Shown: positions 1 through 64,000 of the stretch, piece by piece | Position numbering within the stretch: the stretch's first letter is position 1 | How the letters are laid out: every line of letters starts with the position of its first letter | Source of the DNA: Bacteroidota bacterium | GTDB taxonomy: Bacteria > Bacteroidota > Ignavibacteria > Palsa-1295 | Length of the DNA: 64,000 nucleotides | Reading direction: 5' to 3' | Assembly: GCA_021324735.1 (NCBI GenBank) | Contig: JAJPIO010000007.1 | Coordinates: 243,364-307,363, forward strand | Made by a program: the position numbers and the translations under genes | The notes under the pieces: model-generated | The model's input: only the letters and a program-made list of their open reading frames with translations | Databases searched by the model: none | What the model was told of the DNA's origin: nothing

Positions 1-2
1 GC

Positions 3-458
3 ATACATGCTCCATTCCGGCTTTCGACTTCTCGACGGTTGCCATTCACTGCGCACTTTGGTGATACCATCCATTTTACCGTCTGCTTTACCGCTCGCGA
101 TACCAACGAGTACGCGGATTCTATAACGCTCGCGATCGGATGCAACACGATGAGTATCCCGGTGAGCGGCAAAGCATTCGGCCCGCTGAATGGCATTGCA
201 AGCTATGCGGAAGCTTCTCAATCTATCGTGGCGTATCCCGATCCGGCCAGTGCGATCGTAAAAGCTGCATTGCCCGTAAACGAAGCGATCAAATCGCTCG
301 AGGTGCTCGATAATAACGATCGAGCGTGGCAACCAGCATACAAACTAAATGGGACCGAGCTTAATGTAGATCTGAAGCAGTTGCCAGCGGGATCGTATTA
401 TTTACGGATCGTGAATGTAACAGGCAAGCATTATCTTGCCAAATTCACAAAAGAATAG
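3..458 (+). CDS. C-terminal part of a secreted protein with T9SS-type sorting domain (5' truncated by window edge)
   Basis: Frame is open from base 3; C-terminus ...VAYPDPASAIVKAALP...LEVLDNNDR...LPAGSYYLRIVNVTGKHYLAKFTKE matches the Por-secretion C-terminal domain pattern. Confidence 0.7.
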   Translation: MHAPFRLSTSRRLPFTAHFGDTIHFTVCFTARDTNEYADSITLAIGCNTMSIPVSGKAFGPLNGIASYAEASQSIVAYPDPASAIVKAALPVNEAIKSLEVLDNNDRAWQPAYKLNGTELNVDLKQLPAGSYYLRIVNVTGKHYLAKFTKE

Positions 459-461
459 CGT

Positions 462-1559
462 TCATTCTTTCGCTAAGATCGCCTCGTGCACTACCGCTTC
501 GCGGTGCTGGGTATCCCAGGTGCGAAATATATAGAGATTATCGGAAGAAGTGGCTTCGACTGTCGTTCGGTCGTTCACTTGCTTTTTCGCTGTTTTACCA
601 TGCGATGCCCGCTCTAAAAAACTTCGCACAGCATCTTCATCGGGCGGAGTCGATTGTACAGCGTTCGTAAGGATTGCCTCTGCACCTGCCGCGCGAAGAA
701 GCTTCGGCCACATAGAGAGAAAAAGTGCATGTGAGCCATAGATATCGCTCGCCACGATCTTGTCCCCGATCGCATAGACGTATCCGACCGCATTCTTATC
801 GTCTTCTGCAATATCCTTCAAATGTTTTTCGAAGGCATGTTCCCGATCTTTGAGAGACGTTGCTTCGAGCGCAAGTTCGAGGCTCGTCGGTGAAGCATTT
901 TGGGTCACGCTATCGCGAAGGACGGTGGTGAGTCCGTGCTGTACGTTCGAGACATCACCCCACACCGATTCCTGCGCCGGATCGGTCGTACCGAATGGAA
1001 GGATCGGCGTTTGCACCGATTCGAACAGCTCGAGCTGCGACGAATCAGGCGCGGTGAGGCCGCCAAGATGTGGCGTCAGTAACTGACTTGTTAGGTCGTG
1101 CCGAGCAACGATACGCATGTGCGGCAACGGCGCCATCCAATGTGACGAGCTGAATGTTTCGAGCGGCTCTGCACCACGTTTCGTCGAGCGTCCCTTCTCG
1201 ATACAGTAGACATTCAACGCATAGGAGGTCGTGTGTGGCGCGATGATCTGATCGTCCTGCACCATGCGATCTTGCTGGCCGCCTTTAATAAGGTCGGTCG
1301 ATTGTACGAAGAGATCGGTATCCGAGCGGTTCTCGATCCATAACGTCTGGCTGTTATTCTCGTGAATGACTGCGGAACCTCGTTCGAGCGCTTGTTCCAG
1401 CGTGAGATAAGGATGCTCTATGGTGCTGGGCCCATCAAGAAGCCATATCGTGAGAGCGCCGTACGAAAAGGGGCCACTCACTGAAAGCGAGTCACCCCCC
1501 GCAAATGCAACGCGAGTTACAACGATCAACAGTAAAACGATGAATCCGCTCTTCACCAC
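462..1559 (-). CDS. Secreted protein resembling ARPP-1/DUF6569 family
   Basis: 365 aa ORF, N-terminal signal peptide (MVKSGFIVLLLIVVTRVAFA), ENRSDTDLFVQSTDLIKGGQQDRMVQDDQIIAPH pattern typical of this family. Confidence 0.6.
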   Translation of the reverse strand: MVKSGFIVLLLIVVTRVAFAGGDSLSVSGPFSYGALTIWLLDGPSTIEHPYLTLEQALERGSAVIHENNSQTLWIENRSDTDLFVQSTDLIKGGQQDRMVQDDQIIAPHTTSYALNVYCIEKGRSTKRGAEPLETFSSSHWMAPLPHMRIVARHDLTSQLLTPHLGGLTAPDSSQLELFESVQTPILPFGTTDPAQESVWGDVSNVQHGLTTVLRDSVTQNASPTSLELALEATSLKDREHAFEKHLKDIAEDDKNAVGYVYAIGDKIVASDIYGSHALFLSMWPKLLRAAGAEAILTNAVQSTPPDEDAVRSFLERASHGKTAKKQVNDRTTVEATSSDNLYIFRTWDTQHREAVVHEAILAKE

Positions 1560-1806
1560 CGGGATTGAATGATGCTATTACTTACTCGGCAGGACGCAAA
1601 AAAGTTTGTATTTGCTTGCCACTCAGAATATAATCGTGTATGAACTACTGAATTCACGTTCATAATGGTTGGCAAAGCCTGTTGGAGTCAGCGGTTAGCG
1701 GTAGCTCTGGCGTTTGGTTTGTGACTCCAGGCTAAGCGATGTGTCATCCCACTTACGGTTGCGTTCATTCACGGTTGCGGATGAACTTAAAGAAGGCGAG
1801 TTATCA

Positions 1807-2160
1807 ATGAAAGCCTACTATTGCAAAGGAAGGGCCGGGCATAGCTCTACGATCATTTTGGATACGTATGGATCGTTCGAAAATACGGTAGAAGAATTTA
1901 AACGCCTCTATGGACTTAATCGACTAAAAAGCGTCAATTCGAACGAGTATATGCGGGAGCTTACCAATAGCCGATTGCGACTATTCCGGGATAAGACCAG
2001 ACTCCATCTTAAGTCCAACCCCATGACCGACGATCTGGCTATCGTGCTTACCGAATGGATCGCGCGTCAACCGGGGTTTCGAGCGTTAACGGAAGAAGAA
2101 TCGAAGGCATTGCGCGCTCGCAATGCCTTACCCGTAGAAGAATTTGAATTTCGATACTAG
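1807..2160 (+). CDS. Hypothetical protein
   Basis: ORF open from 1714; internal ATG at 1807 (MKAYYCKGRAGHSS) is the more plausible start. Confidence 0.45.
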   Translation: MKAYYCKGRAGHSSTIILDTYGSFENTVEEFKRLYGLNRLKSVNSNEYMRELTNSRLRLFRDKTRLHLKSNPMTDDLAIVLTEWIARQPGFRALTEEESKALRARNALPVEEFEFRY

Positions 2161-2265
2161 AATAGTTGTGGAGTGCTTAGTGCTAAGTCCTGATTAATAG
2201 CAAGCCTCCCCACTCGACGATCTTTGTTCAACTGAGGACTTCGAGCTTCGCACTCCGGACTTATT

Positions 2266-3021
2266 TTATTGCACCTCGAAGACGACCTTTAACTGTGCTT
2301 TTTCAGCAAGAGAGTTTGGCTCTTCGCGTTTCATTTTCATCTCGCGGCGCTCTTCTTCCTCTCCTCCGCCGCGGGTAGCTGCTTGCTGCCCTTCTTCACC
2401 AGTTTCAGAGATCGAAACAATATTGCCAACTTTCACGCCCATTTCTTTCGCAATGGCATCCGCTTCTTTGCGTGCCGCTGCGATCGCATTCTTTACTGCT
2501 TCGGCGTGCAACGAACGTCCTTCTGACGCGCTAAAGCTACCGACATTGATCGCGCTGGCGCCATTTTGAGTGGCAAGGTCGATCACGTGAGGAAGATCTT
2601 TTACGTTGTCGATCTCTACTTCGAGCGGAGTATCGAGGCGATAACCAATGATGCGCGTCCCCGCCTGGCCGTATTCCATATTTGGCATGAGGCGAAACGG
2701 CTGCTCCGTAATGTCTTCGGCCTTAATGCCGTCCTTCATAAGCGCATCCTTCAGATGTTTAACGACGTCATTTTGCCGCACGAAGAGTCCGGTTGCGGTC
2801 TGGTCAGCACTCGAAACGGTAAGACCGAGTGACACGCGCTCGGCCGTCGCGGAAGCACTGCCACTCGAGAGCACGGTAATGGTACGGTTCGCCATCATTG
2901 GCGGCATCATAGGAGGCGGCGTCATCACAGTACCCTGCGCATACGCAGTAGTGGAAAAACGTGATGGGAATATTGCAACACTTACGATCGCAACGATCGA
3001 TAATAGTTTGATCTTACTCAT
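2266..3021 (-). CDS. SIMPL domain-containing (DUF541) periplasmic protein
   Basis: Signal peptide followed by ITVLSSGSASATAERVSLGLTVSSAD...; A-rich EAVKNAIAAARKEADAIAKEMGVKVG typical of SIMPL. Confidence 0.85.
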   Translation of the reverse strand: MSKIKLLSIVAIVSVAIFPSRFSTTAYAQGTVMTPPPMMPPMMANRTITVLSSGSASATAERVSLGLTVSSADQTATGLFVRQNDVVKHLKDALMKDGIKAEDITEQPFRLMPNMEYGQAGTRIIGYRLDTPLEVEIDNVKDLPHVIDLATQNGASAINVGSFSASEGRSLHAEAVKNAIAAARKEADAIAKEMGVKVGNIVSISETGEEGQQAATRGGGEEEERREMKMKREEPNSLAEKAQLKVVFEVQ

Positions 3022-3340
3022 GGTGTATCACAAATTCAAAAAATCAGAACGAGTACGAATGGATCACACGACACAGCTATTCTCATTCGCGATAGACAGC
3101 CATTCTCATTCGCGATAGATTAAACGCGAACAACGAAGATTCATTCGCGCCTCCGGTAAAAAATGAATAGCTCGTACTTCTCACAAATTTTGAGCAAAAA
3201 ACGTTTGTTACACCGTTCGAAGATTTCAAACGAGCACAAACTATTGCGTTCTTCGTATTGTATTTTGATAAACGGAAGATCGCATTCCGCATTCTGTATT
3301 TGTGCGTAAGCGAACGAACTCACCGAATTTCCTGCAATAG

Positions 3341-4426
3341 ATGCCGCGTCAAACCGTCGTCGCGTTACTGTATAACGATATTCCAACCGCTCCGGGAAGC
3401 GATTCCACCGACGATTCCTCGGTCGATCTTTCTCCTGAAGCCTTAGGCTTTACACCGTATTTCGATCTTGAAGATATTCCGGCCGAAGAAGAATACGCTA
3501 AGATCGAAAGTGCACTCGTGGAAGCGGGATATAAAGTAGCGAGCTATAATATCAAGGACCGCTTCGAACGGCTCTTCAAATTTCTTGCGCGCCGCAAGAT
3601 CGACGTCGTCTTTAATTTGGTGGAGTTCTTCCACGGGCGGCCCGAAGAGGAGATGTTGGTCGCATCGTTCTACGATCTCGTGGAAGTGCCCTATACCGGG
3701 GCGCCACCGATCACGCTTGCGAACGCGCAGAATAAACCGCTGGCAAAGTCGATATTGCGGTCCTACGAACTTCCGACGCCGCGCTCGATGACGATCCGCC
3801 ACATGGATGAATTCCGATCACGGCATAGCCTTCGATATCCGCTTATTGTTAAACCGGCATGCGAAGATGGCTCCGGCGGCATCGAGAATGCCAGTATTGT
3901 GACCTCACTTAAAGCGCTACGATCGCGAGTCGAATTTGTGCTTCAGGATTTTAAGATGGATGCGCTCGTGGAGGAATATATAGAAGGCCGCGAACTGAAT
4001 GTTGCAGTGCTCGGAAATGGAGAGAAGCGCCGTGCGCTGCCTATCTCCGAGATCACCTTCGAGGATATGCCCGAGCATCTTTATAAAATAGTCAGCTTCC
4101 AGGCGAAGTGGGACCCGCTCCATGAAGCGTATCATAAGACGATTCCCTCCTGCCCCGCCAGTCTTCCAAAATCGAAAACAGAAGAAGCGCAACGCCTCGC
4201 ACTCAAAGCGACCGAGGCCCTCGGCACTCGCGATTACGCTCGCGTCGATATGCGCATGAATGCCAAAGGTGAGCTTTTTATTTTGGAGGTCAATCCGAAC
4301 CCAAATCTCTCGGAAGGCACCGGGATCGCTCGCAGTGCAGAAGCGGCCGGATTAAAGTTTAAGGACCTTTTGCAAACGATCGTGGAAAGCGCGCTCGAAC
4401 GCGCTAAACGCCGCCAGATGGACTGA
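3341..4426 (+). CDS. D-alanine--D-alanine ligase-like ATP-grasp protein
   Basis: YTGAPPITLANAQNKPLAKSIL, PLIVKPACEDGSGGI, DYARVDMRMNAKGELFILEVNPNPNLSEGTG motifs. Confidence 0.8.
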   Translation: MPRQTVVALLYNDIPTAPGSDSTDDSSVDLSPEALGFTPYFDLEDIPAEEEYAKIESALVEAGYKVASYNIKDRFERLFKFLARRKIDVVFNLVEFFHGRPEEEMLVASFYDLVEVPYTGAPPITLANAQNKPLAKSILRSYELPTPRSMTIRHMDEFRSRHSLRYPLIVKPACEDGSGGIENASIVTSLKALRSRVEFVLQDFKMDALVEEYIEGRELNVAVLGNGEKRRALPISEITFEDMPEHLYKIVSFQAKWDPLHEAYHKTIPSCPASLPKSKTEEAQRLALKATEALGTRDYARVDMRMNAKGELFILEVNPNPNLSEGTGIARSAEAAGLKFKDLLQTIVESALERAKRRQMD

Positions 4427-4554
4427 CTTCGGATGGCCTCATCCTGATACCACGCAGGGGAATGTTTTCATGACAATTTCGGTCTCATTGCGATTCGAGT
4501 ATTGAACCGCAGGAATGCAACCATCCTGTCCGTAGCGGTTCCTGATTTTTTGCC

Positions 4555-6663
4555 GTGTATATGTCTCGTGCCGTTTCACTTATCTGCACATCGATCGTCG
4601 CAATTGCAGCCGCTATTCTTCCGATGACCGTCCGGTCGCAATGGGCTTCCGATTCCACAACGAACACACCGGTTTGCACGGCGAGTAATGCGCAACAGTA
4701 TCCGAAGATCTGTTCGGATGGCTCCGACGGAGCTATCATTGTTTGGGAAGACATGCGAAGCGGAATTTATCGCGTTTACGCCCAGCGCCTCGATGCAACC
4801 GGCAAGGCAGTGTGGGCCAAGAATGGCATTCCTGTCGCCAGTACCACGACGAACCAACGGTATCCGATCGTTGCTTCTGATAATAATGGTGGCGCCTATG
4901 TCGTCTGGCAGGATTGGCGAAACATCGGTCATGGCATCGACCTCTACGCACAACATATTACAAGTAGCGGTACACTCGCTTTCGATACCACCGGCAAACC
5001 GGTTGCCGATACGACGGGCGATCAAACGAATGCTTCGATCGTAGCCGACGGAGCAGGCAACGCCTTCGTGGTGTGGGAGGATAACCGTGCGGCAAATTCT
5101 TCGCTGGTCCCCGATATCTACGCGAATAAGATCACTCCGACAACTGTCGCCTGGACGCCATTAGGCATCGCCGTTTCCACTCAAACGAATGCACAACGCC
5201 GACCCATGATATGTGATGATGGTACCGGCGGTTGTTATATCGCATGGTCGAACGATGCGACGGTACCTACGTCCGTGTATGCACAACATCTCGATGCCAG
5301 CGGCAACCTTAAGTGGACCACCCCATATGGGCTCGCCGTCTTCCAGGGTGATTATGGTACGAAGAACAGTCGCAATATTTCTATCCGCCGCGATGGCAAC
5401 CAGGTAATGCTTGCATGGGAAATGACCGATATCAATAGTGTGGATGGTCAGGACATCTACGCGAACCGATTGACGTCAACCGGCTCGAAGATCTATTATA
5501 GTCCTGTATCCGTCACCGGTTCGACAGGCGAATGGCTGGGCGACCAGACCTTCCCCATGGTCTTTTCGGATGATTCGGTCGGTACCGGTCAATTTCCATA
5601 TGCCGGAATGATGACCGTCTTCATGGACAATTCCGTTGCACCCCAGGGCATCTCCATGCAGCGCACGCTGGGTGATGGCAATTCACGCTTGCCTTCCAAC
5701 TCCTTGTATAAAGTCTCGACTCCTTCAGTAGGTCTTAACGGGTTCGACGCGGTTCGAGTGGGCAACGGTACACTGCTCGTTGCATGGAACGACGCTCGTA
5801 ACGATACCTGCATTTATGCGCAGTGTTTCGATCGTACGCTAAAGCATTACTTCCCGTCCAATGCTCCAAGCGGATGGGCGCTTCCCGTTTCGGTGCACGC
5901 CGCTTCGAAAGCATCGCAGGTGGCTTTAGCTCCGCGTACCAATGGAGGGATCGCGACCTGGACCGATTATCGTAGCGGTAACGCCGATATTTACGCGCAA
6001 CTTATTTTCAAGGATGGCTCGCTGCCCGTCGAATTGGTATCGTTCAATCTGACCGCTCCGCGCGTAGGAGAGATCGATCTTTCCTGGCAAACAACGAACG
6101 AACTGAACTGCGCGGGATTCGAGATCCAACGGCGCGAGATAGCCGAAGGCCTTGATAATTCCTACACCGTTGTTGCAAGCTACGAGACGGATGGCTCACT
6201 ACGTGGCGCCGGCTCTTCAGGATCCGCACATTACTATGCGTACCGCGATCGTACGGTAGACCCCGCAAAATATGAATACCGGTTGGTCGATATTTCCTAT
6301 GATGGCACACGTCATGCAACCGAGCCAAAACTGATCGATGCGGCACAGATCACCTATGCTGGATTGTGGTCGCTCGGTCAGAACGAGCCGAATCCATTCA
6401 TGACGACGACGGACATACCGATCACGTTAGGCACCGATGCAATGGTCGATCTTACAATCTATGATGTGACCGGACGTGTGGTAGCTATGCCGGTGGGCCA
6501 TATGTATATGACGTCCGGCATGCATACGATCTCGATCGATGCTCGTGCAATGGGCACACAGCCTAATGGTAGTTACATGGTGCGCATGACAGCGACCGAT
6601 CCCGAAGCAGGAACGTTATTGTGGCAATCATTGCATCCACTGATGATCTCGCTGATCCGGTAA
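4555..6663 (+). CDS. Secreted T9SS-sorted repeat/beta-propeller protein
   Basis: Signal peptide; repeated VVWQDWRN/VWEDNR/IAWSND/AWNDARND blades; C-terminal LGQNEPNPFMTTTDIPITLGTDAMVDLTIYDVTGRVV sorting domain. Confidence 0.75.
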   Translation: MYMSRAVSLICTSIVAIAAAILPMTVRSQWASDSTTNTPVCTASNAQQYPKICSDGSDGAIIVWEDMRSGIYRVYAQRLDATGKAVWAKNGIPVASTTTNQRYPIVASDNNGGAYVVWQDWRNIGHGIDLYAQHITSSGTLAFDTTGKPVADTTGDQTNASIVADGAGNAFVVWEDNRAANSSLVPDIYANKITPTTVAWTPLGIAVSTQTNAQRRPMICDDGTGGCYIAWSNDATVPTSVYAQHLDASGNLKWTTPYGLAVFQGDYGTKNSRNISIRRDGNQVMLAWEMTDINSVDGQDIYANRLTSTGSKIYYSPVSVTGSTGEWLGDQTFPMVFSDDSVGTGQFPYAGMMTVFMDNSVAPQGISMQRTLGDGNSRLPSNSLYKVSTPSVGLNGFDAVRVGNGTLLVAWNDARNDTCIYAQCFDRTLKHYFPSNAPSGWALPVSVHAASKASQVALAPRTNGGIATWTDYRSGNADIYAQLIFKDGSLPVELVSFNLTAPRVGEIDLSWQTTNELNCAGFEIQRREIAEGLDNSYTVVASYETDGSLRGAGSSGSAHYYAYRDRTVDPAKYEYRLVDISYDGTRHATEPKLIDAAQITYAGLWSLGQNEPNPFMTTTDIPITLGTDAMVDLTIYDVTGRVVAMPVGHMYMTSGMHTISIDARAMGTQPNGSYMVRMTATDPEAGTLLWQSLHPLMISLIR

Positions 6664-6740
6664 AAGCCGAGGTCCCGCGCTAACTATTCTCGTTGGTTGG
6701 TTTCGCGCTTGGTATATTTGTGTCTTCAACCGAAGCGATT

Positions 6741-8819
6741 ATGACTCGACCGTTTCTCTTTCTACTATTATTGCTTTTGCCGCTCTCTAGCATTGCGCAA
6801 TGGCATGAGCTTCCTGGCCCGGATGCCGGTCGAGCATACGATTTTGCCGGCGTTGCCGGATCGAACTCCCGCCTTTATGCCGCAACAGAGAACGGGGTAG
6901 ATCGCTCCACCGATAACGGACGCTCCTGGCGAGTGATGGGCCTATTGCGGCGAGAAGTGCTGAAGGTCTTACCATTCCAAAATCCAAGTCAGGAGATCGT
7001 ATTCGCTATCGTACGCGATTTCGACAACTGGAGACTCTGCCGATCAAAAGATAGTGCGAAAACATGGGATACTGTTCTAACTTCTGGACTCTCGATGTTG
7101 GAAGTCTTCGAAGACGGGAGCGACATATTACTATGTATTGGCAACACGGTTGATACAGCAGGCGGAGTATATCGCTCGAGCGATCTGGGAAAAACATGGT
7201 CGCATCAGGTACCTAACGCTTCACGCCTATTCTTTACCGATTTTGCATTCGGTAATGGGAATATCTATGGCATCGTATACAACAACGGATTGTGGGTCGT
7301 ACCATCCCATGGCACCATCTGGCAAAAGACCGATTATTCTCATACGGCCTATTCTGTTCGCGTCGTCGGACAAACATTATTAGTAGGTGGCAACGGGCGA
7401 ATTGACATTTCAACGGACAATGGTGTAAGCTGGCTTGCAGTACCCAATATCGAGCTCGATTCCACGAAGGACCCTATCTATACCTTTGCAACAAGCGGAC
7501 TTACCTTTATCGCCTCCGCCCTTTCAACGTATCGCTCGACCGATGGCGCTCGCTCCTGGCAAAATATTCAGGGCACCGGTGGTTTTCCACGCTCGCCCGG
7601 CGCCTGGACCATTAACTTCATCAACGGCCAGTTTATTGCCGGAACGGACGCAGGCGTGGTGACTTCCGTCGATGGCATTACCTGGAGTTATAGCTCCGGA
7701 CTTATCGGCGGCAGTTATGATATTATTTCGAACGACACCACACTCTTTGCAATGACCGCTCGAGGTGTGTTTAAGTCCAACGATCAGGGACCGACCTGGA
7801 TCCCGCCACGTAACGGCAGCGATCTTCTCGACAGCCTCCCAGCTGCTTTCACGACCTTGCCAAGTGGGTTGTATGCGTCGGGCAGCGCTATGTTACCTTC
7901 GGGGTTATGGCGGTGGAATGGCACCCAGTGGATCACCATTACGAATTTACAGAATACCGGCATTTCGGAAGACAGCGGCAATCTTTATCTCGCTCTCGGA
8001 CGCAATGGCCTTGTAACATCGAGCGATAATGGCGTTTCATGGCATGTACCGGCATTTGGTCTTCCGGTCGATACCATGTTGACAGATGCCGTGCTTGCAG
8101 GCGGACGAACGCTTGCATTCGTAAGCAGCGGATATCGAACTACAGAACGCGTTTACTATTCCGATGACCACGGCCTTACCTGGCAACCCTTGAATTCATT
8201 GCCAGCCCATGGACCTGTGCACGGAGTTTTGCGATTGAAGGACGGCAGAATTATCGTGGGCTGTGACAGTGCATTATGTGTATCCACCGATGGTGGTATA
8301 TCCTGGTCCGCAACCCCAGAAAATGTGCGGCAAATCCGACCATTTGCAAACGGCGCCGTTGTTACAACGCTCGACAGCATTTACGTTCTTACAAATAAGG
8401 AGAAGCTTTTGCTGGTAGATTCTGCAACCGGGCATTTAGCAGCCTTTACTAACGATAAGCAATTTGCTTACGCCGCTTCGAACAATCGTGGTATTTGGGC
8501 GACACCCTTAAATTCTCTGCCTCTTTCCGTACCAATCACTCCGCACACGGCGATGACCGCTCGCCTCGAGGTCTACCCAAATCCCGCTACGGATAAGGCG
8601 ACCATCTCGTTCGATCTTCCCGACCGTGAATTTATTTCACTCCGCTTATACGATGAGCGCGGCGTTGCTCAGAGCACTATCTTCAATGGCCTCGCGGGGC
8701 CGGACACTGTAAGCATCCCACTCACATTCGAGAACTTAGCGGATGGAGTATACTTTATTCATTTATCCTCTTCGCAAATAAGTGGAATGGCGAGGATCGT
8801 AATTCGATCGCACGAATAG
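6741..8819 (+). CDS. Secreted T9SS-sorted protein with BNR/sialidase-like (YCF48/Vps10-like) repeats
   Basis: ORF 6693-8819, ATG at 6741 preferred (MTRPFLFLLLLLLPLSS signal); repeated STDNGRSW/SSDLGKTW/STDGARSW; C-terminal LEVYPNPATDKATISFDLP. Confidence 0.75.
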   Translation: MTRPFLFLLLLLLPLSSIAQWHELPGPDAGRAYDFAGVAGSNSRLYAATENGVDRSTDNGRSWRVMGLLRREVLKVLPFQNPSQEIVFAIVRDFDNWRLCRSKDSAKTWDTVLTSGLSMLEVFEDGSDILLCIGNTVDTAGGVYRSSDLGKTWSHQVPNASRLFFTDFAFGNGNIYGIVYNNGLWVVPSHGTIWQKTDYSHTAYSVRVVGQTLLVGGNGRIDISTDNGVSWLAVPNIELDSTKDPIYTFATSGLTFIASALSTYRSTDGARSWQNIQGTGGFPRSPGAWTINFINGQFIAGTDAGVVTSVDGITWSYSSGLIGGSYDIISNDTTLFAMTARGVFKSNDQGPTWIPPRNGSDLLDSLPAAFTTLPSGLYASGSAMLPSGLWRWNGTQWITITNLQNTGISEDSGNLYLALGRNGLVTSSDNGVSWHVPAFGLPVDTMLTDAVLAGGRTLAFVSSGYRTTERVYYSDDHGLTWQPLNSLPAHGPVHGVLRLKDGRIIVGCDSALCVSTDGGISWSATPENVRQIRPFANGAVVTTLDSIYVLTNKEKLLLVDSATGHLAAFTNDKQFAYAASNNRGIWATPLNSLPLSVPITPHTAMTARLEVYPNPATDKATISFDLPDREFISLRLYDERGVAQSTIFNGLAGPDTVSIPLTFENLADGVYFIHLSSSQISGMARIVIRSHE

Positions 8820-8837
8820 CGATTTTTGCCTAAACAC

Positions 8838-10322
8838 TTACTGCTTCGGAAAATCGTCCCACCGCCACTGAACGAAAAATCGTTGCTCGGTGCGATTAAG
8901 CGTAGCGGGCGCTAAGACTGGTGAGGTCCGGTGGCTTTGATAGATTTGATGTTCGAGACCAATTCCAACGTTGTCGAACAGATTGAGCACGATCCGTGGC
9001 TTGAGCAGCAAAATATTATTCGTAACGACCTGTCCGTAATACGAATTGAAATAGATGTAATAGCCTACGAGCGATAAGTTCAATGTGTTGTTAAAGACAT
9101 TCAGCCCGGTCTCGTCCATGATCTCGTAGCCATCGCCGTAGCTATAATCGCGGCTTTGTGCAGTATCGACCGGGAAATATCCGGCATTGTTCGCACCAAA
9201 TGGAATAAAGCTCGCATTGACGTTCTCATAAATATTATGAGAACTCGTTAGCGGTATTTTAGTGAGCAGTCCAAGTCCGATCGGTACGGCGCCGAACTCG
9301 AACGTGAGGTTATCGAAATAATCAAAGTGCTGGAAGATACCGAACATCGTCTGGATACCTTCGCCGTCACCATTATTTGTCCCGGCGAGAAGACCGTAAC
9401 CGGTAACGCCACCTAAATATTTTCGCTCGTAAGCATTTGTAAATTCACCCCATAGCTTGAAGTGATCGAACGGCTTGTGTTCTCTCGCTTCAAAAGGATT
9501 ACCATATTCAACGATCCCATTCAAACTGAGCTTAACTGGCCCGGTACCGAATGATGTACCATTATTGACTAAATGAGGCCCGACCGAAAGTGATACATCG
9601 GTCGGCTCGCGTTCGAGCACAGGCCGGTCGGCGATCTTCCATAATTTGCCGGTAATAAGGCGTGAGAAGAAGCGCGAAGGACTAAGCAGCGCTGCAAACG
9701 CTTCGCGCCATACACGCTCGCCGCCTTTTGCTCGATCGTCGATGACATCCGATGTCAACCGATATGCGACCTCACCCATGAAGGTACCGTTGATCGTCGT
9801 ATTGATGAGGTCGGGATACGTTGGTTGATCGTTCTCACCAAAATACTTCCATTCGACGGCTCCGAATAATGCAAAGGGGATCGACTCCCAAAAATCATAG
9901 CCGAGCGATCGGGCGTCCATGAAGTAGCCGCCGCCGGTGTAGGGATGGAAGAAGAAATCATTACCGAAGCGGTCGGAGTCATTCCACGTCCATCCTTCCT
10001 GTAAATTTCGCTTCCAGCTTTCAAGACTGATGTGCGAAAAATCGTAATTGAATACGTAGCGATCGACCGCCCAGAGTGCTGCATTCGATAATGTGATCTT
10101 TACCAGCGGCAACCAGATCGGCGCGCGCTCATAATAATATTTATCGTCATTAAAAAGCCAGCCGATCGAATTGAGAACGGTAGAATCAAAAGCCTGCGGT
10201 GCTTTACTAAAAGCGGGGACGATGGGCTCGCGATCGTGCGCAGTGGAAGGTTGAGCCGATGCTGTAACAGCGATGAATAATAACGTGCAGAGAAATGCGA
10301 ATGCGAGTATGCGGGCCTTCAT
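8838..10322 (-). CDS. DUF3943 domain-containing outer membrane-associated protein
   Basis: Start chosen at MKARILAFAFLCTLLF signal peptide (ORF extends to 10484); WAVDRYVFNYDFSHIS...FFHPYTGGGYFMDARSLGYDFWESIPFALFGAVEWKYFGE...GEVAYRLTS. Confidence 0.65.
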   Translation of the reverse strand: MKARILAFAFLCTLLFIAVTASAQPSTAHDREPIVPAFSKAPQAFDSTVLNSIGWLFNDDKYYYERAPIWLPLVKITLSNAALWAVDRYVFNYDFSHISLESWKRNLQEGWTWNDSDRFGNDFFFHPYTGGGYFMDARSLGYDFWESIPFALFGAVEWKYFGENDQPTYPDLINTTINGTFMGEVAYRLTSDVIDDRAKGGERVWREAFAALLSPSRFFSRLITGKLWKIADRPVLEREPTDVSLSVGPHLVNNGTSFGTGPVKLSLNGIVEYGNPFEAREHKPFDHFKLWGEFTNAYERKYLGGVTGYGLLAGTNNGDGEGIQTMFGIFQHFDYFDNLTFEFGAVPIGLGLLTKIPLTSSHNIYENVNASFIPFGANNAGYFPVDTAQSRDYSYGDGYEIMDETGLNVFNNTLNLSLVGYYIYFNSYYGQVVTNNILLLKPRIVLNLFDNVGIGLEHQIYQSHRTSPVLAPATLNRTEQRFFVQWRWDDFPKQ

Positions 10323-10531
10323 AGCGTATCGAATGGATGAGGTATCGGCGGCAAGTGCGCTACTTCGAAAGCTATTTCTATGATACAAGATTATGCCAAC
10401 CTTCAGGTTAATTAACCTGCAATTGCAGAGCTCGACCCACGTTCCAATACTATTTTTGTAGTGGTTCTTCCCAAGAAGTGCCAAATGGGGCCAAAGAGTT
10501 GGGTTTTTATGATTGAAAGGACAATAGCACT

Positions 10532-11764
10532 ATGCATCCGATGACGATCGATACCGGTAATACCGGTTTTATGCTCCTCTGCTCGAGCCTGGTCATGCTC
10601 ATGACGCCGGGACTGGCGTTCTTTTATGGCGGACTCGTCGGCAGAAAAAATGTTCTCACCATTATGATCCAAAGTTTCGTCTCCATGGGATGGACGACGG
10701 TCCTCTGGTATCTATTCGGCTATTCGCTCTGCTTCAGTGGAGATTGGAATGGCATCATTGGTAATTTCGACATGGCATTCTTGCGAGGCGTGGACCTTAT
10801 GAGCCCATCGCCGGCGAATAACTCCATTCCAGTGATCGTCTTCATCGCCTACCAGATGATGTTTGCGATCATTACGCCAGCACTCATCACCGGTGCCTTC
10901 GCGAACCGAGTGACCTTCAAATCCTATTTTCTCTTTTTGACAGCGTGGCTTATTTTCGTTTACTTCCCCTTCGTCCATATGATCTGGGGCGGTGGCATTC
11001 TCGCGAAATGGGGCGTGCTCGATTTCGCTGGCGGTATCGTCGTACATAATATCGCTGGAATGGCAGCGCTGGCATCCGTGCTATTTGTTGGCAAGCGGCG
11101 TGCGGAAGATCGAGGACCACATTCTATTCCATTGGTCGCGCTTGGCACTGGTTTGCTGTGGTTTGGATGGTACGGCTTCAACGCCGGAAGTGAATTCCGC
11201 GTGGACGGTGTGACGGCAAGCGCATTCCTTAATACCGACATTGCGGCCTCGTTCGCAGCAGTCACCTGGATGATCGCCGAGTGGATGACGACCCGCAAGC
11301 CGCGATTCCTCGGCTTGCTTACCGGTGCGGTCGCCGGCCTTGCAACCATTACTCCGGCAGCCGGATACGTGTCACCAACATCGTCGGTCATTATTGGCAT
11401 CGTTGCCGGAATCGTTTGCTTCTTTGCCGTGGCACTGAAGAACAAACTGAAATGGGACGATGCGCTCGACGTCTGGGGAGTTCACGGTGTTGGCGGAGCA
11501 CTGGGCGTGGTATTGCTTGGTATTCTTGCCGACTCAGCGTTCAATCCGGCGGTAGGCACGAACGGCCTGCTTTTTGGCAACTCTACGTTCTTCGGCAAGC
11601 AGGTAGTTGCGATCCTTGTTTCTTCGGTATGGGCATTCGTTTTTACGTATGGAATGCTCTGGCTGATCAACAAGATCACGCCGGTACGCGTACAGGAAGA
11701 GCATGAAGTACTCGGCCTCGACGTCGTTCTCCATGGCGAGACCGCGTATGTAGAATCGCTGTAA
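10532..11764 (+). CDS. amt: Ammonium transporter
   Basis: Multi-TM; GNTGFMLLCSSLVMLMTPGLAFFYGGLVGRKN and DDALDVWGVHGVGGALG signatures. Confidence 0.95.
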   Translation: MHPMTIDTGNTGFMLLCSSLVMLMTPGLAFFYGGLVGRKNVLTIMIQSFVSMGWTTVLWYLFGYSLCFSGDWNGIIGNFDMAFLRGVDLMSPSPANNSIPVIVFIAYQMMFAIITPALITGAFANRVTFKSYFLFLTAWLIFVYFPFVHMIWGGGILAKWGVLDFAGGIVVHNIAGMAALASVLFVGKRRAEDRGPHSIPLVALGTGLLWFGWYGFNAGSEFRVDGVTASAFLNTDIAASFAAVTWMIAEWMTTRKPRFLGLLTGAVAGLATITPAAGYVSPTSSVIIGIVAGIVCFFAVALKNKLKWDDALDVWGVHGVGGALGVVLLGILADSAFNPAVGTNGLLFGNSTFFGKQVVAILVSSVWAFVFTYGMLWLINKITPVRVQEEHEVLGLDVVLHGETAYVESL

Positions 11765-11780
11765 GTTTATTCTGAACTTG

Positions 11781-11818
11781 CAAGAGAGCATGCGTATTCT
11801 GCGTATGCTCTCTTGTTT
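11781..11818 (+). terminator. Rho-independent terminator after amt
   Basis: caagagagcatgcg...cgtatgctctcttgttt. Confidence 0.75.
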
Positions 11819-11827
11819 AGCTGAAAC

Positions 11828-12958
11828 ATGTTCTCAAAACGCTCCCTTCTCATTTGCTTTCTTGCGCTTTCATCTTTCTCTTCTCTGAAAGCTCAGGACT
11901 CTTCAAAGCTTGCCTGGTATCAAGCCGTCACGTTAAAAGGGCTGGTGATGGGAAGTACGGTATACAACTTCAACCATCCGCAGGATAACACGAATCAATT
12001 GCGCGTCTATGACATAGATGCGGGCTCGCTTGAACTGGACCTGGTTTCGCTCTCGCTGCGCCATGATGCACAAAGAGGAGAGGCTGGCTTCCGATTCGAT
12101 GCCGATCTTGGTCCGCATATTCCTATGATCGATCGGTCGCTTGGTCTCGAAATGGGAAGGATCGACGTGCGGCAGGCATTCCTCACTTATCTTGCCCCGA
12201 TCGGGAGCGGCTTAAAGATCGACGTCGGTAAGTTTACGACTCCATGCGGATATGAACTCATCGAAGGGCCTGATGGTGTAAGCGATAACGCTTCACATTC
12301 TTTTCTCTTCGGCTATGCACTGCCGTACACGCACACCGGTATCCGATTGGGATACTCTATCGTCGATCAGCTTGCTATTTCGGCAATGCTTGTTAATGGC
12401 TGGGATAATTCGATCGACAATAATACAGCGAAGACCGTCTGCGCGCAAGTGACGTGGACGCCGAACGCCAATGCGAATATTGCACTTGCCGGAATCATCG
12501 GTCCGGAAAAGAACGCCAATACAACCGACGAGCGAATGGTCGCCGATCTTGCAGCTTCGTATAAAATTACAGAGTACTTGCTCATTGGCGTTAGCGCCGA
12601 TTACGGCAAAGAACAAAACGATGTCTTCCCCGGCCCAACAGCAGATTCCGGACGACAGAATATCTCCCCCAGCGATGCAATATGGAAAGGTGTTGCGGGT
12701 TATGCAAAAGCTATCTTCACGGATAAATTTAGCGTGGCCCTTCGCGCTGAAGTCTTCGACGACCCGAACGCTGTGCGGACAGGGACAGCACAGTCTCTTC
12801 ACGAGTATACACTCACGCCGATCTGGCAAATAACGCCGACACTCACCCTCAAGAGCGACTTGCGTTACGATCTTTCTTCCCAACCGGTCTTCGAGCACGA
12901 CGGAGGATTCGTCACCGATCAATCCACGGTGAGCCTGAATGTGCTGTATAGTTTTTAA
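11828..12958 (+). CDS. Outer membrane beta-barrel porin (BBP2-like)
   Basis: Signal peptide, alternating beta-strand pattern, FTTPCGYELIEGPDGVSDNASHSFLFGYALPYTHTGIRLGY; C-terminal aromatic residue. Confidence 0.65.
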   Translation: MFSKRSLLICFLALSSFSSLKAQDSSKLAWYQAVTLKGLVMGSTVYNFNHPQDNTNQLRVYDIDAGSLELDLVSLSLRHDAQRGEAGFRFDADLGPHIPMIDRSLGLEMGRIDVRQAFLTYLAPIGSGLKIDVGKFTTPCGYELIEGPDGVSDNASHSFLFGYALPYTHTGIRLGYSIVDQLAISAMLVNGWDNSIDNNTAKTVCAQVTWTPNANANIALAGIIGPEKNANTTDERMVADLAASYKITEYLLIGVSADYGKEQNDVFPGPTADSGRQNISPSDAIWKGVAGYAKAIFTDKFSVALRAEVFDDPNAVRTGTAQSLHEYTLTPIWQITPTLTLKSDLRYDLSSQPVFEHDGGFVTDQSTVSLNVLYSF

Positions 12959-13090
12959 GAACTAAAACTGCTCTCACGTGGCGCTGCTGAACTCCTGAAA
13001 CTAGCGTTTCTTCGAAAGAAACGACCAACGAACTGCTTATTAACGCAGCAAGTTAATATCTTAAGATTTTATCAGATTGAGATAAAGGTT

Positions 13091-13894
13091 ATGAAAAAAT
13101 CAACTCTCATTACAAACCTGATTTGTGTAGTGGGTCTGGGGTTAATTCAGGGTTGTGGCAGTTCAACCTCTACCAGCCCCTCATCAAGCACATCAACCGG
13201 TACTCTCAAAGGATCAATACTAATGGTTGACCCTGACCTCCAGATACGTACGCGTAATGATAGCATCTTGATAGTTGCTCTCGATAAATCGTTTAAAACG
13301 TATACCGATACAGCAGGCAACTGGACATTAACCAATGTGCCGATGGGAATATATCATATACGGGCTTCGAAGAGTGGGTGGTATTGGCGTCTTCCAAACC
13401 CCGGAGGATGGCAACCTTGGTACGATTACCCAGAAACACAATTTATTGGAATGGATACCTTTACTGTCCCACTGGTTGCGCTATATAATAATTACCTATA
13501 TCGTCCCATAAAGGCAAAGTTTTCGTTAGATACTATAGTTGATACGACCATGTACGGACGTGATTTTTTGCTGGTCAAATACTCCATAGCCATGCTGGAT
13601 ACATTCCGTGTTGTGACAGTACTTTTTAGTGTAAGCTCAGACTCTACTAATTTAATTTCAGCAGCAAACCTCCAGAATATAAGGAATGCAACGGCTGGAG
13701 ACACCATTCAATCAGTTGGACATTTTTCCTTCCCAATCGATAAAGGATTTTATACTAAAAACTATCCTACAGTCTATTGGCGGCTGACTGCATGGTCGAG
13801 CGGAGGGCTTCCTTGTTTCGATCCTTCACTTGGCTCAGCCTATGATCCCAACACCACTATCTCGGGGACGCCAATAATGCATTTACAGCCATAG
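13091..13894 (+). CDS. Lipoprotein with carboxypeptidase-regulatory-like (CarbopepD-reg) domain
   Basis: Lipobox-like LIQGC; TDTAGNWTLTNVPMGIYHIRASKSGW. Confidence 0.6.
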   Translation: MKKSTLITNLICVVGLGLIQGCGSSTSTSPSSSTSTGTLKGSILMVDPDLQIRTRNDSILIVALDKSFKTYTDTAGNWTLTNVPMGIYHIRASKSGWYWRLPNPGGWQPWYDYPETQFIGMDTFTVPLVALYNNYLYRPIKAKFSLDTIVDTTMYGRDFLLVKYSIAMLDTFRVVTVLFSVSSDSTNLISAANLQNIRNATAGDTIQSVGHFSFPIDKGFYTKNYPTVYWRLTAWSSGGLPCFDPSLGSAYDPNTTISGTPIMHLQP

Positions 13895-13914
13895 TCTGTT
13901 TTCAATACCCGGGA

Positions 13915-13948
13915 AAAAATGGGTGCCTAATGCTGGCACCCATTTTAC
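13915..13948. terminator. Bidirectional terminator between convergent genes
   Basis: aaaaatgggtgcc-taatgct-ggcacccatttta. Confidence 0.8.
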
Positions 13949-13950
13949 TA

Positions 13951-14235
13951 TTAATAGCTTAGCGCTTCCGCATCACTCGTGAGAATGATCTCCGGCTGAC
14001 TGACGACGCCGGCACGCTTCATTGCCTCCTGCAACCCTGGTGAGGAACCGTAGGCTTTTGCCCCTTCGAGCGTCTTTACCTTATTGACGATCGTGACCAT
14101 ATTCGGGTCTGCGGCATCGCGCAGCACGTCATGGCCTAACCACCCGTGCGAGCGGCGTGTCGGGGTTAGCTCGTCAAATACTTTCTTCCAGTTTTCAAAA
14201 TCGGCGACTTTATGCCGTACGATCAATGTAGCCAT
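13951..14235 (-). CDS. Small ABM/cyclase-like (dimeric alpha-beta barrel) protein
   Basis: 94 aa, MATLIVRHKVADFENWKKVFDELTPTRRSHGW... typical ferredoxin-like dimeric barrel. Confidence 0.5.
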   Translation of the reverse strand: MATLIVRHKVADFENWKKVFDELTPTRRSHGWLGHDVLRDAADPNMVTIVNKVKTLEGAKAYGSSPGLQEAMKRAGVVSQPEIILTSDAEALSY

Positions 14236-14367
14236 AGTTGTATACGATTAAAGATTAAAGATTAAAGCGACAAAAGTTGAACTGTAATCGCGATCGACGA
14301 TCGACGTTGATTACGTCACAAAAATACCCGAATGGCCGGGCAAAAAGCATTGACCTAGGTCAAGAAA

Positions 14368-14949
14368 TTACTCGCACGCTAATTTTTTTCGGAGGCGGCT
14401 GAGGGATTCGGGAGTAATGCCTAAATAGGTGGCGATATAATGCTGCGGAATACGCTGCAGGAGTGCCGGCCGCTCTTTGAGGAGGCGAAGATACCGCGTT
14501 TCGGCGGTATCCGAAAGGGATTGACCGACCTGTTCTTGCAGTTTGGTGTACGTCTTCTGTGTGCCTTTTTGATAATACTCGAGAAAGCCGGGAAAATTCT
14601 TAAGAGCGTGATCGAAATTATTTCGATCGATAACCAGCAGATCGCAGTCCTCTACTGCTTGAAGGTTTAGGTTGGTCGGCTTACGTTCAAGGAAGCTCAC
14701 GATATCACCGACCCACCAATTTTCTTCGGCAAAGAATATGATGCGCTCGATGCCTTCTTCGTTTGCATAATAGTGGCGAAGGCATCCTCGCACAACAAAA
14801 CACACATGCCGGATGACCTCTCCGGAGCGATATAAATGCTGCTTCTTTTTAAGGGTGAGTGGCTCGAAGAGATCCAGGAATGCCGGGAAATCGGCATCCG
14901 GGAAATTCGCTTTCGATTGAAGCTCTGTTAAAAGGCGGGATGTATCCAC
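14368..14949 (-). CDS. Crp/Fnr family transcriptional regulator
   Basis: cNMP-binding fold KKQHLYRSGEVIRHVCFVVRGCLRHYY and C-terminal HTH IATYLGITPESLSRLRKKL. Confidence 0.8.
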   Translation of the reverse strand: MDTSRLLTELQSKANFPDADFPAFLDLFEPLTLKKKQHLYRSGEVIRHVCFVVRGCLRHYYANEEGIERIIFFAEENWWVGDIVSFLERKPTNLNLQAVEDCDLLVIDRNNFDHALKNFPGFLEYYQKGTQKTYTKLQEQVGQSLSDTAETRYLRLLKERPALLQRIPQHYIATYLGITPESLSRLRKKLACE

Positions 14950-14965
14950 AACTCAATTATACTAC

Positions 14966-15616
14966 CTACGGCTTTATCAACTCAGGAAAGTCTCGCCGGA
15001 ATTGCTCGACTTCCGGCTTGGTAACGTTCGCAACGTACCCCTGGTCGGGATGATTGCGGTAGTACCGCAAGTGATAATCCTCCGCGCGATAAAATTTGGC
15101 AAGCGGCCGAACCTCGGTCACAATCGGCGACGCATACTTGTGAGAAGCCGTTAGATATTTGATGTAATCTTCCGCCTCTTGTTTTTGCTCATCATTCCGA
15201 TAGAACACGACCGAACGATACTGCGGCCCTTCATCCGGCCCCTGGCGATTGAGTGTCGTTGGGTCGTGCTCGGCGAAAAATACTTCGAGTAGCTTTTTGT
15301 AACTGATCTCTTTGGGGTCGAATGCAACATCCACGCATTCCGCATGTCCGGTAGTACCGGTACACACTTCGTCGTAACTTGGATTGGCTACCGTACCTCC
15401 GGCATAACCGGGCAGCGCATTTTTTACACCTTTGATCTCGAGGAAAATCTCTTCCGAATGCCAGAAACATCCCATCGCGAACGTGGCGTGTTCCAGCGTG
15501 GAATCATCGGAAGAGATCTCTTCCGTAATGGGAGTGGTGTGCTTCGCGGAAGAACTGCAGGCCGTCCCTGCGAATGCAAGGCACAGCAAAATAGAGTATG
15601 CGACAATTCGAGGCAT
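14966..15616 (-). CDS. msrA: Peptide-methionine (S)-S-oxide reductase MsrA (lipoprotein form)
   Basis: ATFAMGCFWHSEEIF active site, GYAGG...YDEVCTGTTGHAE, HDPTTLNRQGPDEGPQYRS. Confidence 0.93.
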   Translation of the reverse strand: MPRIVAYSILLCLAFAGTACSSSAKHTTPITEEISSDDSTLEHATFAMGCFWHSEEIFLEIKGVKNALPGYAGGTVANPSYDEVCTGTTGHAECVDVAFDPKEISYKKLLEVFFAEHDPTTLNRQGPDEGPQYRSVVFYRNDEQKQEAEDYIKYLTASHKYASPIVTEVRPLAKFYRAEDYHLRYYRNHPDQGYVANVTKPEVEQFRRDFPELIKP

Positions 15617-15790
15617 AACAGCGATACGGTTATTTACTAATAACTGTTACAAAGAAATCCCTCTATTGGATTTCATAAGGCATTGGGTCATAAAGATAAT
15701 AGCGCTGGGTTCATAGGTAATAAGCGGTGCCCTCCGAACGCAATTCCAATAGGCTTGTTTTGACGGGTGAGCGATCTTCGTGTTCTTATC

Positions 15791-16546
15791 GTGACTTCAT
15801 CACCATCCACAACGTGTGTCGGTGTGATCCTCGCCGGGGGCTCCGGTTCGAGGCTGTATCCGTGCACTACGGTCACCAATAAACACCTGCTTCCCATCGG
15901 CGAAATGCCGATGATCTTCTACCCTATCAAGAAATTGGTAGCGGCTGGCATTACCGACATTTTGATCGTCACCGGTACCGAGCACATGGGGGATTTCATT
16001 TCGCTGTTAGGCTCGGGCAAGGACTTCAATTGCTCGCTAACGTATCGCGTCCAGGATGAAGCAGGTGGTATCGCGCAAGCGCTTGCACTGGCGGAGCGCT
16101 TTACCAACAAGCAGCCCATGTGCGTAATGCTGGGCGATAATATTTTCGAGAATTCTATTAGTGGGCTCATTACGCAATTTCTTTCCGAGCCGGATAATGC
16201 TCACATCTTATTAAAAGAAGTACCGGATGCCGAGCGCTTTGGCGTCGCAGAAATGGATGGCGATTCGCGGACCATCGTTCGGCGTATCGTCGAGAAGCCG
16301 CAAGACCCGCCTTCGAAATATGCAGTCACCGGTGTGTATTGCTATCCGCCGGATGTCTTTGAAGTGATCCGCACGCTGACGCCCTCTGGTCGCGGCGAAT
16401 TCGAGATCACCGACGTTAATAACATCTACTTATCGCAGCGCCGGCTCCATGCATCCTTCCTCGATGGCTATTGGAGCGATGCCGGCACATTCCCATCGCT
16501 CGCGCGCGCGAACGAGCTCGTCCGTCAATCACCTCCCCAATATTGA
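15791..16546 (+). CDS. rfbA: Glucose-1-phosphate thymidylyltransferase
   Basis: GVILAGGSGSRLYPCTTVTNKHLLPIGEMPMIFYP...; GTG at 15791 preferred over the ORF start at 15767. Confidence 0.85.
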   Translation: MTSSPSTTCVGVILAGGSGSRLYPCTTVTNKHLLPIGEMPMIFYPIKKLVAAGITDILIVTGTEHMGDFISLLGSGKDFNCSLTYRVQDEAGGIAQALALAERFTNKQPMCVMLGDNIFENSISGLITQFLSEPDNAHILLKEVPDAERFGVAEMDGDSRTIVRRIVEKPQDPPSKYAVTGVYCYPPDVFEVIRTLTPSGRGEFEITDVNNIYLSQRRLHASFLDGYWSDAGTFPSLARANELVRQSPPQY

Positions 16547-16549
16547 TCT

Positions 16550-17548
16550 GTGAATTTCCTCGTTACTGGCGGAGCAGGATTTATCGGCGCTAACTTCGCT
16601 CACTATGTAAAAGAGCGCGACCATAACGTGCTGGTCTACGACCTCCTGACGTACGCCGGTAACCGAAAGAATGTTAATGGCATCGAGCACTTCGTTCAGG
16701 GAGATATTCGGGACGGGAAACTTCTCGACACTCTTTTTGAAAAAGGGCTTGATGGCCGCCCGTTCGATGCAGTAATAAACTTCGCAGCAGAGAGTCACGT
16801 CGATCGCTCCATTTCACTGGCTCTTCCGTTCGTCGAGACGAACGTGTTGGGTGCCGTCACCGTCCTTGAAGCTGCTCGCCGGCACAATGTAAGACGTTTT
16901 GTACAAATATCGACCGACGAAGTTTACGGTTCGATAGAAGGCACCGGTAAATTCACGCGCTCTTCCTGTCTTAAACCGTCGAGTGCGTATTCTGCATCCA
17001 AGGCGGCAGCCGATCATTTATTGCTCTCCTTCAATCATACACACGGTATCGACGTCCGGGTGACTCGCTGCACGAATAACTATGGCCGTTTTCAGCATCC
17101 GGAGAAATTCATTCCGATGATCCTCTCGAACGCACTGGCCGGTCGCCCGATCACGATCTTTGGCAACGGCAAACAGGTGCGCGACTGGATATTCGTCGAG
17201 GATCACTGCGCCGGAATTTTTGCGGTGGCAGAACGTGGCATGCCCGGATGCATCTATCACTTTGGCGGACCTGGCATCGAAGCGAACGAGGTTGGGATCT
17301 CCAATCTCGAATTAGTGCACCTGGTGCTTCGCATTCTTGCCGAGCTATCTCAGCGAACGATCGAAGAGTTTACCTCCCTCATCCAACACGTCGGCGATCG
17401 GCCGGGCCACGATTGGCGCTATGCCCTCGACTGGACAGAATCCGAGCACGAGCTTGGCTGGAAGCCACAGATCCGGTTGGAAGAGGGCCTTCGCGAGACC
17501 ATTTCCTGGTGGCTCGCAAACCAGGGTTGGTGGGAAACTATTACCTAA
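16550..17548 (+). CDS. rfbB: dTDP-glucose 4,6-dehydratase
   Basis: VTGGAGFIGANF, NFAAESHVDRSI, STDEVYGS, YSASKAAADHL, TRCTNNYGRFQHPEKFIP. Confidence 0.92.
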   Translation: MNFLVTGGAGFIGANFAHYVKERDHNVLVYDLLTYAGNRKNVNGIEHFVQGDIRDGKLLDTLFEKGLDGRPFDAVINFAAESHVDRSISLALPFVETNVLGAVTVLEAARRHNVRRFVQISTDEVYGSIEGTGKFTRSSCLKPSSAYSASKAAADHLLLSFNHTHGIDVRVTRCTNNYGRFQHPEKFIPMILSNALAGRPITIFGNGKQVRDWIFVEDHCAGIFAVAERGMPGCIYHFGGPGIEANEVGISNLELVHLVLRILAELSQRTIEEFTSLIQHVGDRPGHDWRYALDWTESEHELGWKPQIRLEEGLRETISWWLANQGWWETIT

Positions 17549-17565
17549 TTAGATAACTTTGGTCG

Positions 17566-17943
17566 ATGAAGCAGGGCCGAGAGGTCTTCTTCTTCAAGAA
17601 CTATTTTTTGGAGTTCTACGAAGACCTTAATCTCGATATCAAAAAAAAGATAGACTGGGTCATTCAGTTACTGTGTACAATTCCGTTTGTACCAGAACAG
17701 TACCTTCAGCGTATTCAGGGTACGGATAGTCTGTACGAGATGCGCGTAGCCTTCGGTGGACGCATCTTCCGAGTTTTCTGCTGCTTCGACGAAGGGAACA
17801 TCATCATACTTTTCAATGGATTCGAAAAAAAGAGTAGCAAAACACCCGGCAAAGAGATCGAAAAAGCGATCCGTATCGAACGCGAGTACCGCGAAGCCAA
17901 AGCGACAGGCAAAACAGCTAACCTCCTTCGAAGAACATCTTGA
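17566..17943 (+). CDS. HigB/Gp49-like (RelE superfamily) toxin
   Basis: LYEMRVAFGGRIFRVFCCFDEGNIIILFNGFEKKSSKTPGKEIEKAIRIEREY, characteristic of phage-derived Gp49-like/HigB toxins. Confidence 0.85.
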   Translation: MKQGREVFFFKNYFLEFYEDLNLDIKKKIDWVIQLLCTIPFVPEQYLQRIQGTDSLYEMRVAFGGRIFRVFCCFDEGNIIILFNGFEKKSSKTPGKEIEKAIRIEREYREAKATGKTANLLRRTS

Positions 17944-18196
17944 TCGTGAATATGGCAAGAGAGGTACTCGCACACGTGAGCAGTATGAAGCGGAATTTGA
18001 AGCCTTTAAGCTCGGCTTCCTAATACAAGAAGCGCGAAAGCAAAAAAACTTAACTCAGGACCAACTTGCTCGTCGGGTCGGTACTACGAAGAACTATATT
18101 TCAAGAATTGAAAATGGTGCAAGCGATATTCGGCTTGCAACGTTAATGCGTATCGTCCGGAACGGACTGAACGGCCAGATCACGTTAACATTTTGA
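17816..18196 (+). CDS. HigA-like XRE-family antitoxin
   Basis: TSFEEHLDREYGKRG...LIQEARKQKNLTQDQLARRVGTTKNYISRIENGASDIRLATLMRI; ATG at 17816 is the likely start within ORF 17756-18196. Confidence 0.8.
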   Translation: MDSKKRVAKHPAKRSKKRSVSNASTAKPKRQAKQLTSFEEHLDREYGKRGTRTREQYEAEFEAFKLGFLIQEARKQKNLTQDQLARRVGTTKNYISRIENGASDIRLATLMRIVRNGLNGQITLTF

Positions 18197-19092
18197 AGAA
18201 ACTCCTTATTATCGGCCGCGGGCAGATCGGCTCGGCACTCGGCAACATCCTGGGTGAACAAGGGCACTTCGCAAGCGCGCACAACGGCCACGCCTATGAG
18301 GTCCACTATTGGGAGAAGGACATGGATGCGCTTTCGACCGATGCGCTGCTTTCCATTCTGCCTGATGCCGTCATTAATACCGCCGGAAAGACCGATCTTG
18401 CCTGGTGTGAAGCGAACGCGCGCGAAGCAGTGCGCTGCAATTTAGAAGCACCGGTACGACTATACGAGCGTATTAGAAATATCGATCATCCTATTCGCTA
18501 CATTCATTTTTCAAGCGGCTGCATTTGGGATGGACCATACACACCGGATGGCAGACCCTTCACACCGACGATGCCTCCCTCCCCAGCCTGCCTCTACTCC
18601 TGGACCAAAGCTGCTGCCGATGCGATGCTAATGAATATCGATAAGGAACACATCGCTATCCTTCGGCCCCGTCAAGTCTATTCCGGGGCTCTTCATCTGC
18701 GCAACACACTGGTAAAATTGATGAAGTATCCGAAGCTGGTCGATACTCCAAACTCGGTTAGTAGTATGGCGGTGATCGAGAAAACGGTGAGATATTTATT
18801 AACACATTCTGAAGCGAGCGGCATCTGGAATGTTTACGATCGCGGAGTGATCACACCGTTTCAGATCGGTGAAATGCTATGGCAGACCGGGGTGCGCACG
18901 CAGCCGCAAAAAATTTCGAAAGATGAACTGGACCGATTCCATACTCCCAAACGAGTCGACACAGTTCTTTACGATGAGCGTTTTGAACGTTGTATTAACC
19001 CCGAGAATGTCGAAGCGCAGCTACATCGAGCAATCGACGAACTGCGCCATGCGATCGAACTACAAGCTGCAAGTGAGGCGCTCGCGGCATAA
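18193..19092 (+). CDS. SDR-family dTDP-4-dehydrorhamnose reductase-like protein
   Basis: TTG start; LLIIGRGQIGSALG, INTAGKTDLAWCEANAREAVRCN, YSWTKAAADAML; genomic context with rfbA/rfbB. Confidence 0.7.
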   Translation: MKKLLIIGRGQIGSALGNILGEQGHFASAHNGHAYEVHYWEKDMDALSTDALLSILPDAVINTAGKTDLAWCEANAREAVRCNLEAPVRLYERIRNIDHPIRYIHFSSGCIWDGPYTPDGRPFTPTMPPSPACLYSWTKAAADAMLMNIDKEHIAILRPRQVYSGALHLRNTLVKLMKYPKLVDTPNSVSSMAVIEKTVRYLLTHSEASGIWNVYDRGVITPFQIGEMLWQTGVRTQPQKISKDELDRFHTPKRVDTVLYDERFERCINPENVEAQLHRAIDELRHAIELQAASEALAA

Positions 19093-19107
19093 TTTTCGTC
19101 CTGTGTT

Positions 19108-20925
19108 GTGAAGATACCGTACCAAACCCTGACCGAAGCCTTCCTCGATCGAACGCAAGGAAGATTAAAGGACCGCACGTACCTGCGGTATAAACCCGTT
19201 CGCGGCGAGCCATACCGCGACATGACGTTCGGCGAGTTTGGTAAGAAGACCGAAGAAGTTTTTAATGGCCTCGTACAACAAGGCCTGCGCCGTGGCGATC
19301 GCATTGCGATCGTTTCGGAATCGCGACCCGAATGGCTGATGATCGAGTTCGCTGCATTGGCATTGGGTGCCACGGTCGTGCCGATGTTTCCGACGCTTAC
19401 GCCGGATCAAATACAATTTATCGTAGCCGATTGCGGAGCAAGAATTCTCGTCGTCTCGAACGATCTTCAGCTTGGCAAAGCGAACAAGATCTGCAAAGAC
19501 TGCCCTGAACTTCAGTCCGTCATTTTATTGAATGACGAAAAGAAGCTTTCGCCGCCGAGCAATATATCGTTCTTACATCTCAAAGAGCTTCGCATCGCTT
19601 CGGCTGGCGCTCTAAATTTTGAGGAAGAACTGCAAAAAGCGAAGCCGGACGATCTTGTCGCTATCATTTATACCAGCGGTACTACAGGTACTCCGAAAGG
19701 AGTAATGCTTTCGCATCATAATATCCTTTCGAATTTGCAAGGCGCTATCGACGTCCTGCCGGAGATCGGTGAGGACGATATCGCGCTCTCCTTTTTACCG
19801 CTCTGCCATGCGTTCGAACACATCGCGATGCATCTATTCCTCGTTAAAGGCTTTGTAGTCGGCTTTGCGGAATCGATCGATACGGTTGCGGATAATCTCG
19901 TTGAGATCCGCCCGACGGTCATGACGGGTGTACCAAGATTTTATGAACGCGTCTATACCCGGCTTATGCGCCGGCGCGAAAGCCTTAAAGGAACACAGCG
20001 AACGATCTTTGATTGGGCATTGCGAGTCGGTGCAAAAAATGGTCTTGCTATTGAAGGCAAACCCGTACCCTATTGGGCAAAGCTTTGCAAACCGATCGCT
20101 GATGCGCTGGTCCTTCGAAAGATCCGGGAGCGGACGGGTGGAAGAATGCGCTTCTTTGTCTCCGGCGCCGCGGCGTTACCGGCTGAAGTTGGCCGTGCCT
20201 TCGCAAGTTTCGGTCTAACCGTGATCGAAGGCTATGGCATGACCGAAGCCTCGCCCATTATTAGTGTTAATCCTTACAATAAGGTGAAGTGGGGTACGGT
20301 CGGTAAGCCGCTTTCCAATGTGGAAGTAAGAATTGCTCACGACGGCGAAATATTAGCTCGTGGACCCAACGTGATGAAAGGATACTACAATCACCCCGAA
20401 GGAACGAGTGAAGTCATTGATGCCGATGGCTGGCTGCACACTGGTGATGTTGGAGAAATAGACGCCGGAGGCTATATTAAGATCACGGACCGCAAGAAGC
20501 ACCTCTTTGTATCGAGCGGTGGAAAGAACATTGCACCGGCACCGATCGAAACGGCATTAACGGAGTCCAACCTTATCGAACAGATCATGCTCGTTGGAGA
20601 TAAACGGCCATTCTGTACCGCGCTCATTGTGCCCGATTACGCCGCCCTTCGCGAAAACGGCATCGCGCGAGGAGAAGATCAGTCCAGCGAAGGGCTTGCA
20701 ACGAACGAGAAAGTCCGCCGGGCGATCGAGCAGGAGTTAGACCGCCTGCAAAAAGGGTTTGCAACCTACGAGCGAGTTCGGAGATTTATCCTTCTTCCCG
20801 AACAGTTTACAGTAGAGAACGGCATGATGACGCCGACGTTGAAGATCCGGCGTAAAGCCGTCGAAGAACGATATCAGAAGTTGATCGAATCCATGTACCG
20901 CCTGCGTCCTGTTGAGGCGGACTAA
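19108..20925 (+). CDS. Long-chain acyl-CoA synthetase (AMP-binding)
   Basis: IIYTSGTTGTPKGVMLSHHN, GYGMTEASPIISVN, GWLHTGDVGEIDAGGYIKITDRKK. Confidence 0.92.
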   Translation: MKIPYQTLTEAFLDRTQGRLKDRTYLRYKPVRGEPYRDMTFGEFGKKTEEVFNGLVQQGLRRGDRIAIVSESRPEWLMIEFAALALGATVVPMFPTLTPDQIQFIVADCGARILVVSNDLQLGKANKICKDCPELQSVILLNDEKKLSPPSNISFLHLKELRIASAGALNFEEELQKAKPDDLVAIIYTSGTTGTPKGVMLSHHNILSNLQGAIDVLPEIGEDDIALSFLPLCHAFEHIAMHLFLVKGFVVGFAESIDTVADNLVEIRPTVMTGVPRFYERVYTRLMRRRESLKGTQRTIFDWALRVGAKNGLAIEGKPVPYWAKLCKPIADALVLRKIRERTGGRMRFFVSGAAALPAEVGRAFASFGLTVIEGYGMTEASPIISVNPYNKVKWGTVGKPLSNVEVRIAHDGEILARGPNVMKGYYNHPEGTSEVIDADGWLHTGDVGEIDAGGYIKITDRKKHLFVSSGGKNIAPAPIETALTESNLIEQIMLVGDKRPFCTALIVPDYAALRENGIARGEDQSSEGLATNEKVRRAIEQELDRLQKGFATYERVRRFILLPEQFTVENGMMTPTLKIRRKAVEERYQKLIESMYRLRPVEAD

Positions 20926-20938
20926 TTCAGAAACAGAT

Positions 20939-22972
20939 ATGAAAATAGTTTACTACTTTGCCATTGCAGTATTCGTCCTCGCATCTGCAAGTATTATTCG
21001 AGCTCAGTCCAATGCTACTGATTATGCTGTCCCCCTGACAGCAACCGTAAGCGCAAGCCCGGCCAAGATCACGCTACACTGGAAACTCGGTGCTCATGTT
21101 CTCACTCAAAGTGTCTATCGTAGGGAGCTTGGGACTCTTGGCGATTGGGGAACTGCTACCATGCTTAAACCAACCGACAGCTCCTATACGGATAATACGG
21201 TTGCACCCAATGTAACTTACGAATACCGCGTATTGGCAACGAATAAATCCGGGACGACCACCTGGAGTGCGCTTGGCTTTATTGCCACGGGGATCTCAGT
21301 CGAACTCCCCAGTCAGCCCGGTACTGTGATACTGCTCGTCGATGCGACGTATGCGTATCCGCTTACATTTGAAATTTCTCGTTTAATTTCAGACCTTCGC
21401 GCGGAAGGCTGGAATGTCATTCGTCATGATGTGCGTCGCACCGACTCAGATACGGCGATCAAGACGATCCTGCGAAATGATTACGAGAACGATCCTGACC
21501 ATGTTCGTACGCTTTTCATTCTCGGTCATGTGCCGGTACCCTACTCGGGTGATATTGCTCCGGATGGACACGTACCTGGATCGGGTAATCATCAGGGCGC
21601 TTGGCCAGCCGATGTGTATTATGGAAATTTCGACGGCGACTGGACCGATCAAACGATCAATGATACCACCGCCTACGATCCTCGTAATAAGAACGTACCC
21701 GGTGATGGCAAATTCGATCAGGATGCGATCGATGCGACCATGAACCTCGAAGTTGGTCGTGTGGACCTCTATAATATGCCTGCGTTCGCACCCCTTTCCG
21801 ATACTGCACTCGTCAAGCAATACCTCGATCGCGACCATGCTTTCCGAACTGGTAAATTGGTCGCGCCGAATCGAGCGCTGGTCGATATCAATTTTGGAGT
21901 CTTCCAAACGTATGATGTACCCGGTGAAGATGCCTGGCGGAATTTTCCTCCATTGGTCGGCAATGACAATATTGTAAACTTTAAGTCTGTCAGCTCAGCG
22001 GGAGATTGGTTTGAATATCTCGATACAGCCAAATACTTATGGGCGTATGGCTGCGGCCCAGGCAGTTGGGCAAGCTCCGGTGGTGTGGGGACGACGAATC
22101 AATTCGCGTCCGCCGGTGCCGATGCTATATTCTACATGCTCTTCGGTAGTTTCTTTGGCGATTGGGATTGCCAGAATAATCTTACTCGCGCACCGTTGGC
22201 TACGAAGTACGGGCTTACCAGTTGCTGGGTATCTCGCCCATTCTGGTACTATCATCCACTCGGTATGGGACAAACATTCGGGTACTGTACAAAACTCACA
22301 CAGGATGATGGGGTGTACTCGTTAGATTACGTTCAGGGTATTGCGATGGGTGGCGTCCATGTTGCACTGATGGGCGATCCCACTTTGCGTATGCAATACC
22401 CTTCGGACCCACCTCAAGCTCTTTCGGCAAGCGTCGTTAATGGCAACTCTGTTAAGCTGACGTGGTCGGCACCGACGCTTAATCAAATGTCCTATAACGT
22501 TTACCGGGCGCACGCAACGGGTGATACACTTGTGATGATCACTCCTTCACCAATTTCCACTACGAGTTACACGGATAATGCACCGTTGAAAGACAGCAAC
22601 ATTTATGTCATTCGAGCCGTGACGCTTACCACCTCACCGAGCGGTTCTTATTGGAACGAGAGTGGTGGTATTTCTCAGGGCGTCGTGGTACCGCTAGCTG
22701 GCGTAGCACCGTTAGCAGAGGACCGACCCGCGCTTCGTGTGACATCGGATAATGGATCTATCACCATCCATGTAAGTGAGAATATTGCTTCTGCCGGACG
22801 GCTCTCGATCGTCGACTTGCGCGGTCGAGAAGTTGCAACCGTTATGGACGGAGTTCTTTCGCCGGGCGAATACAATTACAAAGTTAATACCGGCGCCTAT
22901 ATGAGCGGCGCTTATTTCGTCCGCCTCGTTACATCGGGAGGTATCGAAACAGCGAAAATACTGATACCGTAA
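20939..22972 (+). CDS. Secreted T9SS-sorted protein with Fn3 domains and a gingipain (C25)-like caspase-fold core
   Basis: ATG at 20939 (MKIVYYFAIAVFVLAS); Fn3-like repeats; ILGHVPVPYSG...WPADVYYGNFDGDWTD...LEVGRVDLYN...VALMGDPTLRM; C-terminal sorting domain. Confidence 0.6.
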   Translation: MKIVYYFAIAVFVLASASIIRAQSNATDYAVPLTATVSASPAKITLHWKLGAHVLTQSVYRRELGTLGDWGTATMLKPTDSSYTDNTVAPNVTYEYRVLATNKSGTTTWSALGFIATGISVELPSQPGTVILLVDATYAYPLTFEISRLISDLRAEGWNVIRHDVRRTDSDTAIKTILRNDYENDPDHVRTLFILGHVPVPYSGDIAPDGHVPGSGNHQGAWPADVYYGNFDGDWTDQTINDTTAYDPRNKNVPGDGKFDQDAIDATMNLEVGRVDLYNMPAFAPLSDTALVKQYLDRDHAFRTGKLVAPNRALVDINFGVFQTYDVPGEDAWRNFPPLVGNDNIVNFKSVSSAGDWFEYLDTAKYLWAYGCGPGSWASSGGVGTTNQFASAGADAIFYMLFGSFFGDWDCQNNLTRAPLATKYGLTSCWVSRPFWYYHPLGMGQTFGYCTKLTQDDGVYSLDYVQGIAMGGVHVALMGDPTLRMQYPSDPPQALSASVVNGNSVKLTWSAPTLNQMSYNVYRAHATGDTLVMITPSPISTTSYTDNAPLKDSNIYVIRAVTLTTSPSGSYWNESGGISQGVVVPLAGVAPLAEDRPALRVTSDNGSITIHVSENIASAGRLSIVDLRGREVATVMDGVLSPGEYNYKVNTGAYMSGAYFVRLVTSGGIETAKILIP

Positions 22973-22976
22973 TAGC

Positions 22977-23930
22977 TTAACTCTTTGCAGCTTTTTCCCA
23001 GCGGGCCATCCATGGCCCGCTTACTTTTGTATCCTCTTCGGTGACCGGTCGGTCGCGCTCGAGCAACACATCATGCAAGCCGACCTGCCTGCTTTGAGAA
23101 CCCCATTCTTCCCAATCGATCCTATAATTCGGATCGCGATCCGTTCGCATAAGGATCGGCTCCTTGATACCTTCCATTCCACTTAACTCGCCAGGACGCT
23201 GCCATCGCAAATCGATCGACCATCGAACGATATCCGAATAATTCTCGGTACTGCGATGTGGAATGAGATTATTTAGAAAGAGAACTCCCCCCTTCTCCAT
23301 CGTGCACGTTACGACCTCACCCGAAGGTAGATCTTTTTCCTCAATATAGAGATACCACGAGTCCTTGTGACCGCGTGTATTTTCTAACTTATGTGGTATG
23401 ACCCGCGCAGGCTTATGGCCACCGCGAATAACCTGCATACAACCATTCACTTCATTGGCATCGACGAGTGGTATCCATGCTGTCGGTTGAAACGTGTGCT
23501 CCGATCCTTCGGCAAGATAAGCCGCATCCTGATGCCACGGTACGGTGGCGAGCGGATTATGCGGGGTCTTCGAACGTAAATTCCACACCGGATGACCGGC
23601 GATCTCCGGACCCAATATCTGCTCAATAATATCGAGCAATTTTTTTGAACTCCACAAGTCTGCAAATGCTTTGGGCAACACACCGCCCGTATGGATAAGC
23701 GTAGCAGCGCCGGGAAACGCTTTATCGAGTTTGGCAAGTCGAGTGAGAAATCCTTCGCGCTCAAATTTATCGGTGATGTTACCGCTCGCATACAAGCGAT
23801 CCGCCAACGCACTAACTTTTTCGTTAATGGCTTCGATCACCGGTTCCAGTTCTGACTCTCTAAAGAGATCGCGAACAATGATGAATCCGTCTGTATGATA
23901 ATGCTCGAGTTCTTCAGAGGTTAAAGCCAT
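22977..23930 (-). CDS. Phytanoyl-CoA dioxygenase (PhyH) family protein
   Basis: YHTDGFIIVRDLF, VPWHQDAAYL, LFLNNLIPHRSTENYSDIVRWSIDLRWQ. Confidence 0.88.
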   Translation of the reverse strand: MALTSEELEHYHTDGFIIVRDLFRESELEPVIEAINEKVSALADRLYASGNITDKFEREGFLTRLAKLDKAFPGAATLIHTGGVLPKAFADLWSSKKLLDIIEQILGPEIAGHPVWNLRSKTPHNPLATVPWHQDAAYLAEGSEHTFQPTAWIPLVDANEVNGCMQVIRGGHKPARVIPHKLENTRGHKDSWYLYIEEKDLPSGEVVTCTMEKGGVLFLNNLIPHRSTENYSDIVRWSIDLRWQRPGELSGMEGIKEPILMRTDRDPNYRIDWEEWGSQSRQVGLHDVLLERDRPVTEEDTKVSGPWMARWEKAAKS

Positions 23931-23998
23931 GATCTCACTATTAATAAAAAGCCGACTATTCGGGAATATATTCTCCTAACCCGACAGTTCCAAACCCT

Positions 23999-25849
23999 AT
24001 GATTATTCGCCGATATCTGTCCTTTATCCTGCTCGTTCTATGCGCCCCAATGGTTGGCATTGGCGCCACTATGCATTACACGGTGGATATCCGCCACTGT
24101 GAGACTCACTCCGTTCACGTAACACTGAAGCCGGAAGGATTTCATGCCAAGACCGGCGTCTTCCAGATGCCCATTTGGGCGCCGGGTGCTTACAGTGTGA
24201 CCCATTACGGACAATATGTGGTAAACGTTAAGGCGCTCGACAAGAACGGGAAATCGTTGCCTGTCACGCAAGTCAATTCCGATCGCTGGTCGATCGCAAA
24301 CGGTAAAGCGGTAACAACGATCGAATATGACGTGCTCGATTCGCATAAGGATTCGACCAGCCTTTATTTCGCGATGGCCAACATGGATACATCGCTCTTC
24401 TTTGCCAATGCCACTGCCCTCTTTGGATACTACGATAACGATAAGAATGCGAATGCCACGGTCGATTACCTAATGCCCCAGGGATGGAAACTCGCGTGTG
24501 CCTTGAGCAGCGAAACACCCGGGACTATTCCATCCACTAGTACTTCGTTTGCCAATACACATTTTTATGCGAAGGACTACGACGAACTCGCCGATGCGCC
24601 CGTCATAGCTGCACCCGAAACAGCAGCGGAAGGCTCCAATCATCTTGTAACGCGCACCTTCGGCGAAGGCAGCGCACTCTATGATGTTGCATTAGCAACG
24701 ACTGGCTCGTTTCCTAAAGAGAAGATGGATTCGCTTGTTTTTTATCTCGCGAAGATCGTCCATGCCGAGACGGACTTCTTCCATCAGACGCCGTTCAGCC
24801 ACTATACGTTTGTTATTTACGCGCCAACACTGGCGCACATGCCAACGATGGCAATGGGCGCGCTCGAACATGCTAATTCCAGTGATTATCTTCTCGTCAA
24901 CTTCGGATGGTCTATGTTCAAAGGCGCATTCCTTAGTATTTTTTCCCACGAGTTCTTCCATCTCTGGAATGTAAAGCGGATCCACTCTTCACTGCTCGGG
25001 CCGTTCGATTATACGTCGCGTGTGATGACCACGAGCTTATGGCTCTCCGAGGGGATCACCGAATATTACGCAAATACTCTCCTCTCTCGGTACGGCATTT
25101 GGACTCCGGCCCGGTTTTACGCGAGTATTAACCAATGGCTGCAATCCTATTCGATGGCCCCGAAAGCATCCCAGGCAAAGTCGCTCGAACAGCTTTCGAT
25201 CGATGAAAGCGCGTTCGATCTCGATGAAGCAACGATCTTCTATACCAAGGGACCGCTCGTCGGCTTAATGCTCGATCTCGAGATCAGGAATAAGACGCAG
25301 AATAAAAAATCGCTCGATGACGTGATGCTTGCGCTCAATGAAGATGCAAAGCATGGTAAGACCTTTAAGGACGAAGACCTCATCCATTTGTTCGAGAAAT
25401 ATTCCGGCGTCGATCTTACCGATTTTTACAACCGCTATATACACGGCACCGACTCGCTCCCACTCGATCAGTATCTTGCCCTGATGGGAGTTTCGCATGG
25501 TTCCTCCGAAGGGAAAGCGTCGTTCTCGATGAATGAGAGCGGCAGGCTTACGCTCGATCGACTCGATTCGACCAGCACTTTTGCGAAAGCAGGCATTCGA
25601 GAGGGCGATATCATTCTGGCTGTAAATGGCACTCCGTTAACGCTCGATAATATCGAGCGGCTTTCTTCGCTGCGCGATTCGCTAACCAGCGCAATGGTCA
25701 GGATCGAACGCGACGGTCAGGCAATGGATATTCCCGTGACATTCACTCGGCTCACTCCGATGACCAAGCAGGAAGGCGGCATGGATGTAAAGCTCAATGC
25801 TACCCCTCTCGAGCTCGCCATCCGTCGCGGCATCGTAGGACAACCTTAG
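23999..25849 (+). CDS. M61 family metallopeptidase with PDZ domain
   Basis: HEFFHLWNVKR zinc motif at 24947-24979, LWLSEGITEYYANTLLSRYG, C-terminal PDZ (AKAGIREGDIILAVNGTPL). Confidence 0.92.
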   Translation: MIIRRYLSFILLVLCAPMVGIGATMHYTVDIRHCETHSVHVTLKPEGFHAKTGVFQMPIWAPGAYSVTHYGQYVVNVKALDKNGKSLPVTQVNSDRWSIANGKAVTTIEYDVLDSHKDSTSLYFAMANMDTSLFFANATALFGYYDNDKNANATVDYLMPQGWKLACALSSETPGTIPSTSTSFANTHFYAKDYDELADAPVIAAPETAAEGSNHLVTRTFGEGSALYDVALATTGSFPKEKMDSLVFYLAKIVHAETDFFHQTPFSHYTFVIYAPTLAHMPTMAMGALEHANSSDYLLVNFGWSMFKGAFLSIFSHEFFHLWNVKRIHSSLLGPFDYTSRVMTTSLWLSEGITEYYANTLLSRYGIWTPARFYASINQWLQSYSMAPKASQAKSLEQLSIDESAFDLDEATIFYTKGPLVGLMLDLEIRNKTQNKKSLDDVMLALNEDAKHGKTFKDEDLIHLFEKYSGVDLTDFYNRYIHGTDSLPLDQYLALMGVSHGSSEGKASFSMNESGRLTLDRLDSTSTFAKAGIREGDIILAVNGTPLTLDNIERLSSLRDSLTSAMVRIERDGQAMDIPVTFTRLTPMTKQEGGMDVKLNATPLELAIRRGIVGQP

Positions 25850-26208
25850 GCGAACGGATAGTTGATAGTGGATAATGGATAGTGGAGAGTGGAAAATGGA
25901 GAATAAAAAGGCACTTCGACCCCAGCTTTAATTTCATTCATCCGCAATTTCAGTATTCTCTCCTCCAATACTCAAAATACATGCTCTTCCATTCTCTCTG
26001 CTCATTCACCACTCACCGTTCACCATTCATCACTCACCATTCACGGCGTTTTCCACTATCCATTCTCGGTTAGGGTGGCATACCCTTTGAGCCTCTCCTC
26101 TTTAATTAATCGGGCTTCTCCGTGAGCTTTGGATGAGCTATGAATCATAGTTAAAGCGTCGCCAGCGATGCGAGAAGTTTGCGGAGTCTGAAGCGCCCCA
26201 ATCGTAAT

Positions 26209-28104
26209 CAGATGTATAGATCTTCTCTCTGGTTTGCCAGAACGCTCGGCGTTCTGGCAACCGGTTTTATCGCGCTCTTTTTTAATATCGGCACCGCGTC
26301 CGCACAGCGGATGGTCTACCATGTTAACCTCGATCACATCAGCGATCATTACGTCGATGTTACGCTCGAACCGCTCGATCTTCGTCCGGATACGATGACG
26401 TTTCAGATGCCTGCCTGGTATCCGGGCAGTTACAGCGAGGTTCACTACGGCAGGTTCATTCACGGCTTCGAAGCGCTCGACTCCAGCGGCCATGAATTAA
26501 GCGTTAAGCATACCCGGCCCGACCGATGGAAGATCACTAACTCCAGCGGCAAAAATTGCACAGTCGCACAGATCAAGTACCGCGTGGAGGATTCTCACAC
26601 GGATGGCTCCGCACCAGCTGCCGGTCTCGCACGCATCGACGATGGGGGCGTCTTCGCGTATACCGGCTCCATCTTTGGATATCTCGATGACGACCAGGGC
26701 ATTCCGGCGACGATCATCTTCGATCAACCGAAAGGCTGGAAGATCGCAACGAACCTCGAGTCTGTCACCGTTGGCGAAACCGAAGGTGATGCGAGGCTTA
26801 AGCAGAACGTCTTTAACATGACCGATTACGGTGAGCTTACCGAATCGCCGCTTGTCATTCAGCCCGACATTAAAATGGCCGAGTTCACACTCGATGGCGT
26901 TCCGTATACCATCGTAACGAGCGGCGTCATTAATTTTCCGATCGATTCCTTCGAAGCCGCCGCAAGCCATACTATTCGTGCTGTCACCTCCTTCTTTCCG
27001 AAGGCACCGTACGAGAGTTATATGTTCGTAGTCGATGCCGGGAGCCAGCATCCGCTTGCTGTTGCAAATGAAGCCGCAAGTATTTACGAATTACCCTCCA
27101 TCACCGATTGGACCGCGCAAGGACCTGAGATCGAACGCCTTATCGCAACGACGCTTTTCAAAACATGGAACGGCAAATACTTTCACTTGCCGCAGTTAGG
27201 ACCGATCGACTTTACAACCCCGGTGCTCGCGCAGTCGCTGTGGTTTACCGAGGGCGTCTCTGAATATTACGGCGAACTGTTGCGCGTTCGGTACGGACTC
27301 GCTTCGCCTTCAGAGTTTTTTAATGCTATCGACCGATGGGAGACCGAGGAAGAAGAAGCATCACACGTTTCGCTCGAAGCGCTTTCGGCACAAATGCGGC
27401 ACTACGATGAAGCGCGGCTGGAAGCCATGCGGGCGCGTGGTGCACTCGCTGCCATGATGATGGACATCGAGATTCGGCAGAAATCCCACAATAAGCATTC
27501 GCTCGATAATGTGCTCGCACGCATGGACCGCGACGCAGTGAGCGGCAGGACCTACGACGATAAACAGCTAATGAACACCGTCGCAAAATATTCCGCGACC
27601 GACCTTAACGATTTTACAACTCACTACATCGCGAGCGCGGATACGCTGCCAATCGAAGAATTTGTGGAGCGTATTGGTGCGGGGCGTGTACCGACGAGTA
27701 TGCAAGGCGGCCAGATGGGACTTAACGTCGCGCTGAATACCGCAGGCCTTGCGATCATCACCGCGCCGCCGGCGGAAGCATTGGAAGCGGATGCTACGCT
27801 ACAAAAGGGCGATACGATCGAAGCGATCGACGAGAAAAAAGTGAGTAAGGATATTGTAAAGACCGCCGAGAAGGATATAACGGAAGGCAAAACGGTAAAG
27901 CTAACGGTCCTGCGTGGTGCAAAATCGATGGCCGTGAACCTGCACGCGAAGAAAGCAAAGTCCACAGTACGTTCAAGTTATGCGAGCATGACCACCGCAT
28001 CGCTCGAAGAGATCGCCATGCGCAAAGCAATGATCGGAACACGCAGGTTAAAGCGCGCGAAGGTGAAGCATACGAATTATGCCGCGCATGAGAAAGTAAG
28101 ATAA
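26209..28104 (+). CDS. M61 family paralog lacking the HExxH zinc-binding motif (putative pseudopeptidase)
   Basis: ATG at 26209 (MYRSSLWFARTL) or ORF start 26179; co-linear with upstream M61 gene but HEFFHLWN replaced by TTLFKTWN; LWFTEGVSEYYGELLRVRYG retained; C-terminal PDZ-like domain. Confidence 0.8.
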   Translation, partial: QMYRSSLWFARTLGVLATGFIALFFNIGTASAQRMVYHVNLDHISDHYVDVTLEPLDLRPDTMTFQMPAWYPGSYSEVHYGRFIHGFEALDSSGHELSVKHTRPDRWKITNSSGKNCTVAQIKYRVEDSHTDGSAPAAGLARIDDGGVFAYTGSIFGYLDDDQGIPATIIFDQPKGWKIATNLESVTVGETEGDARLKQNVFNMTDYGELTESPLVIQPDIKMAEFTLDGVPYTIVTSGVINFPIDSFEAAASHTIRAVTSFFPKAPYESYMFVVDAGSQHPLAVANEAASIYELPSITDWTAQGPEIERLIATTLFKTWNGKYFHLPQLGPIDFTTPVLAQSLWFTEGVSEYYGELLRVRYGLASPSEFFNAIDRWETEEEEASHVSLEALSAQMRHYDEARLEAMRARGALAAMMMDIEIRQKSHNKHSLDNVLARMDRDAVSGRTYDDKQLMNTVAKYSATDLNDFTTHYIASADTLPIEEFVERIGAGRVPTSMQGGQMGLNVALNTAGLAIITAPPAEALEADATLQKGDTIEAIDEKKVSKDIVKTAEKDITEGKTVKLTVLRGAKSMAVNLHAKKAKSTVRSSYASMTTASLEEIAMRKAMIGTRRLKRAKVKHTNYAAHEKVR

Positions 28105-28158
28105 AAGGCCCCGCCGAAGCGAGGCCTATTATAAAACTAGTTTCGATCCAGTGAGAGT

Positions 28159-29103
28159 TTATTTTTTCCGTATCATCACTGTCTTCACGTCGCCATTGTG
28201 ATAGGAAAGACGTGCGAAGTATACACCCGAAGCTAGTTTGCTGCCGTCAATGTCGAACGAATGCTCTCCGGGGCTCAGTACTTGCCCGATTCCGTTCGTA
28301 GTCACTTCGTGACCTAAGACATCGAAAAGTTGGAATACGACGAGGCCATAATCTGCCAGCGTGAACTTCACTTCGGTTGCATTCGTAAATGGATTTTCGG
28401 TGATATGAATGTCTGATAAGTATTCGTCTACGTGGTTTTGAGAACTTGTGTATACGGCTTCCTCCGGGCCGCGAAGGATGCCAAGACCTAGTGAATCGAG
28501 CGATGGGATCACGGTATCCCGCGGAGTGTACTCACTATCCCACTGTAATGCCCCGTTTCGATCATTTAAGAATCGGGTCGAATCACACTTGTCATGGGCT
28601 AAAATATAATTCTCAATTGCAATGGCGGCATTGCCCCACATCGTATCGCCGTGCTCTTTAAAGTGGGCGCATGTAAAGATGATGGATTGAACGTCGCGGC
28701 AATACCACACCGAATCCGTTCTAAGATATAGAACAGATTTTAGCCATTCGCGGTACTCATCAAACCGATTGAGGTCATTGCTGCGGCTGTCATTAGCTCC
28801 ATCGGTCCAAGTAAAATAGCCTACAGATGCTGGTATATAATAACAATGCATCAGATAAGAGCGAACGGTATCATATGCCGCTTGATATGCACCGTCATTA
28901 CTATAACCTTCCGCAAGATTTAAGAGACTCTCACATTCAGTAACATTAAACGTATCGACAGATTGAGGTGCGGCCCCCTTGGTTTCTATAATGGGAGACA
29001 CAGCGTGACATAGAATACTGGCCGGATTCTGGGCGCTTACCGTCGAAAAATTTATTAGCACGAGAAGACTTATAACAAAGCAACTTCTACCGAGCGTATT
29101 CAT
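28159..29103 (-). CDS. Secreted T9SS-sorted hypothetical protein
   Basis: Signal peptide; C-terminal ITENPFTNATEVKFTLADYGLVVFQLFDVLGHEV...SGVYFARLSY sorting domain. Confidence 0.7.
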   Translation of the reverse strand: MNTLGRSCFVISLLVLINFSTVSAQNPASILCHAVSPIIETKGAAPQSVDTFNVTECESLLNLAEGYSNDGAYQAAYDTVRSYLMHCYYIPASVGYFTWTDGANDSRSNDLNRFDEYREWLKSVLYLRTDSVWYCRDVQSIIFTCAHFKEHGDTMWGNAAIAIENYILAHDKCDSTRFLNDRNGALQWDSEYTPRDTVIPSLDSLGLGILRGPEEAVYTSSQNHVDEYLSDIHITENPFTNATEVKFTLADYGLVVFQLFDVLGHEVTTNGIGQVLSPGEHSFDIDGSKLASGVYFARLSYHNGDVKTVMIRKK

Positions 29104-29418
29104 AGCAACTTAATACAAGCAATAACATTGGCCTAATTCCCAACCCTGTCATAGATTGACCCAGATAATAAGGTCCAAAAGCTACCCTGCGGAACGAGCC
29201 CGCGGTACGCATAGTCCACTTATTAGATTCTTGAAGTTTGCGGAACCCTGGGAACTTCGGTTCATGAAAACAAAACTCAATTCTCTTTGCTTTGGGAAAT
29301 AAAATAATTGACCTACTGTTTCTTCCATTCGAAAGAGTGAAAGATTTTGAGTCCGTGTGACTATCGCCGGGAGGCGGTGTTTATCTCCCGTAACTAACCA
29401 ATTTTGTCCATTACACGA

Positions 29419-30651
29419 ATGAAGACCGTTCGAATTACCAGCCTGATCGCTGTTGCGGGGCTGTTCCTCCTTTCCTTTGTTACTTCATGCCGTCATAACC
29501 CGACGGGTCCGACCAATACCGATTCCACATCGCATGAGTGCTGCAATGGCGTGATCGGCATGCACGTCCAGGATACCAATGGCCATGCGATCTCCGGCGC
29601 ATCGTTTGGCGTCACCGGGCCGAATAATACGAGCCGCAGTGAGACGACCAACGGCGATGGCAATGCTCACGTAACGGGACTATGCCCCGGCATCTACCAT
29701 ATCCGCATTGCGAAGGACGGCTATAACGTCGAAGAATTTAGCGATACGCTCACATGCAACGATACCGTAAACCAGACCCGAGTCCTGCATTCGAGCACGA
29801 CCACGAACCACGATTGCTGCAATGGCAGCATTAACCTGATCGTCCGGGATTCCGCGACCGGAGCGTTACTGACCGGCGGTACTGCAACGCTGTATCATGG
29901 TAGTCAGTCGCTCGGGTCGAAGACGATCGGTTCGCAAGCGATCTGGACCGGCCTTTGCCCTGGCGAATATTGGATATCGCTAAGCAAGGATGGTTATCAT
30001 CAGAAGAGCATTTACTTGGTCCACGGCGATACGTTGGGCTGCAACGATCAGCGTGAAGTGCATGCCTATCTTTCCGCTGTAACGAGTGTTCCACGCGATA
30101 CCTGTACGAATGGTCGAGCCTACCTTTCCGTACACGATTCGCTTAGTGGTGCTGCCATTTCCGGTGCAACGATCAACGTCTATCATTCCGGCGGCAGCCT
30201 CGATACGACAGAGTACAGCACGAGCCAAAGTGTCCGTATTCCGGCTCATGGCGGACTTACACCTGGCTCGTATCGCGTCACGATCAATAAGGACGGTTAT
30301 CATGAGGCGGTCGTGGAGTTTACGATCTCATGCAATGAGGAGCACTCCTTTAGCGTGGCGCTAATGCCAACAACGAATGCCAATTGCTGCAATGCGATCT
30401 TCGGCATTCACGTCGAGGATTCGATCCACAGCACAGCGATCCAGGGTGCCAGCGTGACCATTTACGGTAATAACCAAACGATCGCCAGCGGCACTACCAC
30501 CGATGGCGGCAATTTTACCGCCGATGGAATTTGCGGCCACACCACCTACACAATTCGTGTATCGAAAGATGGCTATAATCTTAAGTATGAGACCGTACAA
30601 GTCGGTGACTGCACGACCTATAATGAAACAATCAGCCTGGGAGCAAAGTAG
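29419..30651 (+). CDS. Lipoprotein with four tandem carboxypeptidase-regulatory-like repeats
   Basis: ATG at 29419; lipobox LLSFVTSC; four ~90-aa repeats with conserved CCNG...DGY...CND pattern. Confidence 0.75.
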   Translation: MKTVRITSLIAVAGLFLLSFVTSCRHNPTGPTNTDSTSHECCNGVIGMHVQDTNGHAISGASFGVTGPNNTSRSETTNGDGNAHVTGLCPGIYHIRIAKDGYNVEEFSDTLTCNDTVNQTRVLHSSTTTNHDCCNGSINLIVRDSATGALLTGGTATLYHGSQSLGSKTIGSQAIWTGLCPGEYWISLSKDGYHQKSIYLVHGDTLGCNDQREVHAYLSAVTSVPRDTCTNGRAYLSVHDSLSGAAISGATINVYHSGGSLDTTEYSTSQSVRIPAHGGLTPGSYRVTINKDGYHEAVVEFTISCNEEHSFSVALMPTTNANCCNAIFGIHVEDSIHSTAIQGASVTIYGNNQTIASGTTTDGGNFTADGICGHTTYTIRVSKDGYNLKYETVQVGDCTTYNETISLGAK

Positions 30652-30674
30652 AGTCTTTCGGTTTAGTTAGAACG

Positions 30675-30712
30675 AAGGGCTTAGGGTTTTGGCAAAACCC
30701 TAAGCCCTTTTC
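30675..30712 (+). terminator. Rho-independent terminator
   Basis: aagggcttagggtttt-ggc-aaaaccctaagccctttt. Confidence 0.88.
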
Positions 30713-30728
30713 CGTTTGTTAGGGGTTC

Positions 30729-31679
30729 GTGACCAAAGAATACGTACGCGAATTATACCAGACGCCGCTTTTGAAGCTGATAGCTCAAGCGTCGAGAGTC
30801 CACGAAGCGAATCATAACTACGACGACGTCCAGCGTTGCACGCTGCTATCGGTAAAAACCGGCGGCTGCCCCGAGGATTGCGCCTATTGCCCGCAGGCAG
30901 CGCGGTATCACACCGATATCGAAGTGCAGCGCCTGATGAAAGCCGATGAAGTGCTTCAGGCTGCACGGAATGCGAAAGCCAACGGGGCTACACGGTTCTG
31001 TATGGGAGCCGCCTGGCGAGAGGTCCGCGATAATAGCGACTTCGAAGAAGTGCTCCGGATGGTCAAAGGCGTTACCGATATGGGCATGGAAGCATGCGCC
31101 ACGCTCGGGATGCTAACGGAATCGCAAGCGAAGCGATTGAAAGAAGCCGGACTTCATTCCTACAATCACAATATCGATACGTCCCGGGAGTTCTATTCGG
31201 AAATTATTCATACCCGGGATTTTGACGATCGATTGAATACGATCGGTAATGTCCGCAAAGCTGGTATCAATGTCTGCTGCGGTGGTATCGTCGGAATGGG
31301 CGAAACGGATGAGGACCGTATCAATTTTCTCTACACCTTAGCATCGCTCGATCCGCAACCGGAAAGCGTACCTATCAACGCGCTGGTCGCAGTGCCGGGT
31401 ACACCGCTCGAAGATCAGGAATCGATCGACCCACTCGTCTTCGTTCGAACGATCGCCTGCGCGAGAATTCTGATGCCGCTTTCGAGGGTTCGACTGAGCG
31501 CCGGAAGATTAAGCCTGACCGATGAAGCGCAAACACTGGCCTTCCTCGCCGGCGCCAATTCGATCTTCCTTGGCGATAAGTTGCTCACTACTCCGAATCC
31601 GGAGCCGGATTCCGATTATCGTCTTTTCCAGAAGCTGGGATTAAATGTTCCGGCTCGGACGGAAACTGCCGGTGCCTGA
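30729..31679 (+). CDS. bioB: Biotin synthase
   Basis: [14 protein letters not shown] radical SAM motif; [19 protein letters not shown]. Confidence 0.95.
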
Positions 31680-32835
31680 GGATCTCCTCCGGCGGCTTCG
31701 TCGAGAACTGAGCGATCTGGAAGCGAAAGACCGCCTGCGGTCACTGCGACGATATGACAGCAGCAAGGTCGATTTTGGCTCGAACGACTATCTCGGCTTT
31801 GCGCTGAACGAAAAGCTCCGTGAAAAGGCGGTTGCGGCAGCAAAACAGGTAGCGCTATCGTCCTCCAGTTCGCGGCTTTTGCCGGGGCATCATAGAGAGC
31901 ACCTTGAAGCGGAGCAATGCTTCGCTGAGTTTGTCGGCGGTGAATCGGCGCTCTTTTTCAATTCCGGTTGGGATGCAAACCATGCTTTGCTCACCACTCT
32001 TCCCACGCGGCACGACATCATCATTTATGACGAACGATCGCATGCGAGCATTTATGACGGAGTTCACGCCTCGATAGCCCGATCGCTACGGTTCGATCAT
32101 AACTCTGCGGAAGATCTCGAAACGAAGATCGAACGAGTGCGAAGAAAAAATCCGAATGGACAGCTATTCGTCGTACTCGAAAGCGTTTACTCCATGGATG
32201 GCGACGTGGCAGAGCTTCGCAGTATTGCTGACATCGCACAAAAGCATTCAGCAATACTTATCGTCGATGAAGCTCACGCTACCGGCGTGCTCGGCCCAAA
32301 AGGCAAAGGCTTAACATCGACGCTAGTGCAGAGGGATGATCTCGTGATCAGCATGCACACGTGCGGCAAAGCATTTGGAGCCTCCGGTGCGTTTGTCGTT
32401 GCAAATAGAACGATCACCGAATACTTAATAAATAAGGCAAGAGGCTTTATTTATACTACCGCTTTACCGCCTATTATTCCGATTCAAATTATCGCTTCGA
32501 TCGAATTGCTTAAAGAGCATGGCGAATTGATGACGAAGCGGTTACAAGAGCGATCCACATTCGTGCGAGAATCTTTGCAGAATATGCTACGGGAGTGGCA
32601 GGTACCGGACGGCGTTACACCGATCATTCCTGTCATTATCGGAAGTGATGCGAATGCGCTTCGAGCTGCAACATCCTTAAACGAACGTGGATTTATCGTG
32701 CCGGCCGTACGCCCGCCGACCGTGCCGGAAGGTTCTGCGCGACTTCGGATGAATGTGAGCTTGCGCCACACCGAAGAAGAACTCGAGAACGTCGTGAATG
32801 CAATCGTAGAAACAGAATCAGAGCTTATCTCGTGA
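31645..32835 (+). CDS. bioF: 8-amino-7-oxononanoate synthase
   Basis: [59 protein letters not shown]. Confidence 0.92.
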
Positions 32836-33470
32836 AGAGTTTAATCGTTACTGGAACGGATACCGGCGTGGGAAAGACCGTACTTTCCTCGCTACTCATG
32901 GCTGCACTGCCGCAATATCGGTATTGGAAACCGATCCAATCCGGCATCGAGGAAGGTTCGGACAGTGCCACCGTTCAACAATTATCGGAATGCTCGGTCA
33001 ATCGCATTGAGCCGGAGACGTACATCTTTACCAAGCCGCTGTCGCCACACTTAGCATCAGCGATCGACGGCGTGAAGATCGACACCTCCAAGCTTATTCC
33101 ACCGTATGAAGAATCATTAGTGATCGAAGGAGCAGGCGGCCTTATGGTGCCGCTTACTGACGATGTGCTTTACATCGATATTTTCCAGAAATGGAATATA
33201 CCGGTCTTGCTGGCGTGCCGTTCAACACTCGGTACGATCAATCACAGCTTGCTCTCGATCGAAGCAATGCGCCGGCGTAATATTCCGATCTTCGGATGCG
33301 TGCTCATCGGCGATGTCAATCCGGAAAACAAAAAAGCGATCGAGCATTACGGTGGCGTGCCGGTTGTCGGAGAAATTCCGCTCCTTATGAAGATCCATGC
33401 TGGAATGCTTCGAATGGTCTACGGCGATCATTTCCAGCTATTCGATTCCATGCTTCGCTTGTCAGCATAA
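32832..33470 (+). CDS. bioD: Dethiobiotin synthetase
   Basis: VTGTDTGVGKTVLSSLL, IEGAGGLMVPL; GTGA overlap with bioF. Confidence 0.93.
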   Translation: MKSLIVTGTDTGVGKTVLSSLLMAALPQYRYWKPIQSGIEEGSDSATVQQLSECSVNRIEPETYIFTKPLSPHLASAIDGVKIDTSKLIPPYEESLVIEGAGGLMVPLTDDVLYIDIFQKWNIPVLLACRSTLGTINHSLLSIEAMRRRNIPIFGCVLIGDVNPENKKAIEHYGGVPVVGEIPLLMKIHAGMLRMVYGDHFQLFDSMLRLSA

Positions 33471-33472
33471 AT

Positions 33473-34762
33473 ATGAGTGATTGGTTAACCTGGGACGAAC
33501 AATTCGTTTGGCATCCCTACACACAAATGCAGTTGGTGCCGCGAGCCATTGGCGTCGAGCGTGCGAAGGGTTCATATCTCTATCTCTCCGGTGGAAGAAA
33601 AATTCTCGATGCTATTAGCTCCTGGTGGGTAACGTTGCACGGACACGCTCACCCAACGATTGCGAAAGCGATCGGCGAGCAGGCAGCATTACTCGAACAA
33701 GTGATCTTTGCCGGATTCACCCACGAGCCTGGAGCAACGCTCGCGAAGAAACTGGTCGACATAACGCCAGAAGGTCTCGATAAAGTATTCTTCAGCGATA
33801 ACGGATCAACCGCCGTTGAGGTCGCGCTAAAAATGTGCGTTCAGTACTGGAAACATCAGGGCGAGGAGCGTACTACATTCTTAGCTCTGGAGCACGCCTA
33901 TCATGGCGATACCTTCGGCGCAATGTCGGCGAGCGAACGCGGTTCGTTTACGGAGCCATTCGAACATTTTCTCTTTGGAGTTAAGCGGCTTCCTTTTCCC
34001 ACACCGCCAACGGAAAGCAACGCACCGCTTAGCTCGGCTGAAATTCGATTTTTAGATTCGCTTCGTGAGGCTGTTAAACAAAACAAGGTAGCCGCTTTTA
34101 TTTATGAGCCTCTCCTTCTTGGTGCTGGTGGCATGCTAACCTGGCGGCCACAAATCCTCGAAGAAGCACTGCAAATTGCAAAGGAGAATAATGTCCTCAC
34201 TATCGCCGACGAGGTGCTTACCGGTTTCGGCCGCACGGGTACGATGTTCGCATCCGAACAAGCTCAACGTAAGCCCGACGTGATGACGCTCTCGAAAGGA
34301 ATAACCGGCGGCTTTCTGCCATTGGGCGTTACGATGGCGTCGCAACGGATCTTCAACGCATTCTTAAGCGACGACCGCACTCGCACCTTCTTCCACGGAC
34401 ACAGCTATACCGGAAATCCGATCAGCGCAGCAGCATCGTTGGCCTCGTTGAAAGTATGGGAAGAAGAACCGGTGAAGGAGCGCATTGAAGCAATTGCCAA
34501 TGCGCATGCGAATATAGCTCCGCGACTTGCTGAACGGCTCGGCTGGAAATTTCGGCAGATCGGCACAGTGGCAATTCTGGAGCCGCAGAATAGTATTGGT
34601 TATCTCAGCGGAAAGTCGCTCGAGTGGGGACGCATGGCACTAGAGCAAGGCCTGCTGCTGCGCCCGCTGGGGGACACCGTGTATTTGTTACCACCCTACT
34701 CCACAACTCCCAAAGACCTTGAATTTGCCTATCAGGTAATTAGCGAAGTTATAAACTTATAG
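33473..34762 (+). CDS. bioA: Adenosylmethionine-8-amino-7-oxononanoate aminotransferase
   Basis: WHPYTQMQ, SSWWVTLHGHAHP, DNGSTAVEVALKM, LSKGITGGFLPLGVT; ATG at 33473 within longer ORF. Confidence 0.93.
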   Translation: MSDWLTWDEQFVWHPYTQMQLVPRAIGVERAKGSYLYLSGGRKILDAISSWWVTLHGHAHPTIAKAIGEQAALLEQVIFAGFTHEPGATLAKKLVDITPEGLDKVFFSDNGSTAVEVALKMCVQYWKHQGEERTTFLALEHAYHGDTFGAMSASERGSFTEPFEHFLFGVKRLPFPTPPTESNAPLSSAEIRFLDSLREAVKQNKVAAFIYEPLLLGAGGMLTWRPQILEEALQIAKENNVLTIADEVLTGFGRTGTMFASEQAQRKPDVMTLSKGITGGFLPLGVTMASQRIFNAFLSDDRTRTFFHGHSYTGNPISAAASLASLKVWEEEPVKERIEAIANAHANIAPRLAERLGWKFRQIGTVAILEPQNSIGYLSGKSLEWGRMALEQGLLLRPLGDTVYLLPPYSTTPKDLEFAYQVISEVINL

Positions 34763-34810
34763 CACCATGCGTCCCATAGGAGCCATACGTCCATGGGGAC
34801 AGCCCAAGGC

Positions 34811-35644
34811 TTATTCTTGCTGCTTTACCCTTTCCCAAATCGCATCCAATTCCTCGAGTGTATACTCCGAGAACGGCCTGCCCGAAGCCTCCACTTCCGC
34901 CTCTATTTTTCGGAAGCGGTGGGTAAACTTATGGGTCGCATGACGCAGCGCGCCCTCGGGATCGATGCCTTCATGGCGAGCCAGGTTGACCAGCGAAAAG
35001 AGCAGGTCGCCGAACTCCTCCTCCTTGCGATGCTCCGTCTTTCCTAGCTCCTCCTCGAACTCCAACACCTCTTCCCGTACTTTTTCCCATACACTTTCGG
35101 AATCCGGCCAATCGAAGCCGACTTTGGCGGCTCGCTCCTGGGTTCTGGCCGCCCGTTGTAGCGCCGGAAGGGATGCCGGAACCCCGTCCAACACGCTATT
35201 TCTGCCCTTTTCGAGCCGTTTTAGCTGTTCCCAGTTGCGTGTAACATGCTCGGCACCCTCTACTTTGACGTTCCCAAAGACGTGCGGATGACGGTAAATC
35301 AGCTTCTCACATTCGGTGCGAACCACCTCTTCCAGCGTAAAATGACCCTCTTCACGGGCCAGGTCCGAATGGAATAGGATGTGTAAGAGTAGGTCTCCGA
35401 GTTCTTTTTTTAGTTCAGTGTAGTCTCCTGTATCTATTGCCTGGTCGATGGCTTCTACGGTCTCGTAGGCTTCTTCGATGAGCATGGGACGGAGCGAACC
35501 GTGGGTCTGCTCGCGGTCCCAGGGGCATTCGGCGCGTAGGCGCCGGACGATCTGAATGAACTCCAGCAAGGACTGAAGCGCCCCCTCGTCCTCCGTTGGC
35601 AACCGGTACTTTGATACGTCTTCGGACATCATTATGGCGGCCAA
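34811..35644 (-). CDS. mazG: Nucleoside triphosphate pyrophosphohydrolase MazG
   Basis: LRAECPWDREQTHGSLRPMLIEEAYETVEAID, EELGDLLLHILFHS, two MazG repeats. Confidence 0.93.
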   Translation of the reverse strand: MAAIMMSEDVSKYRLPTEDEGALQSLLEFIQIVRRLRAECPWDREQTHGSLRPMLIEEAYETVEAIDQAIDTGDYTELKKELGDLLLHILFHSDLAREEGHFTLEEVVRTECEKLIYRHPHVFGNVKVEGAEHVTRNWEQLKRLEKGRNSVLDGVPASLPALQRAARTQERAAKVGFDWPDSESVWEKVREEVLEFEEELGKTEHRKEEEFGDLLFSLVNLARHEGIDPEGALRHATHKFTHRFRKIEAEVEASGRPFSEYTLEELDAIWERVKQQE

Positions 35645-35798
35645 CAGATAGACGGATGAAGGAGTGTCAGAGAGGACCTACTAAAAAGAACAGACAAAGT
35701 TTAAACAACCGGGGTTACTCCCCCCACCTGTGTCGAACGTTCTCCATTAACGCCCGATGCAGGTATTCAACAACGAATCGAGAAGGTAATAATACATA

Positions 35799-36818
35799 AT
35801 GGCAACTCCAGACGTAGCACCCCAAGTGCGGCCCGCGCGCACTGCTGCGCAAGCAGCGCCGAAGGCGCCCGCCAGCCGTAAGACCAAAAAGCCGAGCGCT
35901 GCTCCGGTATTGATCCTTACAGCCGTCGCCGCCCTCGTTATCCATATTCTGTTCTGCCTGGCACTTGGCGGCCTGGGCACACGCATTCAGTGGCATCCAT
36001 TCGGTGTCGACGCGAGCGTGTGGCTCGAAGCGTCCGGTGGTGGCGAAAACCAGTTCTTCGTCAACCCGATCCTCAGCTTCCTGCCGTTCGATCTCCTCTT
36101 TGGCTTTGCCATTGCGGTCGTCACCGGTTTTGTCATTCGCCTGCCGTTCTTCCGCGATCGCGTGTATCACACAATCGTCGACTTGAAGAAGCGCTTGCAA
36201 CTCCAGCTTTCTGCTTCGGTGGAAGAGATCGAGTCGATCCTTCGCAACGATCCGGAGAACAACGCCCGCTTACTCGCGCGTCGTGAGGACATCAATCTCG
36301 ATAGCGTCCAGGCGGAGATCAGCGCGATCAACGAGGCACAGCAGTACCTCTCCGGCAAGGGATCCTGGCGCAGCGGTATGGCAACGTACATGCGCTTCCA
36401 CTTCACGGAAGAGTATTCGAACATCGTTACCGGTATGGCTTACGGCGGCGCGGCATTCCTTATCATCGTCGTCGGTGTTCGCGGTCTTAAGTTTATCCCG
36501 GCTTCCAAGCCGTCGTTCATTCTCTTCGCCCTTGGCGTCGAGTTCACGATGCTCACGTTACTCGCCGTAACGATGATCTTCACGATGGAAGAAGAGCGCA
36601 CGGATAGGATCCTGAAGCAGATGGTCGATGCCGTCAAAGGTGGAAAGAAGGCCGCTGGACTTCGCGAGCCAGAGCCAGAGCCGGCACTCCAGCTTACGCG
36701 TGGTGATTACGAGCGTATGGTCCGCGAGCAGATGGATAAGAAGATCATGCAGGTCATGGCCGATAAGGACGACGATGCGCTCCGCCGCATTGCCCTCGAC
36801 CTCGTCACCAAAGGTTAA
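35799..36818 (+). CDS. Hypothetical membrane protein with MotA/ExbB-like topology
   Basis: 339 aa, several predicted TM helices, Ala/Pro/Lys-rich N-terminus, EPEPEP linker and charged C-terminal helix; family not recognised. Confidence 0.5.
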   Translation: MATPDVAPQVRPARTAAQAAPKAPASRKTKKPSAAPVLILTAVAALVIHILFCLALGGLGTRIQWHPFGVDASVWLEASGGGENQFFVNPILSFLPFDLLFGFAIAVVTGFVIRLPFFRDRVYHTIVDLKKRLQLQLSASVEEIESILRNDPENNARLLARREDINLDSVQAEISAINEAQQYLSGKGSWRSGMATYMRFHFTEEYSNIVTGMAYGGAAFLIIVVGVRGLKFIPASKPSFILFALGVEFTMLTLLAVTMIFTMEEERTDRILKQMVDAVKGGKKAAGLREPEPEPALQLTRGDYERMVREQMDKKIMQVMADKDDDALRRIALDLVTKG

Positions 36819-36883
36819 GTTGATAAGCATAAGCATGCGTTGATCCGGTAGCCAACCCGGCCCGCGCAAAGTAGCAGTAGATG

Positions 36884-36916
36884 AGAGCCGCAGCAATAAG
36901 CTGCGGCTCTTTTGTT
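36884..36916 (+). terminator. Rho-independent terminator
   Basis: agagccgcagc-aata-agctgcggctct followed by tttgtttt. Confidence 0.8.
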
Positions 36917-36973
36917 TTGGATCAGTGGATCAGGCATTTGTTTGGATCAGTGGATCAGGCATTCCTGCCTGAT

Positions 36974-37113
36974 CGCGCGTAGGTCGGTGCATCCCTTCGA
37001 CAAGCTCAGGGCAGGCTCTGCCCGACACCCCTCGCCCCGGAGGGGCATGGGTTAATTGCCAGGGGTGATAGGCGCACCAATAGTGAGCCGCGACGAAGGA
37101 GCGCAACCCCTGG
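36974..37113 (+). repeat. Composite dispersed palindromic repeat, left copy
   Basis: Contains cccttcgacaagctcagggcaggctct (36993-37019) and gccaggggtga...gcgacgaaggagcgcaacccctgg (37058-37113), both present inverted at 41.4-41.5 kb. Confidence 0.8.
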
Positions 37114-37199
37114 AATATGGGGCAACCACGTAGCGTAGAGTGCCGAAGACACGACATGTTAGTAGCCGGGTGGCGTAAGCCCCCGGTTAGCGATTAGTT

Positions 37200-38270
37200 T
37201 TAAGATTCAGAGTCCCGGAGGGACGACATATTTAGTGGATTGGACACAAAGCTTTGACCGCGCATGACAAGCTCAGTGTAGGTCAGTACTTCGATTCCAT
37301 GCAGCGAATAATTGAGCTTGCGCAGACCCTCTTTTTGCTCTTGGGACCAATCAGCGGATTGACCGATCAAGATAAACGCTCTAGGACGAAGAACTGAGTA
37401 TCTGTTACCATATTTTCGCTCAATCTCTCGCTCAAGTTCGAGGATGTGCATATCCATTTCGCAAATATAATTCACCGCTTGACCAATAGCGGAATTTGCT
37501 TCTTTGCTCCAGACCCAAGATCCACTATGGCTACCATCCTGAACAATGACTGGAGCCGATGGCAATTTGATTTCCAATATATCGATGAAGGAGTCGAGCG
37601 TCGGGAAAAGATAATCGGGCATAATCCCTGTGATGTTGATCTTTTGCTTTTCAATTGGTTTGCCATAGTTCGCACCAAAAAGCCAATTATGCCTGTAGAT
37701 CCATGATTGCCAAGAATCGTCACCAGCAGTCTCGGGATGATGCTCTCCCAAGCGACGCTTCAATTCCTCTATTACGGCATTGCGCATGTGTTGAAATTGA
37801 CCAGCGGCGATTGTATTCGCAAGGTCAGGATCGTTTTCATTTATCAACTTCCAAAATTCAGAGGAGTGACCTTGAGCGAGAATTTGCTGAAACACCTCAC
37901 GCAAGTTCTTGTCATCAACAATTATGGCATTTTCTTTAGGTACAACAAGGTAATCATGCGTTCCACTTGATACACCCGTCGCCGCAATGATCTTGCGACT
38001 CTCAACCGCTTCGACTAAAAGGTTGATTGCTTGAGTATTAAGCTCAATGTGCACACCTTCATATAACTGTAGTTTCCTGAAATCCTCTTCCGGGATTTCC
38101 TCCCATTTATTATCCTTGTTTTTCTTAAATCGAAAAAGATTACCACGCACCCCTCCGTCATGCACCTCAGGATAAAAGGCTAATAAAGTTGTTGGCGTCT
38201 CATCCAATCGGACAGTGTTAGTTTTGGCGAAGTGCTTGCCTACGCTTTTCGTTCTTATTTGCTCTGCCAT
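37200..38270 (-). CDS. sduA: Shedu anti-phage nuclease (SduA, DUF4263)
   Basis: C-terminal DUF4263-like PD-(D/E)xK core: SWQSWIYRHNWLFG, GIMPDYLFPTLDSFIDILEIKLP, SKEANSAIGQAVNYI, RPRAFILIGQSADWS...GLRKLNYSLHGIEVLTYTEL. Confidence 0.83.
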   Translation of the reverse strand: MAEQIRTKSVGKHFAKTNTVRLDETPTTLLAFYPEVHDGGVRGNLFRFKKNKDNKWEEIPEEDFRKLQLYEGVHIELNTQAINLLVEAVESRKIIAATGVSSGTHDYLVVPKENAIIVDDKNLREVFQQILAQGHSSEFWKLINENDPDLANTIAAGQFQHMRNAVIEELKRRLGEHHPETAGDDSWQSWIYRHNWLFGANYGKPIEKQKINITGIMPDYLFPTLDSFIDILEIKLPSAPVIVQDGSHSGSWVWSKEANSAIGQAVNYICEMDMHILELEREIERKYGNRYSVLRPRAFILIGQSADWSQEQKEGLRKLNYSLHGIEVLTYTELVMRGQSFVSNPLNMSSLRDSES

Positions 38271-38301
38271 ATCTATTTCCTTCCAATCGATGATTGCCTT
38301 T

Positions 38302-40689
38302 TTACCCCTTCAAAAACCCCAACTCATACACCTGCGGCTGCAGCTTCTCGGTGAGCACTTCATACGCTGCTTTGAACGGAGCAAAACTAACCGGCGGGAA
38401 ATCGCCGCTGGCGTTGCGTGCTTCTATTGCTTTACGGACCTGATACCAGCCAACATCCGGGCGGTTTAACTTCAACTCTTCACGTACGGTGTGCACATCG
38501 GTGTGCGCAAAGTACGCCCTCCACAGCTCTTTACCTGCCGCTAGAACTGCTTTCGCTTCCGGTGAAAAAGTCTTGCCCTTTATGTACTGCACCATGAAGT
38601 CGCTCTCGAACCGGTCCGGCGCACCGACCTCTTCTTCCGTGTAGGGAATAAAGTGGTTCACGATGCTCCACTTCTTGCCGTTCCATTCCAGGTCGTTCGC
38701 GCTGGCGGTGAGGTTGCTGCCGTTGAAGAGCATCCAGACCAAGCAATCGTTTTTGAATTCTTCTGATAACGATTGATCGGCTTGTAGAAATTGATCGCGG
38801 TTATTTAGCCATGTAGGCTTGATCAATCTTCTTACTGAGAACATTACCGCCATTTGCCATAGGTTTTCTTGCGTAACATAAAAACCGTTTCCCTGACTAC
38901 AAGTCGAAGAAAACAATGCGGTCAACGTACCGGCGTGCTGCAAGTCATTAGCGTTGCTAAGTAAATAACCAATCGCATCTGAGCGCCATGCGGTTACCTT
39001 TGCCTTCGCCAATTGCGGATGTATCGCATTTTTTAGAGGAATGTTTATCGTATCAGTTTTTAGGCGAGGCAACCAAAGACTTAGAAAATTCTTGTTGCTA
39101 ATGTTATAAAAAGTTTTTTCACCTATTGCCCTGCCGGTTTTATCCAAAACCTCCGTGGCAATTTCCGTGATCTCGATTTTTTTATTAGAGTTAGTATTTG
39201 TTTGCCATATCAAAAAGCCAATCGGGAAATCACCACTCAGCCCTTCGAAAGCCTTACTATGAACGATGAAACCGCCGAGGTATTTTGCATTCCAAATCTC
39301 TCTAAACTTCTCGAAGTTTGGCGCATTGACATACTTTAATGTACTAAACGTCGCAAGTGTGGCATTTGGAAGCTCTCTGGAAATTCGTGCTATAAACTGA
39401 GTGAACAGTTCACGCGAAGCATAACCGTAATCATCCATCATTTCTGCCGTGCGCGTTTTTGCAACATCCGTTTTCCCTTCGTAGCCAAGATTGTTCGCGG
39501 CCTCCGCATATGGCGGATTCATCAGCACGAGAATCTTTTTCTTCGCGGAGATCGCATCGCGCAGCTTTTGAGGGATCTTGTTCGTGAGCGAATAATCTAT
39601 TGTGCCGAGATCGGTGATGTCATCGTTCAGGTAATCGTATTGGAAACGTTCTGCTCCAACGCAAGTCTTTGTGGCATACATGACATCAACGTCCGCCTGA
39701 TCGAGCGTACTCATGTAGACGTTACGCGGGTTCGAGTGCTTGACTTCGAGATTACCGACGCCGCAGCACATATCCCACACGATGTAGTCCTTCTGCCAGT
39801 TGTTGCCGAGCACTTCTGTTAGCTTGTCGTATGCCTTATCTACGACTTTCAGCGGTGTGTAGTACGCACCCTTAAAGCTTCGTTCATCGAGCGGGATGAG
39901 GCTGTCGCGGCGCTCTAATAGGTAATCTCGGTATTCGCTTGCGGGTGGCCGGTGATAGATCGCCCAGAACTGCCGGTATCCCTCCTTGTTGCCTAATTTG
40001 TAAAGTTTACCTCCGAGGCTAAACATCGGCATCGGACCTTGTGGCGTTGCCTGGTGAAGTAACTGCGCCGGCAGGTTCTCATGCGTCGCGGTCGTGCCAT
40101 CACTCATTACATCTGCAAAGAAGAGCAAAGCATAGTCGTCTGGCGCCACTCCAGCGATCTCCTTGCCGATCATCTCGACCCATTTATCGAAAACTTGCTT
40201 TAGATTGTCGGGCGTGATCTGCGTCCGAATAATTTCTCCGGACTTGATCGCCTCCTTGAAGGTCTTGATGAACTCCTCTTCGTGCGTCTCGATGCGAAAG
40301 GAGACGAAGTGCGTACCAATAAAGGCAGAGACGGCATCCAGCGCTTCCTGTGTATATCCACTAGCACGTTTACCCCACTTGATCGTCTTCTTCGCAAGAA
40401 ACGGGACCACAACATCACTCTTCATAATGGCCGCCTTCTGCGTATCGCAGACGGCGAGTAACGGGGGAACATGTTCGCCTTTGTCCAACGCCTGCTGCAC
40501 GTAATGCAGCAGTTGCGTAAACATCGCATAGGTGGAGTTCTTATACCCGTCCTTCGCCTCGAACCAGACCTCATCGGTTTGGATGTCGATCAGGTTTTTC
40601 GAGTATCCTTTGAGACCGAGGGCCTTGATGTAGATGTCCTTTACATCTTCTTCGCTCTTGGCTTGCTTTAACTTTTCGAACAGGGTCAT
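38302..40689 (-). CDS. Type IIG-like restriction enzyme/N6-adenine DNA methyltransferase
   Basis: VWDMCCGVGNLE (SAM motif I), LVLMNPPYAEA (motif IV NPPY), N-terminal VWFEAKDG...QLLHYVQ resembling a PD-(D/E)xK nuclease core; no separate S subunit adjacent. Confidence 0.75.
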   Translation of the reverse strand: MTLFEKLKQAKSEEDVKDIYIKALGLKGYSKNLIDIQTDEVWFEAKDGYKNSTYAMFTQLLHYVQQALDKGEHVPPLLAVCDTQKAAIMKSDVVVPFLAKKTIKWGKRASGYTQEALDAVSAFIGTHFVSFRIETHEEEFIKTFKEAIKSGEIIRTQITPDNLKQVFDKWVEMIGKEIAGVAPDDYALLFFADVMSDGTTATHENLPAQLLHQATPQGPMPMFSLGGKLYKLGNKEGYRQFWAIYHRPPASEYRDYLLERRDSLIPLDERSFKGAYYTPLKVVDKAYDKLTEVLGNNWQKDYIVWDMCCGVGNLEVKHSNPRNVYMSTLDQADVDVMYATKTCVGAERFQYDYLNDDITDLGTIDYSLTNKIPQKLRDAISAKKKILVLMNPPYAEAANNLGYEGKTDVAKTRTAEMMDDYGYASRELFTQFIARISRELPNATLATFSTLKYVNAPNFEKFREIWNAKYLGGFIVHSKAFEGLSGDFPIGFLIWQTNTNSNKKIEITEIATEVLDKTGRAIGEKTFYNISNKNFLSLWLPRLKTDTINIPLKNAIHPQLAKAKVTAWRSDAIGYLLSNANDLQHAGTLTALFSSTCSQGNGFYVTQENLWQMAVMFSVRRLIKPTWLNNRDQFLQADQSLSEEFKNDCLVWMLFNGSNLTASANDLEWNGKKWSIVNHFIPYTEEEVGAPDRFESDFMVQYIKGKTFSPEAKAVLAAGKELWRAYFAHTDVHTVREELKLNRPDVGWYQVRKAIEARNASGDFPPVSFAPFKAAYEVLTEKLQPQVYELGFLKG

Positions 40690-40716
40690 TGAACTGGGTA
40701 TTAAATCACCTTGATA

Positions 40717-41031
40717 TTAAAACCATGAGACCGAGATAGGATCTCCTGCGTACGGGACTCGCAGCATGTTAAAACGAGTGGCCGGTATTTTACATCCCCC
40801 GACCATCCCTGTGTCTGCTCCGGCTGCTTGAGCAAAGAAGGTTATCCTATAAATAAAAACTCCGGGCGTGTACCCGGAGTCGTCAGTTTGAACTCGGATT
40901 ATTGTTCTTCCAATTACTCTGTGAGTGATTACCTCTTCCTCTTGCTGTCCGAGTTCAGGATTTAATTGTTGGTCCCGATCTTCGAAGAGATGAAGTTGAT
41001 CGGGATCCACTTTGCGCTTTTTGATTCGCAT
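40717..41031 (-). CDS. Small hypothetical protein, first gene of the restriction/Shedu operon
   Basis: 104 aa, 27 nt upstream of the restriction-methyltransferase on the same strand; N-terminal DPDQLHLFED. Confidence 0.55.
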   Translation of the reverse strand: MRIKKRKVDPDQLHLFEDRDQQLNPELGQQEEEVITHRVIGRTIIRVQTDDSGYTPGVFIYRITFFAQAAGADTGMVGGCKIPATRFNMLRVPYAGDPISVSWF

Positions 41032-41391
41032 AGCGTTTCCTCTTAATGTGGACGCGCACGATCATTGTGCATCGCACACCTCCGGGTTTTTGGTTAAGGA
41101 GTTTACCGGCTTACCACGATCGCGTGGTGTAAGCCTAGCGAATCATGGTGGGCCGGGACACTCCACGCGTTATCGTATCAATCGTGGTATTTGTGGTCTC
41201 CATTCGGTCTGTGTCCCGTTCAAAAAAACTGTTTCTTAACTAAACGTCATACATCGTGCCAAATTAGAAAATGGGTATTTTGTTTTATTTTCCGCGTAAG
41301 AATTTTTGGTGTTGTAATCGGAGTACAATCGTTGTCGATTATCGCGTGCACTCTGTCGCTCTTTCAGGGCTTTGGAATAAAATAAACGCAC

Positions 41392-41563
41392 GCGATCCAG
41401 GGGTTGCGCTCCTTCGTCGCTTCACCCCTGGCTATTAACCTTCGTTCCTCCGGCACTTTGGGATTTAAATAATCGACTCCTTCGGGGCAGCGGGTCGGGC
41501 AAGAGCCTGCCCTGAGCTTGTCGAAGGGACCCGCCGATCTACGCGTGTTCGGCACGTCCGTAC
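41392..41563 (-). repeat. Composite dispersed palindromic repeat, right copy (inverted relative to left)
   Basis: ccaggggttgcgctccttcgtcgcttcacccctggc and agagcctgccctgagcttgtcgaaggg (41502-41528, exact 27-bp reverse complement of 36993-37019). Confidence 0.8.
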
Positions 41564-41664
41564 AATTAGAGCGTGAACCGCGTCAAGCACGATCGATCTC
41601 GTCCAGCCGAAGATTCTTCGCTCCGCTCAGAATGACTCCTACTTTTTGAGAGTCACGGTCAGGC

Positions 41665-41725
41665 GGGAGGGGTGTCGGGCAAGAGCCTGCCCGGAGCTTG
41701 TCGAAGGGGTACACCGACCTACGCG
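41665..41725 (-). repeat. Third copy of the FDKLRAG/CPELVEG-encoding repeat
   Basis: gaggggtgtcgggcaagagcctgcccggagcttgtcgaaggggtacaccgacctacgcg is close to the reverse complement of about 36976-37033. Confidence 0.75.
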
Positions 41726-41744
41726 TGCCGTTCGCATTCGTAGC

Positions 41745-41825
41745 CGTAGCCTTCAGGCTACGCCGTGGGGTGCCAATATCATTCAGAGCGTACTTGTCCC
41801 CAAGCCGTAGGCTAAAGCCTACGGC
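41745..41825. repeat. Pair of short palindromic repeats
   Basis: cgtagcc-ttca-ggctacg (41745-41762) and gccgtaggct-aa-agcctacggc (41804-41825). Confidence 0.7.
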
Positions 41826-42289
41826 GACCTATCATTACGCGTATCGGCATTCCCCACAGCCCACATTCCCCTAATTATTCGATTTTGTGGATAAATAATT
41901 GAATAATTCTATATATTTGTGAAACATTTTATGCCATATTGCGTATCACTCTGACTGCCCAAGTTCCAACCTGGTAAACTGTCTCTGAGAGTACACTTAT
42001 GCAGATCCCTGCCGTTAGAGTCAGCTTGAGCATTCGGAAGCCACGAAGTCCTGGAACTGCGAAGAAAAAGCCTCAGGTGCTACTGTCCAGGAGACATTGC
42101 CTTCCCCTTCTTTGAAAATTGAGTAGGTTCTACCGCAGTGTACTATGCGTTAGAATCTAAAATAGATCGGAAGGAGTGCAGAAATCCACCGTACTTGAAC
42201 AACTGATCCCAGAACCCGAGTATCGGCGCAATTTTCGCAACCGATACCGTTTTTGCGATGTTTGTGGGCTGCCCTTAGTATAGGCACGG

Positions 42290-43372
42290 ATGATAATAGT
42301 TTTAGAACGCGGCGCAACAGAGCCGCAAATTGATCAGATTTCGAAGTATCTCACCAGTCGCGGCATTCGATTCGAGCGCATGAACGGCCGCCTGCAGACG
42401 GTGCTTGGCATCGTCGGCTCGACGGGTGGATATGATATAGCATCTCTCGCTACGATGCCCGGCGTCCAGGAAGTAGTTCGAGTTTCGTCGCCTTATCGGC
42501 TGAGTTCGCGCTCAGCCCACCCGGAGGATACCGTAATTACGATGCCGGATGGTACTCGCATCGGTGGCACCGCGCCCTCGATCGTTATCGCCGGACCGTG
42601 CTCGGTGGAATCCGAGGACCAGGTTCGTCGAACGGCGGAGATCGTTCGTAAAGCGGGCGTTCGTTTTATGCGCGGCGGCGCGTTCAAGCCTCGAACATCG
42701 CCCTACAGTTTTCAGGGTCTCGGCTTCGATGGCCTCGAACTGCTGAAGAAGGTGGGCGAAGAGTTCGGCATGTACATCGTGACCGAAGCGATGGAACCAG
42801 CGCAAGTGCCAGCCATCGCCGAGTACGCCGATATCGTTCAGGTGGGTTCGCGTAACATGCAGAACTTCCCGCTCTTAAAGCAGGTCGGCTCGATCGAGAA
42901 GCCGGTACTGCTGAAGCGCGGTGCCGCAAGTACCGTCGAAGAGTGGCTGATGGCTGCGGAGTATATCCTCGCCGGCGGCAACAATAATGTGATCCTGTGC
43001 GAGCGTGGTATTCGAACGTTCGAACCATCGCTTCGCTTTACGCCGGACCTCGCAGCCGTGCCGGTCGTTAAAAAGCTTTCGCATCTTCCGATCATCGTCG
43101 ATCCCTCGCATGCGACGGGCCGCCGAGAATTCGTATCGAGTATCGCTCGTGGTGCTATCGCGGTTGGCGCCGATGGTCTCATCGTTGAGGTCCATCCCGA
43201 TCCGGACCGCGCGCTTAGCGATGGTGCGCAAAGCTTAACGTTCGAGCTCTTCGAAGAAATGATGGGTGAACTGGTGCGCGTCGCGGACGCGGTAAATCGT
43301 CCGCTCTTGGTCGAGCCACTGCATAAAAAAGACGGAGCGTTCGTTCGCAAGCCGTCTTCCGTGCAGCAATGA
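42290..43372 (+). CDS. aroF: 3-deoxy-7-phosphoheptulonate synthase (single-domain, ferredoxin-like N-terminus)
   Basis: IVIAGPCSVESEDQV, RGGAFKPRTSPYSFQGLG, VQVGSRNMQNFPLLKQVG, PIIVDPSHATGRREFV. Confidence 0.94.
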   Translation: MIIVLERGATEPQIDQISKYLTSRGIRFERMNGRLQTVLGIVGSTGGYDIASLATMPGVQEVVRVSSPYRLSSRSAHPEDTVITMPDGTRIGGTAPSIVIAGPCSVESEDQVRRTAEIVRKAGVRFMRGGAFKPRTSPYSFQGLGFDGLELLKKVGEEFGMYIVTEAMEPAQVPAIAEYADIVQVGSRNMQNFPLLKQVGSIEKPVLLKRGAASTVEEWLMAAEYILAGGNNNVILCERGIRTFEPSLRFTPDLAAVPVVKKLSHLPIIVDPSHATGRREFVSSIARGAIAVGADGLIVEVHPDPDRALSDGAQSLTFELFEEMMGELVRVADAVNRPLLVEPLHKKDGAFVRKPSSVQQ

Positions 43373-43779
43373 CGATCCCGGACCTGCTTCGTTCATCGAA
43401 AACGATCGCGGTCGTGGGGATAAGCAACGAGCCGGATCGCCCAAGTTCGGATGTATCAGAACAACTGATGCGCCGAGGCTTCACGATCATTCCGGTCAAT
43501 CCTCGCTTAAAGGAGTGGCATGGTATTCCAGCCTATCCGTATGTTTCTTCTATACCGGAAGATATTTCGATCGATATCGTCGATATCTTTCGACGCTCCG
43601 AATTTACACCGGATACCGTGCGCGATATTTTGAAACGTAAGAACAAGCCCCGCTGCATCTGGCTACAGCAAGACATCATCAACGATGAAGCCCGTAAGCT
43701 TTCCGAGGATGCCGGTGTCTTTTATGTTGAAGATCGCTGTACGGCAGTAGAAGCGGCTCTCGCCAGAGTTACCGTTTAG
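43369..43779 (+). CDS. CoA-binding domain protein (YccU-like)
   Basis: KTIAVVGISNEPDRPSSDVSEQLMRRGFTIIPVNP, CIWLQQDIINDEA, VEDRCTAVE; ATGA overlap with aroF. Confidence 0.85.
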   Translation: MTIPDLLRSSKTIAVVGISNEPDRPSSDVSEQLMRRGFTIIPVNPRLKEWHGIPAYPYVSSIPEDISIDIVDIFRRSEFTPDTVRDILKRKNKPRCIWLQQDIINDEARKLSEDAGVFYVEDRCTAVEAALARVTV

Positions 43780-43792
43780 ACGTTTCCCTTGT

Positions 43793-44515
43793 ATGGAATG
43801 CTTCATCGTTGAACCAGCGGATATCGACCTGGAGCAGCGCCAGCTTCTCCTGCGTGGCGATGAAGCCCATCATGCGATACGATCGCTGCGGTTAATATCC
43901 GGCGATGAACTGCTCGCAACCGATCTTATCGGCACTTGCTACCATTGCCGACTTTCCTCTTCGGATAAGCAGGAAGCGATCTGCACAATTGATAAGGTGC
44001 TTCCGAATTTTGGAGAACCTTCGCGAGACGTGCTTCTCATTCAAGCGTTGATCTCGCAGCCAGCACGATGGGAGTTCTTACTTGAAAAAGCTACGGAGCT
44101 TGGCGTAAAAGCAATTCAGCCGATCGCGACCGAGCGTACGGAACGAGCCTCGTTCAAGCTGGATCGGTCCGAAAGAATTTTGCGCGCAGCAGTGAAGCAA
44201 ACGAAGCGGGCGTGTTTACCAATGTTGACGAATAGCCTTTCTTCACTTCGCGAAGCGTTGTCGAGCGCATTAAATCAAGGTCGGAAGGTGATTCTGTTGC
44301 ATGAAGAAGCGGAGGTTACGAACTCCCTTCACCATTGTATGTCAGCGTTAGAGAATGTTTCGTTGGCCATAGTCGTGGGTCCGGAAGGAGGATTCACCAA
44401 CGAAGAAGTCCAAATGGCGCGAGATAAATTCGGTGCTGAGATCGCTTCGCTCGGGCCGCGAAGATTACGAGCCGAAACGGCGGCAATAGCGGCATTAGCG
44501 ATAGTTACGGCTTAA
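43793..44515 (+). CDS. rsmE: 16S rRNA (uracil1498-N3)-methyltransferase
   Basis: GDEAHHAIRSLRL, LLEKATELGVKAIQPIATERTE, VVGPEGGFTNEEVQMA, ASLGPRRLRAETAAIAALAIV. Confidence 0.92.
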   Translation: MECFIVEPADIDLEQRQLLLRGDEAHHAIRSLRLISGDELLATDLIGTCYHCRLSSSDKQEAICTIDKVLPNFGEPSRDVLLIQALISQPARWEFLLEKATELGVKAIQPIATERTERASFKLDRSERILRAAVKQTKRACLPMLTNSLSSLREALSSALNQGRKVILLHEEAEVTNSLHHCMSALENVSLAIVVGPEGGFTNEEVQMARDKFGAEIASLGPRRLRAETAAIAALAIVTA

Positions 44516-45675
44516 TCGGCCATGACACTGAATACGTGACCGCTATCTCCTCCGATCAATAATGATCGTTCTCCTCGGGCAATATCATGCATTCGAGCAG
44601 TACTGGGTAAAGCAATCATTTCCCAACTCTTACCTCCATCATGGGAAATAAAGCTTTGACCCACAGAATCTAAGACCGCTATATCACTTCTTGAAAGGGC
44701 TACGATTTTTGTTGGAACATGACCAACCTGAAAGGATATTGAAGTAACGGTATTTCCTGAATCCTTTATGATATTATGATCTCGAGTCACGACCCAAAAG
44801 TCGTGCGTACGTGGGATACAGCTTAGTGAGATCACCCCGCCATTCGATTTCAGCGAAAGAAAACTTACTGTATCCAACCGGTTATTCGAACTTAAAACCT
44901 CTCCAGGAACACTTTGCCACGGATTACCAATATGACTAACACTAATATCAGTGCCATAGGCAAACACGTTGGAATCAGAGACATCGATTCCCCACAACGC
45001 TCGCGCTGCAGCGAATAAGCCCACGTGTCTGCCGGTATCAGTTGGTATCTTCCATAGATCGCCGTCCAAGTGGTCGGGGCTCGCATAAGAAGTAACAAGA
45101 TAGGCAGAATCCACCGACGAGACACCGGTAAGATAAAAGTTTGTAGGAAGCGAAAATCGGTACCAATGAGCTCCCTCGTCTGTAGTCATTGCAAGGTTAT
45201 AGGTTGGCTGGCCCGTTTCACCGACGTAATGACTTCCTGTTTCAAAAGCAAACTGTCGTTTTGGAACCGTCGTATTTACGAAAAGTTTGAATAGAATAAC
45301 AACAGCAACTATCACCAGCCCAAGAGCAGTTAATAGCTTCCAGCGCTTCTTTTTGATTAGTCTAATAATGCCGTACAGAGCAAAACCTACTATAATCAAC
45401 AGCAATCCCAGGATCAACCAGGCATAAATAAAGCTTCCGCCTCCGCTCCCTGCTTCTCCTGGCTTTATCCCAATGAGTAAGCCCTCTTTCATGTTGCGAA
45501 AAGTCATCGCTGTAATCTTCAACCCTGGAGGAGGAGCAATCGAAACCCAATGCCCCTCCTGCCACTCATAAAGATTACTGGCATTATCTAACGCGACCAG
45601 CGGACCATTGACATCATGGTTAAACTGAATTACAGAATTACTTGAAGGAAGCGGTAACTCAGTGATAGATTGCAT
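44512..45675 (-). CDS. Membrane-anchored beta-propeller-like hypothetical protein
   Basis: Two internal hydrophobic helices (YAWLILGLLLIIVGFALYGII, TALGLVIVAVVILFKLFV) followed by propeller-like repeats incl. FISHDGGKSWEMIALP. Confidence 0.5.
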   Translation of the reverse strand: MQSITELPLPSSNSVIQFNHDVNGPLVALDNASNLYEWQEGHWVSIAPPPGLKITAMTFRNMKEGLLIGIKPGEAGSGGGSFIYAWLILGLLLIIVGFALYGIIRLIKKKRWKLLTALGLVIVAVVILFKLFVNTTVPKRQFAFETGSHYVGETGQPTYNLAMTTDEGAHWYRFSLPTNFYLTGVSSVDSAYLVTSYASPDHLDGDLWKIPTDTGRHVGLFAAARALWGIDVSDSNVFAYGTDISVSHIGNPWQSVPGEVLSSNNRLDTVSFLSLKSNGGVISLSCIPRTHDFWVVTRDHNIIKDSGNTVTSISFQVGHVPTKIVALSRSDIAVLDSVGQSFISHDGGKSWEMIALPSTARMHDIARGERSLLIGGDSGHVFSVMAD

Positions 45676-45807
45676 TCCTACAATAGACTAGGTGAATAAA
45701 ACTGCGGCTCAAGCAGTATAACAATAACCCACAAAATAAGAGCAGTATATTTGAAAGAGTGAATCAAGATGAGCGGATTACTCAAAATACTCCATAGTAA
45801 ATAACGT

Positions 45808-45840
45808 CCCCTGGCTTCCGTCGGTTCAGGAAGCCAGGGT
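45808..45840 (-). terminator. Stem-loop, possible terminator of the downstream-reading minus-strand gene
   Basis: ccctggcttcc-gtcggttca-ggaagccaggg; T-tract weak. Confidence 0.5.
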
Positions 45841-45851
45841 ATTGGAAGTAG

Positions 45852-46211
45852 TTATTTCAATTCAAAGTGAAACACAATATCGGGCGGAAGACTAAGATCA
45901 ACTCCCGTAAACTTCCAGCTCAAAGCTTGAACCGGACCGCTGGGATTGTAATCTGTTGCCTCACCAATCGCCGATACAATATTTCCACCGGCGAGCGCCT
46001 GTGAAATATATTGCATTCCATTAACGACCTGTGCCTGAAACACCGGATCGAGTCCGCTTAGTGCATTCATCCAACGATCAGTCAGCGTAAAGCGAGAACT
46101 AAACGCACCAGCGAAATTCGCTGTCGCGTCACTCGCAAACGAGGCCCATCCGTTAGAATCAAGACCGCAAAGATAGCTTGTGAAATTAGCGTTATTTAAT
46201 TCAAGTGCCAT
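45852..46211 (-). CDS. Hypothetical protein
   Basis: 119 aa ORF with a stem-loop just 3'. Confidence 0.5.
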   Translation of the reverse strand: MALELNNANFTSYLCGLDSNGWASFASDATANFAGAFSSRFTLTDRWMNALSGLDPVFQAQVVNGMQYISQALAGGNIVSAIGEATDYNPSGPVQALSWKFTGVDLSLPPDIVFHFELK

Positions 46212-46523
46212 AATGATTGATTCTGATTTTTAGTGATTTAAGAAACGAGTTAAAAAAAGACCAGAGTCTAAAGGACACTGTGCACTAGCGACCACATTAT
46301 TCTCTGTCTATAAGGACATGTTTGGGAGCACCCCAAAGTGGACATCTATTTCAAAATTTTATCGATATTTTTTAATTGCTGAACGGCGCTTAACACGGCA
46401 GGGATGTAATTTCTGGCATTTCGATTAAGCCTGCCTCTTTCCGAACTCTCTCGCCCGCGAACGGCGTTATGCTGAGCCTGTTCCAATATAGGTATTTCGC
46501 GATTTTAATAGCATTTTGGCCGC

Positions 46524-47573
46524 ATGACAGACAACCTCCTCGAGGTCAAAGGACTCAAAAAATATTTCCCGATTAAGCGGGGCATCTTCTCGAAGACGGT
46601 CGGCTACGTCAAAGCGGTCGATGACGTGTCGTTTACAATCAAGCAAGGCGAGACACTGGGCCTTGTCGGTGAATCCGGATGTGGCAAAACAACGACCGGA
46701 CGAGCGATCCTTCGATTGATCGAGCCGACTGCAGGCTCTGTAAAATTCGAAGGGGAAGAAGTAACAACGATGTCCCCGCATCGTCTTCGCGAAATGCGGC
46801 GACAGATGCAGATCATCTTTCAGGATCCCTATAGCTCACTCAATCCGCGTATTACCGTAGGCGGCATGCTGACGGAAATCCTTAAAGTACATGGGTTGCG
46901 AAAAACCGATGCCGAGATCAAGGACCGCGTCAACGAGCTGTTGGAGTTAGTCGGACTTTCTCCGCTTCACGCTCGCCGTTATCCGCATGAATTTTCAGGC
47001 GGTCAGCGTCAGCGTATTGGTATTGCGCGTGCGCTTTCGGTCGAACCGAAGTTTATTGTATGCGATGAGCCGGTTTCTGCGCTCGACGTCTCGATCCAGT
47101 CGCAGGTCCTTAATCTGCTCATGGACTTGCAAGAGAAATTCGGACTGACATATCTCTTCATCGCTCACGATCTTTCGGTCGTGAAACACATCTCCGATCG
47201 TGTGGCCGTAATGTACTTAGGTGAAGTGGTCGAGATCACAGACTATAAGACGCTTTACGATTCTCCGCTGGCGCCATATACAGAAGCATTGCTTTCGGCA
47301 GTACCGATCGCTAATCCGCGCGCGAAGCGTGAGCGTATTGTTTTGACCGGTGATGTTCCATCGCCTGCGAATGTACCGAGTGGCTGCTATTTCCATCCAC
47401 GTTGCCCGAAAGTGATGCCCGAATGTTCTTCCGTGCACCCGCTACTTGCGGAAGATGAGCCGGATCATTCGGTTCGTTGTATTATCTATCCGAATAGTTG
47501 GCCAGCTTCAGTAACAATTCCAGAGCGGATTCGCAGCGGTAAGCAGCGAGAGACCGTAGAGGCTGCCGCCTAA
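46524..47573 (+). CDS. Oligopeptide/dipeptide ABC transporter ATP-binding protein (OppF/DppF-like)
   Basis: [51 protein letters not shown]-terminal [10 protein letters not shown] oligo_HPY motif. Confidence 0.93.
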
Positions 47574-47577
47574 ATTT

Positions 47578-48174
47578 ATGGTGAGCGACATGCCTGAGGT
47601 TTCAGTCCCACCTGCTGTAGCCCAATATCGCGCGAAAGACACGCTCGTTACGCCGTCGAACATTATTAGCTTTATGCGCGCCCTCATGGTAGCGCCTGCA
47701 GTAATGTGCATTGTCGGGCATTTGTATCTCCTTGCAGCCTGCATCTGTATTGTCGCCGTTATCTCGGATCTCCTCGATGGTATGCTTGCCCGTCGTTTGG
47801 ATTCTGTCAGCGAATGGGGCAAGATCATCGACCCGTTGGCCGATAAAATCTTTGTAGGATTTATGGCACTTACGATGGCCGCTTATGGACTTGTGCCGTG
47901 GTGGTTCTTAGCTGTAATAGTCGGTCGTGACCTCTTAATTATTTTGGGCGGCACTTGGGTCAAGCGCAAACTGGGGGTTGTGCTTCCTTCCAATTATCCT
48001 GGAAAAGTAGCCGTGCTGGCAATTGGCCTCAATCTTTTCCTGGCATTGCTTGAAATTCAAGGCAATGCATTGCTTTATACACGGTGGTTAGCCGTTGTAC
48101 TAATGGCCATTTCACTTGTAATGTACGGTACGCGCGTAAAATCTCTTTTTGCCGCTGTGCCAGCTAAAAGCTGA
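47578..48174 (+). CDS. CDP-alcohol phosphatidyltransferase (PgsA-like)
   Basis: SDLLDGMLARRLDSVSEWGKIIDPLADKI matches DG-x2-AR-x8-G-x3-D-x3-D. Confidence 0.9.
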   Translation: MVSDMPEVSVPPAVAQYRAKDTLVTPSNIISFMRALMVAPAVMCIVGHLYLLAACICIVAVISDLLDGMLARRLDSVSEWGKIIDPLADKIFVGFMALTMAAYGLVPWWFLAVIVGRDLLIILGGTWVKRKLGVVLPSNYPGKVAVLAIGLNLFLALLEIQGNALLYTRWLAVVLMAISLVMYGTRVKSLFAAVPAKS

Positions 48175-48279
48175 GCACTTTCCGAAGTTTTCCTTCCCGT
48201 TCGGGTGTTACCCCGCCGCTCGTAATTCCATCGCCAACACTTCGGTTTAACGAACGAAGGCTTCAGCACTCTCCAAAAT

Positions 48280-49269
48280 ATGGGTTTTTTCGATAAATTC
48301 AAGCTTTCTCGGCTTCGCGAAGGTCTACAGAAATCGCATGATGAATTCGTGCGAAAGATCAACCGCATTTTCTATCAATCGCGAAAGATCGATGACGCCC
48401 TCATGGCGGAGATCGAAGAGACCTTGCTTCTGGCAGATGTCGGCGTTACCACGACCGATCGCATTATGGACCATCTCGTCCACGAGATGCAGTTTAAGAA
48501 ATGGTCGGAAGCCTCTCAACTTCGGGATGAACTGCGTGCGCAGATCGGTGAAGCACTGACGCGAAATGGTGAGTTGAAATTGCCGGAAGATCCCTTTGCT
48601 ATCCCCCCTGATAAAAAGCCTTATGTAATTCTTATTGTTGGGGTAAATGGTGTCGGCAAAACAACAACGATCGGTAAACTTGCATTAGCATATAAGAATG
48701 CAGGCAAGCGAGTGGTTATTGGTGCGGCCGATACTTTCCGTGCAGCGGCCAATCAGCAACTGGAAGTATGGGCCGATCGTGCAAGCGTCGAGATTATTCA
48801 GCAACATCACGGTGCCGATCCGGCAGCAGTGGCGTATGACACGGTACAATCAGCGATCAGTAAAGAAGCCGACGTAGTGCTGATCGACACAGCGGGACGC
48901 CTGCACACGAAGCAGAACCTGATGGCAGAGCTCGAAAAAATGACGCGCGTCATGAGAAAGCTAGTACCCGAGGTGCCGCATGAAGTGTTGCTGGTGCTCG
49001 ACGCAACGACGGGACAAAATGCGCTTCAACAGGCCCGTGAGTTCACAAAAGTGGCACCGGTTACCGGACTTATTTTAACCAAACTCGATGGTACCGCAAA
49101 GGGCGGAATTGTTATAGCTTTAACGAACGAGCTTAAGGTGCCTGTGCGTTACATCGGAGTCGGAGAAAAGATCGACGATCTTCAACCGTTCGATCCCAAT
49201 GAGTTTGCTCGGGCTATGTTCGGTGATGCGATGTTCCAGACCGAAGAGCAGGTAACGGAAGAAGCATGA
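48280..49269 (+). CDS. ftsY: Signal recognition particle receptor FtsY
   Basis: ILIVGVNGVGKTTTIGKLA, DTFRAAANQQLEVWADR, LIDTAGRLHTKQNLMAEL, TKLDGTAKGGIVIAL. Confidence 0.96.
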   Translation: MGFFDKFKLSRLREGLQKSHDEFVRKINRIFYQSRKIDDALMAEIEETLLLADVGVTTTDRIMDHLVHEMQFKKWSEASQLRDELRAQIGEALTRNGELKLPEDPFAIPPDKKPYVILIVGVNGVGKTTTIGKLALAYKNAGKRVVIGAADTFRAAANQQLEVWADRASVEIIQQHHGADPAAVAYDTVQSAISKEADVVLIDTAGRLHTKQNLMAELEKMTRVMRKLVPEVPHEVLLVLDATTGQNALQQAREFTKVAPVTGLILTKLDGTAKGGIVIALTNELKVPVRYIGVGEKIDDLQPFDPNEFARAMFGDAMFQTEEQVTEEA

Positions 49270-49332
49270 AGTAATGCATTACCGTCATTGGAAGGTCGTT
49301 TCAAACTTCTAATTCAACTTCCTTAGGTTTCT

Positions 49333-51255
49333 ATGCCCCTGATACGACGATTACCGGAATCCATAGCCCAGAAGATCGCGGCCGGCGAGGTCGTGACGCG
49401 GCCGGAATCCGTCGTAAAGGAATTGCTCGAAAATTCGCTCGATGCCGGTGCGCAGAATATTACGATCATTCTCAAGGACGCCGGACGCACACTTATCCAG
49501 ATCGTGGATGACGGAGCAGGAATGACCCGCGAGGACGCGCGAACTTCGATCGAGCGTCATGCAACTTCGAAACTTTCTGCCGTTGAAGATCTGGAAACGA
49601 TAGCAACCTATGGCTTCCGCGGAGAAGCGCTTGCGGCTATTGCTTCCGTTTCGCAGTTCGAGATGCGCACGCGTCCGGCAACAGAAGAGCTGGGGACACT
49701 TATCGAAGTGGAAGGCAGCATTCTTCGCAAGTGCGAATCGATCGCGTGCGACGAAGGTACGTCGATCGCGGTGCGAAATATCTTCTTCAATATTCCGGCT
49801 CGCCGGAAATTTATGAAGTCCGAGGCGACGGAATTCAAGCACGTTGTCGATTCGGTCACGAAAGCTGCTCTCGCACATAGTGATGTGCATTTTATTTTCG
49901 TCTCGGACGGAGATATGATCTTTGATCTTCCCGCCTATGTGCCGCTCCCCGAGCGTATTGAACAAATATTCGGCAGCCGTTTACGTGGCGCTTTACTGCC
50001 GATTGAACGTGTATCATCCGCATTGCACGTAACGGGCTTCGTAAGCGCGCCAAGCTTTGTAAAGCGCGTCCGAACGGAGCAATTCTTCTTTGTTAATAAT
50101 CGACCGATCGTTTCTCGGGGGCTTTCCTACGCGGTAGCCAGCGCCTACGAGCATTTGGTCGAGAAGGGCGCCTTTCCGTCTGCATTCTTATATCTTACGA
50201 TCGATCCCTCCCATATCGATGTGAACGTTCATCCGCAGAAATTAGAAATTAAATTCGAAGATGAACGCGGCATGATCGAGGAAGTACGAAGAGCGTTACA
50301 AGATACGCTTTCGAAAGCGACCGTTGCTATGGCACAGGAAGGCGCACTGGCGCCACAAATGTCAATGCCGGAGGCTCTCAACAATGGCATCGATCCGGCT
50401 CGCATGCGTTTTCCTGATTATGCCAATGCTGCAAACCTGAAGAAGGAAGGGACCGGAGGTGGTTCTACATCCACTGTATCGACGAATTCAGTAACTCCAA
50501 ATGGTAATGGACTGAGCACCCTCGAACGGCTCTTCGGTGCAAAACCGGACGATCTCTTTCGCGGCAAATCAGTTGATACTCTATCTTCACCGCAAGTTGC
50601 TTTGTCACAACCTCCGGTGGAACGCACTGGTCTTGCCGCAGAGGTCCTGAAAGACCGTCCTGTTCTGTGGCAACTTCACAATAAGTATATCTTCTCGCAG
50701 ATCAAGTCGGGACTGATGATCGTCGATCAGCATGTGGCGCACGAGCGTATTCTCTACGAGCGCGCACTCCGATCGATGGCTGAGAATAATCCGGCATCGC
50801 AGCAGTTACTCTTTCCACAGCATCTCGACCTATTACCGCGAGAGCTGGCACTTGTGAAAGAGCTTCTGCCCGAACTCGAGAAGATCGGTTTCCAGATCCG
50901 GTTTTTTGGAGGGATGAGCATAATTATCGATGGCATTCCAGCCGATGTTCATTCGGGACGCGAAGAAGGAATTTTACGAGAAGTATTGGAAGGCTACGAA
51001 GAATACGGAGAAACACAACAGCTTCAAAGCCGCGATGCCCTGGCTGCGACCTTCTCATGCAAGGCTGCAATAAAAGCAGGCGACAAGTTATCGCAGGAAG
51101 AGATGCACGTCCTGATCGAGCAACTCTTCGAAACACAGATGCCGTATGTCTGTCCTCACGGCCGGCCGATCGTTATTAAGCTTGCGATCGACGAACTCGA
51201 TCGCCGCTTTGGCCGCACGCCGGTCGAGACAATGGAGAAAGCAGAAGCGGCCTGA
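49333..51255 (+). CDS. mutL: DNA mismatch repair protein MutL
   Basis: IAQKIAAGEVVTRPESVVKELLENSLDAGA, YGFRGEALAAIASV, C-terminal VPCPHGRP-like YVCPHGRPIVIKL. Confidence 0.96.
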   Translation: MPLIRRLPESIAQKIAAGEVVTRPESVVKELLENSLDAGAQNITIILKDAGRTLIQIVDDGAGMTREDARTSIERHATSKLSAVEDLETIATYGFRGEALAAIASVSQFEMRTRPATEELGTLIEVEGSILRKCESIACDEGTSIAVRNIFFNIPARRKFMKSEATEFKHVVDSVTKAALAHSDVHFIFVSDGDMIFDLPAYVPLPERIEQIFGSRLRGALLPIERVSSALHVTGFVSAPSFVKRVRTEQFFFVNNRPIVSRGLSYAVASAYEHLVEKGAFPSAFLYLTIDPSHIDVNVHPQKLEIKFEDERGMIEEVRRALQDTLSKATVAMAQEGALAPQMSMPEALNNGIDPARMRFPDYANAANLKKEGTGGGSTSTVSTNSVTPNGNGLSTLERLFGAKPDDLFRGKSVDTLSSPQVALSQPPVERTGLAAEVLKDRPVLWQLHNKYIFSQIKSGLMIVDQHVAHERILYERALRSMAENNPASQQLLFPQHLDLLPRELALVKELLPELEKIGFQIRFFGGMSIIIDGIPADVHSGREEGILREVLEGYEEYGETQQLQSRDALAATFSCKAAIKAGDKLSQEEMHVLIEQLFETQMPYVCPHGRPIVIKLAIDELDRRFGRTPVETMEKAEAA

Positions 51256-51278
51256 TCCTTCATCTATCAGTATTAAAT

Positions 51279-51310
51279 AAAAAAAGCGAAGGATTTCCTT
51301 CGCTTTTTTT
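51279..51310 (+). terminator. Rho-independent terminator (bidirectional)
   Basis: aaaaaaagcgaagga-ttt-ccttcgcttttttt immediately after mutL. Confidence 0.9.
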
Positions 51311-51326
51311 AGCTATGAAGCATTCA

Positions 51327-52103
51327 TTACGAATGCTTTAGCAAAACGCTTTCGCTTCCTTTGAAGTAGCCGGTAAACAGTAAGGATGTGATATGTGCAC
51401 TGTGAACGACATTGACCACAACCCCTGCATTGGCAGAGACATACGTATCAACAGTAGATGTGATCGGCGCTCCAAGACCGGTATTAATGCTTACCGTGTG
51501 GATCGCATGCTTCGCCGTCACGCTTGATCCCTGGACAACGATGGAAGTATCCGCTTGTTCAACCGCCGTAATTTTTACCAAAGCATTGCTCAGTAGTGGC
51601 GTGTTATTAGCACCCATGATATTGAGCACCGTACTATCGGCTGTCCAGGTATCCCCTGCATTGGCATTCAGCTTTGATTGAAGCACCCATCCTGCCTGAA
51701 TAGGCTGTATCACTCGCAAAACCGCCTGGTTATTGTTGACGGCTTCCAGGCCATAATTGTAATGCCAGTAATTGCCATTATCATCCTGAGAAATATAGGT
51801 GGTGTCGGCGGAGGCACCAGAGCTATGCGTGTTAACGAGAACCGTGACATTCGATTTGCCGTACACTGTCTGGTTCGTTGCAACGACGGTTGACGTCACC
51901 GTATCCGTGCTCGATGGGATCGGTTTATCCTGGCCGTACGTGCCACCGGCCGTATCGAGTTGGTTCTGCTTAAAAGTATAGCTTGTTCCCTTATTGTAAT
52001 TCACCTGATTAGACGAATTAACTGCCGTTTGCGTCGGCGTACCGCACCCCAAAAACCATAAGGTTGCGGCGATAACAGGAGTCGGGAGAAGAATGCGTTT
52101 CAT
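51327..52103 (-). CDS. Lipoprotein of unknown function
   Basis: Lipobox LWFLGC; secreted beta-rich sequence. Confidence 0.6.
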   Translation of the reverse strand: MKRILLPTPVIAATLWFLGCGTPTQTAVNSSNQVNYNKGTSYTFKQNQLDTAGGTYGQDKPIPSSTDTVTSTVVATNQTVYGKSNVTVLVNTHSSGASADTTYISQDDNGNYWHYNYGLEAVNNNQAVLRVIQPIQAGWVLQSKLNANAGDTWTADSTVLNIMGANNTPLLSNALVKITAVEQADTSIVVQGSSVTAKHAIHTVSINTGLGAPITSTVDTYVSANAGVVVNVVHSAHITSLLFTGYFKGSESVLLKHS

Positions 52104-52288
52104 GCAATATTCCTAAACTATTCGAAAAAGACTGATTTTATGCGGTCCATACGGCTCGCTCTACAATACAACCCCACTTATTGGCGAAAGTTACAGGATT
52201 AATGAGAAGTAAGCGAATGACCGTTTGAGTCATGAAACCTGCTTCACCCGCGAGCGTAGGCATTCCTATCTTTTACTAATATACGCCT

Positions 52289-53011
52289 ATGAAAGTCCTA
52301 CGATTCTTACCCGTGATCGGCTTCATTTTCTTCTTGGGATGCCTTAAAATATCCGCTAACCTGATGACATATACCGGCGATGGAAATGAAACGACCGAAG
52401 CTCGGTCGCTTCCACCCTTTCACGACATCGAACTTGGTGGAGCGTATGAGGTCGTGCTCACACAAGGGAATACGTCCGAGGTCCGTATTGAAACGGATAA
52501 AAATCTGCTGGAACACATCACTACGACAGTAACGAACGGCAAACTCGTGATCAATTCGGATGGCAACTTGCGGCCGACCAACACGATCCGCGTTTTTATT
52601 ACAACACCTAACTATACTTCGGTTGAATTAGAAGGTTCGGGCAGCGTGCACGGAGCGACACCGATCAATTCCAATGCTCTTGCACTCGACCTATCCGGCT
52701 CGGGAGAATACGACCTCGACGTGCATGCAAAACAATTGGAAAGCCGTGTGGAGGGATCCGGGACGATCAAGCTTTCCGGTAATACGGACAAACACACTGT
52801 CGATATTGCAGGATCGGGTAATATTAAAGGTGGCGATCTTATTGCTCAGGAAACCGCCGTGAATATTGAAGGCTCAGGCAATGCACTGGTCAACGTCGAG
52901 CATAAGCTCGATGCCTCGATCGCTGGCTCCGGCAGTATTCGTTATCGCGGTGCATCGACCGAGGTCCATAGCAATATTACCGGCTCTGGCTCGGTCGAGC
53001 ACATCAACTAA
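52289..53011 (+). CDS. Head GIN domain (DUF2807) lipoprotein
   Basis: FHDIELGGAYEVVLTQGNTSEVRIETDKNLLEHI... with repeated GSG(S/N) beta-helix turns. Confidence 0.85.
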   Translation: MKVLRFLPVIGFIFFLGCLKISANLMTYTGDGNETTEARSLPPFHDIELGGAYEVVLTQGNTSEVRIETDKNLLEHITTTVTNGKLVINSDGNLRPTNTIRVFITTPNYTSVELEGSGSVHGATPINSNALALDLSGSGEYDLDVHAKQLESRVEGSGTIKLSGNTDKHTVDIAGSGNIKGGDLIAQETAVNIEGSGNALVNVEHKLDASIAGSGSIRYRGASTEVHSNITGSGSVEHIN

Positions 53012-53030
53012 GCGATCGTTTCGAGTGACG

Positions 53031-53954
<924 letters not shown>

Positions 53955-54199
53955 TTATCTATTCTGTTCTTAGTGTCTGACGGGAGGACCAGGAGAAAAC
54001 TTCTGAGAACCTTCCACATTTTGCCCTACAGATGAGCCATTGCCGTTCAATAATGCAAATCGCTTATCCCAGGGCCCATTTACTGGCTGCAAAAATACGA
54101 TGCTCGCCCCTCCTAAAGCTGATTTTTAATTGACAAATAGTGGCAAAGTAATCGATTTTCATGTCTCTTATTTAAGCCTAATTTGCTGCTTATGTGGCA

Positions 54200-54500
54200 C
54201 GTCCTGTGTGCTATTATTAGGTGTCGCGAGAAAAGAGCGGCCGAAGCAAAAAATATAAGGATCGATATTAGAAGTAGTATTTAGATAATATAAACGGTCG
54301 TTCGGTCCTACTTGTAGGACCTTAAGCGGAGGAAGCCGATGCAATCGCTGCCTACGTAGCGAAACAGCATCGGGACTTTGAGGAGAAGAGAAAGCATAGG
54401 CGTGCTTCTTACTAACAAGCAAGCCCAGCTTCAGGCAAGATGAGAGGAGAACATAGGGTACCGGTTCTCAAGAAACCCCGCCTTTAAGGCGGGGTTTTAT
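54200..54500 (+). ncRNA. Candidate structured non-coding RNA
   Basis: Several consecutive stems: ggtccta/taggacc (54304-54321), ccgatgc/gcatcgg (54336-54373), gagaac/gttctc (54447-54469), ending in a strong terminator; no convincing ORF. The 5' end is a guess. Confidence 0.4.
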
Positions 54501-54502
54501 TT
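54473..54502 (+). terminator. Rho-independent terminator (likely bidirectional)
   Basis: aaaccccgcc-tttaa-ggcggggtttt followed by attta on the + strand. Confidence 0.85.
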
Positions 54503-57500
54503 ATAGCTCTACAGCGGAAATACTCAAGTTACTGATTGCTGCAGTTCCAGTACTAATTGCTTTCAAGCTCACATCCATCCAATTGGCAACACCTACGGAC
54601 ATTGAAACAATAGCATTTAGTGAAAAGGCATAGGTATCACCTGAAGCAGAATTATTAATTGTAACCAGTGCCCCGGCCACTGTACCGGCAAGAGTTGTAC
54701 TTCCATTGGAGGGTGCGGTACCAGTACCAAACCGAATTTGAACACCAGCGCCACCGGTAGTGGTATTATCAATTGTACCGGAAATGATTATTAATACTTT
54801 ACCGCTTCCGCTCGGAGTAATTTTGGCAGCCCCACCCAGACCCATCATTACACCAGTAGTATTAGTAGTACCCGCCGGGTTTGTAGGAGTACCTTGATAA
54901 TAATTAGGCGCTGTGGACACGAAGTTGGTGCCATTACTCTTCAGTGTATTTCCCGCTGTGCTTGCCGTCGCTGGATAGGTCGCCGTGCTCCAGGAAGGAG
55001 CGGAATTCGCACCTGATTGTAAGATCTGACCGGCCGTGGCAGTCCCGGTTAAAATAGCACCGGCGGATCCAGTACTATAGAAAATACCCCCATTCGAAGC
55101 AGTTAGGTTGGCATTCGTCCCACCATTTGCTAACGGTAATACTCCGGAAGAGATCAATCCACTGCTGTTTGTATATAACGCACCTGCTCCATATTTTTGA
55201 AGCGTAGCGATACCGGAGCCGTTGAAGGACATCACTTTATTGGATGACAGGTTGCCTCCCGTCTGAAAAATAAGGGAATCTCCTGGCGATGCCGGACCAA
55301 TTATTAGGTTACCACCGAGATTATAGAGATATCCGGCATTCGGTCCGCCATTACTATATGCCGCTTGGGAATAGCCCGAGCTATTGATGCCCATATCGAT
55401 ATAGAATGACGTATCGGTACCGTTGTCGGCCGTCGCTACGATGTCGGTCGAGGCAGAACTTCCGTTAGATTGATTCTGCACTGTTATTTGTAAGTAGCTA
55501 TTTAATGATCCAGACGCTGCCAAAACGGAATTTGGTAGAACACTACCTCCTCCTAAGCGAAGCGTATTATTGACATCATCCCAATAAAAATTGGTATTAT
55601 CCTGCGAATATGTTCCGCCTGTGCCGGCAAATACAACGCTCCCAGGAGTGAAAGCTGTCGTAGAACCGGTACCGCCATTCGCAACCGGAAGCGCCGTGCC
55701 AGAATAACCCACTGCCAGTGTTCCACTCGATGTGATAGGCGATCCGGAAATCGAGAGAAAACCTGGTACGGTCATTCCCACGGAAGTAACACTACCTGTT
55801 CCAGGAGTTATCCAACTCATTGTACCGCCAGTCGTTGAAGAGAGCACTTGTCCGTTCGAGGCCGGTGCTGTAATCGGGAGAACGTAATTAATATTTGTTG
55901 CTCCCTGCGCACCTGCTCGCAGTGATGTGCGTCCGGAAGATGTCCCTTGAAATATTAGACTATCTGCCGTGCCACTGTTATTCGATAGAAATAGATTACC
56001 ATTCTGCACCTGTAATTTTTGGGTGGGGTTGACCATACCGATGCCAACATTGCCGACCTCGAAGGTCGAAGCCCCTTCTCCGGTTGAAAAATTATAGGTG
56101 GGCGTTCCACTATTGACGCCCAGCGTATTCATAAACAATTCAAATTCGCCGAAGGTCTGGTTCGCTGTGTTACGGATGGTCGACGTCCTGGCCTCGAGAC
56201 GCAAGTTCGACTGCACACCAGTACCCGGCTTAAATCCAAAGTCGACAAGGTTAACGCCCGGATTTGCGGCGTTCGGTATCATCTCGAAAAGTGCGCCATT
56301 CGAGCCGGTACGGTTCTGTAAATGTAAACGACTTGTGCCGTAAATATCGCCGGTCGATTCATAATACAGGTCCGAATCGGTTGTTGTTATATAGGAGCGA
56401 GCACCAGAAGTATTGTGTAGCACGATATTCGGTTGTGCAATCCCACCACTGGTAGTGACAGAGAGGCCGGTCGCAGTACCGCTTCCATTCGCCTTAGAGG
56501 TGATCGTTAATCCGGTCGCGGATCCGTTGGTGACGGCGCTGCCATCCGCAGTGATCGCTGCTCCGGCGAGTGCCGTACCGCTCGCGATCGTACCATACGC
56601 AATATCGAACAGCTTTGTCGTCGCGGTAGTGATCGTGGTCTGTGTCGAGGAAGGTCCATATTGCACACCGGCACTACCAATATCGCTCGGAGTGATCGCA
56701 GACGACACAAAATTGGTCCCATCGCTTCGCAAGAAATTACCGGCCGTACCAGCCGTCGCCGGATACGTCGCGGTGGACCATGACGGTGCGCTGCTTGCTC
56801 CAGAGCGAAGAATTTGCCCAGCTGTCGCAGTGCCTGCTAAAATCGCCGCTGCACTGCCTGTGCTGTAGAAGATACCACCGTTCGAGGCTGTTAAGGAAGC
56901 GCCTGTACCCCCATTCGAAAGCGTTAATGGCGAACCCAATGTGAGGCTTGCAAGTGTCCCTGCTCCGGTCGAGCTAATACGCTGAGTACCATTGAAATCG
57001 AGCTCGATACCCGACCCGAGATTGAATTGCGTTGAATTGATCGTTGCCCTCGTTGCAAGTGAGTTATCAGTATTCGAAGATCCGCCGGGCGTTGGCGTCT
57101 GTAAAATGATACTGCTGCTGCCTGAGCCTTCCGAAATACCACTCGAAAGGGTGAGATCGCCACCAGCGAGGTTATTAGTACTGGCTGCTACAAGCGGAGC
57201 ACCAGCCTGAACCGTCAGGCCTTGGCCTGGAAGAGTATTCGAAGTGTTTCTCGAAAGTGACGCAGTACGCGCAGTTGTTCCATTGAATGTAAGACCGGTC
57301 GGGTACGTAATCGTACCCGTCATTCCCGTAAGCGCTGTGATATTCGATTGTACCACACTTGGTAACGTTTGGCTAAGCGATGGTATGTTCGACCCGTTGG
57401 TGACAAGTACACTATTAGCACCAGCAGAGGTAGCCTGAATCGGTGAGGACCCATTACCATACAAAATACCATTCTGTGTAAAACTTGTAGCACCGGTTCC

Positions 57501-60500
57501 ACCCGAAGAAACACTCGATCCGCCGCCAATGAAATCAACTGCCCAACCACCTAATTCTTCATCCCATTGCAGTTGAATAATTCCACCAAGCGGAATGGTA
57601 ACCGGAGATCCCGTACCGGTCGTAATGCGGTTACCAGCGGTACTCGAAGAAGATTGATTTAAAAAAGTCAGGTCCTGTCCTGTCAAATTAATGACCTGCA
57701 TAATGCGACTTTCGACGCCTCCCGAAAGGCCAGTGATCGTATCCGGACCGGCTACCCCTGTAAGACCAACATGTAAGGTAAATTGCGAACCTGAACTCAC
57801 ATTATGATTTTGAGTATTACCGGTGATCGTAACGGTATCATCGTGGACAACGAGCGTTCCATTAATATCCAATGTTCCGCGCGGCGTTGATGTGCCAATT
57901 CCAAAGTGTCCACCATTGTCCAAGCGTATTTTTTCCGATCCACCGGTCGTTAAAGTGATATAATCGCCAGAAGGAGTTCCACCGGAAGTCGATTGTAAAT
58001 TGAGGGAAGCGCCATTCGCCGTTCCACCATACAAGACTGGTGTCGTCGTTGACGTCGAAGCGGTAAGGGTCGTAAATGCGCCCGTCGATGGATTCGAAGA
58101 GCCGATACTCGAGTTAGTGATCGTGAGGCCGGAAATACTGGATGTAAAACTAGGTGCTCCACTGCCACCCGATATTAGTAACTGACCGGAAGAACCTGCA
58201 CCGGTGGATGACATTGCAGTCGCAGACGCACCGTAGATAATACCTCCCGCCGTAAGCGCACTCGATTGTCCGGTGCCGCCGTTTGCTACTGCTAGTGTCC
58301 CTCCCAATGTCATCGTGCCAGAAGCCGTTACAGGACTATTGGAGACCGTAAGCCCGGTCGTACCACCGGAAAGACCGACGCTGGTAACGGTTCCATTTCC
58401 CGTACCAACAGAAGACCATCCAAAACCGCCACCAGGAATAACGTAAAGAAATTTTCCGGTTTGGGACGACGTGTCAGGTACCATAGATCGAAACGCGGCA
58501 CCAATGGACGTTTGCCCCGTCCCACCATTCGAAGCGCTTAGTGTTCCAGCGAGTGTGATCGTACCAGTAGTTGTGACCGGTCCGCCGCTCGTTGTAAGGC
58601 CTGTCGTACCGCCGGAAACATTGACACTCGTAACTGATCCATTTCCAGAACCTGCTGCGGACCATACAAAGCCGCCGCCTGGCTGTACGTAAAGATATTT
58701 TCCCGACTGACCGGTTGTATCGGGTGTAAGCGCCTTCAGTGCGGACGTAGCAGAGTTTGAACCCGTACCACCATTAGCGATCGGTACGATTGTAGAACCC
58801 CACGAGGCGATTGTTCCAATGCGAGTAATGTTATCTTGTACCGCATTTGGTAATGTTGAACCAATCGACGGCACACCGGAGCCATCGGTGACAAGCACAC
58901 CGTTATTCGCCGTTGCGAGTCCCGTGATTGTATTCGTTGTACTGGAATAAAGTAGTTGTTTCGCTGTCGTGCTTGCCGGGTATGTTGCAGAACTCCACAC
59001 CGGGGCCGAGTTAGAGCCGGATAATAGCACTTGGTTCGCAGTCGAAGTGCCGGCGAGGATCGCCCCGGCTGATCCGGTACTATAAAAAACACCTCCATTC
59101 GATGCCGTAAGTGAAGTACCAGTGCCCCCATTGGCAAGTGTCAATGCAGAACCAAGCGTTAGACTAGTGAGAGTACCGGCGCCAGCCGATGAGATGCGCG
59201 TCGTTCCGTTAACAAGTAGATCGACACCGTTCATAAGATTTAATTGTGTCGCATTGAGAGACAATCGAGTAGCTGGAATATTATCCGTATTACCAGTCGA
59301 ACCAGACGCTGCAGTTTGAAAATAAATATTTGATGTACCGGTACCTTCGGAGATACCACTCGAAAGCGTAAGATTGCCTCCAGCAAGATTATTCGTGCTT
59401 GCGCTCGCCAATGGAGCGCCTGCTTGTATGGTGAGGCCCTGCCCTGGCAATGTATTCGAGTTGTTTCTCGCCACCGATTCCATGCGCCCGCCCGTACCAT
59501 CGAACGTAAGTGATGTCGGATACTGAATGGGACCATTCAGACTCGGAAGCGAATCGATATTATTTAGTACGGTGCTGGGCAAGTGTTGGCTGAGTGAAGG
59601 GACATTTGAACCATCCGTTACGAGAATACTATTAGGAGCAGCACTCGTCACTTGAATCGGAGCCGTACCGTTACCGTAGAGTATTCCGTTTTGTGCAAAG
59701 TTCGTACTTCCTGTCCCGCCAGAAGAGACCGCAGTGGTAACACCTCCGGCATATTCTACCGCCCACCCCATTAATTCGGTACTGTACGTCAGTGCAGCGA
59801 GAGCGCTGGGTGGAAGTTCCAGGTCAGCAGTGCCCGTGTAGATCCAACTTCCTGGACCGCTCAAGAGCGACATATTTGCCAGTGTTATGGTCTCTCCTGT
59901 CAAGTTGGCGATCTTAATATACCTACCCTGCGCCCCTCCGGTAAACCCGGTGATGGTCGCGGGGCCGGCGGTACCACTCATCCCGATCGATAAATTTACT
60001 CGGGAGCCGGCACTCACATTGTTGTTCGTTGAGCTTCCGACGATTGTTACAGAATCGACGCCAAAGATCATTGATCCTTCAATATCCAGCGCCGCTTGTG
60101 GCGATGTCGTACCGACTCCAACCCTTCCGGCGAGCATCGTACCGGATATATTTGCATTGCCCGTTTGCGTCGTACCCGGCGTCGAACCTTGCAATTGAAC
60201 GCCAGAGGTCGATGTGGTCAGTATTCCGCCCGTCGCAGGAAGCGTATACGTCTGTGGTGATGAGGGACCGGTGAAGGTAACATATTGGCTTCCCGTCCCA
60301 CCGTTAGCACCCGTGAGCGGCGATGCTAATGTTAAACTCGAGAGATTACCCACACCACTCGACGAAATACGTTGCGTGCCATTTTGGTCGAGTTCGATAT
60401 CGGCGCCAAGATTTAATTGGGTTGAATTGAGCGTAAGACGGGTAGCTGGTGTGTTATCGACATTTGAAGAGCCAACCTGCGGAGATGGCGTCTGAAATAC

Positions 60501-62324
60501 GATCGAACTCGAGCCGATGCCTTCTGATATGCCGCTCGAAAGGATCAGATTGCCACCGGCAAGATCGTTGGTCGGCGCAAATGAAAGCGGTGCGCCGGAT
60601 TGAATCGTGAGGTCTTGTCCCGGAAGATTATTGGATGTATTCCGAGCCAGAGTTGCAGTCCGTGCGGCGGTACCATTAAATGTCAGGCCTGTTGGATAGG
60701 TAATCGCACCGGTAAGTCCTGTTAATGATGTTATGTTAGATTGAACAGCACTTGGGAGGGTTTGACTGAGGGAAGGAACGCTCGAACCGTTCGTTACCAG
60801 CACGCTATTCGCAGCCGCGCTCGTTGCCTGAATAGGTAGTGCTCCCGCACCGTATAAAATACCATTTTGTGTAAAACCTGTAGCACCCGTTCCGCCTAAT
60901 TCGACGTGCGTGATACCACCCGTGAACGAGAGTATCCATCCACCCAAATGATCGTCATAATCAAGTTCAACTCCGCCACCATTAGAAATCGTAATGTCCG
61001 CGCCGGTACCAGTGATGATCCGATTAGCGGCAAGACTACCCGTATTATTATTCGCCAGAATTAAATTTGCGCCGGTCAGATTAGTGATGCGCAACATCCG
61101 CCCTTGTGGATTGGGCCCAGATATAAAGCCAGTGATCGTATCCGCTCCAATGGTACCCGAGGCACCGACATGCAGCCAGCTTTTACCGTTTATTACAACA
61201 TTATCGTTACTCGAACTTCCTACAATAGTAATGGTATCGGGAGGGAATTCGAGATAACCATTGAGTTGAAGACCTGAGTTAACTGCTTGCTCACTCGCCG
61301 AATTGGACATAATAAAAGAAGCATCATTTCCAGCATCAGGAAGAGTATATGTTCGGCTTGCAATTGGCGTCGGTGCTGTGAGTGTTATCGTCTTTGTAGT
61401 ACCAAGGGTGACCTGATCGCTGGTATCGGTGAGCGTAATTCTTCGGAACGTTGGCGAACTGCTTGCACTAAGACCTGCTACGTCGTTTTGAGCGATGGTA
61501 TCCCAGGATGGAGTTTGACTTAGAAGTCCGGTGCCGGTTTGGGTCAGAAATTTTTTCGTCGTTGTCGTATTCCCTCCCAATCGCATGGCATCGCCGGAAC
61601 GGCCGCCATAGATAATGTCTCCGATCGTCGTCATCGGATTCACAAAAGGCATGATCCACGACATATTACCCGCATTGTCCGAGGACAATACTTGTCCGTC
61701 GGCCGGAGAGATCACCGGAAGCACATACGAAATATTGGACGTCCCCTGATTGCCGGCAGAGAAACTACTTGCACCTGTAGAATTTCCTGTCAGGATAATC
61801 TTTTTATTTGCGCCGGTAAGTGTGATATTATTACTGACATTAACATCGCCAAATGCACCAGAGCCGGCAAGGAACACACCATTGATATTGGCATTTCCAT
61901 TCTGTGTAACGCCGGGAGTAGTGTTTTGCAGCATTACTCCGCTTCCACTCGAAAGCAGCGTGGCATCCTGGTCGGGGAGCGTGTAAACGTGCGACGTTGT
62001 ACCGCCCGTGGTAAAAGTGACATACTGGCTTCCCGTCCCTCCGTTGGCACCCGTAAGAACATCAACCCAGGAGAGTGTGCCGGCACCCTCATTGAGCAAC
62101 AAACCGACGGCATTGGTACCGGGCAATCGTAAGGTATAACTGCTATCGAGCACACCGGCTTCGATCGCTACCGTCCGCGATGGATCACTGCTCGAACTCG
62201 GTAAAAGAAGTCGTCGGGAATGTTGCTCGGTCCACGTTTGAGCAAACAGGGTATTGGCGATCAATACCAGTGAAAGGGCAAATAGCAAACGCCCGATCGT
62301 GGCGGTCTTAAGGGAGGTTCTCAT
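54501..62324 (-). CDS. Giant secreted repeat protein (2607 aa), tail-fibre-like GGTG-repeat architecture
   Basis: N-terminal signal peptide MRTSLKTATIGRLLFALSLVLIANTLFAQ; many (L/S)xxxNGGTG(S/T/Q) repeats; three long homologous modules; no recognisable T9SS C-terminal domain. Confidence 0.8.
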   Translation of the reverse strand: MRTSLKTATIGRLLFALSLVLIANTLFAQTWTEQHSRRLLLPSSSSDPSRTVAIEAGVLDSSYTLRLPGTNAVGLLLNEGAGTLSWVDVLTGANGGTGSQYVTFTTGGTTSHVYTLPDQDATLLSSGSGVMLQNTTPGVTQNGNANINGVFLAGSGAFGDVNVSNNITLTGANKKIILTGNSTGASSFSAGNQGTSNISYVLPVISPADGQVLSSDNAGNMSWIMPFVNPMTTIGDIIYGGRSGDAMRLGGNTTTTKKFLTQTGTGLLSQTPSWDTIAQNDVAGLSASSSPTFRRITLTDTSDQVTLGTTKTITLTAPTPIASRTYTLPDAGNDASFIMSNSASEQAVNSGLQLNGYLEFPPDTITIVGSSSNDNVVINGKSWLHVGASGTIGADTITGFISGPNPQGRMLRITNLTGANLILANNNTGSLAANRIITGTGADITISNGGGVELDYDDHLGGWILSFTGGITHVELGGTGATGFTQNGILYGAGALPIQATSAAANSVLVTNGSSVPSLSQTLPSAVQSNITSLTGLTGAITYPTGLTFNGTAARTATLARNTSNNLPGQDLTIQSGAPLSFAPTNDLAGGNLILSSGISEGIGSSSIVFQTPSPQVGSSNVDNTPATRLTLNSTQLNLGADIELDQNGTQRISSSGVGNLSSLTLASPLTGANGGTGSQYVTFTGPSSPQTYTLPATGGILTTSTSGVQLQGSTPGTTQTGNANISGTMLAGRVGVGTTSPQAALDIEGSMIFGVDSVTIVGSSTNNNVSAGSRVNLSIGMSGTAGPATITGFTGGAQGRYIKIANLTGETITLANMSLLSGPGSWIYTGTADLELPPSALAALTYSTELMGWAVEYAGGVTTAVSSGGTGSTNFAQNGILYGNGTAPIQVTSAAPNSILVTDGSNVPSLSQHLPSTVLNNIDSLPSLNGPIQYPTSLTFDGTGGRMESVARNNSNTLPGQGLTIQAGAPLASASTNNLAGGNLTLSSGISEGTGTSNIYFQTAASGSTGNTDNIPATRLSLNATQLNLMNGVDLLVNGTTRISSAGAGTLTSLTLGSALTLANGGTGTSLTASNGGVFYSTGSAGAILAGTSTANQVLLSGSNSAPVWSSATYPASTTAKQLLYSSTTNTITGLATANNGVLVTDGSGVPSIGSTLPNAVQDNITRIGTIASWGSTIVPIANGGTGSNSATSALKALTPDTTGQSGKYLYVQPGGGFVWSAAGSGNGSVTSVNVSGGTTGLTTSGGPVTTTGTITLAGTLSASNGGTGQTSIGAAFRSMVPDTSSQTGKFLYVIPGGGFGWSSVGTGNGTVTSVGLSGGTTGLTVSNSPVTASGTMTLGGTLAVANGGTGQSSALTAGGIIYGASATAMSSTGAGSSGQLLISGGSGAPSFTSSISGLTITNSSIGSSNPSTGAFTTLTASTSTTTPVLYGGTANGASLNLQSTSGGTPSGDYITLTTGGSEKIRLDNGGHFGIGTSTPRGTLDINGTLVVHDDTVTITGNTQNHNVSSGSQFTLHVGLTGVAGPDTITGLSGGVESRIMQVINLTGQDLTFLNQSSSSTAGNRITTGTGSPVTIPLGGIIQLQWDEELGGWAVDFIGGGSSVSSGGTGATSFTQNGILYGNGSSPIQATSAGANSVLVTNGSNIPSLSQTLPSVVQSNITALTGMTGTITYPTGLTFNGTTARTASLSRNTSNTLPGQGLTVQAGAPLVAASTNNLAGGDLTLSSGISEGSGSSSIILQTPTPGGSSNTDNSLATRATINSTQFNLGSGIELDFNGTQRISSTGAGTLASLTLGSPLTLSNGGTGASLTASNGGIFYSTGSAAAILAGTATAGQILRSGASSAPSWSTATYPATAGTAGNFLRSDGTNFVSSAITPSDIGSAGVQYGPSSTQTTITTATTKLFDIAYGTIASGTALAGAAITADGSAVTNGSATGLTITSKANGSGTATGLSVTTSGGIAQPNIVLHNTSGARSYITTTDSDLYYESTGDIYGTSRLHLQNRTGSNGALFEMIPNAANPGVNLVDFGFKPGTGVQSNLRLEARTSTIRNTANQTFGEFELFMNTLGVNSGTPTYNFSTGEGASTFEVGNVGIGMVNPTQKLQVQNGNLFLSNNSGTADSLIFQGTSSGRTSLRAGAQGATNINYVLPITAPASNGQVLSSTTGGTMSWITPGTGSVTSVGMTVPGFLSISGSPITSSGTLAVGYSGTALPVANGGTGSTTAFTPGSVVFAGTGGTYSQDNTNFYWDDVNNTLRLGGGSVLPNSVLAASGSLNSYLQITVQNQSNGSSASTDIVATADNGTDTSFYIDMGINSSGYSQAAYSNGGPNAGYLYNLGGNLIIGPASPGDSLIFQTGGNLSSNKVMSFNGSGIATLQKYGAGALYTNSSGLISSGVLPLANGGTNANLTASNGGIFYSTGSAGAILTGTATAGQILQSGANSAPSWSTATYPATASTAGNTLKSNGTNFVSTAPNYYQGTPTNPAGTTNTTGVMMGLGGAAKITPSGSGKVLIIISGTIDNTTTGGAGVQIRFGTGTAPSNGSTTLAGTVAGALVTINNSASGDTYAFSLNAIVSMSVGVANWMDVSLKAISTGTAAISNLSISAVEL

Positions 62325-62548
62325 CGGAATGAAGAGAAAAATTGTCGAGTGTTACGAGCACTCATGAAAAGAATCTATGCGCAGGATCAACCCTGCTTCT
62401 TATCGCAACCAACCGATGAGAGAGTATGGGGGCGTCCCTAAAAGAGGATAAAGAACGGAGCGACGGACCAGTTTTGCTGGCTTTTACATAACACTTACCC
62501 GACTAAGTGAATGCCCATAGAATTCATTAAAATCAACTTCGGATTGGA

Positions 62549-64000
62549 TCAATTGATTATCACATAATCGAAATTAAGGGTGCTTCCCGGGCTACCGCCA
62601 CCAACGGTTCCAACCACAAACGATCCGCTTGCCTTGGAAACCACTTTGATCGAACGGTCGGTGCTACCACTGCCGGTATATGACCCGGTGATAGTGACCA
62701 TGATGATCGATGTTGTCGCTGCGTGAGCATCCGTGACCGTAGTCGTCGCTGAGCCACTCCAACTACCGCTTCCTGTATAAATACCCAAGCCATTCCGACC
62801 AGTCACAGCCGACGTTCCTCCTGTACCACCATTGGCCACGCTTAATTGCGTGCCGAGCGTGAGACCACCGTTGATCGTTGCACCGCCTGCTATAGTCTGG
62901 CCCGCCGAAGAAGTTGAGAGGATGAAGTTTGCCGCGCCGCCCGCGTCAGGAATAGTATAGGTCCTCGCCGCAGCCTGCGAAGCAGGTGTGATCGTAGCCA
63001 GATTCGCGTTCGCAGAATTCGCCAATGAAATCGAACCGGTCGTTGTGCTGGCGGTACCAATTTTTAGGGTAGCTCCATCGGTGAGGGACATGCGTTCGGT
63101 AGTGGTCCCGCCGTTATTGGTCGTAGACCACGAGAACCTACCGGAAGGCGTAGCGCCACTCGTGGGAATAAACGTCTCCCAGCCTTCGAATGTGTTGTTC
63201 GCCGGTGTTGTCGTATTCCAGACATTACTCTTGAAGTGCAGGCTCGGCGATTGCTGTACCGCGGTTCCGGCTGTTGCCGCTGTAGAATTATTCAGCACAA
63301 AGCCTTCGGTGATCGTCGTCGTAATGCCCGGCGCTGTGGATTCGATGTCGCCGGTTGCAACAATAGCATCATTCGTCGTGCCGCCTGTGGCGGTGACGTT
63401 AATGCCTTGCACGGTGCCCGAGCCTTTTCCTTTAGCGACGATCGTGAGACCGGTCGATGTCACGTTGGTGGCACTTGACCCACTTCCATCGGCCGTGATG
63501 GCGCCGCCCGCAAACGTTGCATTCGAACCAGCGGTGTAGGATACATCGAATAATTTGGTCGCACCGGTCGCAAGCGACGTCTGTGTAGCACTGGGGCCAT
63601 ACTGGACACCGATAGAAGAAATATCGCTTTGCTGGATCGCTGACGAAACGAAGTTCGTACCGTTACCACGAAGGTAATTGCCGCTCGTAGCAGCACCAGC
63701 TACTTGCAGACCCGTACTAACATTCAACACACCAGCACCAGGATCGGTCGTTGAACCCAACGCAGCGCCACCGCTCGAAAAGAGACTGAAGTTATTTGCG
63801 TACCCGGCACCATTGATCTGATCCTCAAAGTCTAAGTAGGATGTTGGATTAGCGGTACCTTGTACGGGTACGGTCTGTATCATCCAATCGACTGTTTGAC
63901 TGGCCGCTGTGGCGTTGGTCTTCCAGCCCTGACCGGTTAGTCGCAACCGTGGTGAGAATTGCTGTGCGCCAGCAGCAGCAGCAGTGGTGTTTGTTAGTGC
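62549..64000 (-). CDS. Second tail-fibre-like repeat protein, N-terminus beyond window edge
   Basis: Frame remains open to base 64000 (...AGAQQFSPRLRLTGQGWKTNA); shares the GTNFVSSAI..GVQYGPS.TQT....TKLFD module with the 2607-aa protein. Confidence 0.75.
   Translation of the reverse strand, partial: ALTNTTAAAAGAQQFSPRLRLTGQGWKTNATAASQTVDWMIQTVPVQGTANPTSYLDFEDQINGAGYANNFSLFSSGGAALGSTTDPGAGVLNVSTGLQVAGAATSGNYLRGNGTNFVSSAIQQSDISSIGVQYGPSATQTSLATGATKLFDVSYTAGSNATFAGGAITADGSGSSATNVTSTGLTIVAKGKGSGTVQGINVTATGGTTNDAIVATGDIESTAPGITTTITEGFVLNNSTAATAGTAVQQSPSLHFKSNVWNTTTPANNTFEGWETFIPTSGATPSGRFSWSTTNNGGTTTERMSLTDGATLKIGTASTTTGSISLANSANANLATITPASQAAARTYTIPDAGGAANFILSTSSAGQTIAGGATINGGLTLGTQLSVANGGTGGTSAVTGRNGLGIYTGSGSWSGSATTTVTDAHAATTSIIMVTITGSYTGSGSTDRSIKVVSKASGSFVVGTVGGGSPGSTLNFDYVIIN

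What the first reader, a model, noticed from the sequence alone, without database searches (positions are those of the whole stretch)
37200..41031. Compact three-gene defence operon: 104-aa protein, Type IIG-like restriction-methyltransferase, Shedu nuclease
Three minus-strand genes with gaps of about 27 and 31 nt. The middle gene has SAM (DMCCGVGNLE) and NPPY motifs plus an N-terminal FEAKDG/QLLHYVQ nuclease-like core. The third matches the Shedu SduA DUF4263 core (PDYL...EIK...GQAVNY). Type IIG and Shedu are each known as stand-alone systems. Their apparent co-transcription with a third conserved-looking small gene suggests a combined system or a functional partnership. Two-layer coupling (methylation-sensitive cleavage plus Shedu) is inference.
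Basis: partly seen in the sequence, partly recalled or inferred. Interest (0 to 1): 0.7.

Follow-up and report, generated by a model that had tools for sequence, protein, structure and literature searches.

The report
Restriction enzyme with a trailing Shedu nuclease
A small stretch of imported DNA in this bacterium carries a one-gene restriction-modification enzyme followed directly by a Shedu anti-phage nuclease; the exact trio is not seen elsewhere, but Shedu genes turn up inside quite different restriction operons in other bacteria, so the pairing may be a recurring two-layer defence rather than a new three-part machine.

Summary
In detail: three minus-strand ORFs (104, 795, 356 aa), gaps 27 and 31 nt. 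The 356-aa protein is a genuine Shedu (PF14082 above cut-off; PADLOC 1e-124; full-length match to solved SduA 8ti8). The 795-aa protein is a type IIG-like nuclease-methylase with intact, invariant motifs (fold nearest DrdV, M.TaqI, LlaBIII), from a widespread family without a Pfam model (366 relatives in species genomes). The 104-aa ORF is weak: only its first ~57 codons and a structured leader recur, once, and a strong terminator hairpin lies inside it.
The three-gene order is not conserved: 0 of 80 closest homologues of the 795-aa gene and no other family genome has it. Empty sites in five relatives show that the whole ~5.3 kb is an insertion. Yet Shedu-next-to-R-M recurs: in two phylum samples 5 of 31 other Shedu loci lie within 20 nt, co-directional, of type I, type IIL (MmeI) or type III-like genes, and one lies in a BREX operon; 0 of 12 HamA controls. 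The nearest relative of the window's Shedu (57%) sits between hsdM and hsdS.
Best reading: two defence layers in one acquired transcription unit; coupling unproven. A side finding: in its family the 795-aa gene is repeatedly replaced internally by whole R-M systems.

The parts
36920..42280 (.). Strain-specific insertion (approximate limits) between a conserved gene (35799-36818) and aroF/DAHP synthase (42290-)
   Evidence: The two flanking genes are 113-169 bp apart in G001, G002, G003, G007 and G008
38302..40689 (-). 795-aa type IIG-like restriction-modification enzyme: N-terminal PD-(D/E)XK nuclease (about aa 1-150), linker, gamma-class N6-adenine methylase (about aa 240-480), variable TRD-like block (aa 496-615), conserved C-terminus
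   Evidence: weak methylase HMM hits
37200..38270 (-). Shedu nuclease (SduA), DUF4263/PF14082, catalytic D219, E233-I-K235
40717..41031 (-). 104-aa ORF; first ~57 codons conserved in G005 (QLHLF/QLDLF near the N-terminus); its second half is unsupported
41095..41165 (-). Conserved leader element, predicted stem-loop (GGAGTGTCC...GGTAAACTCC) upstream of the 104-aa ORF
   Evidence: near-identical over about 67 nt in G005 in front of another R-M operon; folding z about -4.6 and -5.1; no Rfam match
40858..40881 (-). Intrinsic-terminator-like hairpin inside the 104-aa ORF, conserved in G005
   Evidence: z -5.9
36971..37114 (-). Left repeat array, inverted relative to the right one
   Evidence: I1-I4; GAGCTTGTCGAAGGG core found in this window only at this insert
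41396..41727 (+). Right repeat array, inverted relative to the left one

Best explanation
An acquired ~5.3-kb defence insert holds two nucleases in one probable transcription unit. The 795-aa enzyme is the first layer: it methylates an adenine in its own recognition sequence on host DNA and cuts incoming DNA that lacks the mark. Shedu, 31 nt downstream, is the second layer: it attacks DNA that shows a second sign of infection, most plausibly free DNA ends, which the first enzyme also makes. The 104-aa ORF is mainly a leader with a structured 5' region and an internal terminator that may limit expression; it is not an essential third component. Shown: gene identities, intact motifs, insertion, recurrence of Shedu in R-M operons. 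Inferred: enzymatic activities, co-transcription, end-sensing by this Shedu, and any feeding of ends from one layer to the other.
For: Shedu identity and R-M identity. Insertion between core genes, with empty sites in five relatives. No terminator-like or promoter-like site called in the two short intergenic gaps. Other Shedu genes flush with R-M genes: G007 (hsdM-Shedu-hsdS), G327 (hsdS-Shedu), G117 (hsdS-Shedu-hsdR), G893 (MmeI-type enzyme overlapping Shedu by 4 nt), G719 (GHKL-Shedu beside ResIII-like and beta-methylase genes); G171 lies in a BREX operon. They are scattered on the Shedu tree, so the association probably arose more than once. Type I Shedu EcSduA binds DNA ends and nicks near them (PMC12904381). 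Accessory defence genes inside R-M operons are an established pattern: PrrC (PMC12707154), TgvAB (PMC12409362).
Against: The pair itself is unique: 0 of 80 closest homologues of the 795-aa gene have Shedu. That family carries assorted, mostly non-recurring genes directly downstream in about 21 loci, so Shedu may be one more piece of cargo. The internal terminator could uncouple the leader ORF from the rest. DNA-end sensing was shown for EcSduA; this Shedu aligns over its full length with SduA structure 8ti8 but only in its C-terminal part with 8ps4, so the sensing step may not transfer. The HamA control is small (12 loci).
Confidence: 0.5

Rival explanations
1. Two independent defence genes that landed together: the 795-aa gene is a mobile stand-alone R-M gene with variable cargo behind it, and Shedu is simply the cargo here. 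They act additively without any mechanistic link.
For: The 795-aa family is stand-alone: no recurrent partner in 80 loci. It occurs on small plasmids and in viral contigs. The authors of PMC12137116 showed that GrwAB and the adjacent VcSduA act independently.
Against: Shedu sits inside type I operons between hsd genes, or overlaps an MmeI-type gene, more often than chance placement would suggest.
Confidence: 0.38
2. Guard model: Shedu is activated when the upstream R-M enzyme is inhibited by a phage anti-restriction protein, as PrrC guards EcoPrrI.
For: The PrrC precedent inside a type IC operon (PMC12707154) and the same placement of Shedu in G007, G327 and G117.
Against: No sign of contact or of a sensor for an inhibited type IIG enzyme; partners are of unrelated types (I, IIL, III-like, BREX), which favours a common signal such as DNA ends.
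Confidence: 0.07
3. One reading: an obligate three-component system, 104-aa protein plus R-M enzyme plus Shedu.
For: Tight spacing in this genome only.
Against: The order is not found at any other locus of the 795-aa gene, the 104-aa ORF or Shedu examined; the 104-aa ORF is only half conserved.
Confidence: 0.05

Closest known systems
Shedu (SduA); PDB 8ti8; PADLOC PDLC00390
   Same: DUF4263 nuclease above the Pfam cut-off, catalytic D / E-x-K, full-length alignment to 8ti8
   Different: N-terminal domain scores below the SduA_N cut-off (21.6 against 27 bits); placed in an R-M transcription unit, not alone
Type IIG / IIL enzymes (DrdV, MmeI)
   Same: Nuclease, gamma-class m6A methylase and a variable TRD-like block in one chain; DrdV is the best fold match
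   Different: 795 aa, shorter than DrdV (about 1010 aa) and than the MmeI-type protein in G893 (917 aa); no Pfam family matches it; no solved relative by sequence
PrrC in the EcoPrrI type IC operon
   Same: A second nuclease gene embedded in an R-M operon
   Different: PrrC cuts tRNA and senses R-M inhibition; Shedu is a DNA nuclease and no sensing of R-M has been shown
TgvAB in the V. cholerae VPI-2 type I operon
   Same: A second restriction system inside hsd genes
   Different: TgvAB is a GmrSD-like, modification-dependent enzyme
VcSduA / paraMORC3 (Shedu type I-D)
   Same: Same nuclease domain; a GHKL-Shedu lies beside R-M-like genes in G719
   Different: GHKL ATPase N-terminus, absent in the window's Shedu

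Membership tests
Shedu | SduA_C / DUF4263 nuclease domain above the curated cut-off | tested here: met
   65.5 bits against 27; PADLOC SduA 9.8e-125
Shedu | PD-(D/E)XK catalytic residues intact | tested here: met
   D219, E233-I-K235, also present in the G007 relative
Shedu | N-terminal SduA regulatory domain | tested here: inconclusive
   PF21407 21.6 bits, cut-off 27; full-length alignment to 8ti8
Shedu | DNA-end binding and nicking | not testable with these tools
   shown for EcSduA (PMC12904381); needs biochemistry
Type IIG restriction-modification enzyme | Nuclease and m6A methylase motifs in one polypeptide | tested here: met
   invariant D35, E44-A-K46, Q59; DMCCGVGNLE; NPPY
Type IIG restriction-modification enzyme | Overall fold like a known type IIG enzyme | tested here: inconclusive
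   DrdV best, 761 alignment columns, E 8e-9, but TM-scores are low (about 0.24) and residues 151-275 are poorly predicted; the methylase part is the secure part
Type IIG restriction-modification enzyme | Sequence match to Eco57I, MmeI or other curated Pfam models | tested here: not met
   no Pfam hit in the window protein; only weak MTS hits in 3 of 30 homologues. Filed as type IIG-like, not as a member of those Pfam families
Type IIG restriction-modification enzyme | Cleavage and methylation of one recognition sequence | not testable with these tools
   needs a methylome and a restriction assay
   0 of 80 loci; absent from the other family genomes
   29 of 57 residues identical and in-frame gaps up to the hairpin, no conservation after it; one relative only
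R-M-embedded accessory nuclease (PrrC/TgvAB-like arrangement) | Accessory gene within or flush with R-M genes, recurrently | tested here: met
   6 of 32 Shedu loci including this one, gap at most 31 nt, co-directional; HamA control 0 of 12

The most novel reading that the evidence does not exclude
Shedu is a general plug-in second layer for methylation-based restriction: R-M enzymes of unrelated types cut unmarked DNA, and the Shedu encoded in the same operon recognises the resulting ends and finishes the destruction, which would explain its repeated insertion into type I, IIL, IIG-like, III-like and BREX operons.
Probability: 0.25. Interest if true: 0.65.

Novelty: new variant of a known kind. 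Interest (0 to 1): 0.42.

Why it matters
Shedu is treated in the reviews read here as a single-protein system. Recurrent placement inside R-M operons suggests that in part of its range it works with restriction, and gives a direct test of how an end-sensing nuclease could tell phage DNA from host DNA: the partner enzyme supplies ends only on unmarked DNA. Separately, the 795-aa enzyme belongs to a widespread but unnamed family that Pfam and NCBIfam miss, so annotation pipelines overlook a common single-gene R-M system.

Tried and rejected
Shedu in genome contigs and viral contigs by pattern: nothing. The 104-aa protein in plasmids and viral contigs: nothing. The leader core in viral contigs: nothing. 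The 795-aa protein in annotated phages: nothing. Rfam: only sub-threshold Acido-Lenti-1 hits downstream of Shedu. Considered and dropped: that the repeated C-terminal ~53 aa is a site-specific recombination site (breakpoints cluster, but no enzyme or shared core was found and one fragment begins at aa 637); that the tandem small ORFs behind the Ligilactobacillus homologue are copies of that C-terminus (they encode an unrelated small protein); that Fic is a regular partner of the 795-aa gene (3 of 80 loci).

Full report
OBSERVATION. The window is part of one contig of a 3.55-Mb bacterial genome (G000). One member of its family (G012) matches a public record titled Ignavibacteriae bacterium (L088), which points to that lineage; this is an inference from a relative.

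WHAT THE 356-aa PROTEIN IS. It is a Shedu nuclease: PF14082 at 65.5 bits (cut-off 27), SduA_N at 21.6 bits (below its cut-off of 27), PADLOC SduA 9.8e-125. It aligns over residues 9-339 with the solved SduA 8ti8 (E 5e-10), but only in its C-terminal half with 8ps4. The catalytic D219 and E233-I-K235 are present.

WHAT THE 795-aa PROTEIN IS. No Pfam model hits it, nor at a meaningful level any of 30 homologues, and no solved structure matches by sequence. Yet the family is large and tightly conserved: a genome scan found 366 relatives, the best 80 at 68-76% identity in Pseudomonadota, Bacteroidota, Campylobacterota, Ignavibacteria, Leptospira relatives and others, plus small plasmids of Acinetobacter and Fluviibacter and six viral contigs. 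Such identity across phyla means extensive horizontal transfer (inference). Over 79 aligned sequences the nuclease motif (D35, E44-A-K46, Q59), the methylase motif FKGAYYTP, the SAM motif DMCCGVGNLE and NPPY are invariant or nearly so, and a block at aa 496-615 is among the most variable, as expected for a target-recognition domain. The predicted structure (mean pLDDT 74, low at 151-275) matches DrdV, a type IIG enzyme, best, then M.TaqI, LlaBIII, M.BseCI, CamA and BrxX; TM-scores are low, so this supports the class and not a close relation.

WHAT THE 104-aa ORF IS. It has one relative among 100 related genomes, and only over its first ~57 codons. There 29 of 57 residues agree and gaps are in frame, which favours coding; beyond a terminator-like hairpin (40881..40858, z -5.9) nothing is conserved. 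More conserved than the ORF is the ~67-nt leader before it, with a predicted stem-loop (z about -4.6 and -5.1). In G005 the same leader and ORF start stand in front of a different operon, a DNA methylase plus a Z1-domain ATPase. I read it as a leader/attenuator carrying a short peptide (inference). The peptide has QLHLF (QLDLF in G005), which resembles beta-clamp-binding peptides (own knowledge, untested).

IS THE THREE-GENE ORDER REAL BIOLOGY? Not as a conserved system. None of the 80 closest homologues of the 795-aa gene has Shedu, the 104-aa ORF, hsd genes or the leader within the flanks held (up to 6 kb each side, shorter at contig ends). In the family, a close Shedu relative occurs otherwise only in G007, and there without the 795-aa gene. 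About 21 of the 80 loci have a co-directional gene within 60 nt downstream of the 795-aa gene, with little recurrence. The flanking core genes are 113-169 bp apart in G001, G002, G003, G007 and G008, so the whole region is an insertion in this lineage. It is bounded by inverted repeat arrays (36971-37114 and 41396-41727) whose core occurs six times in the genome, three of them here.

SHEDU AND RESTRICTION OPERONS. The nearest relative of the window's Shedu (57%, G007) lies between hsdM and hsdS. In a sample of 398 genomes of the phylum and 399 genomes of another (Pseudomonadota, inferred from the title of the locus used as centre) I collected 32 Shedu loci including the window's. Six have an R-M gene on the same strand within 31 nt: this window, G007, G327 (hsdS), G117 (hsdS and hsdR), G893 (MmeI-type enzyme with all five MmeI Pfam domains, 4-nt overlap) and G719 (a GHKL-Shedu of 22 bits, below the Pfam cut-off, beside ResIII-like and beta-methylase genes). 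A seventh, G171, lies in a BREX operon with PglZ and BrxL. A control with HamA (PF08878), another defence nuclease, gave 0 of 12. Excluding the window, 5 of 31 against 0 of 12 is not significant on its own; random genes would be expected well under 1% of the time (rough estimate, not computed here). The reference proteins for this scan came partly from these loci, a mild bias in favour of Shedu. On a tree the R-M-linked Shedus are scattered, so the association probably arose repeatedly.

HOW IT MOST LIKELY WORKS. The fused enzyme marks host DNA and cuts unmarked DNA. Shedu then attacks DNA by a second cue. For EcSduA that cue is DNA ends (PMC12904381), and R-M cleavage makes ends only on unmarked DNA, so the pair would form two successive layers. 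Whether this Shedu, whose N-terminus resembles that of 8ti8 and not that of 8ps4, senses ends is unknown. The alternative, two independent defences on one insert, is nearly as likely; PMC12137116 reports such independence for another Shedu and its neighbour. PrrC (PMC12707154) and TgvAB (PMC12409362) are precedents for accessory nucleases in R-M operons.

A SECOND FINDING. In this family the 795-aa gene is a replacement hotspot. In G004 two loci keep its first 196-236 codons and its last 59-158 codons, with a complete XhoI-type R-M pair in one and an Eco29kI-type pair in the other between them; G003 keeps the first 195 codons followed by methylase and HNH pieces; G001, G006, G011 and G012 keep 3' fragments, those of G012 behind a Fic gene. 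Breakpoints cluster near codons 195 and 742-748. The 5' remnants show third-position-biased differences, but these may predate the disruption. Among 47 other genomes with the gene mostly isolated 3' fragments were seen. Replacement of one R-M system by another is in keeping with the known mobility of R-M genes (own knowledge); the clustering is unexplained.

Noticed in passing
L024:7680-10159, L025:8530-11619, L026:13216-14577 (G004, G003): Homologues of the 795-aa gene with their middle replaced by other R-M genes (XhoI-type pair, Eco29kI-type pair, methylase/HNH pieces), leaving open 5' reading frames of 195-236 codons and, in G004, 3' remnants.
   Followed up: partly
L027:1215-1376, L028:1984-2136, L029:9602-9745, L030:8890-9045, L021:3424-3573: Copies of the last ~50 codons of the 795-aa gene on their own, all beginning within a few codons of aa 742-748; in G012 two follow a Fic gene.
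   Followed up: partly
window 41095-41165 and L032:1355-1425: A ~67-nt near-identical structured leader precedes two different R-M operons in two species; no Rfam match.
   Followed up: partly
window 40717-41031, residues 12-16: QLHLF (QLDLF in G005) near the N-terminus resembles a beta-clamp-binding peptide.
   Followed up: no
L199:7668-11566 (G893): MmeI-type type IIL enzyme and Shedu overlapping by 4 nt: the cleanest independent type IIG-like plus Shedu pair.
   Followed up: yes
L168:1858-15999 (G171): Shedu and Fic genes inside an apparent BREX operon between an Eco57I-type methylase and PglZ.
   Followed up: partly
window 37139-37186: Sub-threshold Acido-Lenti-1 RNA match (27.7 bits, cut-off 37) just downstream of Shedu, within a repeat-rich flank.
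   Followed up: no
L074:8745-10416 (Ligilactobacillus salivarius plasmid): Tandem ~500-bp repeats encoding a 65-aa protein between a distant homologue of the 795-aa gene and a Fic gene.
   Followed up: partly
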